In this document: one piece after another, positions 1-64,000 of the stretch
How positions within the stretch are numbered: position 1 is the stretch's first letter
Layout of the letters: every line of letters starts with the position of its first letter
Assembly: GCA_903822545.1 (NCBI GenBank)
Contig: CAIJPN010000069.1
Location: forward strand, 62,001 to 126,000
Source: an uncultured Anaerolineae bacterium
GTDB lineage: Bacteria; Chloroflexota; Anaerolineae; Anaerolineales; Villigracilaceae
DNA length: 64,000 nucleotides
Direction: 5' to 3'
Made by a program: the position numbers and the translations under genes
The notes under the pieces: generated by a model
The model's input: the letters and a program-made list of their open reading frames with translations, nothing else
Databases searched by the model: none
Told to the model about the DNA's origin: nothing

Positions 1-2022
1 GCAAAACTACCCGTGCTCAAACAGCTCCTTACCGGCAGCGATGATGTGGTGCCAAATGCCCTGGCCACCCTCGACGCTATTCGCTCACAGAACAAATACA
101 TCATCTCTTTTGGCGTGCTGGATATCAACGGGCTGAACATCCTCGATACACAGCTCAACCTGAAAGGCGCAAACGAGAGTTTTTCTTCTTACTTCCTGGC
201 CAGCAGCACCAGCAGCCAGGCTTACATTACCGATTGCTATTACGACACTATTGGAGACAAATCGTACCTGTTTATCAGCTTGCCCATCATTGATCTGGAT
301 GAAAACAGCACCATCGGCATTTTGCGTGCCAAGGTGGATGGTCAGATTCTGCAGGATACCATCGTCAGCCTGGCACCCAGCATCGGGGCAGACCATGCCA
401 TTATGCTCGTCACCGACCAACAGGTTATCCTGGGACACAGCCTTGATTCCAGCCTGAACTTTAAGACTCTCAGTTTGCTGCGTGACAGCATCGTCAAAAG
501 CCTGAAGAACAGCAAGCAAATCCCTGAAAATGCAACTCCCGAATCATTGAATATCAACCTGGTGCGCATCGCTGACGCGCTCAAAACACTCAACCAGAAA
601 CCCTTCTTCGAAACCAATATCATACCCGGACAGCCCATAGATCAGATGGCGACCGGCGTTTGGATGACCGAAAAACCCTGGATGGTGGTGGTGACGCGCG
701 ATTTGGATGCCATCACCGCACCCATCAATGCCCAGGTGATAAATACCAGCATCATTGTGTTTGTGGTCATCCTGGCAGTCATCGGTGGGGCAAGTATTAC
801 AGCATCATTCATCACATCGCCCATCAATGAGCTGGTCAGCACCACCAAACTGTTTGGCGAAGGCTCCATCGGGCTGCGCATCCGTTCGAATCGCAAAGAC
901 GAGATTGGCACGCTGGCAGATACTTTCGACAATACCACCGGGCAGATCGAAAGGCTGCTCACCAGCCTGGAAGACCGGGTGAACGAGCGCACGCGTGAGT
1001 TGACTGATATGAACCAGGGTAATGAAAAACGCGCCCATCAATTGCGGGCAGTGGCCGAAGTTGCCCAAGCTGTCACCACCCTGCAAGACCTGGAAGAGTT
1101 GCTGCCACTCATCTGCGAACGAATCAGTGACACATTCGGGTTCTACCATGTTGGTATTTTCTTGATCGACCAAAGCGGGGTTTTTGCCATTTTGCAGGCT
1201 TCAAACAGCGAGGGTGGACGCAAGATGCTCGAACGGCGACACCGCTTACGGGTTGGACAGGTGGGCATCGTCGGGTATGTGACCAGTACCGGTCATCCAC
1301 GCATCGCCCTGGATGTTGGTGATGATGCCATCTACTTCAATAACCCAGACCTGCCACTGACCCGCTCTGAAATGGCGCTGCCGCTAAAAATTGGCGAAAA
1401 AGTGATTGGCGCATTGGATGTGCAAAGCACCGAAGCCGCCGCGTTTACCGAAAATGACATTAATATTTTGAGCCTGCTCTCAGACCAGATCAGCGTGGCG
1501 ATCCAAAATGCCCAATTGTTTGATGAAACCCGCCAGGCGCTGGCCGAAACTCGCGCGCTGTACTCGGCATCCGTCAAAGAAGGCTGGAAGATTATCACCC
1601 AGGCCAGGGCCAGCGGGTATCGCTATGCAAATGGCAAGGTGGATGCCGCTTTTGGTAAATTGCCCAGCCCCAGCTTCAGCGGTGAGACTCTCGAAATCCC
1701 GGTGACAAGCCGCGGCGAGACATTTGGCCGTATAAAAATACGCATGCCAGCCAACCTGGCAGAATCCACCAGCGAAGAAGAACTCCAACTTTATGAGTCA
1801 ATCGCCGAAAGGCTGGCGCTGGCATTGGATAATGCCCGACTGGTGGAAGAATCGCAACGCCGCGCCGATTTGGAACGCGCCATTGCTCGCATGTCTGGTG
1901 AAATCGGCGCATCGACCAATATAGACGGAATTCTCCAGACTACGGTGGAACAAATCGGTCAATTGGTGAAAAATGCCGAAGTCATCATCCAGATTAGCCC
2001 GAACACTTTTGAAAAACAGTAA
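1..2022 (+). CDS. dCache-HAMP-GAF sensor protein, 5' end outside window (array member 1)
   Basis: The frame is open to base 1, so the start and first membrane helix lie upstream; the GTG at 13 is only the first start-like codon inside the window. What remains is an extracytoplasmic Cache-type sensor (to about residue 235, counted from base 13), a membrane helix (about 243-265), HAMP, a coiled coil with an ERTREL motif, and a GAF domain with FYHVGIF and FNNPDLP motifs. A short GAF-like unit opening with GW...GYRY follows, then a truncated GAF start ending EVIIQI. No kinase, GGDEF or methyl-accepting domain follows. It should be a membrane receptor that senses a small molecule outside and transmits through HAMP and GAF. 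The next gene starts 13 bases after the stop. Family assignment is firm; ligand and partner are unknown. Confidence 0.85.
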   Translation, partial: AKLPVLKQLLTGSDDVVPNALATLDAIRSQNKYIISFGVLDINGLNILDTQLNLKGANESFSSYFLASSTSSQAYITDCYYDTIGDKSYLFISLPIIDLDENSTIGILRAKVDGQILQDTIVSLAPSIGADHAIMLVTDQQVILGHSLDSSLNFKTLSLLRDSIVKSLKNSKQIPENATPESLNINLVRIADALKTLNQKPFFETNIIPGQPIDQMATGVWMTEKPWMVVVTRDLDAITAPINAQVINTSIIVFVVILAVIGGASITASFITSPINELVSTTKLFGEGSIGLRIRSNRKDEIGTLADTFDNTTGQIERLLTSLEDRVNERTRELTDMNQGNEKRAHQLRAVAEVAQAVTTLQDLEELLPLICERISDTFGFYHVGIFLIDQSGVFAILQASNSEGGRKMLERRHRLRVGQVGIVGYVTSTGHPRIALDVGDDAIYFNNPDLPLTRSEMALPLKIGEKVIGALDVQSTEAAAFTENDINILSLLSDQISVAIQNAQLFDETRQALAETRALYSASVKEGWKIITQARASGYRYANGKVDAAFGKLPSPSFSGETLEIPVTSRGETFGRIKIRMPANLAESTSEEELQLYESIAERLALALDNARLVEESQRRADLERAIARMSGEIGASTNIDGILQTTVEQIGQLVKNAEVIIQISPNTFEKQ

Positions 2023-2035
2023 AAGGCTGTAAAAG

Positions 2036-3775
2036 ATGCTTAAATTCTTCCCAAAAGTGCTTCTCCCGCCCGTCTTCGAAGAAGAAGAAAAAACCTTCGC
2101 AGCGCGCATGACCCATTATGTGCTGCTTGGCAGCATTGTGCTAGGCGCGGTTTGGATGGTGGCGGCCTTGCGCCTTTCACCGCCAGAATATCGCAACCTC
2201 AATATCATTGCCAATGTAATGCGCATGTTGTTTTGGGTTTTGCTGCTGGTTGTTTTGCGGCAAGGCTATGTCAACATCACCAACACGCTGACAATCATTA
2301 TTTACATTGCATCCCTGAATATCCAGGCATACATGGTTGGCGGCATTTACAGCCCGGTGATCTTTGCCAACATCATCCCACTCAGCCTGAGCGTGCTGTT
2401 GATGACCCGCCGTGTGGCCTGGGTCTCCATTTTGACAGTCGCTTCGATTTGGGGGCTGCTTTATATCGACAAAGTTTATCCGGCCACGATCATCCAACCA
2501 ATTGCCCAAAATCTGGCCTTTATTTACACCATGATCGTGCTCATGAGTGGCTTCATCTTGCAAATGGCAGCCAGCAACCTGCGGGCCGTGCTCAACCTTG
2601 AAAAACGCGACCGGGCTGAGATTGCAGAAAAGAACCGCCAATTGCAAAGCTTCAGCCAAAACCTGGAAAAACTGGTAGCCGAACGCACTGCCGACCTGGA
2701 AAATGCAACATTGCAGATTGAACGCCGCGCCAGTCAGCTCCAGGCCATTGCCCAGGTGGCGCGCTCAATCACATCCATCCAGGATGTTGAGCAATTATTG
2801 ATGCAAATTACGCGCGTTATTGGCGATGAATTTGGCTTTTACCATGTGGGCATCTTCATCATCAACGCAAGCGATGAATATGCCGAACTGCGCGCGGCCA
2901 GCTCGGCTGGTGGTGAAAAGATGTTGGCGAGAAATCATCGCCTGCGCGTGGGCGTGGAAGGCATCGTCGGCACAGTGGCCGCCATTGGGCGCGCCAGGAT
3001 CGCCCTGGATGTTGGCGGCGATGCCATCTACTTTAACAACCCCGACCTGCCTGATACCCACTCCGAAATTGCCCTGCCACTCATCGTTGCCGGCAAAACC
3101 ATCGGCGTGCTGGATATGCAAAGTGATCAGCGCGGCGCTTTCAGCAACAGCGATATTGACATCCTGACCACCCTCGCCAACCAGATCGCGGTTGCCATCG
3201 AAAATGCGCGCCTGTTTGGGCAAACACGCCAGGCCCTGGCCGAAGCCCAGCGCGCCAACCAGGAATTCATCTCCAACGAGTGGAGCAGCTTCTCAGGGAA
3301 CCTGAACAAACCCGGCTACAGGTTCACCGGCCTTTCGACAGAACCCCTGCGCGACAAAATCACTGTCAGCGAGATCGAAGATACTGCCCGCACCGGGCAG
3401 AGTCACAAATCCACACAAACGCTCGCCATCCCGGTCAAGCTGCGCGGACAGACAATTGGCGTGATCGGCCTGCGAACCAAATCGAACACCCATGAATGGA
3501 CTCGTGAAGAAGTCAACGTAGCCCAGGCAGCCGCTGACCGCGTGGCGCTGGCGCTCGAAAACGCCCGCCTGATCGAAGACTCGCAAAAACGAGCGAAAAT
3601 CGAAAAGATGACATCCGACATCTCATCCCGCATCGGTTCATCGGTGCGTTTTGAAACCATCCTGCGCACCGCCGCCGAAGAAATCAGCCGCGCACTGGAT
3701 GGCTCCGAGGTGCTGGTGCAGCTTCACCAGGGCCCATCCGCCGAAAACAGCGCCAATCGGGTTAAGGGAGCATGA
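2036..3775 (+). CDS. Six-helix membrane GAF sensor protein (array member 2)
   Basis: A 579-residue protein with about six hydrophobic helices (residues 25-185) forming a MASE-like membrane input domain that I cannot assign to a named family. A coiled coil with AERTADLE follows, then a GAF domain with FYHVGIF, RIALDVGGDA and FNNPDLPDTHSE, and the shared C-terminal W...GYRF short GAF-like unit ending EVLVQL. The N-terminus (PPVFEEEEKTFAARMTHY) resembles that of the gene at 9893, so these two share an input type. There is no output domain. The ATG at 2036 has only a weak purine-rich leader. The stop overlaps the leader of the lipoprotein gene that follows. Confidence 0.85.
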   Translation: MLKFFPKVLLPPVFEEEEKTFAARMTHYVLLGSIVLGAVWMVAALRLSPPEYRNLNIIANVMRMLFWVLLLVVLRQGYVNITNTLTIIIYIASLNIQAYMVGGIYSPVIFANIIPLSLSVLLMTRRVAWVSILTVASIWGLLYIDKVYPATIIQPIAQNLAFIYTMIVLMSGFILQMAASNLRAVLNLEKRDRAEIAEKNRQLQSFSQNLEKLVAERTADLENATLQIERRASQLQAIAQVARSITSIQDVEQLLMQITRVIGDEFGFYHVGIFIINASDEYAELRAASSAGGEKMLARNHRLRVGVEGIVGTVAAIGRARIALDVGGDAIYFNNPDLPDTHSEIALPLIVAGKTIGVLDMQSDQRGAFSNSDIDILTTLANQIAVAIENARLFGQTRQALAEAQRANQEFISNEWSSFSGNLNKPGYRFTGLSTEPLRDKITVSEIEDTARTGQSHKSTQTLAIPVKLRGQTIGVIGLRTKSNTHEWTREEVNVAQAAADRVALALENARLIEDSQKRAKIEKMTSDISSRIGSSVRFETILRTAAEEISRALDGSEVLVQLHQGPSAENSANRVKGA

Positions 3776-3776
3776 G

Positions 3777-4739
3777 ATGAAAATCAAAGCGATATTGCTC
3801 TCCCTGGTTATCATCACCCTGGCAAGCTCTTGCAGCGCCCAGCAGTCTGGCCTGCAAAACGCGCCACTGCGCATCGAATACACCCAATGGTGGGGTGATT
3901 ACACACTCATTGTGGCACAAGAAGCCGGTTTTTTTGAAAAACACAACGTGCAGGTAGAACCAGTCTACTACGATGTGTTTTCCAAGGCTCCACCCGAGCT
4001 GGCCGCTGGCTATGTGGATGCGGGCCTGTTCGCCATTGGTGATGTTATCAACCTGAGCCCATACGCCCCGCTAAAAGTCGTAGCCATCTATGACCTGGGT
4101 GGTACCAACGACCTGGTTGCCACCCGTCCGATCAAGTCAGTGGCAGACCTGCGCGATAAGCCCATTGGCGTTACCCTGGGAACCCCTTACGAACTTTATG
4201 TGCTGGAAATGCTGAAAGCCGCCGGAATGCAGTCCTCGGATGTGCGCATGATCAACGTAGACCCCGAGGATGTTCCCGCGGCGCTGGGCAACAACATCCA
4301 GGCCGGATATGTATGGGAACCGTACAAAACCCAGGCGCTGGCAATAGATGGGAACCACATCCTGGCTTCCAGCGAACAAATATCCGGGCTATTCCCAGAT
4401 GTGATCGTTTTCCGCGAAAGTGTATTGCAAGAACGGCCCGAAAACGTTAAGGCCTTCTTGCGGGCATGGTTTGAAGCTGTTGAATACCGCAACGAAAATC
4501 CTGGCAAGGCCAACGAAATGATCGCCAGGGTGCTCAAACTACCCATAAGCGAAGTCAGCGGCAACGCCCGCATCCTAACATTAGAAGAAAGCCTGGCACT
4601 TTTATCAAACACCCCACCTCAGGGTATGCGCCCCCTGCTCGACACCGCCAAACTCAACGCCGAGTTCTTACTGCGCATTGGCACAATCAGTTCACTTCCC
4701 GATTATGAAGCCATTTTCACCAACGAATTCCTTAAATAA
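3777..4739 (+). CDS. SsuA/NMT1-like substrate-binding lipoprotein, orphan
   Basis: A 320-residue solute-binding protein of the nitrate/sulfonate/taurine/thiamine-precursor type (NMT1/SsuA-like). It opens with a lipoprotein signal peptide (MKIKAILLSL...LASSC), so it is probably anchored on the outer face of the cytoplasmic membrane. Typical family features follow: YTQWWGDY near the start, EAGFFEKHNV, GYVDAGLFAIGD, and a VWEPY ligand-region motif. I chose the ATG at 3777 rather than the in-frame start at 3651, because it follows AAGGGAG at normal spacing, begins the signal peptide and avoids a 125-base overlap. No ABC permease or ATPase is nearby; both neighbours are GAF sensors. It may present its ligand to one of them; that is inference. 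Confidence 0.85.
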   Translation: MKIKAILLSLVIITLASSCSAQQSGLQNAPLRIEYTQWWGDYTLIVAQEAGFFEKHNVQVEPVYYDVFSKAPPELAAGYVDAGLFAIGDVINLSPYAPLKVVAIYDLGGTNDLVATRPIKSVADLRDKPIGVTLGTPYELYVLEMLKAAGMQSSDVRMINVDPEDVPAALGNNIQAGYVWEPYKTQALAIDGNHILASSEQISGLFPDVIVFRESVLQERPENVKAFLRAWFEAVEYRNENPGKANEMIARVLKLPISEVSGNARILTLEESLALLSNTPPQGMRPLLDTAKLNAEFLLRIGTISSLPDYEAIFTNEFLK

Positions 4740-4766
4740 AACAGGCATCGTCCTGGAGGCCGTGGT

Positions 4767-7622
4767 ATGAGTTCATCCGCTCCACAGGTTGCAACAGAAG
4801 AAAAACTAAGGGCAAATGCATATCGCATCAGCCTGATCACAAGCATTGTGCTGGCCCTGGCAACCATTGCCAGCCTGGTGCTTGTTTTCCAGTCTGATAT
4901 TCGCGGCATTTCAGGCGCCATCGTCACTGGCGTCATCACCCTGCTGTCCGTTGCCAGCGTAATCCTGAACCGTCGAGGCAGGTACGCCATCGGTATCTGG
5001 CTGCTCTTGTCGGGCCTGCTGGTCGCCCCAATTATTCTCATCCTGGTCACAGACAATCAAAGCATCGCCATCAGCATTATTGCCATCATCATCGTCTCTG
5101 CCATCAGCTCAACAGCGCTCCCACAAAAACAGGCCGTCCGCGCCGTCACCACCAGCATCTTGATCGGCATTTTGGCCATCCTGATAGACCTGTTGACACC
5201 CAACCTCTTCAACCTGCCATCTGTGTCACTGTACACAAACGCACTGGCCATAACACTGTCGTTTTTCTACGGATTCATGCTGTTGCGACAGTTCCCTACT
5301 TTCAGCCTGCGCACCAAGCTGATCCTTTCTTTCGTTATCGTTACCGCCATCCCACTGGTAGTGCTGGGATTCCGCTCCTACCAAAACACCCAAAACATCC
5401 TGATCGAACACCTGAACAAAGACCTGCTTGAAACATCACAAGCCACAGCCAACCGACTCGACAACTTCTTCCAAAACCAGATCGATGCCATCCGCACCGA
5501 AGCCCAGATCGAAGACCTGGTTGCCTTCATGCAGATGCCTGAAAATATCCGCAAAGGCAGCAGTGTAGAAAGCCGGGCAATGCGTGTGCTCAGCGCATTG
5601 CGGCGAAAAAACCCAATCTTTATTTCATCCTACGGCCTGCTTAACGCCAAAGGGATGGATGTATTGGACACAGTCACTGAAGAAATCGGCAACAACCGCT
5701 CCACCGCCGATTACTTCGTTCAACCCTTCACCACCGGGCAAGCCTACATCTCCCCGATTCAAATCTCCCCAATCCAGGTTGCCAGCACAGCCAACGTCCC
5801 GAGCATCTACTTCAGCGCCCCGGTGCGTAATGGCCAGGGCGAAATCATCGGCGTGTTACGCGTCCGCTACAACGCGGCCTACATCCAAACAATCGTCCTC
5901 CAGTCGGCGCAAAATGCGCAAGAAAAAGAATACACCGTCCTGGTGGATGCAGAAAACTACATTCGCCTCGCCCACACGCTGGATACATCCCTGATCTTTA
6001 AAACCCTGAAAAACTACACCCCGGCAGAAATTGCGCGATTACAAATTAACCTGCGCCTGCCACCCGGTGACCCGGCCAGTTTCGTTGCCGCCAACCAGGA
6101 AACCATCAATGCGCTGCAAAACATCGATACCAGTCCGGTATTCACAGCCGGGTCAGTGGCGCTGTCGCAAGAAGTGGTATACACCGGCACCGCGCGCATC
6201 AAAGCCATGCCCTGGATCGTCATGAACCGCCGCTCCGCATCCGTGGTGCTGGAACCAATCAACAACCAGGTACGTTCCATCACATTCCTAGCCATTGGCA
6301 TGGTAGCGCTGGCATCCCTTGGCGGGGCCGCCATGGCACAATTCCTTAGCTCCCCACTCATCGCCCTGGCACAGGCCGCCCGTCAAATCGAGGCGGGCAA
6401 CCTGAAGGTGCAGGCTACCGTCAACAGCCGCGATGAATTTGGCGACCTGGCGCACTCCTTCAACAGCATGACTGCAAAGCTACAAGAAAACCTGGAAGGA
6501 TTGGAACAACGCGTGATTGAGCGCACTACCGAAGTGGAAATCGCCCGCGCCCAAAGCGAAAAACGCGCCCTGGAACTGCAATCCATCAGCGAAATCTCAA
6601 AAGTTATCACCACCGAGCAAAACCTGGACAAACTCCTGCTGCTCATCTCCGAACTGGTCAGCGAAAAATTCAGCTTCTACCACGTTGGCATCTTCCTGAT
6701 CGACAACTTCCGGCGCTTTGCAGTGCTACAGGCCGCCAACAGCGAAGGTGGCAAGCGGATGCTGCGCCGTGGGCACCGGCTGGAAGTAGGCCAGACCGGC
6801 ATCGTGGGGCATGTTGCCCAATCCGGGAAATTCCGCATCGCCCTGGACGTTGGCATCGACGCCATTTTCTTCAACAACCCAGACCTGCCCGCCACCCGCT
6901 CAGAGATGGCCCTGCCCCTCAACATCCGCGGCGAGACCATTGGCGTGCTGGATGTGCAAAGTGTGCACCCGAATGCCTTTGCCCAACGAGATGCCAATAC
7001 CCTGGGCGTGCTGGCCGACCAGATCGCCATCGCCATCGAAAACGCGCGGCTGTTTGGACAAACCCAGCAGGCTCTTTCTGAAGCGCAGTCGCTTTACGGC
7101 CAGTATCTCAAAGAAGAATGGGCACGCTCTTACAGAACCGAAAAAGAGATTGGCTATTACCTGAGCCTGGTTGGAGGCCGGATCATCTCGGCAGGCATGG
7201 ATTCAACTGAAATCCGCGAGGCTGTTGAAAAAGGCGACGCTGTGGTTGTTTCAGCCAACAACGATGATGAAGATTTGGAAGCGATTATCGCGTTACCAAT
7301 CAAACTGCGCAACCAAATTATCGGTGTTATCAACATCAAATCGCCAAACAAAGGCCGCATCTGGAGCCGTGATGAAGTGGATATGGTGCGTTCCATCTCA
7401 GACCGGCTGGCATTAACGCTTGAAACGGCCCGCCTGTTCAGCGAAGCCCGCCAACGGGCCGACCAGGAACGTTCTATCTCAGAGATTTCAAACAAAATCA
7501 TCGCGTCCACCGAAATCGAAGATATTATGCGCACCACTGTCAGCGAGCTGCAACGCCTGCTTGGCGCATCAGAAGTTTTTGTAAAAATGGAAAACCCCGA
7601 AGAAACGGTAGTGAACCAGTAA
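4767..7622 (+). CDS. 6TM plus dCache-HAMP-GAF composite sensor (array member 3)
   Basis: At 951 residues this is the longest of the ten array sensors. It has six hydrophobic helices (about 20-175), then a seventh helix at a typical dCache opening (LRTKLILSFVIV, about 180-205). A large extracytoplasmic Cache region follows (to about 500), then a membrane helix (about 505-527), HAMP, a coiled coil with IERTTEVE, and a GAF with FYHVGIF and FFNNPDLPATRSE. The W...GYY short GAF-like unit closes the protein. It therefore joins the six-helix input of members 2, 5 and 6 to the Cache input of members 1, 4, 7, 9 and 10. The ATG at 4767 follows TGGAGG. There is no catalytic output domain. Confidence 0.85.
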   Translation: MSSSAPQVATEEKLRANAYRISLITSIVLALATIASLVLVFQSDIRGISGAIVTGVITLLSVASVILNRRGRYAIGIWLLLSGLLVAPIILILVTDNQSIAISIIAIIIVSAISSTALPQKQAVRAVTTSILIGILAILIDLLTPNLFNLPSVSLYTNALAITLSFFYGFMLLRQFPTFSLRTKLILSFVIVTAIPLVVLGFRSYQNTQNILIEHLNKDLLETSQATANRLDNFFQNQIDAIRTEAQIEDLVAFMQMPENIRKGSSVESRAMRVLSALRRKNPIFISSYGLLNAKGMDVLDTVTEEIGNNRSTADYFVQPFTTGQAYISPIQISPIQVASTANVPSIYFSAPVRNGQGEIIGVLRVRYNAAYIQTIVLQSAQNAQEKEYTVLVDAENYIRLAHTLDTSLIFKTLKNYTPAEIARLQINLRLPPGDPASFVAANQETINALQNIDTSPVFTAGSVALSQEVVYTGTARIKAMPWIVMNRRSASVVLEPINNQVRSITFLAIGMVALASLGGAAMAQFLSSPLIALAQAARQIEAGNLKVQATVNSRDEFGDLAHSFNSMTAKLQENLEGLEQRVIERTTEVEIARAQSEKRALELQSISEISKVITTEQNLDKLLLLISELVSEKFSFYHVGIFLIDNFRRFAVLQAANSEGGKRMLRRGHRLEVGQTGIVGHVAQSGKFRIALDVGIDAIFFNNPDLPATRSEMALPLNIRGETIGVLDVQSVHPNAFAQRDANTLGVLADQIAIAIENARLFGQTQQALSEAQSLYGQYLKEEWARSYRTEKEIGYYLSLVGGRIISAGMDSTEIREAVEKGDAVVVSANNDDEDLEAIIALPIKLRNQIIGVINIKSPNKGRIWSRDEVDMVRSISDRLALTLETARLFSEARQRADQERSISEISNKIIASTEIEDIMRTTVSELQRLLGASEVFVKMENPEETVVNQ

Positions 7623-7647
7623 GAACAACGGTTAAGGAGCACAAACA

Positions 7648-9858
7648 ATGACTGAACAGCAGGCTACCGGTAAATTTTTCGCAAAGAACAGCGTCAGGAC
7701 AAAGCTGCTGTCTTCCATCGCGCCTGTGGTTTTGTTGCTGATTATCGTCACCGTGGCGATCAGCACCTATAACGATTGGCAAACCTTGAGAGTTGAAGAG
7801 TTGAAAAAGCTGGAGTTTTTAGAGAAAAACTATCAGACCGTTGTGCTCAACCAGGAAAAAGCTGCCGGTTTGCTGGCTGTCAGCTTCGCAGACCGGGATG
7901 ATATCCGTAAACTTTTTGAAAGTAATGATCGCGAAGGACTGCTAAAGCTGCTCTCCCCCGTATTTGCCACCCTGAAAGAAACCTACAACATCGTTCACCT
8001 GTACATTGAAGACAGCCAGGGCCGGGTCTTCCTGCGTGTCCACAACCCCAAATCTTTTGGCGATGATATCAGTTACCGGCGCACCGTGGCAGCCGCCATG
8101 CGCACCCGTAAACCCGTTGCAGGCATTGAGATCGGCCCCAGCCGCCTGGGCATTCGCGGTGTAGCGCCAATCGAAGAAAAAGGCCGTTTTGTGGGCATGG
8201 CCGAAGTTGGCATCGATTACGATCAGGCTTTTCTCGATTCGCTCAAAGCTTCCACCCAGGCCGATTACACCATGTGGGTTTCTTATGATGCCGCCCAACC
8301 GGCGGGCTTGAAGCCCACAGAAGATGCCCCGGCTGCACCATCGGCCAGGCTTTTCTACTATGCCGGCACAGCCAAAAACCTGCTGCCGATTGATAAAGCT
8401 GTATATGAGCGGGTACTGGCGAGTGGGCAGGCAGAAGTGCAATATTTAAATACAGCTGAAGGCCCATGGGTTGTCTACATCGCGCCAATGGAAGGGTATG
8501 GGAATAACATCATTGGCATATTCGAGATCACCATTTCGCGCAGCCAGGTGATCAATGACATTATCAAAGATACCATTTCAGCCAGTATGGTTGCGCTGAT
8601 CATTGGCATCCTTTCGATGGCCATCATCTGGATCATCGCCCAGTGGATTATCATCCAGCCGATCGAGAGCCTGTCTGCAAATTCAGAGCAACTTATGGCG
8701 GGCAAGTCGGGTGTTCGCATTGAGCTGAAAAGCAACGATGAATTCCAACACCTGGGAGAGACGATAAACCAACTCAACTCCCGCCTGCAAGAAACCATCC
8801 TGAACCTGGAAACGCGTGTGGCCGAACGTACCCGGGAGCTAGAAGACAACATCTCCCAAACCAGCCGGCGCGCCGAAAGACTTCAGACCATTTCAGAGCT
8901 TTCGCACACCATCGCAACCATTCCAAACCTAGATCACATGCTCAAAACCATCTGTCAGTTAGTGAGCGAGCGCTTTGGACATTATCACACCGGCATCTTC
9001 CTGCTAGATGAAAACAAAGAATATGCCGTCTTCCGCGCCAGCAGCAGCGAAGGCGGGAAAAAGATGTTGGCACGCGGGCATCGGCTGAAAGTTGGGTCAG
9101 AAGGCATTGTTGGATACGTCACCGCCCACGGCCGGGCGCGCATCGCCCTGGATGTTGGCGAGGATGCCACTTATTTTAACAACCCGGACCTGCCTGCCAC
9201 CCACTCCGAAGTAGCCCTGCCGCTGATAGCCAACGACCGCATTATCGGTGCGCTGGATGTGCAAAGTGAAGATTCAGCAGCCTTTACAGCAGAAGATGTC
9301 AACATCCTGAACACGCTGTCCAACCAAATCGCAGTCGCCATCGAAAACGCCCGACTGTATGATGAAGCCCAAAAGGCACTCTCTGAAGTTGAACGACGTT
9401 TCTCCAGCTACACCGAATCCAGTTGGAAAATTTTCAGCAGCGCCATCCCGATCAAGGGCTACCGCTCCAGCGCCGATGGGATGCACCCCATCTACGATGC
9501 TAACGAGAAAGCTATCGCAACCCGTGCTCAGAAAATTGTGGAAATGCCGATCAAACTGCGCGGCACCACAATTGGCATGATGGGCATTAAAACCCGCGGT
9601 GATGAAACCATCAACGAAGCGCAAATGAACATTATCCAGGCTGCCAGTGAACGTATGGCCCTCGCCATGGAAACCGCCCGCCTGTTCAGCGAAGCCCGCA
9701 AACGGGCCGACCGTGAACGCACCATCTCAGAAGTATCCACCAAGATTGGCTCATCCACCGCCGTGGAGGAAATCATGCGTGCCACCGTCAGCGAGCTGCA
9801 AAAAATCCTGGGAGTGCCCGAAGTATTCCTTGAAATCAAAGACGAAGATGAAGAATAA
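7648..9858 (+). CDS. dCache-HAMP-GAF sensor protein (array member 4)
   Basis: 736 residues: a membrane helix at 19-41 and an extracytoplasmic sensor to about 300. The sensor carries FGDDISYRRTV and GIEIGPSRLGIRG, which match the class of double-Cache sensors also found in chemoreceptors and cyclases. A second membrane helix (about 303-330), HAMP, a coiled coil with AERTRELE and a GAF domain (HYHTGIF, YFNNPDLPATHSE) follow. The W...GYRS short GAF-like unit and a truncated GAF start end the protein. A good ribosome site (TTAAGGAG) precedes the ATG. The gap to the preceding gene is 25 bases, consistent with one transcript. No output domain is present. Confidence 0.86.
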   Translation: MTEQQATGKFFAKNSVRTKLLSSIAPVVLLLIIVTVAISTYNDWQTLRVEELKKLEFLEKNYQTVVLNQEKAAGLLAVSFADRDDIRKLFESNDREGLLKLLSPVFATLKETYNIVHLYIEDSQGRVFLRVHNPKSFGDDISYRRTVAAAMRTRKPVAGIEIGPSRLGIRGVAPIEEKGRFVGMAEVGIDYDQAFLDSLKASTQADYTMWVSYDAAQPAGLKPTEDAPAAPSARLFYYAGTAKNLLPIDKAVYERVLASGQAEVQYLNTAEGPWVVYIAPMEGYGNNIIGIFEITISRSQVINDIIKDTISASMVALIIGILSMAIIWIIAQWIIIQPIESLSANSEQLMAGKSGVRIELKSNDEFQHLGETINQLNSRLQETILNLETRVAERTRELEDNISQTSRRAERLQTISELSHTIATIPNLDHMLKTICQLVSERFGHYHTGIFLLDENKEYAVFRASSSEGGKKMLARGHRLKVGSEGIVGYVTAHGRARIALDVGEDATYFNNPDLPATHSEVALPLIANDRIIGALDVQSEDSAAFTAEDVNILNTLSNQIAVAIENARLYDEAQKALSEVERRFSSYTESSWKIFSSAIPIKGYRSSADGMHPIYDANEKAIATRAQKIVEMPIKLRGTTIGMMGIKTRGDETINEAQMNIIQAASERMALAMETARLFSEARKRADRERTISEVSTKIGSSTAVEEIMRATVSELQKILGVPEVFLEIKDEDEE

Positions 9859-9892
9859 GATGTGAGATTGGTATAAATCAAAGGAAATCGCC

Positions 9893-11587
9893 ATGCTAAA
9901 AGGAATTACGGAATTTTTCCGTCCACCAAACTTTACGGATAATGAAAAAAGCTACTCGGCGCGAATTATTTATTATATTGCCATCGCCGTGTACATCATC
10001 TTGCTGGCTGGCATTATTGTGACATTCGTTACCAGGAACCTGGCGAACGAAACCGCCACCATGTCATCGATTTACTTGATTCTGGCTGCCGGATTTTTTA
10101 TCAACACCATAGTCATCTACCTCGCGCGACGCGGACAAATCCAGATGGCCAACATCCTGATGATCATCTTCAACATTGGAATTGTCTATTACATCGCATT
10201 TGATTCGGGTGGGCTGCACCGCCCGGCGATATTCATTAATGTTTTCGTGCTGGCCTTATCGGCATTGCTTTTCAGGGGCCGGGGCATGCTCATCACTGGC
10301 ATCGTGCTGGCAGCAGGCATCGGAATTATTTACTGGCTAGAAATAAGCTACCCGGATTTAAACCCCAACACCCCTGCGCCCATCATCAATGTAGCCATCA
10401 TGAATATCTTCATCATCATGCTGACTGGATTCTTGCTGCAATTTGCCAGCCAGAATCTCTACAATGCGATGGAACTGGCTCGTAAAAACGAAATCGCCCA
10501 AAAAAACGCCAACGATGAATTGCGAGAACTACAATCCACGCTAGAAAACCGGGTGGCTGAACGCACCCAGGAGTTGGAAAAAACCTCCCGCCAGATCCAA
10601 AAACGCGCCAACCAGATCCAGGTGATTGCCGAAATCGCATCCAGCATCAGCGGATTGAAGGCACTTGATGAACTGCTGCAAGAAACTACCACCATCATCA
10701 GTAACCGTTTCCAGTTTTACCATGTGGGCATCTTCCTCGCCGATGAAAAGCTGGAATTCGCCATCCTGCGCGCAGCCAACAGTGATGGCGGCCAAAAAAT
10801 GCTGGCACGCAACCACAAACTCAAAATCGGGCTGGAAGGAATCGTCGGCAGCGCAATCGCCAGCGGACGGGCTCGCATCGCCCTGGATGTTGGTGCGGAC
10901 GCCGTTTATTTCAACAACCCCGATCTGCCCTCCACCCGCTCCGAACTGGCCCTGCCCCTGAAAATCGGTGAAAACACCATTGGAGCGCTGGATGTGCAAA
11001 GCGAAGAATCCAACGCATTCACAGATGAAGACATGGAAGTGCTAGGCACACTCGCCAATCAAATATCTGTCGCCATCCAAAACTCGCGCCTGTATAACCA
11101 GACCCAGCAAGCCCTGCGCGATCTCGAAAACAACCTGGCGCGCTTCACCGAATCGGCCTGGGTACAACAATCAAGCCGGCTCGGACTGACCGGATATCGC
11201 GCCACCGATGAAGGCCTGCAGCCGATCACCAGCGCCTACCGAGCCAAAACCAAACGCCTGCTCGACACCTACACCGTTCCCCTCAAACTACGCCAGGTGA
11301 CCTTTGGCCGAATGGGTGTCAAAATTGGCAAACGAGATGAAGAACTGACCGAAGATCAAAAAGCCATCATCCAGGCTGCCGCCGACCGTGTGGCCCTGGC
11401 CCTGGAAAATGCCCGCCTGTTCGAAGATGCCCAACGCAAGGCCGCCACCGAACGCGTAATTGGCGAAGTTTCATCCAAACTCACCGCCGCCCCCGAGATC
11501 GATTCGATCTTGCGGCTGGCCGTGGAAGAAATCGGCAAGCTACTTGAAAACAGCGAAGTTGCCATCCAACTGAATAAAGAAATATAA
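9893..11587 (+). CDS. Six-helix membrane GAF sensor protein (array member 5)
   Basis: 564 residues with about six membrane helices in the first 185 residues, then a coiled coil (AERTQELEKT). The GAF carries FYHVGIF, RIALDVGADA and YFNNPDLPSTRSE, and the terminal W...GYRA unit ends EVAIQL. Its opening (FFRPPNFTDNEKSYSARI) resembles member 2, so the input domain is homologous. Any ligand would be sensed in or near the membrane, as there is no large external loop. AAAGGA precedes the ATG. No effector domain is present. Confidence 0.85.
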   Translation: MLKGITEFFRPPNFTDNEKSYSARIIYYIAIAVYIILLAGIIVTFVTRNLANETATMSSIYLILAAGFFINTIVIYLARRGQIQMANILMIIFNIGIVYYIAFDSGGLHRPAIFINVFVLALSALLFRGRGMLITGIVLAAGIGIIYWLEISYPDLNPNTPAPIINVAIMNIFIIMLTGFLLQFASQNLYNAMELARKNEIAQKNANDELRELQSTLENRVAERTQELEKTSRQIQKRANQIQVIAEIASSISGLKALDELLQETTTIISNRFQFYHVGIFLADEKLEFAILRAANSDGGQKMLARNHKLKIGLEGIVGSAIASGRARIALDVGADAVYFNNPDLPSTRSELALPLKIGENTIGALDVQSEESNAFTDEDMEVLGTLANQISVAIQNSRLYNQTQQALRDLENNLARFTESAWVQQSSRLGLTGYRATDEGLQPITSAYRAKTKRLLDTYTVPLKLRQVTFGRMGVKIGKRDEELTEDQKAIIQAAADRVALALENARLFEDAQRKAATERVIGEVSSKLTAAPEIDSILRLAVEEIGKLLENSEVAIQLNKEI

Positions 11588-11606
11588 CCAAAACCAAGAG
11601 CCCAAA

Positions 11607-13334
11607 ATGACCGATCTCATCCTGAAATATTTCACATCAGAAGATGACCATGACCCAGAAACGATTGTTCTCGTGCGCAACATTATTCTCTTTACACTGG
11701 TTGCCACGATTGCTTTGATTTTCATCGAAACCGGCCTGGCGACAGGGCGGGCACCTTACATCCTGGTCATCATCATCTTATCGGTCAGCATGGTATTCGA
11801 CATTATCGCCCTGGCGTATGTCTTCCGTGGCAACATCATCCCCGCAAAAATTATCCTGCCCATCACACTCAACGTAGCAGTTACCTACATCCTGATCGAC
11901 GCCAACGGCCTGCATGATGTATCCGTCATCGGCATCCCGCTGGTGCTCATCATCTCAATGCTTTTACAGGGTGGCCAAGCCTCCCGGTTTTCAGGCACAC
12001 TGGCAGTACTCAGCATCACCAGCGTAGCCATCGCCGATATCTTAAAAATCACCCAAAGTGACCTGGCAGCCAGGACCGGCATCGATGACACTATCCTGGG
12101 CGTCGTTTTCATGGTTAGCTGCGCCTACCTGCTGGGGCTGATGATTACCCGCCTCAACCATAACATCCTGAACGCTCGCAAAAGCGAACACCTCGCACAG
12201 GAAGCCAACAAGTCCCTGCAAGAACTCCGGGCCAATCTCGAGCATCGCATCACCGAGCGCACCCAGGAATTGGAAAAAACATCCGCTCAAATTCACAAGC
12301 GCGCCACCCAATTCGAGGCCATCTCCGATGTTTCCAACTCCATCGCCTCGCTCAAAGATATCAACGAACTGCTGCCAGAAATCGCCGAAATTATCAGCGA
12401 CCGGTTCGGTTTCTACCATGTCGGCATCTTCCTGCTTGATGAAACCCGTGAATATGCTATCTTGCGGGCATCCAACAGCGATGGCGGGCGGCGAATGCTG
12501 GCGCGGAAATACAAACTCAAGGTAGATGCCAGCAGCCTGGTAGGTTATGCTGCTACCAGGATCGAATCCCGCATCGCCCTGGACACAGGTCCCGATGCTG
12601 TGTTTTTCGACAACCCTGATCTTCCATCCACCCACTCTGAAGTTGCCATGCCCATGCGCATTGGCTCCAAAGTCATCGGCGTGTTAGATGTGCAGAGCGA
12701 AACCCCATCCGCATTTTCTGATGATGACCTGGCCGTGTTGAGCACGCTAGCCAACCAGGTTGCCATCGCCATCCAGAATACCGCGCTCTATAACGAAACC
12801 CGCCAGGCACTCGCAGAAGCAGAAAAAACCTACCAAAAATTCATCGTCAGCGGCTGGCAGCGCATCGCATCCGATTCAGCCTTGCTCGGCTACCAATCTG
12901 CCGGGGCGCAGGTCAGCCCATTAGACAAACCGCTCGATTCAACAGAAGTAAAAACCGCCCAACAAAGAGGCGAAGCCATCATCACGTCAGACAAAAAGAG
13001 CGAACCCAATGTTGCCATACCCATCAAATTGCGCGGACAAGTGATCGGCGTGCTGAACGTGCACTCGCGGGAAAAAGGACGAAGATGGGATGAGCAGGAA
13101 TTGGTGCTGGTGCGCTCCCTGGCCGAACGTGTGGCCCTGGCCCTTGAAAATGCCCGCCTGCTGCAAGAATCCCAGCGCCGGGCATCCAAAGAACGATTAA
13201 TTGGCGATATTGCCAACAAAATCAACAGCGCCAACACCTATCAGAATATCATTTCCATCGCTGTGCGAGAGCTTGGCATGGCCATCAGCAGCGATGAAGT
13301 CACCATTCAATTCCAGGAAGACCAGGACAGGTAA
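11607..13334 (+). CDS. Six-helix membrane GAF sensor protein (array member 6)
   Basis: 575 residues. Six hydrophobic helices occupy about residues 20-180, followed by a coiled coil (TERTQELEKT) and a GAF domain with FYHVGIF and FFDNPDLPSTHSE; note FDNPDLP where most members have FNNPDLP. The short W...GYQS GAF-like unit and a truncated third GAF start ending VTIQF close the protein. The gene lies 19 bases after the previous one and has a weak leader, so translation may be coupled. No kinase or cyclase domain follows. Its membrane part resembles members 2 and 5 in layout, with less evident sequence similarity. Confidence 0.84.
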   Translation: MTDLILKYFTSEDDHDPETIVLVRNIILFTLVATIALIFIETGLATGRAPYILVIIILSVSMVFDIIALAYVFRGNIIPAKIILPITLNVAVTYILIDANGLHDVSVIGIPLVLIISMLLQGGQASRFSGTLAVLSITSVAIADILKITQSDLAARTGIDDTILGVVFMVSCAYLLGLMITRLNHNILNARKSEHLAQEANKSLQELRANLEHRITERTQELEKTSAQIHKRATQFEAISDVSNSIASLKDINELLPEIAEIISDRFGFYHVGIFLLDETREYAILRASNSDGGRRMLARKYKLKVDASSLVGYAATRIESRIALDTGPDAVFFDNPDLPSTHSEVAMPMRIGSKVIGVLDVQSETPSAFSDDDLAVLSTLANQVAIAIQNTALYNETRQALAEAEKTYQKFIVSGWQRIASDSALLGYQSAGAQVSPLDKPLDSTEVKTAQQRGEAIITSDKKSEPNVAIPIKLRGQVIGVLNVHSREKGRRWDEQELVLVRSLAERVALALENARLLQESQRRASKERLIGDIANKINSANTYQNIISIAVRELGMAISSDEVTIQFQEDQDR

Positions 13335-13353
13335 CCCCTCCCAGGAGCATGTT

Positions 13354-15246
13354 GTGAACACAATCCGCATCAACCTAAGCCTCCGCGCCAAACTCGTCCT
13401 GGCCTTCACACTTATTTCCATTTTTGTGGCAGGGATCACCGCACGCGGGATTTACACCATCTTGAATGTTAAAGTGGTGGATGAGTTTCGCCAACGCGCC
13501 CTGAACACTGCGGCAGTGGCCGCTTTACAGCAAAACGGAGATGAATTTGAACAGATTCAATCAGCAGGCAGCCCGCTCTATGAAAAATTCCTGCAACAAA
13601 ACCTGAAAATCAGCCAGGTGGATTCTCAAATTGCTGTTGTTTACACCGTCAGGCAGGATGAAACGGGGCTGTATTACGTTGTCACCGCTGGCAACCCAAG
13701 CCGGGAATATGGCGAACGCTATGATGATCCCAACGCCACATTCTCCGCAAAATATAACAGCATGACCGCTGCCCTGGTCGACGAAACGATTTACACCAAC
13801 CAGAACGGCGCATTTATTTCAAGCTATGCGCCAATTTTAAATTCCAAAGGTGTACGCGTTGGTGTTATCGGCGTAGAAATCAAAGCTGATAGAATCCAGG
13901 AAGTCCAGAGTCAGATCTTGATGCAAAGCCTTTTCGTCCTGTTTTTGGGCGCGTTACTGGGTATCTTCTTTGGATACGTAACTGGTACGGTGCTGGCTGA
14001 GCCGATCAAAAAACTGCAACTTGTCACAACCGCCTTTGCCAAGGGCGATCTTTCCCAACGGGTCAGCATCCAGACTGGGGATGAAGTTGAAGAATTGGGA
14101 CAGGCTTTCAATGACCTGGCGGCACAAATTCAAAACTTCATCTCTGAACTGGAAAATCGAGTATCTGAGCGCACAAGCACACTCCAAAAACAAACCGATG
14201 AGTTGGAGAGCCTGGGTAAAACAATGCAAGACCGCGCTCACAAACTGCGCTCTATTGCGGATGTCTCGCGTGAAATCGCTTCCATACAAGATATGGATGA
14301 ACTGCTCCAGGCGATTGTCTCGGTGGTTGGTCGTGAGTTTGGTTATTACCACGTAGGTATTTTCATCAACGATGACAGCCACGATTACACTATTTTGCGC
14401 GCCACCAACAGCCAGGGCGGGAAACGCATGGTAGAGCGTGGTTATAAGCTAAAAATCGGCGAAAGCAGCAGTGTCGGTAATACCGCATTAACCGGGCGTC
14501 CACGTGTGATGCAAGATGCAGGCTCAGAGATGGCTCATTTCAATAATCCAGACCTGCCCGAAACCCGCTCGCAGGTTGCGCTGCCACTGCGCATTGGGCG
14601 TGAGCTTATCGGCGCGCTGGATTTGCAGACGACCCAACCGGTGGCTTTTGGCAAAGATGATATTGAACTGCTCACAGTTCTGGCCGACCAGCTCAGCGCA
14701 GCCATCCAGAATGCGCGCCTGTTCGCAGAAACGCGCCGCGCACTGGCCGAAAGTGAACAAATTTACCGCCAATATATCAGCCAGCAATGGCAGGCGGCGG
14801 TTCAACAAAACATCGTCGGCGCAAAATATACCGGGTACGATGTCAAACCGGTCACCCAAACAGCCCAAAACGTTGCCCCGCAGGTAATGGCTTCACCAGA
14901 AGAGCTTTCCATTCCAATCAAGCTGCGCGGAGAGACGATCGGTGTGATCAGCGTGCGCAAAAGCAACAAGCGCAAGTGGAACATGGATGAAGTGGATATT
15001 GCCCAGTCGATTGCTGATCGGGTGGCAATTGCGCTCGAAAATGTGCGTCTTCTCAATGAAGCCCAGCGCCGCGCATCCAAAGAGCGGGTGATCGGTAACA
15101 TTGCTGCCAAATTGAGTACATCCAGCAATCTCGAAAGTGTGTTCACCCTGGCGCTGGAAGAATTGGGACATATCATCCCAGGCGCAGAAATTGTGGTGCA
15201 GTTGGATAGTGACGCAAGCAAAAAAAGCCCAGCAGGAAAAGGATAG
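13354..15246 (+). CDS. Cache-HAMP-GAF sensor protein (array member 7)
   Basis: 630 residues from a GTG start at 13354, chosen because AGGAG sits six bases upstream. An in-frame start at 13201 would overlap the previous gene by 134 bases and add a non-family N-terminus. Layout: membrane helix (about 15-35), a shorter external Cache domain than its neighbours (to about 188), second helix (about 190-212), HAMP (about 215-270), coiled coil with SERTSTLQ, and GAF. The GAF core is divergent: YYHVGIF is kept, but the usual RIALDVG is RVMQDAG, followed by HFNNPDLPETRSQ. The terminal short GAF-like unit is present. No output domain is seen. Confidence 0.84.
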   Translation: MNTIRINLSLRAKLVLAFTLISIFVAGITARGIYTILNVKVVDEFRQRALNTAAVAALQQNGDEFEQIQSAGSPLYEKFLQQNLKISQVDSQIAVVYTVRQDETGLYYVVTAGNPSREYGERYDDPNATFSAKYNSMTAALVDETIYTNQNGAFISSYAPILNSKGVRVGVIGVEIKADRIQEVQSQILMQSLFVLFLGALLGIFFGYVTGTVLAEPIKKLQLVTTAFAKGDLSQRVSIQTGDEVEELGQAFNDLAAQIQNFISELENRVSERTSTLQKQTDELESLGKTMQDRAHKLRSIADVSREIASIQDMDELLQAIVSVVGREFGYYHVGIFINDDSHDYTILRATNSQGGKRMVERGYKLKIGESSSVGNTALTGRPRVMQDAGSEMAHFNNPDLPETRSQVALPLRIGRELIGALDLQTTQPVAFGKDDIELLTVLADQLSAAIQNARLFAETRRALAESEQIYRQYISQQWQAAVQQNIVGAKYTGYDVKPVTQTAQNVAPQVMASPEELSIPIKLRGETIGVISVRKSNKRKWNMDEVDIAQSIADRVAIALENVRLLNEAQRRASKERVIGNIAAKLSTSSNLESVFTLALEELGHIIPGAEIVVQLDSDASKKSPAGKG

Positions 15247-15249
15247 AGA

Positions 15250-17343
15250 ATGAGCGCAACCATATTTCCCCTGCTTATTGCTTACACCCTGTCGTTTTTT
15301 GTGTCGATCGCGGTGGCTGTTATTGGCTGGCGCCGCCGCAAAACCCCGGGCGCGTTCCCACTTTTCATATTTGCCATCAGTGAAGCATCCTGGACATTTG
15401 GATTAATTGCCGAAACCAGCCTTCCCACCCTGGAAGCAAAAATCTTCTGGGATAACTTACAGTTCATCAGCTGGCTGACTGTCACCGCGTCCACCATCCC
15501 CTTCGCGCTTGAATTCGGCGAGTTTTATCAAAAAACACCCCTAAAATGGTGGCTGGCGCTGCTTTCGGCCCCGGCCATTGCGGGTGTGCTGGCTTATACG
15601 GATGATCTTCACAGGCTGATTCGCCCCACGAGGGAACTGATTGAAGGGAATGGAATCTATTCGCTGTATTATCCCTTTACGAACACAGTGATCGCGATGG
15701 CTTTGTTCACCTACCTGGCAACCATCGCTGCGCTGTTTATCGTTACCTTTAAGGCTTTCAAAACCAGCGGGGAGCGCCGCATCCAGGCCGGGATTGTGAT
15801 CGTCGGCATACTTATTCCATTAATCGGCGGGCTACTGTCGCTGGCCGAACTGGTTCCAGCCTACCTGCGCGATATCAGTCCATTCACTTTTGGGTTGAGC
15901 AACATTATCCTGGCCTATGGACTGCTCCGCTATCGCTTATTCGATTTGATACCAATTGCCCGCGACCAAATTTTGAACGAAATCAACAACGGCATCATCC
16001 TGTTGAATAACAAAAACCAGCTGGCATTTATCAACCCGGCAGCAGGTAAATTCCTGGGGCTGGATCAATCCAACCTGGGCCAGCCCGCCCCTGAAACAAT
16101 TACCGGCTGGACAACCGGCGGCCTGGCACAGCAGGTGATTGAAATCCCGCAGGGCGAGCACATGCGTTTTCTTGAAGCCAGCCAGCGAGAAATCAGCTCG
16201 AAGAGCGGAACAAAAATCGGACAAATCATCCTGTTGAATGATATTACCGAACGAAAAACCATCGAAGACCAGCTCAAAGAACGCACCGATGAGTTAGAAA
16301 CCCGCTCATTAGAGTTGCTGAAAGTGACCAACCGCGCTCAAAAACGTGCCAACCAACTGGAAGCTGTCTCGCGGGTTAACCGGGCCGTATCAGCCATCCA
16401 AAACTCGCAGGAACTGCTGGAACGCATCGCCAACGTCATAGGTGATGAGTTTGGGTTTTACCATGTCAACATATACCTGATGGATGCCGTTGGGAAATAC
16501 GCCATCCTGCGGGCATCCAGCCTTGGCAGCGGGAAGAAACTGAACACCCGCGGCCAGAGCGCCAAAGCGGGCGAAACCGGGATTGTTGAACAGGTTATTT
16601 CAACAGGTCGCCCGCGCATAGCAGTTGAAATGGATGATTTGAGATTTTCCCCCAACCCCGACTTGCCAGACTCTCGGTCAGAGATCGCCCTGCCGCTGAT
16701 CCAGAACGAAAAAGTGATCGGCGCGCTGGATATTCACAGCAAAGATACAAACGCCTTCCAAAGCGAAGATGTCGGCGTAATGTCCATCCTGGCAGCTCAG
16801 GTCAGTATAGCGATCCAAAATGTCCGCCTTTTTGAAGAAGCCAACCGAGCCAGCACAGAAACCCAAACGTTATTGCAACAATTTGGGCAGGGACAGTGGA
16901 ACAAAATAGCCCTGGAGAAGAACCTGATCGGGTTCCGCTTTGATGGCTCTGCCACCGAACGGCTAAAAGAACCGGTATTGATGCCCAAACACGGAATCAG
17001 TGGCGGCGACACCGATGAACAGACCCTGGCAGTGCCAATTAAAGTGCGTGGGCAGGTGATCGGCACCCTCGGAATTCGCCCACCCAAAGGCCATCACTGG
17101 GCGCCCGATGAAATCGACATCATCAATGCAGTTTCTGAACGCATGGCCATCTCAGCCGAAAATGCGCGCCTGCTGCAAGACTCACAGAATCGCGCTGCGA
17201 AAGAGCAAACCATTACCGCAGTTTCATCCAAAATCGGCGCATCTTTCAACCTGGATAGCATCTTGCGCACCGCGGTAGAAGAACTAGGACAAATTATTCC
17301 TGGCAGCGAAGTAGCCATCCAACTCAAGCGCCGGAATGATTAG
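15250..17343 (+). CDS. 7TM-PAS-GAF sensor protein lacking a kinase (array member 8)
   Basis: 697 residues. The N-terminal 235 residues form a seven-helix region matching the N-terminal 7TM input of many histidine kinases (WTFGLIAET, FWDNLQFISW, LLRYRLFDLIPIARD). A PAS-like unit follows (NGIILLNNKNQLAFINPAA), then a coiled coil, GAF and the W...GFRF short GAF-like unit. In its own family this input normally ends in HisKA/HATPase, which are absent. The GAF is the most divergent of the set: FYHVNIY, and PNPDLPDSRSE in place of FNNPDLP. It starts three bases after the previous stop, so translational coupling is likely. Confidence 0.85.
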   Translation: MSATIFPLLIAYTLSFFVSIAVAVIGWRRRKTPGAFPLFIFAISEASWTFGLIAETSLPTLEAKIFWDNLQFISWLTVTASTIPFALEFGEFYQKTPLKWWLALLSAPAIAGVLAYTDDLHRLIRPTRELIEGNGIYSLYYPFTNTVIAMALFTYLATIAALFIVTFKAFKTSGERRIQAGIVIVGILIPLIGGLLSLAELVPAYLRDISPFTFGLSNIILAYGLLRYRLFDLIPIARDQILNEINNGIILLNNKNQLAFINPAAGKFLGLDQSNLGQPAPETITGWTTGGLAQQVIEIPQGEHMRFLEASQREISSKSGTKIGQIILLNDITERKTIEDQLKERTDELETRSLELLKVTNRAQKRANQLEAVSRVNRAVSAIQNSQELLERIANVIGDEFGFYHVNIYLMDAVGKYAILRASSLGSGKKLNTRGQSAKAGETGIVEQVISTGRPRIAVEMDDLRFSPNPDLPDSRSEIALPLIQNEKVIGALDIHSKDTNAFQSEDVGVMSILAAQVSIAIQNVRLFEEANRASTETQTLLQQFGQGQWNKIALEKNLIGFRFDGSATERLKEPVLMPKHGISGGDTDEQTLAVPIKVRGQVIGTLGIRPPKGHHWAPDEIDIINAVSERMAISAENARLLQDSQNRAAKEQTITAVSSKIGASFNLDSILRTAVEELGQIIPGSEVAIQLKRRND

Positions 17344-17350
17344 GAAAAAC

Positions 17351-18331
17351 ATGGAACAAACACGTTTCCGTTCGATACTGGTTGCAACCTTGCTAACAGC
17401 CGCACTGGTTTTCTCAATGTCGGGCTGTGGCGCTGCGCCACAAAGAACCTTCCGGGTTGGTATTGTCAGCCCCAGCGCTGCATACGAGCCGATCATCCAA
17501 TCATTTAAAGATGGCCTGGCAGAGTATGGCTATATCGAAGGGGAAGATGTTATCTATATTTACGATGGGCCACTGCCCACAAATAAAATATTGCACCAGT
17601 TGCAACAATTTGGAACCGATAAAGTTGACCTGGTTCTGACGCTTTCCACATCAACCGCGCTGGCTGCAAAACAAATCCTGGCAAATGGCAGCATACCGGT
17701 TATTTTCGCACCCATCAATAACCCGCTTCATGCCGGACTGATTTCCACAATGCGAGAGCCAGGCGGGTTCATGACCGGCATCAAAGCAGGCGGTTATGTG
17801 GAAAAAGAACTGGACTGGTTGCTGCGGGTCAAACCAAGCATCCGGCAAATCTACGTGCCATATAACCCTTACGATGTGGGTGTAGCTGAAGATTTCCAGC
17901 ACCTGAAAGATACCGCCGCCAAATTGGGCATCATCCTGGTGGAGACAAAAGTGACAAATAGCGGTGAACTCTCCTCCGCGCTGGCCCAAATGTCAGGAGA
18001 TGTTGATGCCATCCTGCTCCTGGAGGATACAACTTCGCTGGAAGGGATTGAGCAAATCTCAAAGTTCGCCATCGAAAGGAAAATACCGCTGGCTTCCATC
18101 AACAAAGATAATTCCAAAGCTGGGGCACTGCTATCTTATGGCCCCGACTTTTCTGATGTTGGCAGGCAATGCGCCCGCCTGGCAGACCAGATATTCAAAG
18201 GAATTCCGCCCGGCACCCTGCCAGTGGAATCAGCCGAACTTCACCTGAACATCAACCTGCAAACCGCCAAAGCCATCGGAATCACCATTCCCGATGATCT
18301 ACTAAAAGCCGCTGAAACCATCCTGCGCTGA
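17351..18331 (+). CDS. ABC-type substrate-binding lipoprotein (TrpX-like family), orphan
   Basis: A protein of about 326 residues of the periplasmic-binding-like family that includes TrpX-type tryptophan/tyrosine binding proteins. The signal peptide ends in a clear lipobox (FSMSGC). Family features include the FRVGIVSPSAAYEPI strand-loop, VDLVLTLSTSTALAAKQ, PVIFAPINNPLHAGL and a late LLSYGPDFSDVG. I prefer the ATG at 17351, with AGGA five bases upstream, over the in-frame ATG at 17336 that overlaps the previous stop. As with the lipoprotein at 3777, no permease or ATPase is adjacent. It sits between two GAF sensors and just before a dCache receptor, so a ligand-presenting role is plausible but unproven. 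Confidence 0.85.
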   Translation: MEQTRFRSILVATLLTAALVFSMSGCGAAPQRTFRVGIVSPSAAYEPIIQSFKDGLAEYGYIEGEDVIYIYDGPLPTNKILHQLQQFGTDKVDLVLTLSTSTALAAKQILANGSIPVIFAPINNPLHAGLISTMREPGGFMTGIKAGGYVEKELDWLLRVKPSIRQIYVPYNPYDVGVAEDFQHLKDTAAKLGIILVETKVTNSGELSSALAQMSGDVDAILLLEDTTSLEGIEQISKFAIERKIPLASINKDNSKAGALLSYGPDFSDVGRQCARLADQIFKGIPPGTLPVESAELHLNINLQTAKAIGITIPDDLLKAAETILR

Positions 18332-18362
18332 GATTGTAAACTGGTATTTTACGGAGCATGTT

Positions 18363-20561
18363 ATGCAACTAAGCTTGCGCACAAGACTCACAATTCTCCT
18401 GCTGGTCGCTGCAATTGCACCGGTGTTGATAGTTGGCATTATTGCCATCAACCAGACTTCCAACAGCCTTTCCAGCCAGGCAATCACAGCTCAAAACGAG
18501 GTGGCAAGACGGGTTGCCATCCAGGTTTTAAACTATATAGAACGACCCCAAAACCAGATGGAACAATTGATCAAGGTGCGTGAAATTCAAAAACTCCCGC
18601 GCCAAGAATTATTAAACGTATTTAACGACCTGATGAGTTTCTCAAACATATACAACACAATCAGCCTTTCTGACCGGTTTGGCAATGTCATCGCATCAGT
18701 TTCGCGCTCACAAATGACAAGTTCAGGTGAAACCATCCCCAACATGCGCAACCGTATTGAGTTTGAAACACCCCTTTCCACTGGGCAGATTTACTATGGA
18801 GATGTCATCTTTGATGAAGAAACCGGCAACCCATTAATGTACCTGTCTATGCCGATCATCAACCTCACCACCGGTGAAGTGCAAAGTGTGCTGATCGCCC
18901 AACTCAAATTCAAAACCATCTGGACGTTAATGAATGATGCATCCATCGATGGGCAAAGTGTCTACCTGGTCGATACAAACAACATCGTCATCGCCCATGC
19001 CAACCCATCCATCGTTCTTCAAAGAACGAGCTTTAAGCATCCCGATCAGGGCACACGCACAATCGGGCTTTCTGGAACAACCGTCATCATGGGCATAGCT
19101 CCCATTGGATTAACCACAGAAAATGATTTTTATGTGGTCAGCGAACTGCCCATCAACCAGGCCTTGACTCTCTCGTTCAACCTGATGCTCATCGTGGGCT
19201 TGGCATTAGGATTCACCATACTTGTGACAGCCACCTTCTCACTCTGGCAAACCCGCCAGATAACACGTCCCATTGAAAACATGGCAAAAATTGCCACAGC
19301 CCTGGCATCTGGAGATTTGAGCGCCCGTGTAACAGTTGCCAGCAAAGATGAAATTGGCACACTCGGCCAGACCTTCAACCAAATGGCATCTGACCTGCAA
19401 AACATCCTCACCGGCCTGGAAAACCGCGTAACCGAGCGCACCGTAGAGCTTGAAAACCAATCTGTAGAACTGGAACTGCGCTCCAGGCAATTACTTGATT
19501 CCAACATCAACATCCAGAAACGCGCCACGCAATTTGAAACCATTGCAGCCGTGATGCGCTCTGTAGCCTCAGTACAAAACCTGGAATCACTGCTCCATCA
19601 AATCACTGAAATGATCAGCACCCGGTTCGGTTTTTACCATGTTGGCATCTTCCTATCTGACAACGCCAACGAGTACGCCATCCTGAGCGCAGCCAACAGT
19701 GAAGGTGGGCGCAGGATGTTAGCACGCGGCCACCGGCTCAAAATTGGACAGGTGGGGATCGTGGGAAACGTTGTAGCCACCGGCAAACCCCGCATCGCCC
19801 TCGATACCGGCGCAGACGCCACCTTCTTCAACAACCCCGACCTGCCCGAAACCCGTTCAGAAATGGCGCTGCCCATGCGTTCTGGCGAACAAATCATCGG
19901 CGCGATCGATGTCCAGAGCACCACAGCAAACGCTTTCACCGAGGATGATGTTTCCATTATCAGCACCCTCGCAGACCAGGTCAGCATCGCCATCCAAAAC
20001 TCCAGGTTATTCGAAGCCAACCAAAAAGCCCTGGCCGAATCAGAAGAAATCTCGCGCCAAAACGTGCGCCATGAATGGGCACGCTTCAGCAAATTCAGGA
20101 CATCCATCGGTTACAAATATGGCGTCACTGGCAGCAAACCCCTGACCAGCGAACTGGAAAACACCGAAGCTTCCCAGGCCCTGGAAAGCGGCATGCCACA
20201 GTGGGCCCAAAAAGCTGGAGAAGCTGTCATGGCAATCCCAGTCAGCATTCGCGGTGAAGTGATTGGCGTGTTGAACGTGCGCACCCCCGGCGAACGTCAC
20301 TGGACACAAAACGAAGCCGATATTGTGCAGGCCGTAGCAGACCGCGTCGCCATCTCTGCCGAAAACGCCCGCCTGTTCGAAGAAACCCAGCGCCGCGCTG
20401 CCAAAGAACAAACCATCGGTGATATTTCAGCCAAAATCAGCTCTTCAATCAACCTGGAATCTGTCTTCCGCACCACCATGCAGGAACTTGGACAGCTTAT
20501 GCCTGGCACCGAAATCATCGTTGAGTTCGACGATGAAGATAGATCGCCCAAACGCAGTTAA
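18363..20561 (+). CDS. dCache-HAMP-GAF sensor protein (array member 9)
   Basis: 732 residues. Membrane helix at about 12-32, external dCache region to about 268, second helix (about 269-292), HAMP (about 295-345), coiled coil (TERTVELE). The GAF carries FYHVGIF, RIALDTGADA and FFNNPDLPETRSE; the W...GYKY short GAF-like unit ends EIIVEF. It immediately follows the orphan binding lipoprotein at 17351, which makes it the best candidate to read that protein; this is inference from position. ACGGAG precedes the ATG. There is no output domain. Confidence 0.86.
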   Translation: MQLSLRTRLTILLLVAAIAPVLIVGIIAINQTSNSLSSQAITAQNEVARRVAIQVLNYIERPQNQMEQLIKVREIQKLPRQELLNVFNDLMSFSNIYNTISLSDRFGNVIASVSRSQMTSSGETIPNMRNRIEFETPLSTGQIYYGDVIFDEETGNPLMYLSMPIINLTTGEVQSVLIAQLKFKTIWTLMNDASIDGQSVYLVDTNNIVIAHANPSIVLQRTSFKHPDQGTRTIGLSGTTVIMGIAPIGLTTENDFYVVSELPINQALTLSFNLMLIVGLALGFTILVTATFSLWQTRQITRPIENMAKIATALASGDLSARVTVASKDEIGTLGQTFNQMASDLQNILTGLENRVTERTVELENQSVELELRSRQLLDSNINIQKRATQFETIAAVMRSVASVQNLESLLHQITEMISTRFGFYHVGIFLSDNANEYAILSAANSEGGRRMLARGHRLKIGQVGIVGNVVATGKPRIALDTGADATFFNNPDLPETRSEMALPMRSGEQIIGAIDVQSTTANAFTEDDVSIISTLADQVSIAIQNSRLFEANQKALAESEEISRQNVRHEWARFSKFRTSIGYKYGVTGSKPLTSELENTEASQALESGMPQWAQKAGEAVMAIPVSIRGEVIGVLNVRTPGERHWTQNEADIVQAVADRVAISAENARLFEETQRRAAKEQTIGDISAKISSSINLESVFRTTMQELGQLMPGTEIIVEFDDEDRSPKRS

Positions 20562-20588
20562 TGTTGACAGGCCAAGGATTTGCATATC

Positions 20589-22994
20589 ATGAACCCAAAG
20601 CGATTTCTCACATCTTTACGAACAAGAGCAGTTTTACCTTTTGTGTTGCTTATCATCATAGCGGTCAGCATAACCGAGTTTTTATCGATCCGAAATAGCC
20701 AAAGCGCCATCAGCGATGTTTCCAGCCAGATCATCGACGAAGCCTACCAACGCGTAAAGCAAAATATAGACAGCCGCCTGCTGATTCCACATCTGGTTAA
20801 CAAAGCCAACTATGAAGTTCTGAGCCAGGGATTAATTGCGCTGGAAGATGTCAATGCCCTGGTGCGCTTTTTCTACCAACAAGGAAATCGTTACAAAAAC
20901 GAAAATATCCCACTGGGAACAATCGCCCTGGGAACCCCCAATGGGGATTTTATCGGCGCAAACGCTGCCGAGAATTATGTCACCTACGCTAATGAATCCA
21001 CCGGGCGCAACATCCGCCGCTTTGAGCCTGATGCGCTCGGATTCCCAACCAACAATATGCTGCGCGAGCGCCCCAACTACGATGCCACAACCCGCCCCTG
21101 GTACAAAGCCGCACTCGAAGCCAAAGGCATCACATGGAACATCAATACATCCGCAACCGACGTGAGCCGAGTTGACGCAGATGCAGTGCTGCCCTACTAT
21201 GATAAAAATGGCGACCTGATCGGCATTTTCACCACCAGCATCTCACTGGGGCAACTGTCCGACTTTCTCAAAGAGATCAAAGTTGGGCAAAACGGGCAAA
21301 TTTTTGTAGTAGATCGCCAGGGACTAATTATTGCATCATCCATCCCAGAAGACCCTGAAGCAAAACTGAGCGAAAAAGCCATCACGCTGGGGCGATTGCC
21401 TGTCAATGAAAGCACAAACCCGGTTGTAAAAACAGCCGCCCTGTGGCTAGAAAATGCCCTGCCCTACGAAAACATCACCGCCGCCGAACACTTCTCATTT
21501 ACCATTGAAAAAGAAAATTACCTCGCACAGATCACACCCTACGCAGATGGCAAAGGAATTGACTGGCTGGTCGTGGTGGCCGTACCCGAAAAAGATTTCT
21601 TGGGACAAATCCACCTTGGCGATCAGAGCACCCTCATTATCATCGTAGCGATTGTCATAGTTACCGTTTTCCTGGCCTTCACCGTTGGGCAATCCATCAC
21701 CAACCCGATTGTGGCACTGAACAACGCCGCCCGTTCGCTCGCTGGTGGCAGGCTCATCGAACGCGTTTCCATCAACCGGCAAGATGAAATCGGCGAACTG
21801 GCAATATCGTTCAACAGCATGGCCGACCAGCTATCGCAAATGGTAGAAACGCTCGAACTGCGCGTACGCCAGCGAACATCCGAACTGGAAAACCAAACCA
21901 CCCAACTGGTAAATCGAACCAACGAGTTGGAAAAAGCCAACAAACGTGGCGAATATCGCGCCATCCAGCTAAAAGCCGTTTCAGACGTTGCCAAAGCCAT
22001 CACAACCTTCCAAAACATTGAAGAACTCCTGCCGCGCATCGCCACCCTCATCAGTGAAATCTTCGGCTTTTATCATGTCGGCATCTTCCTGGTGGATGCA
22101 GCAGAAGAATACGCAGTCCTATCAAGCAGCAACAGCGAAGGCGGGCGGCAAATGCTGGAAAACGGCCACCGGCTGGCCATTGGCAAAACCGGCATCGTTG
22201 GGAACGTAGCCGCCACCGGCAAACCACGCATCGCCCTTGATACTGGCAGTGATGCCACCTTCTTCAACAACCCATTCCTGCCCGAAACCCGCTCTGAGAT
22301 GGCCCTGCCGCTTAAATCTGCGGACACAGTGATCGGCGTGCTGGATGTGCAGAGCACCCAACCAGATGCCTTCACCGATGACGATATCGAAATCCTGTCA
22401 CTTCTGGCCGAACAAGTCAACATCGCCATCCAAAATTCACGGCTCTACGCAGAAATCCAGCGCACATCCAACGAATCACAACAACTGCTCAAGCAATATG
22501 CCCGCGAAGAATGGTCACGCGTGACCAAAGGTCAAAAACGGATCGGATACCACTTCAAGGGTGATTTCAAGCCGCTCGACCGGCATATCCTGCAAACCAA
22601 CCCTGACGGCAGCGAACAAAAAACCATTCAGGTACCCATCCTGGTACGCGGCCAGAAAATTGGAACACTGGCAGTGCGCGCCCTGCAAGATCGTGATTTT
22701 TCAGAAGATGAAATGGATATCATCCGGGCCACCACCGAGCGCACAGCCATATCAGCAGAAAATGCGCGGCTTTTTGATGAAACCACCAACCGCGCCGAAC
22801 GCGAAAGAATGGTCGCAGAAATTACCAACAAAATCCGTAGCACCAATGATCCCCAAACCATGCTGGCAACAGCCATGCAAGAGCTAAAACAAGCCCTGGG
22901 CGCAAGCAAAGTACAGATCATACCCTACAACCCAACCCCAAATACTGTATCTGATAAAACATCAGATGACTCAACAGCTAACGGGAACAACTAA
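20589..22994 (+). CDS. dCache-HAMP-GAF sensor protein (array member 10)
   Basis: 801 residues from the ATG at 20589, which has AAGGA ten bases upstream; the in-frame TTG at 20580 is too close to that site. After a first helix (about 12-30) comes a long dCache_1-type sensor with ATTRPWYKAA and a membrane-proximal strand pattern typical of amino-acid/organic-acid chemoreceptors. A second helix (about 346-367), HAMP, coiled coil (QRTSELE) and GAF (FYHVGIF, FFNNPFLPETRSE) follow, then the W...GYHF short unit and a Pro/Thr/Ser-rich tail. FNNPFLP replaces FNNPDLP here. This is the last membrane sensor before the ParA gene. Confidence 0.86.
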   Translation: MNPKRFLTSLRTRAVLPFVLLIIIAVSITEFLSIRNSQSAISDVSSQIIDEAYQRVKQNIDSRLLIPHLVNKANYEVLSQGLIALEDVNALVRFFYQQGNRYKNENIPLGTIALGTPNGDFIGANAAENYVTYANESTGRNIRRFEPDALGFPTNNMLRERPNYDATTRPWYKAALEAKGITWNINTSATDVSRVDADAVLPYYDKNGDLIGIFTTSISLGQLSDFLKEIKVGQNGQIFVVDRQGLIIASSIPEDPEAKLSEKAITLGRLPVNESTNPVVKTAALWLENALPYENITAAEHFSFTIEKENYLAQITPYADGKGIDWLVVVAVPEKDFLGQIHLGDQSTLIIIVAIVIVTVFLAFTVGQSITNPIVALNNAARSLAGGRLIERVSINRQDEIGELAISFNSMADQLSQMVETLELRVRQRTSELENQTTQLVNRTNELEKANKRGEYRAIQLKAVSDVAKAITTFQNIEELLPRIATLISEIFGFYHVGIFLVDAAEEYAVLSSSNSEGGRQMLENGHRLAIGKTGIVGNVAATGKPRIALDTGSDATFFNNPFLPETRSEMALPLKSADTVIGVLDVQSTQPDAFTDDDIEILSLLAEQVNIAIQNSRLYAEIQRTSNESQQLLKQYAREEWSRVTKGQKRIGYHFKGDFKPLDRHILQTNPDGSEQKTIQVPILVRGQKIGTLAVRALQDRDFSEDEMDIIRATTERTAISAENARLFDETTNRAERERMVAEITNKIRSTNDPQTMLATAMQELKQALGASKVQIIPYNPTPNTVSDKTSDDSTANGNN

Positions 22995-23030
22995 TTCATT
23001 TATGATTTCGCTAAAGTGTGAGAGGTGAAC

Positions 23031-23822
23031 ATGGTTTACACAATCGCAGTGTCCAATGAAAAAGGTGGCGTAGCCAAAACCACCACAACCTTTTCGCTGG
23101 GAGCCGTCCTGGCCGAAATTGGCAGGAAAGTGCTGCTCATCGACCTCGACCCGCAAGGCAACCTGACCCTGGCAAACGGCATCGAACCTCCCGAAGCCAA
23201 ACACAACAGCAGCGAAATCGTGCTCGATGGCCTATCCCCAGCCCAGGCCATCATGACCACAAACATAGAGCGCCTTTCCATCATCCCATCCAACCAGCGC
23301 ATGGCCGAAGCAGAACAATTCCTACCGGTACGCATCAACTACAGCAGCATCCTGCGAGAAGCACTGAAAGACCCCAAAACCCAGTCTTTCGATTTCATCC
23401 TGATGGACTGCCCGCCCTCGATGGGCGCCATCACCCTCAACGCCCTGACAGCTTCTGACCTGCTCATCATCCCCACCCAGGCTGAATATTTCTCCGCCTA
23501 CGCCCTGCGCGACATGATGAACCTGATCCGGCGCATACGCCGCGAATCAAACGGCGACCTGGCCTATCGCATCCTCATCACCATGCTTGACCAGCGCAAT
23601 CGTGCCCATCGCGCCATCCGCGAACAATTGCAACAGACATTTGGCACGGGCCTGTTCCAAACCGTGATCGAAATCGACACACGCTTACGCGAAAGCCCCA
23701 TTGTGGGCGTACCCATCACCCAATATCGCCCCAACAGCCGTGGTTCCCAACAGTATCGCATTCTGGCACAGGAGTTAATCGACTATGTCGAAAAGCAACA
23801 AGATACACAACCGGCTGAATAA
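23031..23822 (+). CDS. ParA/Soj-family ATPase
   Basis: 263 residues. The deviant Walker A motif NEKGGVAKTT carries the signature lysine of ParA/MinD ATPases. Other family motifs are LIDLDPQGN (switch I/Walker A' region) and FILMDCPPSMG (Walker B). Length and motifs match Soj-like ParAs that partition DNA or position large protein assemblies by ATP-dependent dimer gradients on the nucleoid. The ATG at 23031 follows AGAGG; the GTG at 23025 is less well placed. No parB or parS-like element is adjacent. Its neighbours are sensors on both sides, and its 3' end overlaps the next gene by 38 bases. Together this suggests a role in placing the sensory complex rather than the chromosome; that role is inference. 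Confidence 0.9.
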   Translation: MVYTIAVSNEKGGVAKTTTTFSLGAVLAEIGRKVLLIDLDPQGNLTLANGIEPPEAKHNSSEIVLDGLSPAQAIMTTNIERLSIIPSNQRMAEAEQFLPVRINYSSILREALKDPKTQSFDFILMDCPPSMGAITLNALTASDLLIIPTQAEYFSAYALRDMMNLIRRIRRESNGDLAYRILITMLDQRNRAHRAIREQLQQTFGTGLFQTVIEIDTRLRESPIVGVPITQYRPNSRGSQQYRILAQELIDYVEKQQDTQPAE

Positions 23823-26800
23823 ACTCTTCGACGAGATAAAAACCACAGATGGCGCGGCTCCTCCCAGCAAACCGCAAGAGCCCGTTTCGGCGGCTGAAAA
23901 CCGCCCCACACTCAGGCGGCCGGCAACACCACCCAAACAACCTGCGCGCGCCACGGATGAACCACTCACCCAAAGTGTGGCTGTGATAGAAACCCCCGCA
24001 ACCAGTGCCGGGGGCCTGTTCAGCCTGCCTTTTAAGGCCGGTGACAGCTGGAACCTGATCCAGGTAGCCGATGAAAATCGCAGCGATTGGCCGGAAGAAG
24101 ACCAGTCGCTCATCCGCCAGGTTGTAGACCAGCTTTCACTGGCATTACAAAATGCCCAGCTTTTCCAAAAAACCGAACGCCAGAATGCCGACCTGGCTGT
24201 TTTAAACGAAATGGGCCGCGAACTGGCCATCAAGCTGCTACTATCCGACATCGCCGAAACAATTTATTCATATACCAGCGAATTGATGGATACCAGCAGC
24301 TTCTTTATCGCCATTTACAACCCTGTCAGGGAAGAAGCCACCTTCCCCATCGCCACGGCAGATAATCAGCGGCTGGAACTGCCCGCCCGCAAACTCGGTA
24401 ACGGCCTGAGCGATCGGGTAATGCGTTCGCGCACCCCGCTTATGCTAAATGGCGATATCCCGGCCCAGATGGAAAGAATGGGTATCGATTTTATCGCCAT
24501 GGCAAACAACCAGGCGCCACTTTCATGGCTGGGTGTGCCATTGATGCTGGGCGAGCGCATCTTGGGAGCCATTGTTGTCCAGAGCATCACCACCGTCAAC
24601 CTTTACACCGAACGCGAACGCGACCTGCTCCTGGCCATCGCCAGCCAGGCAGCCATTTCGATTGAGAATGCTCGCCTGTTTGCTGAAACCCAGCGGCGCG
24701 CCGCTGAAATGGCCGGTCTGAACGAAATCATGCGGGCGATTTCCTCTGAGATTGACCTGGAAAAAGTGCTGATGGCCGCCTACAATAAAATTAAAACCAT
24801 TTTCAAGGTGGATGCTTTCCTCGTAGCTGTTTATGATGAGCAAAAGAAAATGGTACGTTACCCGTTGATTATAGATGAGGGTACCCGCCACCAGGGAGAT
24901 GAAGGCCCACTAAACCCGGAAACATATACAGGGCAGACAATCCTGGGGGGGAAACCCATCCTCGAGCTGTTATCGCCTGAAGAGATCGCCTACGAAGAAG
25001 AGAATGGCATCGCCCATGCGATTGGCAACACAAAAAAGGGTTCGGCATCGCTGCTGTTCCTGCCCATGCAACAAGGCGGACGCACCCTGGGAATGGTATC
25101 CATCCAAAGCTATGAGTTCAACGCCTACAACCCCAGCGACGTGACACTGATGGAAAACGTGGCCAACCAGTTGGCCGTAGGTGTGCAAAACGCGCTTTTG
25201 TTTGAAAATACAGAATACCGCGCTGCCATTGAACAGATCGTGAGCGAAATCTCATCCAGCTTTGTGAACGTTTCTTCTGAAGAAGTGGATCACCAGATTA
25301 ACGTGGCCCTAAAAAAGATTGGCGCATTCAACATGGTGGATCGCGCCTACTTATTCGCGATCGATCGCGAGCGAGCTACGATGAGCAACACCAACGAATG
25401 GGTTGCGCACGGGGTCACAACTCATATCCAAGATTTGCAAAATATTCCCGTTCAGAGCATGCCCTGGCTGATGGAGCGCATCTTCAAGCTGGAAGTCATT
25501 GCCATTACAGATGTGAGCACCATGCCAGAAGAAGCCAGCGCTGAGAAGGCAGAGTTCCAACGCGAGGCTATCCAGTCAATCCTGATCGTGCCGGTAACCA
25601 CCCAAAACCGGGTTTCTGGTTTCCTGGGTTTTGACGCAAGCACCACCACCCTGGCATGGGATGATGAAAAAATCCTGTTGCTGCGCCTGGTTGGTGAAAT
25701 TTTTTCTGGCGCATTGCAGCGCAAAAACGCCACGCAAGTTATCCAGGTTGCGCTGGCCCAAACCGAAAGGTTGTACAGCGTTATCCGCAGCGTGAGCGCC
25801 GCTAAAAATGAAGCCGATATTTTGCTGGCAATCGTTGAACCACTCAAAGCCAGTAACGTTTGGACGGCATCCCTGGCCGAAATTAGCGAATTTACCCCAG
25901 ACGGGCTGCCACGCATGGCCACGATCAAAGCCAACTGGATCAATGGCAAACTGGATAAGAAAATGGTTGGGCAAAAATTCCTGCTAGAAAACTTTGGCCT
26001 GCCCGAATTTATCCATTCAAAAAATGACCAGATTTTGACGATGGGTGATGTTTTAAATGCGCAGAACGAAACCATCAAAGCTTCTGTAACCGCCCAGGGG
26101 TTACGCAGCTTTGTCATCATCCCATTGATGCAGGGCGGGGTACGCGTGGGTTACATCACCGTCAACTGGCAAAACCCGCGCGAGTTTTTGCACGATGAAA
26201 AAGATTTCTTACAAGCAATGGTCGGCGCAGTATCCCCAGCATTTGCCAACCAGTTATCCTTGCGTGGTGCACAAGCACGCGCGGTGCAGCTGCAAGCTGT
26301 CTCTGAAATCGCCACAACCACCGCATCAATCCTGAACCTGCAACGACTGCTCGAAACTTTTGTACACCTTACCCAGCGTCGTTTCAACCTGTACCACGCC
26401 CACATATTCATGCTCGAAGATGACCACCGGAGCCTGCATGTAAAAGCCTGCGGGTGGAAAGAAGGCAGTGAACAGCAGGGAACACACGGCAGCCGCGTTA
26501 TCACCATCGAACAGGAAGTTTCATTGGTGGCCCGGGCGGCCCGCTTCCGCCAACCAGTGGTGGTCAACAACGTGCGCACCGACCCAAACTGGCTGCCCAA
26601 CCCGGCCCTGCCCGATGTACAGTCTGAAATGGCCATCCCGGTCATCTCCGGCGATACCCTCATCGGCATCCTGAACGTACACTCAGACCGTTTGAACGCC
26701 TTTGCCGAAAGCGATGTAGCCATCATCAGCACCCTGGCCGCCCAAATCGGCGTATCCATCCAAAACGTGCGCTTGCTGGTACAGGCGCAATCTCGGGCAC

Positions 26801-27033
26801 GCCGCGAACAGATATTGCGCGAAATCACCTCGCGCGTGCGCGCCACCAACGACCCCGATATGATCATCCGCACCGCCGTGCGCGAGCTAGGCGAGGCACT
26901 AAACATGTCAACATTCATCCGAATGGGCAGCGCCGACAACCTGGCGCAAAAACCCCAGGCGGGCCAACCCAAACCCGCAGCAACCGATAACGCCGGTAAG
27001 CCCGGCCAGGCCAAAGGAGGCCAGGACGAATGA
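23785..27033 (+). CDS. Soluble multi-GAF protein (five GAF domains)
   Basis: 1082 residues, no membrane segment. A short basic N-terminus (lysines and arginines within MSKSNKIHNRLNKLF) is followed by a proline/alanine-rich linker (about 25-65). Next comes the tail of a W...type short GAF-like unit (about 75-125). Five consecutive GAF domains occupy about 130-300, 305-475, 480-650, 655-820 and 830-1010, and a Pro/Gly/Lys tail closes the protein. The last GAF is the one closest to the array GAFs (LYHAHIF, PNPALPDVQSE). No catalytic domain is visible. The start lies inside the parA gene in another frame, with CAGGAG upstream, so the two are probably translationally coupled. It overlaps the next gene by ATGA. 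A scaffold or hub role is inferred. Confidence 0.85.
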   Translation: MSKSNKIHNRLNKLFDEIKTTDGAAPPSKPQEPVSAAENRPTLRRPATPPKQPARATDEPLTQSVAVIETPATSAGGLFSLPFKAGDSWNLIQVADENRSDWPEEDQSLIRQVVDQLSLALQNAQLFQKTERQNADLAVLNEMGRELAIKLLLSDIAETIYSYTSELMDTSSFFIAIYNPVREEATFPIATADNQRLELPARKLGNGLSDRVMRSRTPLMLNGDIPAQMERMGIDFIAMANNQAPLSWLGVPLMLGERILGAIVVQSITTVNLYTERERDLLLAIASQAAISIENARLFAETQRRAAEMAGLNEIMRAISSEIDLEKVLMAAYNKIKTIFKVDAFLVAVYDEQKKMVRYPLIIDEGTRHQGDEGPLNPETYTGQTILGGKPILELLSPEEIAYEEENGIAHAIGNTKKGSASLLFLPMQQGGRTLGMVSIQSYEFNAYNPSDVTLMENVANQLAVGVQNALLFENTEYRAAIEQIVSEISSSFVNVSSEEVDHQINVALKKIGAFNMVDRAYLFAIDRERATMSNTNEWVAHGVTTHIQDLQNIPVQSMPWLMERIFKLEVIAITDVSTMPEEASAEKAEFQREAIQSILIVPVTTQNRVSGFLGFDASTTTLAWDDEKILLLRLVGEIFSGALQRKNATQVIQVALAQTERLYSVIRSVSAAKNEADILLAIVEPLKASNVWTASLAEISEFTPDGLPRMATIKANWINGKLDKKMVGQKFLLENFGLPEFIHSKNDQILTMGDVLNAQNETIKASVTAQGLRSFVIIPLMQGGVRVGYITVNWQNPREFLHDEKDFLQAMVGAVSPAFANQLSLRGAQARAVQLQAVSEIATTTASILNLQRLLETFVHLTQRRFNLYHAHIFMLEDDHRSLHVKACGWKEGSEQQGTHGSRVITIEQEVSLVARAARFRQPVVVNNVRTDPNWLPNPALPDVQSEMAIPVISGDTLIGILNVHSDRLNAFAESDVAIISTLAAQIGVSIQNVRLLVQAQSRARREQILREITSRVRATNDPDMIIRTAVRELGEALNMSTFIRMGSADNLAQKPQAGQPKPAATDNAGKPGQAKGGQDE

Positions 27034-30000
27034 GTGATGATAACAGGAAACTGTTAGAAACCATTACCGGCAGCATCCCCGGCATTATCTTTGCCCTGGA
27101 CAAAAACGGCATCTTTACCATCTCAGATGGAAAGGCGCTGGCCGGGCTGGGATTGAAACCCGGCCAGGTGGTTGGACTCCTGGCGACAGATGTTTACCGC
27201 GACACCCCGGCCATTGTTACCGATATTCAACGCGCACTCCGCGGTGAAGAGTTCAAAAGCACCATCAAGGTTGGTGAAACCTACTTTGAGACAACCTACA
27301 CCAGCATCAAAACCGATTCTGGAGAATTCAACGGTGTCCTGGGGATCGCCAATGATGTAACCGAACATAAAAAAGCCGCCGATGCCATTGCCCAATCGGA
27401 ACAGCGGTTGGGGTGGATCGTTCGCCAATCGCCACTGGCGCTGATCGAGTGGAGCCTGAACTTTGAAGTAGCCGGATGGAATGATTCAGCTGAGCGGATT
27501 TTTGGCTACAGCAGCGAAGAAGCTATTGGGCGCAGCGCTGCCGGCCTAATCGTCCCGGCAGAAGTTCACCCGGAGGTTGACCAGGCCTGGCAAGAGTTAC
27601 TCACCCAAAAAGGCGGGTCGCACAGCGAAAATAAAAACATCACCAAAGACGGACGCACCATCACCTGTGAGTGGTACAACACCCCACTCGTGGCCTCAGA
27701 TGGCAGGGTTATCGGCGTAGCCTCACTGGTACAAGATATCACATCCCAAAAACTGGCTGAATCTGAGCTGCGCAATGCCGCCGAACGCCAGCAAGCCATC
27801 CTCGAAGCCTCCCCCACCGCCACAGTAGTGACGCGCATGGAAGGCCCGATCATCTACTACAACAATGAATTCGGCAAACTGCTGGGATACAACCCCTCAG
27901 AACTGGTCGGGAAAAGCGCCATCATCCTGTACCTGAATCCTGAAGACAGACAGGCCGTGCTGCAAAAATTTCGCCAGCAGGGCTATGTGGAGAATCATGA
28001 AGTAGCGATGCGCCGGGCCAATGGCAGCGGCGTGTGGCTGCTGATTTCAATCAAACCGTTTGAATACAGCGGCGAAAAAGTGCTGCTCTCCACCCTGGTC
28101 AATATTTCAGAACGTAAAGCCGCCGAAGAACTGCTGCGCGAGTCTGAACAGCGCCTATCCCTTTTAATCGACCGCTCACCACTGGCTGTGATCGAGTGGG
28201 ATGTAAACTTCCATGTTATCTCATGGAACCCGGCAGCCGAAAAAATCTTCGGCTACAAACGCCGCGAGGCAATTGGCCGGCACGCTGCCGGGCTGATCGT
28301 CCCGCTCGAAGAGCGCGAATCCGTTAACCTGGTTTGGGCTGATTTGCTAAAACAAACGGGCGGAACCCGCAGCACCAATGAAAACATCACCAAAGATGGG
28401 CTCCTGATCACCTGTGAATGGTACAGCACCCCACTCCTCGATGAAAAAGGCGAGGTTGTCGGCGTCGAATCATTGGTACAGGATGTCACCGAACGCACCC
28501 TGGCTGAAAAACGACTAAGCGAAAGTGAAGAACAATTCCGCAATGCCATTGCCGCGGCCGATGCTGTGCCATACTACATCGAATACGGCGCAGAAAAATA
28601 TCGCTTCATGGGTGAAGGCATTGAACAATTAACCGGCTATAAAGCCAACGAAATCACCCCCACCCTGCTGGGCAGCATGATTCAAGAAACCATCATGCTC
28701 GGCAGCGAATCAGGCAGATCACGCGAAGAAGCCATCGAACAAACCCGCACCGGCAACGCAGCTGATTGGAAAGCCGACTACCGCCTGCTCAATCGCGCTG
28801 GCAAAACCGTTTGGATCAGTGATGCTTCAGTACAAGTGCTGGGTGAAAATGGGAAACCCGTGGGAGCCATTGGCATTTTGCAAGATATTACCGACCGCAA
28901 AACTGCCGATGCCGCCGTACGCGAAAGCGAATCGCGCTTCCGCAGCATATACGAAAACTCAACCCTGGGCATGTACCGCACCACCCCCGGCGGAAAAATC
29001 CTGCTCGCCAACCCGGCCATCCTGCAAATGCTTGGATACAACTCTTTTGAAGAGCTGGCGCAACGCAACCTGGAAGAAGAAGGATACGATGAAACCAAAC
29101 CTCGCAGCGAATACCAGATCACCATCGAACGAGATGGCGTAATCCGTGGCTACGAATCAGCCTGGACGCGCAAAGACGGATCAACCGTCTTCGTCCGCGA
29201 AAGCGCAGCAGCCGTGCGCGATGCAAACGGCAAGATTTTATATTACGAAGGCACCGTAGAAGACATCACTGAGCGCAAAATGGCCGAAGAAAGCGTGCGT
29301 GAATCACAGCAGCGGCTCTCCCTGCTGGTAGAAAGCAGCCCGCTGGCAGTGATCGAATGGAATACCAACTTTGAAGTGCGCTCGTGGAATGCCGCCGCCG
29401 AACGCATCTTCGGCTACGGACGAAACGAAGCCATCGGACGACACGCCGCCGGGCTGGTTTTGCCAGAATCAGCACGCATGATCGTTGACCACGTCTGGAA
29501 ATCACAACTCACCCGCAAAGGCAGCGATACCAGCACCAACCAGAGCATCACCAAAGATGGCCGCGCCATCATGTGCGAATGGTTCAACACCCCGCTGGTA
29601 GACAGCAGCGGCAAAATCATCGGCATGGCCTCCCTGGTAGAAGATATTACCGCCCGCCTGGAGCTGGAAGAACAAATCGAACAATCACTCGACAAGCGTG
29701 GGCGGCAGGTAGAAATCACCAACCAGGTGGCACAAGAAATCGCATCGGTTATCCAGATCAACACCATTTTCGAGCGCGTGGTAAAGCTGGTGAAGGAAAG
29801 ATTCGGCTACTACCATGCACAGATTTTCCGTTTCGACGCTTCCCTCAACGCTGTCGCGCTGGTGGCAGGCTACGGTGAAACAGGCCGCCGAATGCTGGCA
29901 GCCGGTCACAAGCTGGAAATGGGCCGCGGCGTGGTAGGCACTGCTGCCGCCACCGCCAAACCAGTGCTGGCAAGCGATGTGCGCCAGGATCGTGACTGGC

Positions 30001-32972
30001 GCCCGAACCCCAACCTGCCAGACACCAAAGGCGAACTGGCCGTCCCGATCAAATTCGGCGAAGCAGTGCTGGGCATCCTGGATGTGCAAAGCAACGAAGC
30101 CAACACCCTCACCCAGGATGATGTCTTAATGCTGGAAAGCCTGGCCGGGCAGATCGCCATCGCCATCGAAAATGCCCGCCTGCGCGAAGAAATGACCCTG
30201 CGGCTGGAAGAAATCGAAAGCCTGTACCGCTCCATGAGCCATAAAGGCTGGGAACAATTCCGCGAAGAAAGCAATATCCCCAGCGGCTACCTGTACAAAC
30301 ACGGCGAAATCCAGGATGCCGGGAACATCTGGTCAGAAGAAATCGCAACAGCCATTTCACATGAAAAACTGGTTGCCCCGCCAAACCTGGAAACACCCAT
30401 CATCGCCCCGCTGGAAGTGCGCGGCGAAATCATCGGCACACTGGGCATCGAACAAGACCCCAACCGCCCCCTGTTACCCGAAGACATCGAGATGATCCAA
30501 TCCATCTCAGACCAGGTCTCACAGGCGCTGGAAAGTGCCCGCCTGTTCGAACAGACACGCCAGGCGCTCAACCAGGCCAACATCTTCCGGCAGCTGGTCA
30601 ACGCCACCGGCCAGGGCATCAGCATGGCAAAACTGGATTCAGAGCTGGTGTATGCCAACGATTCTCTGGCGCGCATCTACGGCGAAGATTCACCCAACAG
30701 CGTCATCGGCAACAGCGTATTAGATTACTACCCACCGCGCCTGCACACCTTTGTCCGCGATGAAGTGCTCGGTTCGGCCTTCCGCGATGATGAGTGGAAC
30801 GGCGAACTGGAAGTGCTCTCACAAAACGGTGTTGAAGTCCCAACCCTTAACGATATCTTCATCCTGAAAGACGACAATGGCGAGCCGCAATATATCGCCA
30901 ATGTGGTTACCGACATCACCGAGCGCAAACTAAACGAAGAAGCCCTGCGCCGTCAGAACGAATACCTGGCATCTGCGGCCGAAGTCAGCCGCCTGATCAC
31001 ATCCACCCTCGATCTGCCAACTCTGTTTGATGGCACCGTCAACCTGCTGCGGGCGCGTTTCGGCTACGAACACGTTGCCATCTTCCTGATCGAAGATTCA
31101 GGTTACGATGCTGTTTACATGGAAGGCACCGGCCAGGCCGGAGCAGAATTGAAAGAAAGCGAATTTTCCCTGCCAGTTGGCTCCAAATCGGTTGTGGGTT
31201 ATGTAACCGCCAACGGGAAAACCATGGTTATCAACAATACCGCACTTGACCCGCTCTATAAAAATCATAAACTGCTCCCAAACACCCGCGCAGAGGCCGT
31301 CATCCCGCTCACAGTTGGCCAGCGCATCATCGGCGTGCTCGATATTCACGCCAACGAGATCAACGCCTTCCATGAAGAAGATGTGAACGTGCTGGAAACC
31401 CTGTCTGACCAAATTGCGGTTGGTATTGACAATGCCCGCTCATACCTGCTGACCCAAAAAGCGGTAGAAGAACTGCGCGAAGTTGACCGCATCAAGACCC
31501 AATTCCTGGCAAACATGTCGCACGAGTTGCGCACACCGCTCAACTCAATCATCGGTTTCTCACGCGTCATCCTGAAAGGTATCGATGGCCCCATCACCGA
31601 ACAGCAGCAGCAAGACCTGAGCGCCATTTACCACTCCGGCCAGCATCTGCTCAACCTGATCAACGACATTCTCGACCTGTCCAAGATCGAAGCCGGGAAG
31701 ATGGAACTTGCACTGGAAGAAGTCAATCTCAACGAAACCATCACCAGCGTCATGTCCACCGGGGCCGGGTTGGTCAAAGACAAACCCGTCAAACTGGTCA
31801 AAGCCATCGCGCCCGATACCCCCTCCATCCGTGCCGATGGAATGCGCGTGCGCCAGGTTTTGATCAACCTGGTATCCAATGCATCCAAATTTACCGAACA
31901 AGGCAACATCACCATCTCGGCCACGCCGCAAACCAACTCAGAAGGTGTGTACGAAGTGCTGCTCAGCGTCACCGATACCGGGCCAGGGATCTCAATCGAA
32001 GATCAGAACAAACTCTTCCTGGCATTCTCCCAGGTGGATTCTTCTCCCACCCGCAAGACCGGCGGCACAGGTTTGGGTCTTTCCATCTGCAAACGCCTGG
32101 TAGAAATGCACGGTGGACGCATCGGCGTTCACAGCACGGTCGGGCAGGGTTCCACCTTCTACTTTACCATCCCGGCTTTCAACCAGCCTGTTAAAGAGAC
32201 CCCGTCTCAGGGCCGAGGACTGACGATCATGTGCATCGATGACGACCCGCAGATTACCGCCCTTTACGAGCGTTATCTTAGCGCCCAGGGATACAAAGTC
32301 ATTGCCGTCAACAACCCGCTCCAGGCCAAAGAAAAAGCCCAGCAGGCCAAACCCAACGCCATTACACTCGATATTATGATGCCGCAAATGGATGGTTGGC
32401 AGGTATTGGAACAGCTTAAATCTGATACAGAGACCCGCTCCATCCCGGTCATTGTGTGCAGCATCGTGGATGACCAGGCCAAAGGCTTCAGTTTGGGCGC
32501 TGCCGATTACCTGGTCAAACCCATCATGGAAGAAGACCTGGTCAATGCCATCCGCCACATCAACGGGGAGGGAAAAATCCAGGAAGTGCTGATCATCGAC
32601 GATTCGGCAGATGACCTGCGACTGATGGAAAAAGTCCTTTCGGAGCGCAGCGAGTTCAAGACCAAGACAGCCAACAGCGGCCAGGCAGGCTGGGAAATTA
32701 TCCTGAATGAACACCCACAGGCTATCATCCTGGACCTATTTATGCCTGACCTGGATGGATTCGCCATCCTCGAAAGACTGCGCATGAACGCTGAACTGCG
32801 CGACATCCCCGTGATCGTGGTCAGCGGCATGGATCTTTCGGCAGAGCAAAAACAACAACTCGATAACCTGGGGCAGCGATTGCTGCAAAAAGGTATGGTC
32901 ACAGAACAGGAATTGCTAACCACGCTAGAGCGCTCACTCAAACACATCCAGACCGAGGAGAAGAAAGGCTAA
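27030..32972 (+). CDS. Giant soluble hybrid histidine kinase: 8 PAS, 2 GAF units, HisKA-HATPase, 2 REC
   Basis: 1980 residues, no membrane helix. Approximate order: PAS 1-115, 123-245, 250-365, 373-490, 495-620, 625-750 and 757-878; GAF 905-1055; W...GYLY short GAF-like unit 1065-1170; PAS 1178-1305; GAF 1315-1475; HisKA 1488-1553 with MSHELRTPLNS (His1498); HATPase 1598-1712 (DTGPGI, GGTGLGLSICKRLVEMHGG). Two receivers follow, with Asp1781 (LDIMMPQMDGW) and Asp1902 (LDLFMPDLDGF). It should autophosphorylate His1498 and pass phosphate to its own receivers or to others. The GAF plus W...GY pair is the same cytoplasmic module carried by the ten upstream membrane sensors. Three of the PAS domains are near-copies of one another. 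The start overlaps the previous stop (ATGA). Confidence 0.92.
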   Translation: MSDDNRKLLETITGSIPGIIFALDKNGIFTISDGKALAGLGLKPGQVVGLLATDVYRDTPAIVTDIQRALRGEEFKSTIKVGETYFETTYTSIKTDSGEFNGVLGIANDVTEHKKAADAIAQSEQRLGWIVRQSPLALIEWSLNFEVAGWNDSAERIFGYSSEEAIGRSAAGLIVPAEVHPEVDQAWQELLTQKGGSHSENKNITKDGRTITCEWYNTPLVASDGRVIGVASLVQDITSQKLAESELRNAAERQQAILEASPTATVVTRMEGPIIYYNNEFGKLLGYNPSELVGKSAIILYLNPEDRQAVLQKFRQQGYVENHEVAMRRANGSGVWLLISIKPFEYSGEKVLLSTLVNISERKAAEELLRESEQRLSLLIDRSPLAVIEWDVNFHVISWNPAAEKIFGYKRREAIGRHAAGLIVPLEERESVNLVWADLLKQTGGTRSTNENITKDGLLITCEWYSTPLLDEKGEVVGVESLVQDVTERTLAEKRLSESEEQFRNAIAAADAVPYYIEYGAEKYRFMGEGIEQLTGYKANEITPTLLGSMIQETIMLGSESGRSREEAIEQTRTGNAADWKADYRLLNRAGKTVWISDASVQVLGENGKPVGAIGILQDITDRKTADAAVRESESRFRSIYENSTLGMYRTTPGGKILLANPAILQMLGYNSFEELAQRNLEEEGYDETKPRSEYQITIERDGVIRGYESAWTRKDGSTVFVRESAAAVRDANGKILYYEGTVEDITERKMAEESVRESQQRLSLLVESSPLAVIEWNTNFEVRSWNAAAERIFGYGRNEAIGRHAAGLVLPESARMIVDHVWKSQLTRKGSDTSTNQSITKDGRAIMCEWFNTPLVDSSGKIIGMASLVEDITARLELEEQIEQSLDKRGRQVEITNQVAQEIASVIQINTIFERVVKLVKERFGYYHAQIFRFDASLNAVALVAGYGETGRRMLAAGHKLEMGRGVVGTAAATAKPVLASDVRQDRDWRPNPNLPDTKGELAVPIKFGEAVLGILDVQSNEANTLTQDDVLMLESLAGQIAIAIENARLREEMTLRLEEIESLYRSMSHKGWEQFREESNIPSGYLYKHGEIQDAGNIWSEEIATAISHEKLVAPPNLETPIIAPLEVRGEIIGTLGIEQDPNRPLLPEDIEMIQSISDQVSQALESARLFEQTRQALNQANIFRQLVNATGQGISMAKLDSELVYANDSLARIYGEDSPNSVIGNSVLDYYPPRLHTFVRDEVLGSAFRDDEWNGELEVLSQNGVEVPTLNDIFILKDDNGEPQYIANVVTDITERKLNEEALRRQNEYLASAAEVSRLITSTLDLPTLFDGTVNLLRARFGYEHVAIFLIEDSGYDAVYMEGTGQAGAELKESEFSLPVGSKSVVGYVTANGKTMVINNTALDPLYKNHKLLPNTRAEAVIPLTVGQRIIGVLDIHANEINAFHEEDVNVLETLSDQIAVGIDNARSYLLTQKAVEELREVDRIKTQFLANMSHELRTPLNSIIGFSRVILKGIDGPITEQQQQDLSAIYHSGQHLLNLINDILDLSKIEAGKMELALEEVNLNETITSVMSTGAGLVKDKPVKLVKAIAPDTPSIRADGMRVRQVLINLVSNASKFTEQGNITISATPQTNSEGVYEVLLSVTDTGPGISIEDQNKLFLAFSQVDSSPTRKTGGTGLGLSICKRLVEMHGGRIGVHSTVGQGSTFYFTIPAFNQPVKETPSQGRGLTIMCIDDDPQITALYERYLSAQGYKVIAVNNPLQAKEKAQQAKPNAITLDIMMPQMDGWQVLEQLKSDTETRSIPVIVCSIVDDQAKGFSLGAADYLVKPIMEEDLVNAIRHINGEGKIQEVLIIDDSADDLRLMEKVLSERSEFKTKTANSGQAGWEIILNEHPQAIILDLFMPDLDGFAILERLRMNAELRDIPVIVVSGMDLSAEQKQQLDNLGQRLLQKGMVTEQELLTTLERSLKHIQTEEKKG

Positions 32973-32974
32973 CC

Positions 32975-34630
32975 ATGGGACACCAGATTCGCTGTATCGA
33001 TTGCGGTCATACCGAAACATACCATCCTCGCACCATCAACTGCTCCAAATGCCACAGTCCCTGGCGTGAAGTCGTGTACGATTACGACAAAGTTGCCCAA
33101 ATCTTCAGGAATGAACTTCCGCATCGCACCTTTGACCTGTGGCGATATAAAGAACTGCTGCCGGTCAACAAACCGATCCACACCCTGAGCATGGGCGAGG
33201 GCGGCACACCGCTCATCCGCGCCGTTAATCTGGGCACGATGCTTGGCTGTGAGAATATCTTCATCAAAGATGAGCGCCAGGGCCCCACAGCATCCTTCAA
33301 AGACCGCCAGGCCGCCGTGACAATTGCCGTGCTAAAAGAAGCTGGCGTAACCGAAATGGTGGCGGCCTCCACCGGCAATGTCGCCATCGCCTACTCAGCC
33401 TTCGCAGCCCGGGCGGGCATCAAACTGTGGGCTTTTGTCACCAGCTTAGTTCCGGCGGTCAAAATGCGCGAGATCGCACTGTATGGCAGCCAGGTAGTCA
33501 AAGTAACCGGCTCATATGACCAGGTAAAAAAGATCGCCGCCGAATTTGCCGAACAACGCGGCCTGTATCACGACATGGGCGCAAAAACCATCACATCGGT
33601 AGAGGGGATGAAAACCATCGCCTACGAAGTGGCTGAACAACTGACCCAGGAAATCGGCCCGAGCGAAAACGGCCTGTGGCGCACCCCCGATTGGTACATC
33701 CAGGCCATCAGCGGTGGGCTGGGCCCCATTGGCGTTGCCAAAGGCTTCCGCGAACTCAAAAATATGGGCTTCACCGAACACCTGCCTGGCCTGATCGGCG
33801 TGCAGGCCGAGGGTTGCGCCCCCATGGTGCAGGCCTGGAAACAAAACCACGAAACCGCCGAACCCGTCCTGACCCCAAAAACCCACATTGAGACCCTCGC
33901 CACCGGCACCCCAGGGCGATCCTACGAATTCCTGCGCGCCCAAATGAAAAAAAACCGGGGGATGTTTGAAAGCGTCAGCGATGATGAAGCCTTCCGCGCC
34001 ATGCACATCCTGGCAAAAATGGAAGGAATCTCTGCTGAACCGGCCTCTGCAGCCGCTTTTGCCGGGCTTTTCAAACTGGTTCGCTCCGGGGCAATCAAAT
34101 CAACCGATATTGTGGTAATTAACTGCACCGGCCATACCCTGCCAGCCGAACCACTTGTGCTCGGCAGCGGCTGGGCGCGCAACGTGGTGCTCCCGCAGCA
34201 AGAGCAAGCCCCCCAGGCCGATGGCCTGCTGGCCGCCCTCAGCCGCGTGGCCCCAGACCGTTTCCCGCGCGTCGCCATCGTAGACGATACCCCAGACGCC
34301 CGGCGGCTGATCCGGCGCATCCTGCAATCGCAGGGCGAATACACCATTTTTGAAGCCACCAACGGCAAAGAAGCCATCGAACTTGTTAATCGCGAACATC
34401 CCGACCTGCTCATCCTCGACCTGATGATGCCCGAATCAGACGGTTTTGCCGTACTCGACGCGCTCAAATCCAACCCTGAGACCGCCCAAATACCGGTCAT
34501 CGTCTCCACCGCCAAAGAACTAACCAGCGAAGAAAAACAACGCCTGCAAGGACAAATCCAGGCATTGATGCAAAAAGGCGATTTCATGAGTGACGACTTC
34601 CTGGAGGAAGTAAAATCGCTGATTAGATAA
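32975..34630 (+). CDS. Threonine synthase fused to a C-terminal receiver domain
   Basis: 551 residues. Residues 1-40 hold a four-cysteine zinc-ribbon-like segment (CIDC, CSKC). Residues to about 395 are a PLP fold-type II enzyme of the threonine synthase family: ASFKDRQ with the PLP lysine at Lys109, ASTGNVAIAYSAFAARAG, and a late INCTGH. Threonine synthase converts O-phosphohomoserine to threonine and phosphate. After a Gln/Ala-rich linker (about 395-425) comes a receiver domain with VAIVDDTPDARR and phospho-acceptor Asp482 (LILDLMMPESDGF). Both halves look intact. The gene starts two bases after the giant kinase stop, so its receiver is a natural target for that kinase; that link is inference. 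The enzyme assignment could also cover a related PLP lyase. Confidence 0.88.
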   Translation: MGHQIRCIDCGHTETYHPRTINCSKCHSPWREVVYDYDKVAQIFRNELPHRTFDLWRYKELLPVNKPIHTLSMGEGGTPLIRAVNLGTMLGCENIFIKDERQGPTASFKDRQAAVTIAVLKEAGVTEMVAASTGNVAIAYSAFAARAGIKLWAFVTSLVPAVKMREIALYGSQVVKVTGSYDQVKKIAAEFAEQRGLYHDMGAKTITSVEGMKTIAYEVAEQLTQEIGPSENGLWRTPDWYIQAISGGLGPIGVAKGFRELKNMGFTEHLPGLIGVQAEGCAPMVQAWKQNHETAEPVLTPKTHIETLATGTPGRSYEFLRAQMKKNRGMFESVSDDEAFRAMHILAKMEGISAEPASAAAFAGLFKLVRSGAIKSTDIVVINCTGHTLPAEPLVLGSGWARNVVLPQQEQAPQADGLLAALSRVAPDRFPRVAIVDDTPDARRLIRRILQSQGEYTIFEATNGKEAIELVNREHPDLLILDLMMPESDGFAVLDALKSNPETAQIPVIVSTAKELTSEEKQRLQGQIQALMQKGDFMSDDFLEEVKSLIR

Positions 34631-34652
34631 CTACCCCACAGAAAGGGATTGA

Positions 34653-35600
34653 ATGTCAAACAGAACACGACAGAGCATAGGCATCATCGCAGCTCTGTCA
34701 TCGGCCACGTTTTTAGGGCTGGCTCCCGTCTTCGGGCGCATCGCAATCACGCAAAGCGGATTTTCCCCCTTGTCGGCAGTAGCACTACGCACTGGCATGG
34801 CTGCTTTGCTTGTGTTCTTGTTTATGTTCATCTTCCGAAGATCATTTCTCTACATTTTCCCGGTAGGGCTGGTGGGGTGCATCCTGGCAGGATCGATTAA
34901 CGGTCTCGGTTCGTTGCTGTACTATATGGCCCTCGGCCATCTCTCAGCCAGCGTGGGACAACTACTTTACTCACTTTACCCACTTTTTGTGGCCCTGTTC
35001 TCCGTTCTAGATAAACAAATCCTGACGCGAATGACCATCCTGCGCTCACTCATGGCCCTGGCAGCAGTTATCATGCTGACCATGGATGGCAACCTGAAAG
35101 CCCCCGCCGGCGCAGTCATCATGATGATCGGTTCCGCAGCCCTATATGCGCTGCACATCCCCATCAACCAGCGCGTCCTGTATGAAATCCCCGCCCCCAC
35201 CGTCACCGTTTACACCTTGCTGGCAATGTCAGCCGTGACCATCCCGGCCTACCTGATCTTCGACCGGCAAACCCCGCCCACCAGCCCCACCCTATGGTGG
35301 CCGATCATCATGTTGACGATGGTGACACTGGTCTCACGCCTGACACTTTTCCTCGGTATCAAAAATATTGGCGGCACCCAAACTGCCCTGCTGGGGCTGG
35401 GAGAACTGCTGATTACCATTACCTTGAGTCATTACCTGCTGGATGAAAAACTGAGCGGGCTCCAACTGATCGGGGCAGCCATACTTGGTCTCAGCCTGCT
35501 GCTGGTGCGCTTTGACAAATCCGAACACTATCGCACCAAAGGCGGCTGGCTGGCCTGGCTGCACCCACCTGAAATCGACCCGTGGAATTTACAAGATTAA
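34653..35600 (+). CDS. EamA/DMT-family transporter
   Basis: 315 residues with about ten hydrophobic helices in two EamA-like repeats, typical of drug/metabolite transporters that export amino acids or other metabolites. The first repeat carries GLAPVFGRIAI and the second ends GAAILGLSLLLVRF; a hydrophilic tail of about 25 residues follows. AAAGGG precedes the ATG at 34653. It lies 22 bases after the threonine synthase-receiver gene and is the last gene of the + strand run, ending at a strong hairpin. The family includes RhtA, a threonine/homoserine exporter, so threonine export is a reasonable guess from context only. Confidence 0.88.
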   Translation: MSNRTRQSIGIIAALSSATFLGLAPVFGRIAITQSGFSPLSAVALRTGMAALLVFLFMFIFRRSFLYIFPVGLVGCILAGSINGLGSLLYYMALGHLSASVGQLLYSLYPLFVALFSVLDKQILTRMTILRSLMALAAVIMLTMDGNLKAPAGAVIMMIGSAALYALHIPINQRVLYEIPAPTVTVYTLLAMSAVTIPAYLIFDRQTPPTSPTLWWPIIMLTMVTLVSRLTLFLGIKNIGGTQTALLGLGELLITITLSHYLLDEKLSGLQLIGAAILGLSLLLVRFDKSEHYRTKGGWLAWLHPPEIDPWNLQD

Positions 35601-35603
35601 ACA

Positions 35604-35642
35604 GAACGAACTGCGCTCAGAAGCTGTGAGCGCAGTTCGTTT
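35604..35642. terminator. Bidirectional terminator-like hairpin
   Basis: A perfect inverted repeat with arms AACGAACTGCGCTCA and TGAGCGCAGTTCGTT around a seven-base loop lies between the convergent EamA gene (+) and the response regulator gene (-). The T-tracts are modest (TTTGTAATGGGATTTTT on the + side). Position and stem strength support termination from both sides. Confidence 0.8.
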
Positions 35643-35657
35643 GTAATGGGATTTTTA

Positions 35658-36407
35658 CTACTTACTTTCTTTCTTCCCCTTTTTCGCACTCTCCGGCTCA
35701 AACACGTACCCGGTACCGCGCACACTGACAATGCGATTATACAGCTGTGGGTAAGCCGACAGCTTGTGACGCAAACGGCTGACCAGCGGGCGCAAAATTT
35801 CTTGGGCTTCGCGCTGTGAAACATCGTAGCCTTGAACCAATAGCACCAATTCTCGATGCGAAAACACCTTGGCGGTATTTTCCAAAAACACTTTCAGCAG
35901 GTGCCCTTCCGCAGGGGTCAGGGTCTCAGTCTTTTGGCCTTTAATCACCAGCCGGCGCATCAAATCCACTTCCGTGCCATCTTCAGTGCGGAAATATTCC
36001 ATCTCTGTGGGGGCAGATTGCCCATGCTGGGTCATCTTGGCCTCGCGGCGGCTCAACCCACGTTTAACGCTTTCCAAAATCTGGGTTGGGGAGGCAGGTT
36101 TTAGCAGGTAATCATGGACACGCTGCCGCAGCGCCTCCACCGCTGATTCCATGGAGCCATAAGCGGTCAATAACACAATTTCAGTATCTGGAGAAACCTG
36201 GCTGGCAACCTGGACGACATCCAGGCCATTCATGCCAGGCATTTTCAAATCCAGCACCATCAAATCGACAGAATATTTACGAACATGGTCAACTGCCGCC
36301 TCGCCATTTGCCACAGCCGTGACATGATAACCCTCGAGACGCAAAATATCGCTCAAAGATTGGCGGGCGATTGGTTCATCATCGACTACAAGGATATTGG
36401 GTTTCAT
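35658..36407 (-). CDS. OmpR/PhoB-type response regulator
   Basis: 249 residues. An N-terminal receiver (about 1-115: ILVVDDEP, phospho-acceptor Asp53 in VLDLKMPGMNG, then LLTAYGS and LKPA) is joined by a linker to a winged-helix DNA-binding domain (about 150-240, ending VRGTGYVF). It should bind DNA when phosphorylated. GGAG upstream supports the start at 36407. It is the last gene of a three-gene - strand operon after two histidine kinases, which are its likely phosphodonors. The C-terminus is Lys-rich (KKGKKESK). Its targets are not evident from the window. Confidence 0.92.
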   Translation of the reverse strand: MKPNILVVDDEPIARQSLSDILRLEGYHVTAVANGEAAVDHVRKYSVDLMVLDLKMPGMNGLDVVQVASQVSPDTEIVLLTAYGSMESAVEALRQRVHDYLLKPASPTQILESVKRGLSRREAKMTQHGQSAPTEMEYFRTEDGTEVDLMRRLVIKGQKTETLTPAEGHLLKVFLENTAKVFSHRELVLLVQGYDVSQREAQEILRPLVSRLRHKLSAYPQLYNRIVSVRGTGYVFEPESAKKGKKESK

Positions 36408-36454
36408 TCGGTTTCTCCATAAGTTTACAAAAGATGAATAATTAACGCCATCTG

Positions 36455-38035
36455 CTAACTACGCATGATTGGCAATAAGACCCTGAAACAGGCTCCGGGG
36501 TTATGATCTGGCAGCAGGTCAAGCGCGCCGCCGTGCGAAGCAACAATATCGTAGCTGACGGAAAGCCCCAGCCCGGTGGTGCCTTTGGTACTGGTGAATG
36601 GCTCAAAGATGGTTTCTTGCAATTCCACCGGGACGCCCGGGCCGCTATCCTGGAACAGGATTTCAACCATTTTGCGTTTCTGGGTAATGCTGATGCGCAA
36701 ATCGCCACCCTGTGGCATGGCATCAAAAGCGTTTAAGATAATATTGATAAAAACCTGTTCAATCTGGTTGCTGATGGCCTGGACGCTCGGCAGGCTGGCA
36801 GGCCAGGAAGTTGTCACCCGGATGCCGCGCTCGCGCAGTTGCTGGCTCAACAGGTTGAGCACATGCTCCAGCAGGTCGAGCACCTGGACTGGTTTGAATT
36901 CCACGCTGGGGCGATAAAAATCTAGCATGCGCTGGACGGTGGTCATCAGGCGTTCAAGTTCCTGGCTGGTCAGGTTGATATAGTTCTGGCGCATATCTTC
37001 GGGAATGTCGGTGCGGGTGGCAAGGTGCAGGCAGTTGCGCACCGATTGCAACGGGTTGTTGATTTCATGCGCGATGGAGGCTGTCAGGCGTCCGGCGGCG
37101 GCCAGTTTTTCGGCCTGCACCAGGGCGCGCTGTGATTCTTCGATGCGGCGCACGTAATCGCGCAGTTCATCATACAAACGGGCGTTTTCCATAGCAACAG
37201 TAGCCTGACGCGCCAGGATCAGGAACATTTCCATATCCACTTCGCGGAAAGGCGGCTCACCGACATCGCGCCCCACAAACAGGACGGATTGCAGGTTGCC
37301 AAGCGTGGTTGGAACAACCATCAGCGAGGCAAGTGCCAGGGTTTCAAGTTCAGCAGCCAGTTCCGGGGGGTTTCCTGCCCCGGCAATGGCATGAATCACA
37401 GTTCCGGCAGACATTGCCAGCCGGGCTGAATCCCCGCGATGCTTCATCAGCCCGCCTTCCGGGGTTTTGCCACGGTGAGCCAGCAGGCGCAGGCTGTTTT
37501 CTGCCGGGATATGCTGGTAAACCGCCGCGTTGGAGCAGCGCAGCTGGCGCGCAACCGCTTCGAGGATCAGTTCCAGCAAAGTATCCAGACGGCGCTCGGC
37601 AAACAAGGTTTCGGTTACGCTGAAGAGCGGACGCAAGGCCTGTAAACGGGCGATATCGCGCTTTTGCTGGTGATCTGTCAGCGCCAGCTCCACCGCCTGG
37701 ATAAGTTCAGATTTGTCGAATGGTTTCAAGATCAGGCCATCCACCCCGCGCCGCAGGGCCTGGATCGCCATTTCGACCGTGCCAAAACCAGTCATAGCAA
37801 GGATCGCCATATCTGGCTGGAGTTCGCGCACCTGCTGCACCAGGTCGAAACCGCTGATGCCGGGCATGCGAATATCGACCAGTAACAGGTCGATCGGGTC
37901 GGCGCGAAAATACTCCAGCGATTCTAGCGGATTGGTAAACGAACGCACTTCGTAGCCCGCCCCGGTGAGCAGGCGCTGGCATAACATGGTAATCCCCGGC
38001 TCATCATCCACGACCAGCACACGCTGTTGGGTCAT
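36455..38035 (-). CDS. REC-GAF-histidine kinase (receiver at the N-terminus)
   Basis: 526 residues. The N-terminal receiver (about 1-120) carries VLVVDDEPG and Asp54 (LVDIRMPGISGF). A GAF domain (about 140-290) follows, then a coiled coil, HisKA with SIAHEINNPLQS (His323) and HATPase ending in TTGLGLSVSYDIVASHGG. No membrane segment. The receiver-first layout suggests a relay: the upstream kinase phosphorylates Asp54 and this changes the activity of the C-terminal kinase, which then acts on the regulator at 35658. That order is inferred from layout. It overlaps the upstream kinase gene by four bases (ATGA), so the two are translationally coupled. Confidence 0.9.
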   Translation of the reverse strand: MTQQRVLVVDDEPGITMLCQRLLTGAGYEVRSFTNPLESLEYFRADPIDLLLVDIRMPGISGFDLVQQVRELQPDMAILAMTGFGTVEMAIQALRRGVDGLILKPFDKSELIQAVELALTDHQQKRDIARLQALRPLFSVTETLFAERRLDTLLELILEAVARQLRCSNAAVYQHIPAENSLRLLAHRGKTPEGGLMKHRGDSARLAMSAGTVIHAIAGAGNPPELAAELETLALASLMVVPTTLGNLQSVLFVGRDVGEPPFREVDMEMFLILARQATVAMENARLYDELRDYVRRIEESQRALVQAEKLAAAGRLTASIAHEINNPLQSVRNCLHLATRTDIPEDMRQNYINLTSQELERLMTTVQRMLDFYRPSVEFKPVQVLDLLEHVLNLLSQQLRERGIRVTTSWPASLPSVQAISNQIEQVFINIILNAFDAMPQGGDLRISITQKRKMVEILFQDSGPGVPVELQETIFEPFTSTKGTTGLGLSVSYDIVASHGGALDLLPDHNPGACFRVLLPIMRS

Positions 38036-39699
38036 TCAGTCTCCTCCAATGGCAGCCAGACCGTAAAGCTGGAACCTTTTTCTACCTGGCTCTCAACTTC
38101 AATGGAACCACCGTGATCAGTAATAATCCCGTAGGTGACAGACAGCCCCAGGCCAGTGCCGCCTTTGTCGCCGCGGGTGGTGTAAAACGGCTCAAAAATT
38201 CGCTGCATGGCATCTGGTGGAATGCCAATGCCGTTATCCTGCACAACCAGCTTGATCCAGCTGTGGTTGTAACGCGTGCTTTTTTCGGTGGCAACTTGCA
38301 GGGTGCCGCCACGCGGCATGGCATAAATGGCGTTGTTGACCAGGTTGATGATCACCTGTTTGATCTGGTTACGATCAAACTGCGCCCAGGGCAGGTTTTC
38401 TTGCAGATTGGTGGAAAGTTCCACGCTGCTGGTGCGCATCAGGTGTTTGGTGAGCATCAGCACATCGTTGATGATTTCGTTCAGGTCGGCGCGGGTGCGC
38501 GATGATTCGCTCTGGCGTGAGAAATCGAGCAGGCGGCGCACCACGTTGCGCGCGCGCATGGCCTCGCGCAACACCATATCCAGGTCAGCATGGGCACTTT
38601 CGGGCAGCAAGGCATCTTCCAGCAGCAATTCGGTGAATCCAACCACAGTTGTAAGTGGATTATTCAGTTCGTGAGCCACCCCAGCCGCCATCTCGCCGAC
38701 AGCGGCCAACTTGGCAGCCTGGATCAGGCGTAATTCAGCATCGCGCTGCGCCCCAATACGCGCCTGGAGTTCCTGCTGGATCTCCTGAAGTTGTTCAACC
38801 GTTTCTTGCATGTAACGTTCGTGCTCTTCGGCTTCATCGCGCATGCACAGGTATTCGGCCAGCGCTGCCAGCTGCACCGCCACCAGGGAGATCAGGTTCA
38901 AATCAAGATCAGAAACAGCTCGTTTTTTGGGGATATCTACCAGCAGGAAGCCCAACTCGCTGCCGCGATATTGCAGCGGGACGATCACACCGCTGGAACA
39001 GTTTTCAAAGAACGGAGAAGCCGGCAGCCCTGCCGCTAATTCGTAGCGCATGGGCCTTTCCAGCCCTGCCAGCGCCGCCAACGGCTCCGCCATAACAGCT
39101 TCTTCCTGGATGAGTTTACGGCGCTTTGGCTCGCTGCGAAAAACTGTCAGGTGGGTTTCATCAGATGAAAACAACCCCAACATGGAAAACGTGGCTGAAA
39201 ATGTGCGCTGGATGAAGTAAAACGACTGGGAAACAGCATGTTCGATACTGCCAGCGTTAGAAATAGACTGGGCAAACGTGTTCGCAAGCGACAGGGCAGT
39301 TTTTTCTTCTGAATCAGCGGCGGAAAGCAGCCAGGTGCGGGCTGTTTCCTTCCAGTGTGCCAAAGCGTCCTCGGCCAGTTCACCCCGCACCGCCACCATT
39401 AAAAGTGAGCGACGGTTTGCCTGTGGGAAAAGGTAGATTTTTTTGCACCCCAAGCTGGAATCTTCGGCCTGGGAGCGCGAACGCACCCGGCCACTACCCA
39501 ACGCTCCGGCTACCCATGCCGCCATTGGAGTTTGTTCAACATCCTTGAGTAAAGCGCCCTGTCCTACCCGGCTGAGTTTGTAACTGGCATCAAACACCCA
39601 ACCCGCATCATCACGTGCCAGGCAAACGGCCCAACAAGCTCCGGTTTTCCGGCAGGATTCTTTCAAGCGCGCAGTAAGAACTGTATTTTTTGACATCAT
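38032..39699 (-). CDS. Soluble GAF histidine kinase (NtrB-like)
   Basis: 555 residues, no membrane helix. The first 150 residues look like a degenerate GAF, residues about 165-310 a GAF domain, then a coiled coil (about 310-345). HisKA carries GVAHELNNPLTT (His343) and the HATPase has DNGIGIPPDAMQ and GGTGLGLSVTYGI. It is a cytoplasmic sensor kinase, first gene of the - strand operon. There is no Shine-Dalgarno sequence; TATAAT lies five bases before the ATG, which suggests a leaderless transcript. A second in-frame ATG follows directly at 39696. The signal is unknown. Confidence 0.9.
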   Translation of the reverse strand: MMSKNTVLTARLKESCRKTGACWAVCLARDDAGWVFDASYKLSRVGQGALLKDVEQTPMAAWVAGALGSGRVRSRSQAEDSSLGCKKIYLFPQANRRSLLMVAVRGELAEDALAHWKETARTWLLSAADSEEKTALSLANTFAQSISNAGSIEHAVSQSFYFIQRTFSATFSMLGLFSSDETHLTVFRSEPKRRKLIQEEAVMAEPLAALAGLERPMRYELAAGLPASPFFENCSSGVIVPLQYRGSELGFLLVDIPKKRAVSDLDLNLISLVAVQLAALAEYLCMRDEAEEHERYMQETVEQLQEIQQELQARIGAQRDAELRLIQAAKLAAVGEMAAGVAHELNNPLTTVVGFTELLLEDALLPESAHADLDMVLREAMRARNVVRRLLDFSRQSESSRTRADLNEIINDVLMLTKHLMRTSSVELSTNLQENLPWAQFDRNQIKQVIINLVNNAIYAMPRGGTLQVATEKSTRYNHSWIKLVVQDNGIGIPPDAMQRIFEPFYTTRGDKGGTGLGLSVTYGIITDHGGSIEVESQVEKGSSFTVWLPLEETE

Positions 39700-39704
39700 T
39701 AAGA

Positions 39705-39710
39705 ATTATA
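39705..39710 (-). promoter_or_regulatory. -10 element, probably leaderless promoter for the kinase operon
   Basis: TATAAT on the - strand ends five bases before the ATG at 39699, which would place the transcript start at or next to the start codon. No ribosome site is present between them, and no convincing -35 hexamer was found at 16-18 bases. Confidence 0.5.
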
Positions 39711-39765
39711 CAATACTAGCCGTTTTTGATATGCGAATTTCCCTAAAATGCGCCAAAAGCTTTTC

Positions 39766-39856
39766 TGGATTAAAATTATGGCTCTCCCGTTCATAATGGG
39801 GAACGGGTAGGGGCGGCCCGCCCCGTGCGAAAAGTAGAGCCAAAATTATTTGAGAA
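39766..39856. repeat. GC-rich palindrome framed by an imperfect inverted repeat
   Basis: The 268-base gap between the kinase operon and trmFO contains GGGGCGGCCCGCCCC, a near-perfect palindrome. It is flanked by an imperfect inverted pair (AAAATTATGGCTCT near 39773 and AGAGCCAAAATTAT near 39835). The rest of the gap holds only A/T-rich sequence and the two leader regions. It looks like a small dispersed intergenic repeat or a divergent regulatory region; I cannot decide which. Confidence 0.4.
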
Positions 39857-39967
39857 CTTTGCTCCAAAATCCGAGGAGAAGCACCCCCACTGGGCAGTTC
39901 CCCAAAATGCCTGAATGGTAAAATTGTACAATAAAAACAGGTTGTTGCAGCAAAATCCAAGGAGAAA

Positions 39968-41335
39968 ATGCAGAATTTAACCATTATTGGCGGAGGATTG
40001 GCAGGCAGTGAAGCCGCCTGGCAGGTTGCGCAGCGTGGGATTCGCGTGCAACTGTACGAAATGCGCCCCAATACAACAACCGGCGCACATATTTCAGCAG
40101 ACCTGGGGGAACTGGTCTGCTCGAATTCGCTTGGCTCGAACCTGCCAGACCGGGCATCAGGTGTTTTGAAGGCAGAACTGCGCCAGCTTGGATCGTTGTT
40201 GTTGGAAGTGGCTGAACAAACCGCGCTGCCAGCCGGGGCCGCCCTGGCAGTGGATCGTGTTAAATTTGCAGAATCCATCACCCAAAGGTTGACCGAGCAT
40301 CCCAATATCGAGATCATCCGTCAGGAAGTGACCGAAATCCCTGCCGGGCCAGTGATTGTTGCATCGGGGCCGCTGACTTCGGCGGCGCTCTCAAAGTCGA
40401 TTGCGCAATTCAGCGGGCAGGAGCACCTGTATTTTTTTGATGCCATTGCACCGATCGTAACCGCTGAAAGCATCAATATGGAAATCGCCTACCGCGCCTC
40501 GCGCTGGGGCGAAAGCGAAGAAAGGGATGGCGACTACATCAACTGCCCATTCCACGTTCGAGCTGATTACCTCGCTTTTGTCGAAGCGCTGCGCGGGGCG
40601 GAGCGCATCAAACTGCATGATTTTGAGCTGGAACTGGAACAGGGTGTCCGCGCTGGTGCTGACCAGTTTTTCGAGGGCTGCCTGCCAGTGGAGATCATCG
40701 CCAGCCGGGGTGATAAAGCCCTGGCCTACGGGCCAATGCGCCCAATTGGGCTGGCCGACCCGCGTGTGCCGCGTCCGCCATATGCGGTTGTCCAACTCCG
40801 ACAAGATAACCTGGCCGGGAATTTGTACAACCTGGTCGGTTTCCAGACCAATCTCACTTTTCCTGAGCAGCGCCGGGTGCTAAGAATGATCCCAGGGCTG
40901 GAGAAGGCCGAATTCGCGCGGTATGGACAGATGCACCGCAACACCTTCATTGCTTCGCCCAAACTGCTGCGCCCGACCCTGCAAAGCCTGGCGCGTCCCG
41001 AACTTTTCTTCGCCGGTCAAATCACTGGCGTGGAAGGCTATATGGGCAACATCGCCACCGGGCTGCTGGCCGGCTGGAATGCCGCGCGCCTGCTACAGGG
41101 CCGCGAACCGCTGGAACTGCCGCGCGCAACCATGCTGGGCGCGCTGTGCCACTACATCACCCATGCTGAAATGAAAAACTTCCAGCCGATGAAGGCCAAT
41201 TTCGGCATCCTGCCGCCGCTGCAATATGCTGAAAAAGGGGGTAAACGTGAACGCGGCGCGGCCCACGCCAGGCACGCAGCGGCTGCGCTCGAGGAATTCC
41301 TGGCAACACTGTCAGCTGAAAAAGGGGAACAATGA
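39968..41335 (+). CDS. trmFO: Folate-dependent tRNA (uracil-54-C5)-methyltransferase TrmFO
   Basis: 455 residues. TrmFO uses FADH2 and methylenetetrahydrofolate to form 5-methyluridine at position 54 of the tRNA T-loop. The FAD dinucleotide-binding motif opens the protein ([13 protein letters not shown], then VQLYEMRP). Family motifs follow: [10 protein letters not shown], a YINCPF segment, [33 protein letters not shown], and the C-terminal ALCHYITH and [19 protein letters not shown] lies before the ATG. The stop overlaps the next start (ATGA). Length is normal for the family. Confidence 0.96.
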
Positions 41336-43017
41336 CAGATTTTCTGCAACAGGTTAGGAAGTACATGTCATCAAATTATGGGAACGATGACCGCAGCATT
41401 ATTTTCGCCGTTCTCGGGATTGTGTCCGCCGCAACAGTCATTTTACTCGTCCTGGATATTAATCGCATCTGGATGTTTGGCCTGCTGGTTATTTTGATAG
41501 TGGCCCACATTCTCACCCTGCGCGGTTACCTGCGACAGGCCGGGATGCTCACCACAGCGGGCGGCATGGTAGTGTTGACCAGCCTGATTTTCATCAACGG
41601 CGGCATCCGCGATACCGCCATGCAGGGCTTGATCATTATTATCATCGCTGCCAGCCTGTTAAACGGGCGCATAGGCGCAATTGCCTTTGGCGGGATGATC
41701 CTGTTGATTGTGCTAATCCTCGGAATTGGGGAATATCAGGGCTGGATCATCAACCGTTTCAGCGCTTACAACAAAATCGGGGATTACTTTGCTATCATCA
41801 ATATCATCCTGCTGGTGACAGCGCTGCAATGGGCAGTTATCAGCCGCCTGAACGAAAATACTCGCCAGGCGAAAGCTGAACTGGCCGAACGAAAACAAGC
41901 TGAAAAAGCCCTGCGCGAAAGCGAAGAACGATATCGCTTTATCGTACAAGAGGCCCCCATGGGCATCATCATCATCGACCAGGCTGGAAAGATCGAACAG
42001 GCCAACCCGGTGGCACTCTTTATGCTGGGATATGCCCAGCGCGAAATGGTTGGCGCAGATCCTTCGATGTTGTTTGACGATCACCATGCAGATATTCAAT
42101 CTACACAAACCGAGCTTACAATTCGCGCAGAACGCATCCTTGTACGGAAAAACGGATTGAGACTGACAGCCATGGGCGGCACAAAAAAAATGCCCGATGG
42201 CCGATTCTTATACATATTCCAGGATATTTCCGAACGAAAAAAAGCCGAAGAAGCTGCCCGATTGCTCAATGAACAACTTGACCAGCGCGTGCGTGAACGC
42301 ACCATCGAACTGGAGGCCAGCAACCGCGAACTGGAAGCCAGCAACCGCGAGTTGGAAGCGTTCAGCTACACAATATCGCATGACTTGCGTGCGCCGCTGC
42401 GCGGCATTGTGGGATTTTCGGAAATTCTGATCAGTGATTATGATCAACAATTGCCCCAAGATGCCCATACCATGCTCAAACGCATCAGCGAAAACGGTAA
42501 GCAAATGGGAACGATGGTTGATGCGCTGCTGGCTTTTTTGCGGCTGGGTCGACAGGTGCTCAAAAAAAGTTACCTGCACCCCAAAGAAATTGAGATCATG
42601 CTGGATGAAATTATCCAAACCATCGGCGACGAGCCTCCCCGCGAGGTGGCATGGGTGATTGGGGAACTGCCGGGTTGCAAGGCTGATCCCAGCCTGTTGA
42701 AACAGGTTTTTACCAATCTGCTCTCCAACGCCTACAAGTTTACGCGGGGGTGCGACCAGGCTCGCATCGAAATTGGCAGCACCCAGACAGAGCGGGGACT
42801 GGCCTTTTTTGTCCGGGACAATGGCACCGGGTTCGATATGAAATATGCGGGCAAGCTCTTTGGGGTCTTCCAGCGCCTGCATCACGCCGATGAGTTCGAG
42901 GGTACCGGTGTGGGGCTGGCGATTGCCCAGCGCATCATCTTGAAACATGGCGGGCAAATCTGGGTGGAAGCGCAGCCCGGCCAGGGCGCGACCTTCTTTT
43001 TCATCCTGCCCGATTGA
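41332..43017 (+). CDS. Membrane PAS histidine kinase
   Basis: 561 residues. Five or six membrane helices occupy about residues 20-175. A PAS domain follows (about 195-310, [16 protein letters not shown]), then a coiled coil containing a tandem repeat of EASNREL. HisKA carries [14 protein letters not shown] (His350), of the type found in phytochrome-like kinases, and the HATPase has DNGTGFDM and [12 protein letters not shown]. It should be a membrane sensor kinase; no partner regulator is adjacent in this orientation. It starts inside the trmFO stop codon (ATGA), so it is probably expressed with it. The unit ends at the hairpin at 43031. Confidence 0.9.
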
Positions 43018-43030
43018 CTCATGCGCCGCG

Positions 43031-43080
43031 AACACAAAGAGCGCCGAGATTTTGATACTCTCCGCGCTCTTTGTGTTTTT
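43031..43080. terminator. Bidirectional rho-independent terminator
   Basis: Arms AACACAAAGAGCG and CGCTCTTTGTGTT form a perfect 13-base stem, followed by TTT on the + side and preceded by a matching A/T stretch on the - side. It lies between the convergent PAS kinase gene and the anti-sigma-like gene. Confidence 0.85.
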
Positions 43081-43096
43081 ACTACGCTATCTCAGC

Positions 43097-46075
43097 CTAC
43101 TTGACCCAGGCCTGGACTGTTCCTTGGTAAGCATTGAGCGGAAAAACCTGACAGGTGGCAAGCGCGAGCAGCGCAGAGACCGGTTTTGGCTCGAGAGAAT
43201 CCGTGTTATAGATGTTGAACAACAGCCATTGCCCGTCTGGAGACCAGATGGGGGCATCAACCATCCAATGATCGAGTTGGATGAGCAGCTTGGACGCGGA
43301 CGAACCATCCAGCGGGAGGGTGTAGATGCCGCCAGCCATGCGCCCGCGCACGGGAGCGGTATAAGCCAGGGTGCGGGCATCGGGCGAAAGGGAAAAAGCG
43401 CCCACCGAAGCGGGGAAAATAAACAGGGTAGATTCCTGACCCGTGGAAGCGTTTTTCGCCACCAGGCTTGGCTGCCCCGATTCAATTTTCAGATAGATAA
43501 CGCTGCTGCCATCGGCCGTCCAGCCGTGGGCATATTCTTCGCTGGTAGGCGTATCGGTGAACTGGCGCAGGTTCGAGCCATCGGCGTTGACCAGGTACAG
43601 GTTCATATCTGCCGGGCGGACAAAGACGAGCTGCACGCCATCTGGCGAGAGTTTGGGGCCAAAGTCATCGGGGTTCAGGCCAGGGAGGACGGTATCTTTT
43701 CCGCTGGCGACTTCGACCACATGCAGGCCATCCAGCCAGTTATAGGCCAGGAGCGAGCCATCTGCCGAGAGCGAGGGGTTGATGCCCTGGCCAAAGGTTT
43801 TTTGCTGGCTGCCATCCAGCGAGGCGAGCAGGATGCCGTAGTTTTCGGGGCTGGGCGGCTGGTTGTCCTCCAGGATGCGGCCATAGACTGCCAGCGTGCC
43901 ATCCAGATTGGGTGCGGGAGCAGGCGACAGGGCGGCCTGTTTCCAGCCGGGGAGGTCGAGGCAGGCCGGGGAGGGCGCATCCGGCACGGCAGCGGCATCC
44001 ACTAGCGGCGGAGTCCATTCCACAAACCAGTTACCGGTGATATTGGCGCCGTTTGCAATCAACTTGAACTGGCCGGTGATGGTTCCATCGCTGAAAAAGG
44101 AGCTGAACAGGCGTCCATCGGCGTCGATGGATGAGCCGCCGCTGCCACGCTGCCCGCCCGCCGGGATCGGGAACATATCGAGCGGCAGTGAGACGATGGA
44201 TGGGTCGGCCTGTAGGTAGACGGTGAAACCTTTCAGATCGCGCTCACGCTGGAAGGCCAGCGATTGGATTTTTGCGGTCAGGCCGGGCAGGTCGAGCGGC
44301 AACATGCCGACTTTCCAGGCGTAGCCAAGCTGGTCGTCGCCGCCGGTGAAGCCGTATTGCTGGAGGTCGATCTCGACCGAAGGCGCGCTGGCAAAGCCGA
44401 TCGTCATCTGGCTGGCGCGAAGCGTGACCGGGCCGTTGAAGGCTTGTCCATAGATTTTGAAAACCCACTGGGTGGGATCGCTGGTGTCGATGCCCGCGTC
44501 GCTGGCGGAGGCCGGTTCGAGCGGGATTTCGCGCCCGGCGGCGTCGAAGGCTTTGGTGGTCCAGTCTCCCAGGCTGACGCGGCTGATGCGTTCATCCGTC
44601 CAGGCGGTGTGGCCGATCAGGTAGTAGCCATCCTCGAGCGGAATGTATTTGTCAATGATCAGGGTGATGCCGTAGGGCGAGGATGCGCCGCTTGGGGCGT
44701 TTTCGGGCTGCCACTGGATCATCCACGGGCCGGGAACGCGGAAGGCGAGGCCCTTGAGCAAGACTGTGAAGCGGCCTTTGGGCACCTGGCCGTCATATTC
44801 CACCCCGGCGCTGATCTGGCCCTGGCCGTCGCTGCCGCCGCCCCCGCCGCTGGACGTGAAACCGTCAATTTCGAGGCCAATGCCCGAGACGAGCGGATCG
44901 GTGGTGAAGTTGAAGTCGTAACCTGCGCCCGTAAAACGGACAGAATCCAGGGTGAGGGGATAGCCGTTGAACTCCAGGCGGGTGTTGGGACTGAAAACCT
45001 GGTCGAGCTGCGGGTTTTCGCCCGCGTCGAACTCAAACGAAGCCGTGGCGGCAGTTGCGCTGGCCTCCGCGCCATGGATGGCAATCGTCAGCGGGAAGGC
45101 GAACTGTTTGCCCTTGATCTCCACCGCCCAGTTATAGATGGTCGGGTCGGTGGGCATGGGCAAAATCTGATCATACGACTCGCTGGCGTAGATTTCCTTG
45201 CCAGTGGCATCTGTCACCGTGTACAGGCCAGAAGGCCACATCGAATCTGCGCCATTAGGTAAATCAATCGCATGGAAAGTGCCCGCAAAGATATAACCAT
45301 CGGGCAGATCCACCACTTTGACGAGTTTCAGTGGGTTTTGCGGCGTGGCGGGCAGGCTGGTTTGTGTTCCAGCCGGGGCAGTGGTTGGGGTGGGCACATC
45401 CACCACCGGGGCGATCTCAAAATCGGGCGGGGCAGGCACAAAACGCAGGGAAAGTTCCCAATTTTCGGGAGCTTTGCCCGGCAGGGTATCCTGGATACAT
45501 GGCAAAACAAAGATTGCAACATTCACATTCGCCGGGATGGACGGGTAAGAGAAAGAAATCTTGTTCATCGTGCCGCCGCCCTCGCCCGGCTCCAACACGG
45601 TACCGTTGGGCAGGCGCAGCGTAGCAAAACCCATGCAGCCGGGCACATCTTCCTGGTGCGAGAGCGCTTCCCAGGGCACATCTTTGAGCGCATAGCTCAC
45701 CACAGTCTTATCCGCGCTCAGGACAGCGCTTTCAACAGTCAGGGTCACGCCATCGCGGGTGACGGTCACAGGCTCGGCCAACACGCGCAGCGGCACGCTT
45801 TGATCCACCAGCCCCGCGCCGGGCACGTATCCAAACAACTGCTTCATCGCCGTCACAATTTTCGGCCCAAAAAACACCGCCAGCAGGGCCAACAGGAGCA
45901 TTGCAAAGCCAAAACGCCACAAAAAGCGTCTCGGTTGGGGTTCAGGTTTCATTCCAGCCGCCTTCACAATCAGCGTTGCGCGCAAACGGTTGGCAAACGC
46001 CGCATCTGGCGCGGGCGCATCCAGCGCCTCGCGCAGTTTCTGTTCCAGTTCAGGGTTCACATTGGGTTCGCTCAT
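43097..46075 (-). CDS. Membrane-anchored probable anti-sigma factor with C-terminal beta-propeller
   Basis: 992 residues. A short cytoplasmic N-terminus (about 1-48, NPELEQKLREAL) precedes one membrane helix (about 51-71, FLWRFGFAMLLLALLAVFF). The N-terminus gives the N-in layout of an anti-sigma factor. The long outer part has several beta-rich repeats (about 85-700) that resemble domains attached to sporulation/anti-sigma proteins, with Thr/Pro-rich linkers. The last 250 residues are a TolB/WD40-like propeller with PD40-type repeats (LSADGSLLAY, LSPDGVQLVFV, WSPDGQWLLF). It overlaps the ECF sigma gene by four bases (ATGA). Anti-sigma function is inferred from topology and coupling; I see no zinc-binding anti-sigma motif. 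Confidence 0.75.
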   Translation of the reverse strand: MSEPNVNPELEQKLREALDAPAPDAAFANRLRATLIVKAAGMKPEPQPRRFLWRFGFAMLLLALLAVFFGPKIVTAMKQLFGYVPGAGLVDQSVPLRVLAEPVTVTRDGVTLTVESAVLSADKTVVSYALKDVPWEALSHQEDVPGCMGFATLRLPNGTVLEPGEGGGTMNKISFSYPSIPANVNVAIFVLPCIQDTLPGKAPENWELSLRFVPAPPDFEIAPVVDVPTPTTAPAGTQTSLPATPQNPLKLVKVVDLPDGYIFAGTFHAIDLPNGADSMWPSGLYTVTDATGKEIYASESYDQILPMPTDPTIYNWAVEIKGKQFAFPLTIAIHGAEASATAATASFEFDAGENPQLDQVFSPNTRLEFNGYPLTLDSVRFTGAGYDFNFTTDPLVSGIGLEIDGFTSSGGGGGSDGQGQISAGVEYDGQVPKGRFTVLLKGLAFRVPGPWMIQWQPENAPSGASSPYGITLIIDKYIPLEDGYYLIGHTAWTDERISRVSLGDWTTKAFDAAGREIPLEPASASDAGIDTSDPTQWVFKIYGQAFNGPVTLRASQMTIGFASAPSVEIDLQQYGFTGGDDQLGYAWKVGMLPLDLPGLTAKIQSLAFQRERDLKGFTVYLQADPSIVSLPLDMFPIPAGGQRGSGGSSIDADGRLFSSFFSDGTITGQFKLIANGANITGNWFVEWTPPLVDAAAVPDAPSPACLDLPGWKQAALSPAPAPNLDGTLAVYGRILEDNQPPSPENYGILLASLDGSQQKTFGQGINPSLSADGSLLAYNWLDGLHVVEVASGKDTVLPGLNPDDFGPKLSPDGVQLVFVRPADMNLYLVNADGSNLRQFTDTPTSEEYAHGWTADGSSVIYLKIESGQPSLVAKNASTGQESTLFIFPASVGAFSLSPDARTLAYTAPVRGRMAGGIYTLPLDGSSASKLLIQLDHWMVDAPIWSPDGQWLLFNIYNTDSLEPKPVSALLALATCQVFPLNAYQGTVQAWVK

Positions 46076-46614
46076 GGCGTCTCCATCTGGCTCTCGAATT
46101 GCACACTCAAGCGCGCCAGCAGGCGGTACAACGACTTTTTGACGGTGTCCTCGCGTTTGCCCAGCGCGGCCGCAATCTCGGCAAACGACAAATCGGCCAC
46201 ATATCTCAAGCGGATGATTTCCTGTTCATCGTCACTCAAATTTTGGAGAATGGAAGCCAGTTTCTCCAATTCCAGGCGTTTTTCGACATCCCCAACCGGG
46301 TCGGCATCCCCAGCCACTTCCAGCGCGGAATCGAGCCCGCCCTGTGGCCGGTTTCGCCGGTAGTGATCAATCACCTTGCTGTGAGCGATTGCGAACAACC
46401 ACCCGGCAAAAGTACCGTTCTCCCGATAGTTTTTCAAACGCTCCAACGCTGAAAGGAAAGTCTGCGCCGTCAAATCTTCGGCGTCTGGGGCATTTCCCAC
46501 CCGGCTGTAGAAATAGCGGTAGACCGGCGTCAAGAAGCGGTCATAGACCGCCGCAAACGCCGCCGGGCTGCGTTGGGCAGCTTTCACAAGGGCAGGGATG
46601 TCATCTGGGTGCAT
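46072..46614 (-). CDS. ECF-family RNA polymerase sigma factor
   Basis: 180 residues, normal for ECF sigma factors. Region 2 includes AFAAVYDRFLTPVYRYFYSR and DLTAQTFLSALERL, then TFAGWLFAIAHSKVIDHYRR. Region 4 is a helix-turn-helix with LSDDEQEIIRLRYVADLSF and EIAAALGKREDTVKKSLYR. It should direct polymerase to a specific promoter set. Its stop overlaps the start of the downstream membrane protein, which probably holds it inactive until an outside signal. There is no clear ribosome site before the ATG; an A/T-rich stretch (TAATTTTATAG) sits directly upstream and might be a leaderless -10. The 115-base gap before it holds nothing else I could identify. Confidence 0.93.
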   Translation of the reverse strand: MHPDDIPALVKAAQRSPAAFAAVYDRFLTPVYRYFYSRVGNAPDAEDLTAQTFLSALERLKNYRENGTFAGWLFAIAHSKVIDHYRRNRPQGGLDSALEVAGDADPVGDVEKRLELEKLASILQNLSDDEQEIIRLRYVADLSFAEIAAALGKREDTVKKSLYRLLARLSVQFESQMETP

Positions 46615-46729
46615 TCTATAAAATTAAACGCAGCAGGATGGAAAAAGGGACAGGGGAAATTAGGAAGTGGTAAGTCAAAAGTGACAAGAAAATTCCCCCA
46701 AAACCAGGAAATGTTACGCTTTCAAAAAG

Positions 46730-47956
46730 TTACCGCGCAAAAGTCAACTTCACACCGTTCTGGCCCAGTTCAACCACATCCCCGGCTTTAACCGGCGCGG
46801 GGATATGGGCCGCCAGCTTTTTACCATTCAGAAAAGTGCCATTTGTGCTGCCCAGGTCGGTAATCGTGAACACATTCATACGATGCTCAATGATGGCATG
46901 GCGGCGGGACACCACTTTATTCACATCGAGTACAGTCAAATCCAGGTCAACAAACACTTTTGTGGCCGGGCTGGTGCGCCCCAATGTAAACGTGGACATC
47001 TTAATCGGGAAAGATTCCCCCGTGGTAGAAATCAGGTAGGCCAGCACGAGCGAACTGTGCGGCATATTCAGCGTGGGCAAATCTGGTTCTTTGGCAATCG
47101 GCACCGCCGGGCGGGTTTCCAAAACCGCATGGGTTTTCCAGGCATCCTTGAAAGAATCTACCATCTCTTTAACCGTCGCAAAGCGGTCAGCGCGTTTCTT
47201 TGCCAGGGCCTTAATGAGCACCTGTTCCAGCTCAAACGAAATAATCGGGTTAATACTGCTGGGCATCGGCAGCGGAGAAAAAAGGTGCCCCTGGATAATT
47301 GAAAACGGCGTATCGGCATCAAAAGGCACGCGCCCAACCACCATCTCATAGAGCATCACACCAAAAGAGTAGATATCCGCGCCTTCATCAATATCTGCCT
47401 GCCCCATGGCTTGTTCAGGCGAAATATACTGCGGCGTGCCCACGATCATATCGCCTGTCAGGGTGGCGCTATGCCCTTGCGCGATGCGCGCCAGGCCAAA
47501 ATCCGCCAGGTAAATCTGCTGCTGGCTCTCAATGATGATATTGGAAGGCTTAATATCACGATGCAGGATACCTTTTTTATGGGCGTAAGACAGCGCATCG
47601 CCAATTGTTTCCACAATCCACAGGGTTTCTTCTTTTGAAAGCGGGCCTTTCTTCAGCCGGTCTTTGAGCGTATCACCCCGCACATATTTCATCACAAGAT
47701 AGGGTTGGCCTTCGTGTTCGGCAAAATCATATACCGGCACAATATTCGGGTGCTCCAGCCGGGCAACCACCTTGGCCTCGCGCTGGAAGCGCGCCAGGAA
47801 GTTAGAATCAGCCTGGAAATCGCGATGCAGCACCTTAATGGCAACATCCCGCTCAAGGGCCATGTGATAAGCCTTGTAAACAGTTGCCATGCCCCCACGT
47901 CCAAGCTGTTCTGCGATCTTGTATGGACCAATCACCTGCCCAGGTTCAAAAGACAT
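46730..47956 (-). CDS. Serine/threonine protein kinase with FHA domain
   Basis: 408 residues. The kinase domain (about 12-275) has a glycine loop LGRGGMATVYKA, ATP-binding Lys41, catalytic HRDIKPSN (Asp134) and DFGLARIAQ, and an activation segment ending GTPQYISPEQ. A linker leads to a C-terminal FHA domain (about 310-405, LGRTSPATKVFVD, SRRHAII, DLGSTNGTFLNG), which binds phosphothreonine peptides. Unlike PknB of Actinobacteria there is no membrane helix or PASTA domain, so it is cytosolic. It may recognise its own phosphorylated form or partners. AGGAG precedes the ATG and a TATAAT lies further upstream. Confidence 0.94.
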   Translation of the reverse strand: MSFEPGQVIGPYKIAEQLGRGGMATVYKAYHMALERDVAIKVLHRDFQADSNFLARFQREAKVVARLEHPNIVPVYDFAEHEGQPYLVMKYVRGDTLKDRLKKGPLSKEETLWIVETIGDALSYAHKKGILHRDIKPSNIIIESQQQIYLADFGLARIAQGHSATLTGDMIVGTPQYISPEQAMGQADIDEGADIYSFGVMLYEMVVGRVPFDADTPFSIIQGHLFSPLPMPSSINPIISFELEQVLIKALAKKRADRFATVKEMVDSFKDAWKTHAVLETRPAVPIAKEPDLPTLNMPHSSLVLAYLISTTGESFPIKMSTFTLGRTSPATKVFVDLDLTVLDVNKVVSRRHAIIEHRMNVFTITDLGSTNGTFLNGKKLAAHIPAPVKAGDVVELGQNGVKLTFAR

Positions 47957-47979
47957 ATAAAGTGAACTCTCCTGAAAGA

Positions 47980-47985
47980 ATTATA
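47980..47985 (-). promoter_or_regulatory. Candidate -10 element for the Ser/Thr kinase gene
   Basis: TATAAT on the - strand lies 23 bases before the kinase ATG, with AGGAGA between them, a normal leadered layout. No good -35 match was found at the usual spacing. Confidence 0.4.
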
Positions 47986-48035
47986 TACCAAACAGGGCCA
48001 ACTTTCATTAAATGCAAAGTCAGATGATTTTCGAT

Positions 48036-49196
48036 TCATCCCAACTGGAGGATGCTGGCCAGCCCGGCAAGCAGCGCATCGACATCTTCAGCCGTGTTAT
48101 AGCCCTGGATGGAAATTCGCGCGAATTTTTGATCCTGCCACTGGATCAGCGGCAACTCAACTTTGAACTGGTCATACAACCGGGCTTTTAGCGCCAGCAG
48201 GTCAGCGCCACCGGGCAACGGGGCGATTGCCATCTGGCAGTAAAAATCCGATTCGAGCGGGTAGAGCGGCGGCATGGCAACCAGCTCACAGATGCGTTCC
48301 ACTGCCCGGCGCAGCAGCGCATGACAATCGCGGCGCACAGCATCCCAACCCTGTTCGCGCTGAAACTGGATTGCATCCGGCACTGCCAGGTATGCCGCCG
48401 GGTCGTATGTTCCGCGCCATTGCAAGATGTCAACATAACGAGAACCACTGCCAAACTGGGGATTGTTCCCGTAGCCCCAACTGACCACAAGCGGCTCAAC
48501 CAGCTGTTGCTTTTCCCTGCGCGAATAGAGAAATGCCGCGCCTTTGGGAGCCATCAGCCATTTATGACAGTTCCCGGTATAAAAATCTGCGCCGATGGCC
48601 TGCATATCGAGCGGAATCTGGCCTGGGGCGTGGGCGCCATCTACCAGCGTGAGAAGCCCCTCAGCGTGGGCGCGCTCACAGATTTTTTCCACGGGCAGCC
48701 GCAGGGCGGTTGGGGATGTGATGTGGCTGAGATAGATGATGCGGGTACGGGATGAGACCCCGGCCCAGAATAAATCCACAATTTCCTGTTCTGATGAAAC
48801 TGGCAGTGGTATGGGCTGGTGGATATATTTTGCACCCACTTTTTCACAGATGAACTCCCAGGTAAAGTCACAGGCGCCATATTCGTGGTCGGTGGTCAAA
48901 ATCTCATCCCCGGGCTGGAGCTTGAGCGAGTGGGCGATGATATTAACACCGTGCGTGGCGTTGGGGATGTAGACCAGGTCATCGGGGTCAGCGTTGAGAT
49001 AAGCTCCCAGGGTGATGCGCGAGTCTTTTAGCAGGGTATCATGCTCGCGGCCCAGGAAAAGCACCGGCTGGCGCTCCAGGCGTCGCTGCCAGCCCTGGTA
49101 GGCATCAAAAACAGGTTTGGGGGTGGCCCCAAAGGAGCCATGGTTGAGGAAGTGGATTTCAGGATCGAGGAGGAAGTGCTGGTTGAGTTTGTTCAT
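48036..49196 (-). CDS. Class V aminotransferase (isopenicillin-N-epimerase-like)
   Basis: 386 residues, PLP-dependent fold-type I. Family features: FLNHGSFGATPKPV at the N-terminus, YIPNATHGVN, the aspartate strand LTLVDGAHAPGQ, and the PLP lysine in GNCHKWLMAPKG (Lys212). This subgroup includes isopenicillin N epimerase, cysteine desulfurase-like and other amino-acid lyases; the sequence does not fix the substrate. It is transcribed alone, apparently from a promoter whose TATAAT ends seven bases before the ATG with no ribosome site. No biosynthetic cluster surrounds it. Confidence 0.9.
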   Translation of the reverse strand: MNKLNQHFLLDPEIHFLNHGSFGATPKPVFDAYQGWQRRLERQPVLFLGREHDTLLKDSRITLGAYLNADPDDLVYIPNATHGVNIIAHSLKLQPGDEILTTDHEYGACDFTWEFICEKVGAKYIHQPIPLPVSSEQEIVDLFWAGVSSRTRIIYLSHITSPTALRLPVEKICERAHAEGLLTLVDGAHAPGQIPLDMQAIGADFYTGNCHKWLMAPKGAAFLYSRREKQQLVEPLVVSWGYGNNPQFGSGSRYVDILQWRGTYDPAAYLAVPDAIQFQREQGWDAVRRDCHALLRRAVERICELVAMPPLYPLESDFYCQMAIAPLPGGADLLALKARLYDQFKVELPLIQWQDQKFARISIQGYNTAEDVDALLAGLASILQLG

Positions 49197-49203
49197 AGGG
49201 TCT

Positions 49204-49209
49204 ATTATA
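49204..49209 (-). promoter_or_regulatory. -10 element, probably leaderless promoter
   Basis: TATAAT on the - strand is separated by seven bases (AGACCCT) from the ATG at 49196. With the usual distance to the transcript start this gives a leader of zero to one base. No Shine-Dalgarno sequence is present. Confidence 0.5.
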
Positions 49210-49317
49210 CGCGGGAGGTTTTGATGACGGGTCGCTGGCTTTTTGCTGTCGCACAGATGGGCGTTCCAGGGTTGCGTCCTGTATTGGCCTGGGTTTTGTC
49301 ACTTTCCCGATTGTTTT

Positions 49318-49388
49318 GAGCAACCAAGTACCACTTGGTGCTCCGGAAAGGCTTTTTGCAGGTTGTTTTTTGGGGATTTCCAACCTGC
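49318..49388. repeat. Two inverted repeats in a 333-base intergenic stretch
   Basis: The gap from 49197 to 49529 has no credible gene. It contains a bulged hairpin with arms GAGC-ACCAAGT and ACTTGGT-GCTC (49318-49343), then arms GCAGGTTG and CAACCTGC (49358-49388). These may be remnants of dispersed repeats. A third, stronger hairpin at 49430 is listed separately. Confidence 0.5.
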
Positions 49389-49429
49389 CGTAGTAGGCAA
49401 CCTCCCTCACCAATTCCATGCCAGGCTCG

Positions 49430-49467
49430 GTCCGAAAATCCCGCCAGGAGCAGCGGGATTTTCGGAC
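49430..49467 (-). terminator. Strong hairpin downstream of the GH9 gene
   Basis: Arms GTCCGAAAATCCCGC and GCGGGATTTTCGGAC form a perfect 15-base stem around an eight-base loop, about 60 bases beyond the GH9 stop. There is no long T-tract on either side, so it is either a terminator or an mRNA-stabilising structure. Confidence 0.6.
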
Positions 49468-49529
49468 TGATTTCTTGTGTGAAATGACTGGGGGAATAGT
49501 GAGCGTCAGGGAATTTTCAGATCTTTGGC

Positions 49530-52178
49530 TTAAGCCCGACGTCCTCGCCAGAGTAGCGCGACCACACCTGCCAGCCCAAGGGCAAGCGCCCCGCCCAAAA
49601 TGGCAGCCCAGGCATCCGGCTGTGATTGAGACTGGGTGGGGGTAATGGCTACCGCCGTCTGGGTCGCCACAGATGGCTGACCAGTCAGAATCGGGCGGGC
49701 AGTATCATCGAGATAGGCCGCCATCCAGGCCAGCGGGGCATTCCAGTTAATCGCCACTTCGTTGGTGCTGTAGGAACCGATTTCATCCACATAGCTTTTG
49801 GCGGGCGGTTTGCCCACCAGCCCGGCGGCAGCCGCGGCGGGATCGCTCGGGTTGCCGTTGGGGCCGCCAGAGAGTGCTCCCGGCGGAGGGGGCGGGAAAC
49901 CGTTCGCTGGTTGGTTGGCCCAGAAACGGTGGTGCGGATGGGCCAGGGACTGCGTCCCGTAGCCAGCAACAAAGCTGAAGTTCAGGGTGTTGCGCCCAAG
50001 GGTGTAGTTCATCACTTCGGCGGAGGCATCCAGGTAACGCGCCTCCCCGCTAAAATCGTGCGCCAGCGCCAGCAGGATGGCGCGGTTGAGCGCGTCGGCA
50101 TTGGAGCCCCACTGGTAGTTGGTGGAGACGAGCGGCGAAAGGTAGCCGTTTGAGTTTTTCTGCATGTTGGCGAGCACTTCATCTGCCGCTTTGACCACGG
50201 ATTCTCGCGCCGCCGAGTCTTTGCCAACCACGGCCAGCGAAACGGTGCCCAGCGCGGCGGTATCCGCCCAGAACATGGCTTTCGCGGAGAGATTGTCGGC
50301 TGAAGCGGTATAGTATTTCTGATATTCCGGCTTGCCGGTGGTGAGATAGAGTTCCACCGCTGCCCAGTAGAATTCATCCGATACCTTGCCGTCACCGTAT
50401 GCGCCGCCGCCCAGTTCGGGGAACTCAGCCGCCAGCAGGCCGGGGTGCGCGTTGGCGGCCTGCCAGGCGCTTTCGGCGGCTGCGAGGCAGCGGGCCGAAA
50501 AATCGGCGTCGATATCTTTCCAGATGCGGGCACACTGGGCGGCGGTCGCCGCCAGGTTGAGCGTAGCCGCTGTCGATGGCGGGAAAAGGAAACGGGTGGC
50601 GCTCTCGGCGGGCGGCAGGCCGGGTAGGGCATCCCATTTCAGGCCGTGGAGTTTGTGATGCGCCATCCCAGCCAGCGGCTGACCGGCGGGAACCTGCATC
50701 CCCAGCAGGAATTCCATCTCGAAACGGGCTTCATCCAGGATGTCGGGTTGGCCGTTTCCGCTTTCGGGGATATTGAGCACGCCATCGGCAAAGGCGGACG
50801 GGTTGCGCTCGTAGGCGTTCAACAGGGCCCAGACCGAAATGCCGCCGTTGACCACGTATTTGCCGTAATCGCCAGCGTCGTACCAGCCGCGGGAGGCGTC
50901 CAGGGTGTAATCGCAGGCGGGCCAGGTTTTGCCGGTGGAATCCGTCCCGGCGTAGCAGGTGACTTTGTTGTCGCTCAGGTGACCGGCCGGACGCGCCCAT
51001 TCCCCGGCGTATTTTTTCTCCAAATCCATGCCGCTGCGATTCAAGTAGAAGTAGCGCAGGGCATCCAGTTTCAGGGTGCGGTAGAGCGTTTCGCCAATTT
51101 CAAATGGGTCGCTGCTATAGCCATCGGCTTCGAGGGTGTAGCCTTTGCCGGGAGTGGTATAGGCCGAGAAGTCGATGCGCTGCACCACGTCGCCGGATGC
51201 GCTGTCTTCGTCCATGACTTGCGTTTTGCCGGTCAGGACGGTTTTGCCGCTGGCATCTTTGAGCGCCCAATCCACCGTGGATTTGCGGTTGGAGGCCAGG
51301 GCCGCGATTTTAACGGCCTGGGGGTAGTACCCGACCTGGTTAACGCTGATTTGCTGAAGGGGAGTCACAGGCGCGGGGGTGGGAACTGCCGTGGGCGCGG
51401 GAGCACGCTTCGAGGGCGAGGGGATGTCGGTGCTGCCCACTCCAAAAAACAGCGCCCGTCCAAACAGGAAGGGGGATTTCCACGAATTATCCGCAGAGTC
51501 TGCATTTGACCAGATGAGTTTCACGTTTCGATCCTTTTCACTTGCGCCGTTGGCCTGCGCCTGGAAACCGATTTCCAGCCCATGCTCCGGCTTGATGTTG
51601 AGCGGCAGGGCAGCTTCGAAGCCCCAACCATCGGCGGTTTTGAAGACAAAGGCGCGCACCTGCGCCTGGGCGGCGTTGGCGCCGGTCAACGTCAGGCTGG
51701 CCGGGTCGGTGTTGCCGAGATTGCCAGGATTGATATTGACCTGAATGATACCATCCGCGTAGGTTGCGGCGTTTAAATCGCCGCTGGTGTTCAGGTAAAA
51801 CTCGAGCGAATCTTCGTTCCAAAAATCCGCGCCATGCTGCCCGGTGAGGATGGTTTTATCAACGATGGACATGGTGATGTAGAAATTCTCGCCATCGGCC
51901 GCCAGCGCAAAAGAGAGCGGGCCGTCTTCACCCGGCACGGCACTGGTGAATGGGCCTTTGGTCACCACCTGCACCGGAACATTTTGCCAGTCATCCAGCT
52001 TGCCATCCAGCGTAATGGTGACCGGGAAAGGCACATACACCGCTTCGCCGGGGATTTCGGGCGGAGTGAGCGGCCCGGCGGTTTGGGCGCGGACGGGCTG
52101 GCCGAGGCCCAAAAAAAATCCTGCCAGCAGGGCGGCAACAATCAGGCTGGATACAAAGCGATGGTGTTTAACTGGCAT
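49530..52178 (-). CDS. Secreted GH9 glycanase with CBM9-like domain and C-terminal membrane anchor
   Basis: 882 residues from the ATG at 52178, chosen because AGGAG lies upstream and it begins the signal peptide (ending near PVRAQT). Order: a CBM9-like/DOMON domain (about 40-245, TLDGKLDDWQNV, FWNEDSLEFYLN); a Pro/Ala linker; an Ig-like N-terminal domain of GH9 enzymes (ISVNQVGYYPQ); the (alpha/alpha)6 catalytic domain; and a terminal membrane helix followed by RGRRA. Catalytic features are present: GWYDAGDYGKY with Asp434 and Asp437, the HPHHRFW segment, and the acid Glu807 in YSTNEVAINWN. GH9 enzymes are mainly endo-beta-1,4-glucanases. The helix with a basic tail suggests a cell-bound enzyme. 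It sits downstream of the uronate genes. Confidence 0.9.
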   Translation of the reverse strand: MPVKHHRFVSSLIVAALLAGFFLGLGQPVRAQTAGPLTPPEIPGEAVYVPFPVTITLDGKLDDWQNVPVQVVTKGPFTSAVPGEDGPLSFALAADGENFYITMSIVDKTILTGQHGADFWNEDSLEFYLNTSGDLNAATYADGIIQVNINPGNLGNTDPASLTLTGANAAQAQVRAFVFKTADGWGFEAALPLNIKPEHGLEIGFQAQANGASEKDRNVKLIWSNADSADNSWKSPFLFGRALFFGVGSTDIPSPSKRAPAPTAVPTPAPVTPLQQISVNQVGYYPQAVKIAALASNRKSTVDWALKDASGKTVLTGKTQVMDEDSASGDVVQRIDFSAYTTPGKGYTLEADGYSSDPFEIGETLYRTLKLDALRYFYLNRSGMDLEKKYAGEWARPAGHLSDNKVTCYAGTDSTGKTWPACDYTLDASRGWYDAGDYGKYVVNGGISVWALLNAYERNPSAFADGVLNIPESGNGQPDILDEARFEMEFLLGMQVPAGQPLAGMAHHKLHGLKWDALPGLPPAESATRFLFPPSTAATLNLAATAAQCARIWKDIDADFSARCLAAAESAWQAANAHPGLLAAEFPELGGGAYGDGKVSDEFYWAAVELYLTTGKPEYQKYYTASADNLSAKAMFWADTAALGTVSLAVVGKDSAARESVVKAADEVLANMQKNSNGYLSPLVSTNYQWGSNADALNRAILLALAHDFSGEARYLDASAEVMNYTLGRNTLNFSFVAGYGTQSLAHPHHRFWANQPANGFPPPPPGALSGGPNGNPSDPAAAAAGLVGKPPAKSYVDEIGSYSTNEVAINWNAPLAWMAAYLDDTARPILTGQPSVATQTAVAITPTQSQSQPDAWAAILGGALALGLAGVVALLWRGRRA

Positions 52179-52240
52179 GGAATATTCTCCTGAAACGATT
52201 TCTAGCAACCTGATACTTTGAAAAACCGAGTTAAAACCTT

Positions 52241-52320
52241 AACGCGAATTGCGCGAATTAGGCAAATTACGCGAATTTTTATGCAGCGAAATCCGAAAAA
52301 TCCGCGGAATCCGCGTTAAA
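52241..52320. repeat. Low-complexity direct repeats (GCGAATT and AATCCGCG units)
   Basis: Between the GH9 gene and the aldolase gene, GCGAATT-like units recur (ACGCGAATT, GCGCGAATT, ACGCGAATT), followed by units of the form AATCCGAAA, AATCCGCGG and AATCCGCGTT. The degenerate short-period pattern looks like a dispersed intergenic repeat; no promoter or gene was recognised here. Confidence 0.45.
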
Positions 52321-52358
52321 AATTTCAAGCGACACAAATTGTCAGGTGTAGAACGATT

Positions 52359-53381
52359 TTACCGTGTGGGCAGCCAAAGCAGGTGGATGAGATTCCCTTC
52401 CGGGTCGGCAACATCCAGGTAGCCGGATTTGGAATCGGGTTTGATGGACACATCCTTCAGGCTGATGCCTTTGGCTTGCAAATTGGCTGCTGCGGATTCA
52501 AAATTGCTGACCCGCACCGCGATGTGCGCCCGGGCCTCTGCGCTGGCTTTGGGGAATTCAACACGCCCCGCCCCGGAGCCGGATACAAAAAACGAACTGT
52601 TGCCTTCCTTGCGCTTCAAGTCGAAGGTCTGCTCGTACCAGGCGCTCAACGCTTCGGGTGTGGATTGGTGGGCATACAACCCGATATGTTCCACGCCGCT
52701 AAAGACCGACCCGCCCCGCGCCTTCTCCACCCAGCCGACACATTGCGCCGTTTTGGCGGCGATGCCGTCATAATCCTTATCCTTGACCGCCTGCCCGGAG
52801 ATGAGTTTGCTCCCCAGGCCGACCGCCGCCGCCCCGGCTTTGATCCACTCGCCGATGCTGGATTCGGTGGCATCCACACCGCCCGTGGGAAGCAGGCGAT
52901 GCCAGGGACAGGGCGCCATCACGGCGCTGATAAAGCCCGGGCCACCCGCCGATTCGCCCGGGAAAATCTTGCAGATTTCCGCGCCCCATTCTTCCGCCGC
53001 GCTGATTTCATTCTCAGTTGAACAGCCGGGCAGATACAGCACCTTGCGCCGGTTGCACAGGCGCGAAATCTCCGGGTTGAAACTCGGCCCTACGATGAAG
53101 TTCGCGCCTGAAGCCAGGAACAACGCCGCAGTAGGGGCATCGAGTATCGAACCGATGCCCAGAATCACGGATGGGTCGGTTTTGGCGAAGTGTTTGACCA
53201 GTTCGGTAAAAACCGGGTAAGCCATTTCGCCCCGGTTGGTGAATTCAATCGTTCGCGCGCCGCCGCGCGCACAGGCGCTGACCAATTCAATGGCGGTTTC
53301 GAGGTCGCCGTTGTAGAACAGGGGCAGGACACCCGTGTCGAGCAGGGTGTTGGTCACATCCAAACGCATATAGCGAGCCAT
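52359..53381 (-). CDS. KDPG/KHG aldolase fused to a VOC (glyoxalase-like) domain
   Basis: 340 residues from the ATG at 53381, with AAAGGA upstream; a longer frame to 53477 lacks a ribosome site. Residues 1-205 are a class I KDPG aldolase: GVLPLFYNGD, GARTIEFTNRG with the catalytic glutamate, VGPSFNPEI, Schiff-base Lys138 in CKIFPGES, and LLPTGGVD. It should split 2-keto-3-deoxy-6-phosphogluconate to pyruvate and glyceraldehyde-3-phosphate. Residues about 215-340 form a VOC fold (EHIGLYAHQSTPEAL... VADPEGNLIHLLW), which KDPG aldolases normally lack; its role is unknown. The neighbouring KDG kinase supplies the substrate. Confidence 0.88.
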   Translation of the reverse strand: MARYMRLDVTNTLLDTGVLPLFYNGDLETAIELVSACARGGARTIEFTNRGEMAYPVFTELVKHFAKTDPSVILGIGSILDAPTAALFLASGANFIVGPSFNPEISRLCNRRKVLYLPGCSTENEISAAEEWGAEICKIFPGESAGGPGFISAVMAPCPWHRLLPTGGVDATESSIGEWIKAGAAAVGLGSKLISGQAVKDKDYDGIAAKTAQCVGWVEKARGGSVFSGVEHIGLYAHQSTPEALSAWYEQTFDLKRKEGNSSFFVSGSGAGRVEFPKASAEARAHIAVRVSNFESAAANLQAKGISLKDVSIKPDSKSGYLDVADPEGNLIHLLWLPTR

Positions 53382-53411
53382 AGAAAATCCTTTGAAATGC
53401 GGAAGGTCGAA

Positions 53412-53443
53412 GGTCGAAAGTCCAAGGTCAAGGACTTTCGACC
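53412..53443. repeat. Hairpin between KDG kinase and aldolase genes
   Basis: Arms GGTCGAAAGTCC and GGACTTTCGACC form a perfect 12-base stem with an eight-base loop, next to a direct repeat AAGGTCGAAGGTCGAAAG. No T-tract follows, so an mRNA-processing or attenuation role, or a dispersed repeat, fits better than full termination. Confidence 0.55.
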
Positions 53444-53451
53444 CGACGGTT

Positions 53452-54483
53452 TTATCGTGATACCCGCCCGGATGCATCCCCCGCCATCAAGGTTTCGACT
53501 TCGGCGACGGCGACGGCATTGAAATCGCCGGAGATGCTGTGTTTGAGACAGGCGGCGGCAGTGGCAAAATTGAGGGCTTTTTGTGGGTCAGCCGGGTATT
53601 TGCGCAGGCCGTAAATTAATCCGCCCATGAAAGAGTCTCCGCCGCCGACGCGGTCGATGATGGGGATAATATCATAGGTGGGGGCGGAGAAAAATTCGCC
53701 GTTGCGCCATAAAACGCCCGACCAGGTGTTGTGACTGGCCGAGAGCGAGCCGCGCAGGGTGATGGAGATGGTTTTGAGCGAAGGGAAGCGCCCGGCCAAC
53801 TGTTCGCAAACGTAGCGGTAATGGTCGGCCTCCACTTTGCCGGAGGTCACATCGCTTTCAGGGGCTTTGATGCCAAAGACTTTTTCGGCATCTTCCTCGT
53901 TGCCCAGCGCCACATCGCACATTCCCACCAGGTCGCTCATCACTTCCCCGGCGGTTTTGCCCCATTTCCAGAGTTTGGCGCGGTAGTTCAGGTCAGTGGA
54001 GACGGTCACGCCCAGCTCGCGGGCCGCGAGGATGGCTTCACGGCAGACTTCGGCGGCACCCTGTGAAACTGCCGGGGTGATACCGGTCCAGTGGAACCAG
54101 TCGGCGCCGGTAAAGACGGATTTCCAGTCGATGCTGCCGGGCTGGATGGTTGCAAAGCTGGAACCGGCCCGGTCATAGATAACTTTGCTGGCACGCTGGG
54201 CGGCTCCAGTTTCGAGAAAGTAGATGCCGATCCGCTCCCCGCCGCGGACGATGAAACGGGTACCGACGCCGAGTCCGCGCAGGGTGTTGACGCAGGCGTC
54301 GCCCAGGTCATTTTTGGGCAGGCGGGTGGCAAAATCCACTTCTTCGCCATAGTTGGCGAGAGAAACGGCCACATTCGCCTCGCCGCCGCCATAAGTGGCT
54401 TCGAGGGAGTGCGTTTGCGTAAAGCGCTGGAATTCGGGTGGAGCCAGGCGCAGCATAATTTCACCAAAAGTAACGATTTTCAT
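53452..54483 (-). CDS. kdgK: 2-keto-3-deoxygluconate kinase (PfkB family)
   Basis: 343 residues of the ribokinase/PfkB family. It opens VTFGEIMLRLAPP and has the sugar-binding GGGEANVAVSLANYG. The catalytic signature is DRVGGGDSFMGGLIYGL, with the Asp base in GGGDS. The N-terminal pattern and the length match KDG kinases, which phosphorylate 2-keto-3-deoxygluconate to KDPG. Its start overlaps the stop of the aldehyde dehydrogenase gene by ATGA, so the two are coupled. The aldolase downstream uses its product. Confidence 0.88.
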   Translation of the reverse strand: MKIVTFGEIMLRLAPPEFQRFTQTHSLEATYGGGEANVAVSLANYGEEVDFATRLPKNDLGDACVNTLRGLGVGTRFIVRGGERIGIYFLETGAAQRASKVIYDRAGSSFATIQPGSIDWKSVFTGADWFHWTGITPAVSQGAAEVCREAILAARELGVTVSTDLNYRAKLWKWGKTAGEVMSDLVGMCDVALGNEEDAEKVFGIKAPESDVTSGKVEADHYRYVCEQLAGRFPSLKTISITLRGSLSASHNTWSGVLWRNGEFFSAPTYDIIPIIDRVGGGDSFMGGLIYGLRKYPADPQKALNFATAAACLKHSISGDFNAVAVAEVETLMAGDASGRVSR

Positions 54484-55931
54484 TTGAGATTCACCCAGAC
54501 ATTCTTCAGGCGGGTGTAAGCCAGAATGGCTTCGGGGCCACCCTCGCGGCCAAGCCCGCTGTGTTTGACGCCGCCAAACGGGACTTCAAACCCAAAAGCG
54601 GCGGAACCGTTGATGGTTACGTGACCAACATCCAGCCGGGAAGCAACCGTATGGGCGGTGGTGATGTCGCTCGTCCAGATTTCGGAGGAAAGCCCGAAGG
54701 CGTTGTCATTCGCCAGGGCAAGCGCCTCGTCGAGACCATCCGCCGGGATGACGGTGATGACCGGGCCAAAGATTTCCTCGCGGACGATGCGCATGCTGTT
54801 ATTGCAATCGGCAAAAACGGTCGGGGCTACGAAATAGCCTTTGTCGCCGAGACCTTCCGGGCGTCCGCCACCCGCTACCAGCCGGGCACCTTCATCCATG
54901 CCGATTTGAATATAGCTCATGACCTTGTCGTATTGTTTTTTGGACACCAGCGGGCCAAGGCTGACTCCGGCTTCCGTTGCCGGGCCGACTTTCAGGCTGC
55001 GAATCCGTTCAACCACCCGTTCGATAAATGGTTCATACAGGTCGCGGCGGACGTACCAGCGCGAACGCTGCCCGCAAGATTGACCGGCGTTCCAGGCTAT
55101 GGCGCCTGCCGCGCCGCCCGCCGGGCCATCCAGTTCGGTTGCATCGTTGACAAAGACCAGCGAGGGGGCTTTTCCGCCCAGTTCCATCGAGATGACCGGG
55201 GTGATGTTGCGCGCCGCGGCTTCGAGAACCTTGCGACCGGTCTCGACCGAGCCAGTGAAAACGATGCCGCGCACACGCGGGTCTTCAGTCAGGTATTTGC
55301 CCAGCACTGCGCCCGGCCCGGGGATGATATTGAGCACACCCGCCGGCAGACCTTCTTCCTGAAACAGGCGCGCCAGGGCCAGCGTGACGAGCGAAATTTC
55401 CTCGGCGGGTTTGACCACGCAGGTGTTGCCCGCTGCCAGGGCTGGTGCAACACTCCGGCAGAAAATATCCAGCGGATAGTTCCAGGGGGCAATATGCACC
55501 GTCACGCCGAGCGGCTCGCGCAGGACGTAGTCGAGCTGTCCGCGCCCGAGGTCGATGGTCATGCCGGTCAGTTTATCGGCCCAGCCGCCGAAATATTCCA
55601 GGTAGCGGGCGGCATCCTCCAGTTCACCGGCGGCCTGGTGCGGCGGTTTGCCATGCTCCTGGCAAAAAAGCGCGGAAAGTTCGACTATGTTCCGGCGGAC
55701 AGTGGCGGCTACAGAAAACAGGAAACGGCCCCGGCGCGTTGGGCTCCATTCCGCCCATTCGCTGGTCATCGCCTTTTGAGCGGCGTCCAGCGCCAGGCTG
55801 GCGTCTTCGGTGGTACCCCAGCTGACTTCGGCAAAGGCTTCTTCGGTGGCGGGATTGATGACTGGAACCTTCGTGCCGTCCGAGCCGTCGCGCCAGACGC
55901 CGTCAATCAAAAGTTGATAGGATGTGTGCAT
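54480..55931 (-). CDS. NAD(P)-dependent aldehyde dehydrogenase
   Basis: 483 residues, full-length ALDH family. Motifs: APWNYPLDIFCRS, the NAD-binding region FTGSVETGRKV, MELGGKAPSLVF with the catalytic glutamate, and catalytic Cys286 in NAGQSCGQRS. It oxidises an aldehyde to an acid. Within a uronate/deoxy-sugar operon the substrate could be a semialdehyde or glyceraldehyde/lactaldehyde; the sequence does not decide. AAAGGA upstream supports the ATG at 55931. It overlaps the KDG kinase gene downstream. Confidence 0.9.
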   Translation of the reverse strand: MHTSYQLLIDGVWRDGSDGTKVPVINPATEEAFAEVSWGTTEDASLALDAAQKAMTSEWAEWSPTRRGRFLFSVAATVRRNIVELSALFCQEHGKPPHQAAGELEDAARYLEYFGGWADKLTGMTIDLGRGQLDYVLREPLGVTVHIAPWNYPLDIFCRSVAPALAAGNTCVVKPAEEISLVTLALARLFQEEGLPAGVLNIIPGPGAVLGKYLTEDPRVRGIVFTGSVETGRKVLEAAARNITPVISMELGGKAPSLVFVNDATELDGPAGGAAGAIAWNAGQSCGQRSRWYVRRDLYEPFIERVVERIRSLKVGPATEAGVSLGPLVSKKQYDKVMSYIQIGMDEGARLVAGGGRPEGLGDKGYFVAPTVFADCNNSMRIVREEIFGPVITVIPADGLDEALALANDNAFGLSSEIWTSDITTAHTVASRLDVGHVTINGSAAFGFEVPFGGVKHSGLGREGGPEAILAYTRLKNVWVNLK

Positions 55932-55961
55932 TGATTAATTTCCTTTATCGGGCGATTTTGG

Positions 55962-56006
55962 AGGGCAAAAGCTCTGCTTTTGCCCTGCGCAAGTAGAACT
56001 TGCGCA
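55962..56006. repeat. Two tandem perfect hairpins between kduD-like and ALDH genes
   Basis: The first has arms AGGGCAAAAGC and GCTTTTGCCCT with a TCT loop; the second has arms TGCGCAAGT and ACTTGCGCA with an AGA loop. They share a base at the junction. The paired three-base-loop format resembles REP/BIME-like dispersed elements and may also reduce read-through or stabilise mRNA. Confidence 0.6.
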
Positions 56007-56022
56007 CTCCAGAATTCGGGAT

Positions 56023-56787
56023 TTAACGTGTCAGCCAACCGCCATCGACCGGCACTATCGCGCCGTTCAGGTAGTCGGATGCGGCGGATGCCAGGAAGAC
56101 GACCGTGCCCATCAGGTCGGCGGCCTGGCCCCAGCGCCCAGCGGGGATGCGGTCCAAGATGGATGAGGAGCGCTCGGCGTCGGCGCGCAAGGGAGCAGTA
56201 TTGTCAGTCGCCATGTAGCCGGGGGCAATGGCGTTGACATTCAACCCTTGGGCCGCCAGTTCGTTGGCGAACAGGCGGGTGATGCCCGCCACACCGCTCT
56301 TCGATGCGGTGTAGGATGGTACGCGAATGCCGCCCTGGAAGGAGAGCATCGAGGCGATGTTGATGATTTTGCCGCTGCCCTGCGTGACCATCACCCGCCC
56401 TGCGGCTTGCGAGAGCAGGAAAACCGCCTTCAGGTTAATTTGCATCACGTCATCCCAGTCTTTTTCGCTGAATTCGAGCACTGGGGCGCGGCGGATGATG
56501 CCGGCGTTGTTGATGAGAATATCCAGGCGGCCCAGACCGGCCACCACCTGGTCAACCACGGTGGTCATATCATCGGCGTGCGCTGCGAGCAAATTGGCGC
56601 TGAGCGGCAGGAAATGCCGTCCGAGCGCCTGGACGCGGGCGGCGGTCTCATCGAGGGGCAGGACATCCAGCCCGGCCACGTCGGCTCCGGCTTCGGCGAG
56701 GGCAATCGCCATCGCCTGGCCCAATCCGCGCCCCGCGCCGGTGACGAGGGCACCTTTGTTGTCGAGTTTGAAGAGGTCTAAAATCAT
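56023..56787 (-). CDS. kduD: SDR dehydrogenase, KduD-type (2-dehydro-3-deoxygluconate 5-dehydrogenase)
   Basis: 254 residues from the ATG at 56787, with AAAGGA upstream; a longer frame to 56829 lacks a site. It is a classical short-chain dehydrogenase: TGAGRGLGQAMA cofactor loop, NNAGI, active-site SYTASKSGVAG (Tyr and Lys), and a C-terminal GAIVPVDGGWL. Length and the MILDLFKLDNKGALVTG opening match KduD proteins, which reduce 2,5-diketo-3-deoxygluconate to KDG in breakdown of unsaturated uronates. Its neighbours supply both the upstream isomerase candidate and the downstream kinase. It could be another KduD-like sugar dehydrogenase. Confidence 0.85.
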   Translation of the reverse strand: MILDLFKLDNKGALVTGAGRGLGQAMAIALAEAGADVAGLDVLPLDETAARVQALGRHFLPLSANLLAAHADDMTTVVDQVVAGLGRLDILINNAGIIRRAPVLEFSEKDWDDVMQINLKAVFLLSQAAGRVMVTQGSGKIINIASMLSFQGGIRVPSYTASKSGVAGITRLFANELAAQGLNVNAIAPGYMATDNTAPLRADAERSSSILDRIPAGRWGQAADLMGTVVFLASAASDYLNGAIVPVDGGWLTR

Positions 56788-56811
56788 AAAAATTCCTTTC
56801 CATACAAACTT

Positions 56812-56924
56812 CCGTCCTGAGCGAAGCACAGCGTAGTCGAAGGACGGTTTCTTGAAAACAATTGTTTGCTTGAAAATCGCCCTTCGATTGCGCGCCTCGC
56901 GTTGCTCGGCGCTCCGCTCAGGGC
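56812..56924. repeat. Inverted CTTCGA...CGCTCAGG repeat units and a 12-base palindrome
   Basis: Two related units lie in the gap upstream of the kduD-like gene. One is bounded by CCGTCCT/AGGACGG (56812-56847), the other by GCCCT/AGGGC (56879-56924); both contain TTCGA- and GAGCG-type segments. Between them is a perfect palindrome AAACAATTGTTT (56856-56867) that could be an operator for a sugar regulator. Which part regulates, if any, is not clear. Confidence 0.45.
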
Positions 56925-56929
56925 GTAGA

Positions 56930-57751
56930 TTAATGCCCGAGTTCTTTCAACATCGCCACCGTCTTCCCCACCCAGCCCAGCGCCGGGTCTTCGACGGCAG
57001 CCTGGACGCGCTGGTTGCCCGCCAGGAACCACAGGTAATAGGTGGTGTAACCGGGGGCGCTGACGACGGTGTGATAACCGCGCGGCAGCATGTGGATGCT
57101 GTTGTCGCGCAGGGTGAAGTTTTCGTCTTCGCCTTCCTCGTTGTAGTAGTGGCAAATGCCGAAACCGTCACCGGGATTGACCTTGAAGTAGTACATTTCC
57201 TCGTGGTAGGCCTCGCGCGGCAGGTCATCTACCTGGTGTTTGTGGGGCGGATAGGTGCTCCAGTTGCCGCTGGGGGTGAAGGTTTCGCCGACAATCAGAC
57301 GGCGGGCGGGCAGTTCGGGCTGGGAGGCCAAGGTCAGGATTTGGTGGAAGTAACGTTTGAAATTGGCCGCGCCCCAGACGCCGTTCACCACCTGTGACGG
57401 GGCGATGACATAGGGCTGGAGATTGGTCTCGTCGCTGGGCGCGCTCGGCAGGGCGATTTCCACCGCGCCCTCGGCATGGATGCTGTACTCGGCCCCGGCG
57501 GGGATATACGCCGAATGCGGTTTGCCCGCGAAAACGTTTGGCCGCCCGCCGATTTTCTCGAAGCGCTGGCCGTTGATTTCAAAGGTGGCTTTGCCGCCTA
57601 AAATCACCGCCAGGATTTCGCGTCCGCCGCTGTGGGCGCTGTGTTTTTCCCCGGCTGCCAGTTTGAGCAGGTTGAAATCAAGCAGTTGGCAGGGGTTGAT
57701 CGGCAGGGCGTTGAGGCCCGGGTTGGAGGTGAGCAGGGAATGGTATTTCAT
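56930..57751 (-). CDS. IolB-type isomerase (KduI/IolB family)
   Basis: 273 residues from the ATG at 57751 with GGAG upstream; the in-frame TTG at 57763 is unlikely. It is a bicupin of the KduI/IolB family. The metal-binding segment GNWSTYPPHKHQVD and the later EEMYYFKVNP match IolB (5-deoxy-glucuronate isomerase) rather than KduI. No other inositol genes are present. In this locus it sits where KduI is expected, between GH88 and the KduD-like gene. It may therefore isomerise 5-keto-4-deoxyuronate; that substrate is inferred from context. Confidence 0.82.
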   Translation of the reverse strand: MKYHSLLTSNPGLNALPINPCQLLDFNLLKLAAGEKHSAHSGGREILAVILGGKATFEINGQRFEKIGGRPNVFAGKPHSAYIPAGAEYSIHAEGAVEIALPSAPSDETNLQPYVIAPSQVVNGVWGAANFKRYFHQILTLASQPELPARRLIVGETFTPSGNWSTYPPHKHQVDDLPREAYHEEMYYFKVNPGDGFGICHYYNEEGEDENFTLRDNSIHMLPRGYHTVVSAPGYTTYYLWFLAGNQRVQAAVEDPALGWVGKTVAMLKELGH

Positions 57752-57799
57752 AGGATGCTCCAAATTCAGTAATTTGTAATTGGTTGATCGGTAATTGGG

Positions 57800-58933
57800 C
57801 TACGAAATCGCGAGTTTGGGTTTGGCGAGACGCAGGAGGGCTTCGAGGAAGTAATAATCGCCGTAAATCAGGCCGTGGTCCATCAGGTTGTGCGGTTTGG
57901 AGCGTGTACCGTGAATCAGCAGGCTGGCTTCGCCGGTGTCGCGGCTCGTGTAGCTTTTCCAGAGCGATTCAAGGATGCTGATGGCGCGGTTTTGCCAGAT
58001 GCTCGCCAGGTTGGGGTCGTTTTCGACGGCTGCCAGCGAGAGCAGACCCGAGGCCAGGACGGAGGCCGCCGAACTATCACGGACATCGTTGGGAATGAGC
58101 GGGCTGTCATAATCCCAAAACGGAACCAGGTCTGCGGGCAGGCGCGGCCAGAGATAAACCATCAGGCGGCGGCTGGCGTTCAGGAAAACGGGGTCGCCGG
58201 TGGCGCGGTAACAATCGGCAAAGCCGTAAACGCCCCATGCCTGGCCGCGACTCCAACAGGATGTGGCGCTCATGCCCTGGTGGGTTCCTTGTCGGATGAA
58301 TAAACCCGTCTCGGGATCAAAGTCACAGGTGTGGGAGGTGCTGCCATCCGTGCGCAAGTGATGAGCCAGGGTGGTGCGGGCGTGGGCAGCGGCAATCTCG
58401 GCGTAACGCGGGTTGCCGGTTTCGTTTCTGGCCCAGAAAAGCAGGTCGAGATTCATCATGGTATCCATGATGGTGCGGCCGCGTAGTTCGGGAGACGAGT
58501 CGAGTGCGCCCCAGGCCTGGATGAACTGTCCACGCGCATTAAAGCGGCGGCTGAGAATCGCGGCAGCCTGCAAGGCCGGGGATTTTAAGCTTTCGTCGCC
58601 GGTCAACCGGTTGCCGAGAATGAATCCCAATTCAAAGAGAAAGCCGAGGTCATGGTCGGCATTTTCGTTCAGTTGGGGCAACAGGCGCTTGCCCCAATCA
58701 CGGGCGGCAGTCTCGAACGCCGGGTCGCCGCTGGCGGCATAAGCCAGCCAGAGCAGCCCAACCCAATGTCCGCCCACCCACCAGCCATGCTGTTCGGGTG
58801 GAATCTGCACCCATTGGCCGCCCTCGGTTCGTTCAGGGAAATTGACGAGGGTGGATAAATTATGGCGGGTTTTTGCAACGCAAAATTCCAGGGCGGCATC
58901 GAGCCAGGATGGAGGGGTGGTCTGGTTTGTCAT
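57800..58933 (-). CDS. GH88 unsaturated glucuronyl hydrolase
   Basis: 377 residues from the ATG at 58933; an in-frame ATG at 58966 is possible but would overlap the upstream remnant, and neither has a strong ribosome site. The (alpha/alpha)6 fold of GH88 is indicated by QHGWWVGGHWVGLLWLAY, ADHDLGFLF with Asp95, TIMDTMMNLDLLFW with Asp157, SRGQAWGVYGFADCY, and FWDYDSPLIPNDVRDSSA. The two aspartates match the catalytic pair of this family. It removes the unsaturated 4,5-uronic acid left by polysaccharide lyases from oligosaccharide ends, releasing 5-keto-4-deoxyuronate. No signal peptide, so it acts in the cytoplasm after uptake. Confidence 0.92.
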   Translation of the reverse strand: MTNQTTPPSWLDAALEFCVAKTRHNLSTLVNFPERTEGGQWVQIPPEQHGWWVGGHWVGLLWLAYAASGDPAFETAARDWGKRLLPQLNENADHDLGFLFELGFILGNRLTGDESLKSPALQAAAILSRRFNARGQFIQAWGALDSSPELRGRTIMDTMMNLDLLFWARNETGNPRYAEIAAAHARTTLAHHLRTDGSTSHTCDFDPETGLFIRQGTHQGMSATSCWSRGQAWGVYGFADCYRATGDPVFLNASRRLMVYLWPRLPADLVPFWDYDSPLIPNDVRDSSAASVLASGLLSLAAVENDPNLASIWQNRAISILESLWKSYTSRDTGEASLLIHGTRSKPHNLMDHGLIYGDYYFLEALLRLAKPKLAIS

Positions 58934-58953
58934 AGGGTTTCTTTCGCTGTCCT

Positions 58954-59548
58954 TTACTCGAACCATGTTTCAATACGCCGGGAGAGCATTTTTATCTCGT
59001 CCTGGATGGCGTCTTTCAAGTCAAGTTCCGGCTCGCTTGCGATATGCGCCCAAAGGCGGGCGATGGAAGTGCAATACAGGGTCTGGAGCAAACCGCCCAT
59101 CTTTATGGTGGGGAAGGGCCTGGCTGTATCGGCCATGCGCACAAAACCGCTTAAGATCGTATCCGTGGAAAAAGGCGGCTGATCGAGCACTTCCTGTCGG
59201 ACGGGCAGGTGGTCGATCTGCACCGGATAGTTGGCCTGGGCTTCGCGATCCGTAAGATAGCGAATGAGCTGCACGGCATCTTGATAATTGCGCGTGTTTT
59301 TCCAGATTACCAGGCTGGAACCACCCGCATAGGCTGGCCCGGGAGTGAGCGCCAGCCCCAACTGCGGACGTAACCCCGCGGTCGTGCAAGGCCAGTTGGG
59401 TTAAGGTGTCTTTATATTCACCCCACGGAATATTGATCACCTCGACGCGCGATTCGGGCGGGCGCGAGGCATTGTAGGGTTCGAGGAAGGCCTGCATCAG
59501 CATTCCTTCGCGCTCTCCGCCACACACAGAAAATTTAACAGGCGACAT
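58954..59548 (-). pseudogene. Remnant of an ABC sugar-binding protein (internal deletion and frameshift)
   Basis: The first 55 residues or so (MSPVKFSVCGGEREGML..., then VINIPWGEYKD) and the last 135 residues (AYAGGSSLVIWKNTRNYQDA, then an IRYLTDREAQANYP region) both match extracellular family 1 sugar-binding proteins. They lie in different frames that meet near 59390. About 190 residues remain where the family has over 400, the middle lobe is missing, and no signal peptide precedes the start. It lies between GH105 and GH88, away from the intact binding protein at 62503. I read it as a decayed second copy. Confidence 0.8.
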
Positions 59549-59566
59549 GCTAATTTTCCTTCGCTT

Positions 59567-60505
59567 TTATTGGCTGTCTTTCCAGGCCGCTTCCATCAGC
59601 ATGAAGAAAGCCTGACCTTCGGGAGCGGTGCCGGGGCGGTCAAAGGTCGGCGCGCCGCAAACGCCCTGCACGTAACCGGCGGCATCCACCTTTTGGTGAA
59701 CAGCGGCGCGCATTTTATCGGCCTTTTCTTTGTAAGTCGGGGGCAACCATCCGCCTGCCAGGCCGCGATAGATGGAATAGGCCAGCATTTGCGCCAGGTT
59801 GGTTTCGACAAACGTTTCGGGCTGGTCAACGACATCATGAAACAGCCCATCTTCGCGTTGATGCGCCAGGCAGCCATCAATTATTTCCCTGAGATGGGAT
59901 TGAAGGAGTTGCCTGTCGCTGACGCGGGATTCCGCCAAGGTGCGGATGACCCGTGTCAGGCCTGCCGCTGCCCAGCCATTTCCCACACCCCAGTGCGACG
60001 CTCGTTTTAGGGCCTGGCGGTCTTCATCCCAAATATGCGCATACAACTTCGCTTCTGAATTCCAGAGACGGGCTTTCATGCCCTGGATTTGCCGGATGGC
60101 TTCATCCGCGTGACCGGCGACAGCCAAAAACGGAGCAAGCATGTACAGAGAATCCACCCAGATTTCCCTGGCATCGGTCACATGGAAAAGGGTGCCATCG
60201 GCGGCGCGCGGTGCGGTTTTCAGCAGGTAAGCCAGCATCGCATCCAGCCCGGCTTGCAGAATCGGGTCTTTTGTCAGCCGCGCCACCACGAGGAGGGCTT
60301 CGCCGTTGGCCGCCGGGTCGGTGACGCCTTCGTTGTCGCGCATCAGGGCCAATCGGCCATCGGCTCCCTGGCGCTGAACGGCATCCCGCGCCAAAAGGAT
60401 GACGGTGTTGGTCTCGCCCAGTTCCAAGAAGGCCTGCGCTGCGACACCCTGCTCCCATGAATATCTTTGCATGCTGAGCAAAACCTGACTGACTTGTTTT
60501 AACAT
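59567..60505 (-). CDS. GH105 unsaturated rhamnogalacturonyl/uronyl hydrolase
   Basis: 312 residues from the ATG at 60505, which follows GGAGAAGGAGA; a longer frame to 60574 is not supported. The (alpha/alpha)6 pattern of GH105 (YteR-like) is seen: YSWEQGVAAQAFLELG, EIWVDSLYMLAPFLA with the catalytic Asp118, HWGVGNGWAAAGLTRV, GLFHDVVD and ETNLAQMLAYSIYRG. These enzymes hydrolyse unsaturated galacturonyl/glucuronyl ends of pectic or other oligosaccharides. No signal peptide, so cytoplasmic. Together with GH88 it gives the locus two specificities for lyase products. A hairpin overlaps its leader. Confidence 0.9.
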   Translation of the reverse strand: MLKQVSQVLLSMQRYSWEQGVAAQAFLELGETNTVILLARDAVQRQGADGRLALMRDNEGVTDPAANGEALLVVARLTKDPILQAGLDAMLAYLLKTAPRAADGTLFHVTDAREIWVDSLYMLAPFLAVAGHADEAIRQIQGMKARLWNSEAKLYAHIWDEDRQALKRASHWGVGNGWAAAGLTRVIRTLAESRVSDRQLLQSHLREIIDGCLAHQREDGLFHDVVDQPETFVETNLAQMLAYSIYRGLAGGWLPPTYKEKADKMRAAVHQKVDAAGYVQGVCGAPTFDRPGTAPEGQAFFMLMEAAWKDSQ

Positions 60506-60517
60506 GTGTGTATCTCC

Positions 60518-60563
60518 TTCTCCTGGCCCCCGCCCCACCACAAGACGGGGGCGCTGAGGAGAA
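60518..60563 (-). promoter_or_regulatory. Leader hairpin facing the GH105 ribosome site
   Basis: In the transcript, TTCTCCT and GCCCCCG pair with CGGGGGC and AGGAGAA around a 13-base loop. The 3' arm overlaps the GGAGAAGGAG ribosome site of the GH105 gene. The structure could limit translation initiation; no ligand-binding fold was recognised. Confidence 0.4.
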
Positions 60564-60612
60564 ATTGTCACCATAAAACATCTATGACGCGCAAATCAAG
60601 CCCGGGAACAGG

Positions 60613-61455
60613 CTATTCTTTGACCGCGCCCATGGCGATACCGCTGACAATGTAGCGGGAGAAAATAGCATACAAGATAATGATGGGCACAACAGTAATT
60701 GCCAGGCCCAGATAAATTGCGCCATATTCGGTGCGGTACACATCCCCGCGCAGGGTTTGGATCAGCATGGGCAGGGTATATTTATCTTTGGATGAGATCA
60801 GGATAAAGGGGGTGAAGAAGTTATTCCAGGAGCCGACAAAGGCAAAAATCCCCATGGTAGCCGCCCCCGGTACAGCGATGGGCAGCATGATGCTGTGAAA
60901 AATTCCCAGTTCGCTGGCGCCATCGATTCGTCCGGCATCAATCAAATCCCAAACAATCAGCGATTCAAGATATTGCTTGGCAAAGAAAACGGTGCCAGCG
61001 CTGGCAATCTGCGGAAGAATTAATGCGGCATAGTTATCGGTCAGCCCCAGCTTTGACATGTACTGATAAAAACCGATAATCGAAAGTTGCATGGGGATCA
61101 TGACCAGCACGACGATAAAGTTGGAGAATAGTTTTTTGCCCGGGAAGTTGTAAACAACGATGCCGTAGGCGGTCAATAATCCGAAGTAAACCGAGACCAC
61201 CACCGAAGCGGTAGCGAGAAACAAGCTGTTCACGAAGCCGCGCGGCAGATCCAGTCCCCGACCACCCAAAAAACTGTAGTTTTCAACGATATGTGTGCTG
61301 GGAAACAAGCTGATACCTTGCTGAATCTCTGTTGTGGATCGGGTTGCATTCACAACCAGGAGCCAGATTGGAACAATGACGATCAACAGCAGGATGAACA
61401 ACAGGATGTAGGAAAAAAAGCGCAATACATAAGTGCCTAATTTATAGCTGTTCAT
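60613..61455 (-). CDS. ABC sugar transporter permease (MalG/UgpE type)
   Basis: 280 residues with six membrane helices, carbohydrate-uptake subfamily CUT1. The ATPase-contact EAA-like loop is visible as LIDAGRIDGASELGIFHSIMLPI. The N-terminus is short with one helix before the periplasmic loop, as in MalG-type partners. Its start overlaps the stop of the other permease gene (ATGA). It should form a heterodimer with that protein. No ATPase gene is in the window; CUT1 systems often share one encoded elsewhere. Confidence 0.92.
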   Translation of the reverse strand: MNSYKLGTYVLRFFSYILLFILLLIVIVPIWLLVVNATRSTTEIQQGISLFPSTHIVENYSFLGGRGLDLPRGFVNSLFLATASVVVSVYFGLLTAYGIVVYNFPGKKLFSNFIVVLVMIPMQLSIIGFYQYMSKLGLTDNYAALILPQIASAGTVFFAKQYLESLIVWDLIDAGRIDGASELGIFHSIMLPIAVPGAATMGIFAFVGSWNNFFTPFILISSKDKYTLPMLIQTLRGDVYRTEYGAIYLGLAITVVPIIILYAIFSRYIVSGIAMGAVKE

Positions 61456-62399
61456 GATTGCGATTCCTCCGTGTTCTTTTTGAAAAATGATTTTTTGGCC
61501 GGCTTTGCATCGTCCATCTCTTTATCGCGCAGGAAATAGAAGATACCCAGGGCGCAAACCGTAGTCATGATGAAGATCAAGACACCTACTGAAGATGCCG
61601 CCCCAATATGGCCTTTGCTGCTGTTGAATTTCAGGAACATCAGCAAGACGCTGGTTTGGATCGAGCTTTCCGGCGCGCCCCGTCCGTCTGTCAGCAGGTA
61701 TGGGATGTCAAACATCTGCATACCACCCGTCAGCGCGGTGACGAAGATAAAAACCAGGATGGGCTTCAAGAGCGGCAAAGTGATCTTTGTGAACATTTGC
61801 CAGGCGCTGGCGCCATCCACCATGGCGGCTTCGTAAAGGGGCAGGGGGATGGAGGTCATCCCGGCCATGACAATGATCATGGTTTGCCCGAACCACGTCC
61901 ACCAGTTGATGAAAACTACCATGCCGCGCGCGAATGCCACTGAGTCGAAAAAGCGCAAGGCTTCACTCAGGAAACCGGCCCGCACCAGAAGCTGGTTTGC
62001 GGGGCCGTAGTAGCTAAAAATTGCGCCAAACAAAGCCGTCACCGCGGCTGGCATCATCAGGTTTGGCAGGTAGAAGACTGCCCGCCAAATCCCTTTGGCC
62101 TTGATATTGAGTCGGGCATTCGTGAACATAACAGATAATAGCAATGCGAAGCCGATTTGCGGAATAAAATTCAGGCTCCAGATCAACCAGGTATTTCCCA
62201 CCGCTTTGATGAAAACAGCATCGGCAAACAAACGTTTGAAGTTATCCAGCCCAATAAATTCGCTGGTCTTTGACATCAGGGTGGTATTTGTGAAGCTCAG
62301 CCCGATGGTGTTAAGCACCGGATAGATGCCAAAAACGAGAAAGCCAATGATGAATGGTGCAATAAACAAGTACCCGGTGGGGATTTTTTTGAGCTTCAT
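61452..62399 (-). CDS. ABC sugar transporter permease (MalF/UgpA type)
   Basis: 315 residues with six membrane helices. Typical features are the opening YLFIAPFIIGFLVFGIYP, the EAA loop PLYEAAMVDGASAWQMFTKI with LPLLKP following, and a charged C-terminal tail. It pairs with the permease gene downstream, with which it overlaps by four bases. The binding protein gene lies just upstream, separated by a hairpin at 62452, the usual arrangement that gives more binding protein than permease. Confidence 0.92.
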   Translation of the reverse strand: MKLKKIPTGYLFIAPFIIGFLVFGIYPVLNTIGLSFTNTTLMSKTSEFIGLDNFKRLFADAVFIKAVGNTWLIWSLNFIPQIGFALLLSVMFTNARLNIKAKGIWRAVFYLPNLMMPAAVTALFGAIFSYYGPANQLLVRAGFLSEALRFFDSVAFARGMVVFINWWTWFGQTMIIVMAGMTSIPLPLYEAAMVDGASAWQMFTKITLPLLKPILVFIFVTALTGGMQMFDIPYLLTDGRGAPESSIQTSVLLMFLKFNSSKGHIGAASSVGVLIFIMTTVCALGIFYFLRDKEMDDAKPAKKSFFKKNTEESQS

Positions 62400-62451
62400 G
62401 CTGCCTCCGTTTAAGGGCTTTGCCAGCGCCTGATGCGATTGTGAAACTGAT

Positions 62452-62485
62452 GGTGGGTCAGTGTATTAATCTACACTGACCCACC
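62452..62485 (-). terminator. Intra-operon hairpin between binding protein and permease genes
   Basis: Arms GGTGGGTCAGTGTA and TACACTGACCCACC form a perfect 14-base stem with a six-base loop, 17 bases beyond the binding protein stop. On the - strand an A-run precedes it but no T-run follows, so partial termination or 3'-end protection of the upstream message is likely. Confidence 0.65.
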
Positions 62486-62502
62486 CATTTTTTACTGCAA
62501 GG

Positions 62503-63978
62503 TTATTTCACGGGAGGTTCGGGGAGAACCAGGTCGGGGTTTTCGTTCCCGACCGCAGTCAAGAAGGCTGCCCACATTTCGGCTTCGGTCATGGTGCCAG
62601 CCAGATAAGCGCCCAGCGGATCGCCGAGAGCGCGCTGAATGGCATCATCGGTGCCCTGGATCAAACGGCCGCTGACGTTCGGGGCCATTTCGGCAAAGGC
62701 GCCGTAGGGGTTCTGTCCACCCAGGAACTGGGCTGCAGAGGAACCGTCGAAGCTGGGGATGATCTTTTCGACAACAACCTGGCTGGAGACAAAGTCACCG
62801 GGGTTGAAGACCAGGCTATCGGGGACGGTCGGATCAATTTCTTTCAGCTTGGCGTTGGTGTAATAGCCTTGCGCCAGTTTGGTCAGGAATTCTTCGTCGA
62901 GGCAGCTGAATTTGACGAATTCTTTGGCGAGAGCAGCCTGTTTGCTGCCTTCCAAAGCGCCGATCCAGGTGCCGCCCCACTGGTAGGACATGGGGCCTTT
63001 GACCATGGCCCAGTCGCCGCTGGTGTCGCTGGAGCCGTCTTTGGCTTTGGCATTGTTGATCAAAACATAGGGCAGGCCCCAGGTGGGCAAGAAGTAGCTG
63101 AAGACTTTCTTGGGGGTGCCGTTGGCATCTTTGAGGGTGTCATTCATACCGGCAAACCAACCTTCGGACCACTGACCAGCGCCGGATTCGTAACCATTGT
63201 CACGCATCATCTTGGCGAAATGGACATATTCGACAACTTTGGGGTCGATGACGAGAGCGCCATCCACAACCCAGGGCTGTTCGCGAGTGGTGAAGAACGG
63301 GCTGGAAAGTTCGCCAGCGGTGCCGACCATGTAGTAGTCTTTGGTGCCGCAGTTCTTGATCTTCTCAGCGATTTCAACGAACTTGGTCATGTCAGAAACC
63401 ATGGCCTGCACCTGGGTGGGATCATCGGTACCCAGGCATTCCTTGGCAATGCTGCGGCGATAGAAGAAAGCGCCCGGGGTGGACTCAAAGGTATAGGCTT
63501 TGGTTACGCCTTCGTAGGTGCCAACATCCACACCGGCCTGGTAGCTCTTGAGTTCCTGGCTCAGGGGCAGCAGGTCGCTCTGGTCGGCCAGCAGGCCATC
63601 CGCTTCGACCCACTCGCGCACAAAAGCGGCTTCGAGGGCGACAACATCGGGGGCGTCGGCAGTGCCGGCGGCAGCGCGAACCTTGGTCTGGAATTCGCCA
63701 CCGTTCATCGGGATCATGGTGAATTCGATATTGACTTTGGGGTGGAGTTCTTTGAAGGCGGTCGCGATGACCCAGGTATCATTGGTGAAGGACCAAATCT
63801 TCAGGGTGCCTTCCAATTCGGCGGGAGCTTCAGTGGCGGCAGGCGCTTCGGTTGCAGCAGGGGCTTCAACAGCGGGGGATTCGGTCGCAGCCGGAGCTTC
63901 AGTCGCGGGGGCGCCGCAGGCAGCGAGCAGCATGCTCAAAGCCACTAAAACGGATAGAACGATATATGAGCGTTTCAT
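62503..63978 (-). CDS. ABC sugar-binding lipoprotein (extracellular family 1)
   Basis: 491 residues. I chose the ATG at 63978 because AAGGAG is ten bases upstream; the ATG at 63987 is only one base from that site. The signal peptide ends in a lipobox (LLAACG), followed by a linker made of ATEAPA repeats, a style common in Chloroflexota lipoproteins. The mature protein has the family 1 solute-binding fold (TLKIWSFTNDTWVIATAF, IPMNGGEFQTKVRAAAG, DAPDVVALEAAFV). It captures sugars or oligosaccharides outside and hands them to the two permeases. Context suggests lyase-derived unsaturated oligouronides, but the sequence does not fix the ligand. Confidence 0.93.
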   Translation of the reverse strand: MKRSYIVLSVLVALSMLLAACGAPATEAPAATESPAVEAPAATEAPAATEAPAELEGTLKIWSFTNDTWVIATAFKELHPKVNIEFTMIPMNGGEFQTKVRAAAGTADAPDVVALEAAFVREWVEADGLLADQSDLLPLSQELKSYQAGVDVGTYEGVTKAYTFESTPGAFFYRRSIAKECLGTDDPTQVQAMVSDMTKFVEIAEKIKNCGTKDYYMVGTAGELSSPFFTTREQPWVVDGALVIDPKVVEYVHFAKMMRDNGYESGAGQWSEGWFAGMNDTLKDANGTPKKVFSYFLPTWGLPYVLINNAKAKDGSSDTSGDWAMVKGPMSYQWGGTWIGALEGSKQAALAKEFVKFSCLDEEFLTKLAQGYYTNAKLKEIDPTVPDSLVFNPGDFVSSQVVVEKIIPSFDGSSAAQFLGGQNPYGAFAEMAPNVSGRLIQGTDDAIQRALGDPLGAYLAGTMTEAEMWAAFLTAVGNENPDLVLPEPPVK

Positions 63979-64000
63979 CTTTCTCATTCTCCTTGAGAGT

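Follow-up and report, generated by a model that had tools for sequence, protein, structure and literature searches.

The gene described here lies in a stretch of 64,000 nucleotides from an uncultured Anaerolineae bacterium (the window, by which we mean the entire stretch of DNA analyzed), and it encodes a single protein in which a Cys4 ribbon, a PLP-dependent PALP domain, a linker helix, and a receiver domain follow one another in that order without an internal stop. We refer to this protein as PALP-REC. The features of the gene, followed by those of its surroundings, are listed below.

32975..34630, plus strand: PALP-REC fusion gene, 551 aa, a single open frame from ATG 32975 to the stop at 34630
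32993..33052, plus strand: N-terminal Cys4 ribbon (Cys7, Cys10, Cys23, Cys26)
33188..34126, plus strand: PLP-dependent fold-type-II domain, residues 72-384 (Pfam PF00291)
33572..33616, plus strand: residues 200-214, DMGAKTITSVEGMKT, occupying the place of the threonine synthase (ThrC) phosphohomoserine-pocket motif NS-x-NP-x-R-x-EGQKT
34160..34261, plus strand: linker, residues 396-429, with the conserved helix DGLLAALSRVA
34271..34576, plus strand: receiver domain, residues 433-534 (Pfam PF00072)
23025..23822, plus strand: ParA/MinD-like ATPase of the same gene string (Pfam AAA_31, CbiA)
23785..27033, plus strand: multi-GAF protein, overlapping the ParA-like and kinase genes (Pfam GAF)
27030..32972, plus strand: hybrid histidine kinase, 1980 aa, with PAS/GAF repeats, HisKA, HATPase_c, and two receivers (Pfam)
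34653..35600, plus strand: EamA-family (DMT) transporter (Pfam PF00892)
35658..36407, minus strand: divergent response regulator, REC plus Trans_reg_C (Pfam), a neighbor in most close loci
36455..38035, minus strand: REC-GAF-HisKA-HATPase_c kinase (Pfam), a neighbor in most close loci

A preliminary description of this DNA had placed a receiver with an acidic pocket and Asp482 in frame behind a PLP enzyme, and both Pfam and a check of the individual residues agree with this arrangement. PALP was matched at residues 72-384 (E 3.8e-67) and Response_reg at residues 433-534 (E 7.5e-21), while the receiver residue set is complete, consisting of the acidic pair Asp437/Asp438, the phospho-acceptor Asp482 (codon 34418-34420, within LDLMMP), Thr512, and Lys534. 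The PLP lysine had likewise been correctly assigned to Lys109 (codon 33299-33301), which resides within PTASFKDRQ, and the start codon is indeed located two bases past the stop of the hybrid kinase gene (TAA 32970-32972), with a Shine-Dalgarno-like GAGGAG at 32955-32960. The N-terminal ribbon may bind a metal, judging from its cysteines. The predicted structure is of moderate quality (mean pLDDT 78, pTM 0.68, with pLDDT below 50 at residues 387-417) and consequently does not resolve the interface between the domains; the linker helix is placed at residues 418-423.

It is evident that the fusion is not peculiar to the window. The preliminary description had called for a search for the same fusion in other genomes, and a contig scan limited to one genome per species recovered 36 fused relatives at 60-81% identity on as many other contigs, including those of the cultured species Thermanaerothrix daxensis, Bellilinea caldifistulae, and Levilinea saccharolytica. 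A whole-genome profile search using the PALP half as the profile detected the family in about a third of the class genomes sampled (99 of 298) and in 42 of 400 genomes of the phylum, among them families f70 and f81 outside the class; some genomes belong to both samples, and either rate reflects the way in which its genomes were drawn. All full-profile matches in the class occur in open frames of at least 535 aa, with shorter frames yielding partial matches. Among 80 inspected open frames with the family signature, 78 encode a receiver, and the other two come from a locus truncated at its end and from a broken contig; no intact unfused member was found. The window's genome itself encodes a second PALP-REC that is 48% identical over its whole length. 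Several variants were encountered as well: two members carry two receivers after the PALP domain (L074 6990-9149, 719 aa; L075 6805-8943, 712 aa), each with a single-receiver gene behind it, and one family copy (G089:C30:41916-43109) contains an in-frame TAG, which may reflect either a pseudogene or a sequencing error. A search for plasmid carriage of the fusion gave no match.

Conservation was assessed among 74 distinct members reaching down to 44% identity with the window protein. In the PALP half, no member departs from Lys109, Asn135, the glycine-rich loop, or Ser/Thr385, and in the receiver, none departs from Asp482, Lys534, Thr/Ser512, or Asp438 together with an Asp or Glu at position 437. 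In the ribbon, Cys10, Cys23, and Cys26 are invariant and Cys7 is present in 73 members (the remaining one having a gap), while the linker retains Gly417 in 71, Leu418 in 68, and Leu422 in 72 of the 74. Estimates of dN/dS are about 0.10-0.16 for the PALP half and 0.035-0.09 for the receiver where dS is unsaturated, indicating purifying selection in both halves. Based upon its spread, its invariant residues, and its low dN/dS, the fusion is a real, old, and maintained protein in which both halves are apparently working.

The preliminary description had also termed the PALP half a complete threonine synthase, which holds for its fold and PLP site but not for its curated family membership or substrate pocket. 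Structure searches, which took in residues 4-402 of the predicted model, returned threonine synthases as the top matches (Z 36-43, versus about 32 for other PALP enzymes), and of the best twelve solved structures, eleven are entries for threonine synthase and the twelfth (9k3c) is a cysteate-synthase-like protein whose sequence bears the name cysteate synthase. Besides the fold, the fusion shares with ThrC structures (PDB 2c2b, 6nmx, 1uim, 2zsj, 2d1f) the SFKDR lysine motif, STGN, and a C-terminal [TS]GH. However, it differs from ThrC by its additional receiver, its changed pocket motif and PLP-phosphate loop, its placement in a clade of its own, and its scores below the curated cut-offs, with 161.5 bits against TIGR00260 (cut-off 167.1, thus 5.6 bits short) and 280.4 bits against NF006050 (cut-off 303). 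The second copy of the window's genome (L065) narrowly exceeds the TIGR00260 cut-off (171.2 versus 167.1). ThrC-like activity is therefore conceivable, given the threonine-synthase-like fold, the 5.6-bit shortfall, and the score of this second copy.

The fused proteins group together in a tree of 46 PALP domains, as a single clade supported at 100/100 on a stem of 1.79 changes per site, separate from the crystallized-type ThrC, the L067-type, and the PRK08197-type enzymes. Alignments indicate that, throughout the family, D-x-G-x-x...E-[GSA]-M-K-T stands where ThrC has the motif NS-x-NP-x-R-x-EGQKT, and SGGxGP where it has the PLP-phosphate loop GNAGN; in the pocket segment, Asp200, Gly202, Lys213, and Thr214 are invariant in the 74 members. 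In Thermus thermophilus ThrC, the residues Asn154, Ser155, and Arg160 presumably contact the substrate phosphate. The pocket motif alone is nevertheless not decisive, since two unfused ThrC-like groups also depart from NS-x-NP-x-R and a conserved Arg/Lys at position 204 (67 of 74 members) might substitute for the missing Arg. Overall, the PALP half is probably a fold-II PLP enzyme that arose from the threonine-synthase branch and whose specificity has changed.

A further point of reference is the PRK08197/NF006050-type enzyme of the window's genome (L066), which has in common with the fusion a Cys-rich N-terminal ribbon, a glycine-rich loop, and Cys281. The loop reads GGGTG in L066 versus SGGLG in the fusion, and L066 further differs by having no receiver, by its SFKAR and EPYRxEGKK motifs, and by its NF006050 score of 559.6 bits. 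An enzyme of this type adjoins the fusion in some operons. In the second PALP-REC operon of the window's genome (L072 9893-13157), the gene order of sensor, GAF kinase, and PALP-REC is repeated; a single REC comes next, followed by an unfused PRK08197-type enzyme, which sits beside the single receiver and reads SFKAR, hence without the Asp of SFKDR. The pairing of such an enzyme with a single receiver was seen again in L077 and L079, and genomes G148 and G164 show close spacing as well.

When examining the gene neighborhood, the most consistent partner of the fusion is a histidine kinase. One lies directly upstream in 34 of the 35 close loci with room for it, the exception (L021) retaining only the last part of that kinase; an EamA transporter lies directly downstream in 35 of 36 close loci and, of 31 loci, 27 have the ParA-like ATPase farther upstream, with the caveat that these loci were picked by their sequence similarity to the window and are not independent. 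A distant set of 30 loci from other families and classes agrees with this picture: a kinase occurs on one side in 26, often in the form of a second REC-kinase (about 415 aa) immediately downstream, while EamA lies nearby in 9, from which it follows that export is not a universal feature of PALP-REC loci. In nearly all close loci, the last receiver in the upstream kinase resembles the fused receiver more closely than any other receiver of the locus does. The preliminary description had proposed the adjoining hybrid kinase as the likely donor, a proposal supported by these counts: on the basis of genomic linkage, this kinase is likely the cognate phosphodonor of the fused receiver. With regard to the wider surroundings, the ParA/MinD-like ATPase may position the kinase complex. 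Ahead of the operon (13-22994 of the window) runs a long series of genes on the same strand, several of which resemble membrane sensors judging from their first residues, while the product of 17336-18331 looks, by the same measure, like a secreted or substrate-binding lipoprotein.

Based upon these features, we propose with moderate confidence that PALP-REC is a PLP enzyme switched by a two-component system, being phosphorylated by a kinase and having a specificity changed from that of ThrC. The upstream GAF/PAS hybrid kinase would autophosphorylate at the histidine of its HisKA domain and then hand the phosphoryl group on to Asp482, either directly or via its own receivers and a further phosphotransfer step. 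The phosphorylated receiver would then work via the conserved linker helix (417-423) on the PALP dimer, altering its activity. The substrate would probably be an amino acid or phospho-amino acid and the reaction probably one other than ordinary threonine synthesis, and the neighboring EamA transporter may carry the product, or some related amino acid, out of the cell. RhtA and EamA are both members of the DMT/EamA family. Since the E. coli exporters RhtA and EamA transport threonine/homoserine and cysteine/O-acetylserine, respectively (PMC7531971), a small amino acid is our guess for the exported product. The analysis thus shows the fusion, its spread, the intact PLP and receiver residues, the linkage to kinase and transporter, and a separate ThrC, while phosphotransfer, movement of the linker helix, the change of activity and its direction, the substrate type, and EamA export are inferred. 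It is a more speculative and rather unlikely extension of this scheme that the kinase array switches an enzyme making an amino-acid-derived compound exported by EamA, in which case the output would be an extracellular signal or shared metabolite rather than transcription.

One competing explanation, that of the preliminary description, is that PALP-REC is a genuine threonine synthase that a two-component system controls directly, with Asp482 phosphorylation tuning the conversion of O-phosphohomoserine to threonine. ThrC is its best match for fold and PLP site, its scores approach the threshold, Arg/Lys204 could stand for the missing Arg, and threonine/homoserine exporters such as RhtA (PMC7531971 and its reference 10) belong to the EamA family. 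All of this must be set against the deep, separate clade with its long stem, the replacement of both the NS-x-NP-x-R motif and the GNAGN loop in every member, and the genomic context. The window's genome encodes a canonical ThrC (303.7 bits) as well as ThrB, on different contigs and outside the fusion locus, and four relatives, some of them cultured strains, have a canonical thrC immediately adjacent to thrB at a site separate from the fusion; for these five genomes, a role of the fusion as the sole ThrC is ruled out. More broadly, a further strong ThrC hit is present in 85 of the 99 fusion genomes in the class sample, and 11 of the other 14 encode a ThrC-like paralogue that is not fused; no convincing paralogue emerged from the last three (G096, G159, G124), which are MAGs of only 76-87% completeness. 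Due to these separate ThrC and ThrB genes, genome context is stronger evidence against a ThrC role than the pocket motif. We consequently regard a true threonine synthase as unlikely, and the fusion is probably not the ordinary threonine synthase of the cell. The suggestion of the preliminary description that threonine or phosphohomoserine metabolism may be an output of the sensory array is not supported, in view of the clade, the scores below cut-off, the lack of the pocket motif, and the separate ThrC and ThrB.

It is also conceivable, if doubtful, that the PALP half is a non-catalytic PLP- or amino-acid-binding sensor or scaffold and that the protein serves mainly as a phosphorelay part or phosphate sink. 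Such a role would suit the almost purely signaling character of the neighboring genes, the remodeled pocket, the two receivers of some members and the single-receiver gene adjoining them, as well as a receiver that evolves more slowly than the PALP half. Conversely, Lys109, Asn135, the glycine-rich loop, and Ser/Thr385 are retained in all 74 members, as expected for working PLP chemistry, and the linkage to EamA suggests a small-molecule product. As for the two halves being independent genes brought together by an assembly join, a frameshift, or passive read-through, nothing beyond the rarity of the fusion speaks for it, whereas the same fusion exists in many independent assemblies and coding constraint is apparent in both halves. 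These observations rule out a join or frameshift and leave the explanation as a whole vanishingly improbable; the preliminary description had named a join or frameshift, or the lack of a second genome with the fusion, as what would tell against the fusion, and neither was found, as many genomes carry it.

Fusions between receivers and metabolic enzymes are already recognized as a class (PMC5847659, section 14), so the assertion of the preliminary description that they are uncommon calls for some qualification. As for PALP-REC itself, no account of a receiver joined to a PALP or ThrC-like enzyme turned up in the literature searched, which did not extend to Galperin's two principal surveys of response-regulator outputs (2006 and 2010). 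As in PALP-REC, the attached receiver in the reviewed fusions puts a metabolic enzyme under environmental control, but the archaeal examples in that review are restricted to a family or genus and none involves PALP, whereas PALP-REC occurs in many families and in more than one class. A second parallel is provided by the extended AAT-fold Orn/Lys/Arg decarboxylases, which carry an N-terminal receiver-like "wing" (PMC8503589). Here too, a PLP enzyme is permanently joined to a domain derived from a CheY-like receiver; however, these decarboxylases are of PLP fold type I with the receiver at the N-terminus, while the receiver of PALP-REC is C-terminal, keeps all of its phosphorylation residues, and is linked to a kinase.

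Most response regulators act on DNA or second messengers. In PALP-REC, an amino-acid-type PLP enzyme carries a permanently attached receiver in a large share of the Anaerolineae, with a kinase and a transporter adjoining, and from sequence evidence it seems probable that a bacterial sensor directly controls an amino-acid enzyme in many Chloroflexota. The finding also serves as a warning that "threonine synthase" annotations in PALP-REC genomes may cover other functions. With T. daxensis, B. caldifistulae, and L. saccharolytica as cultured hosts, PALP-REC offers a testable case of post-translational two-component control of metabolism.
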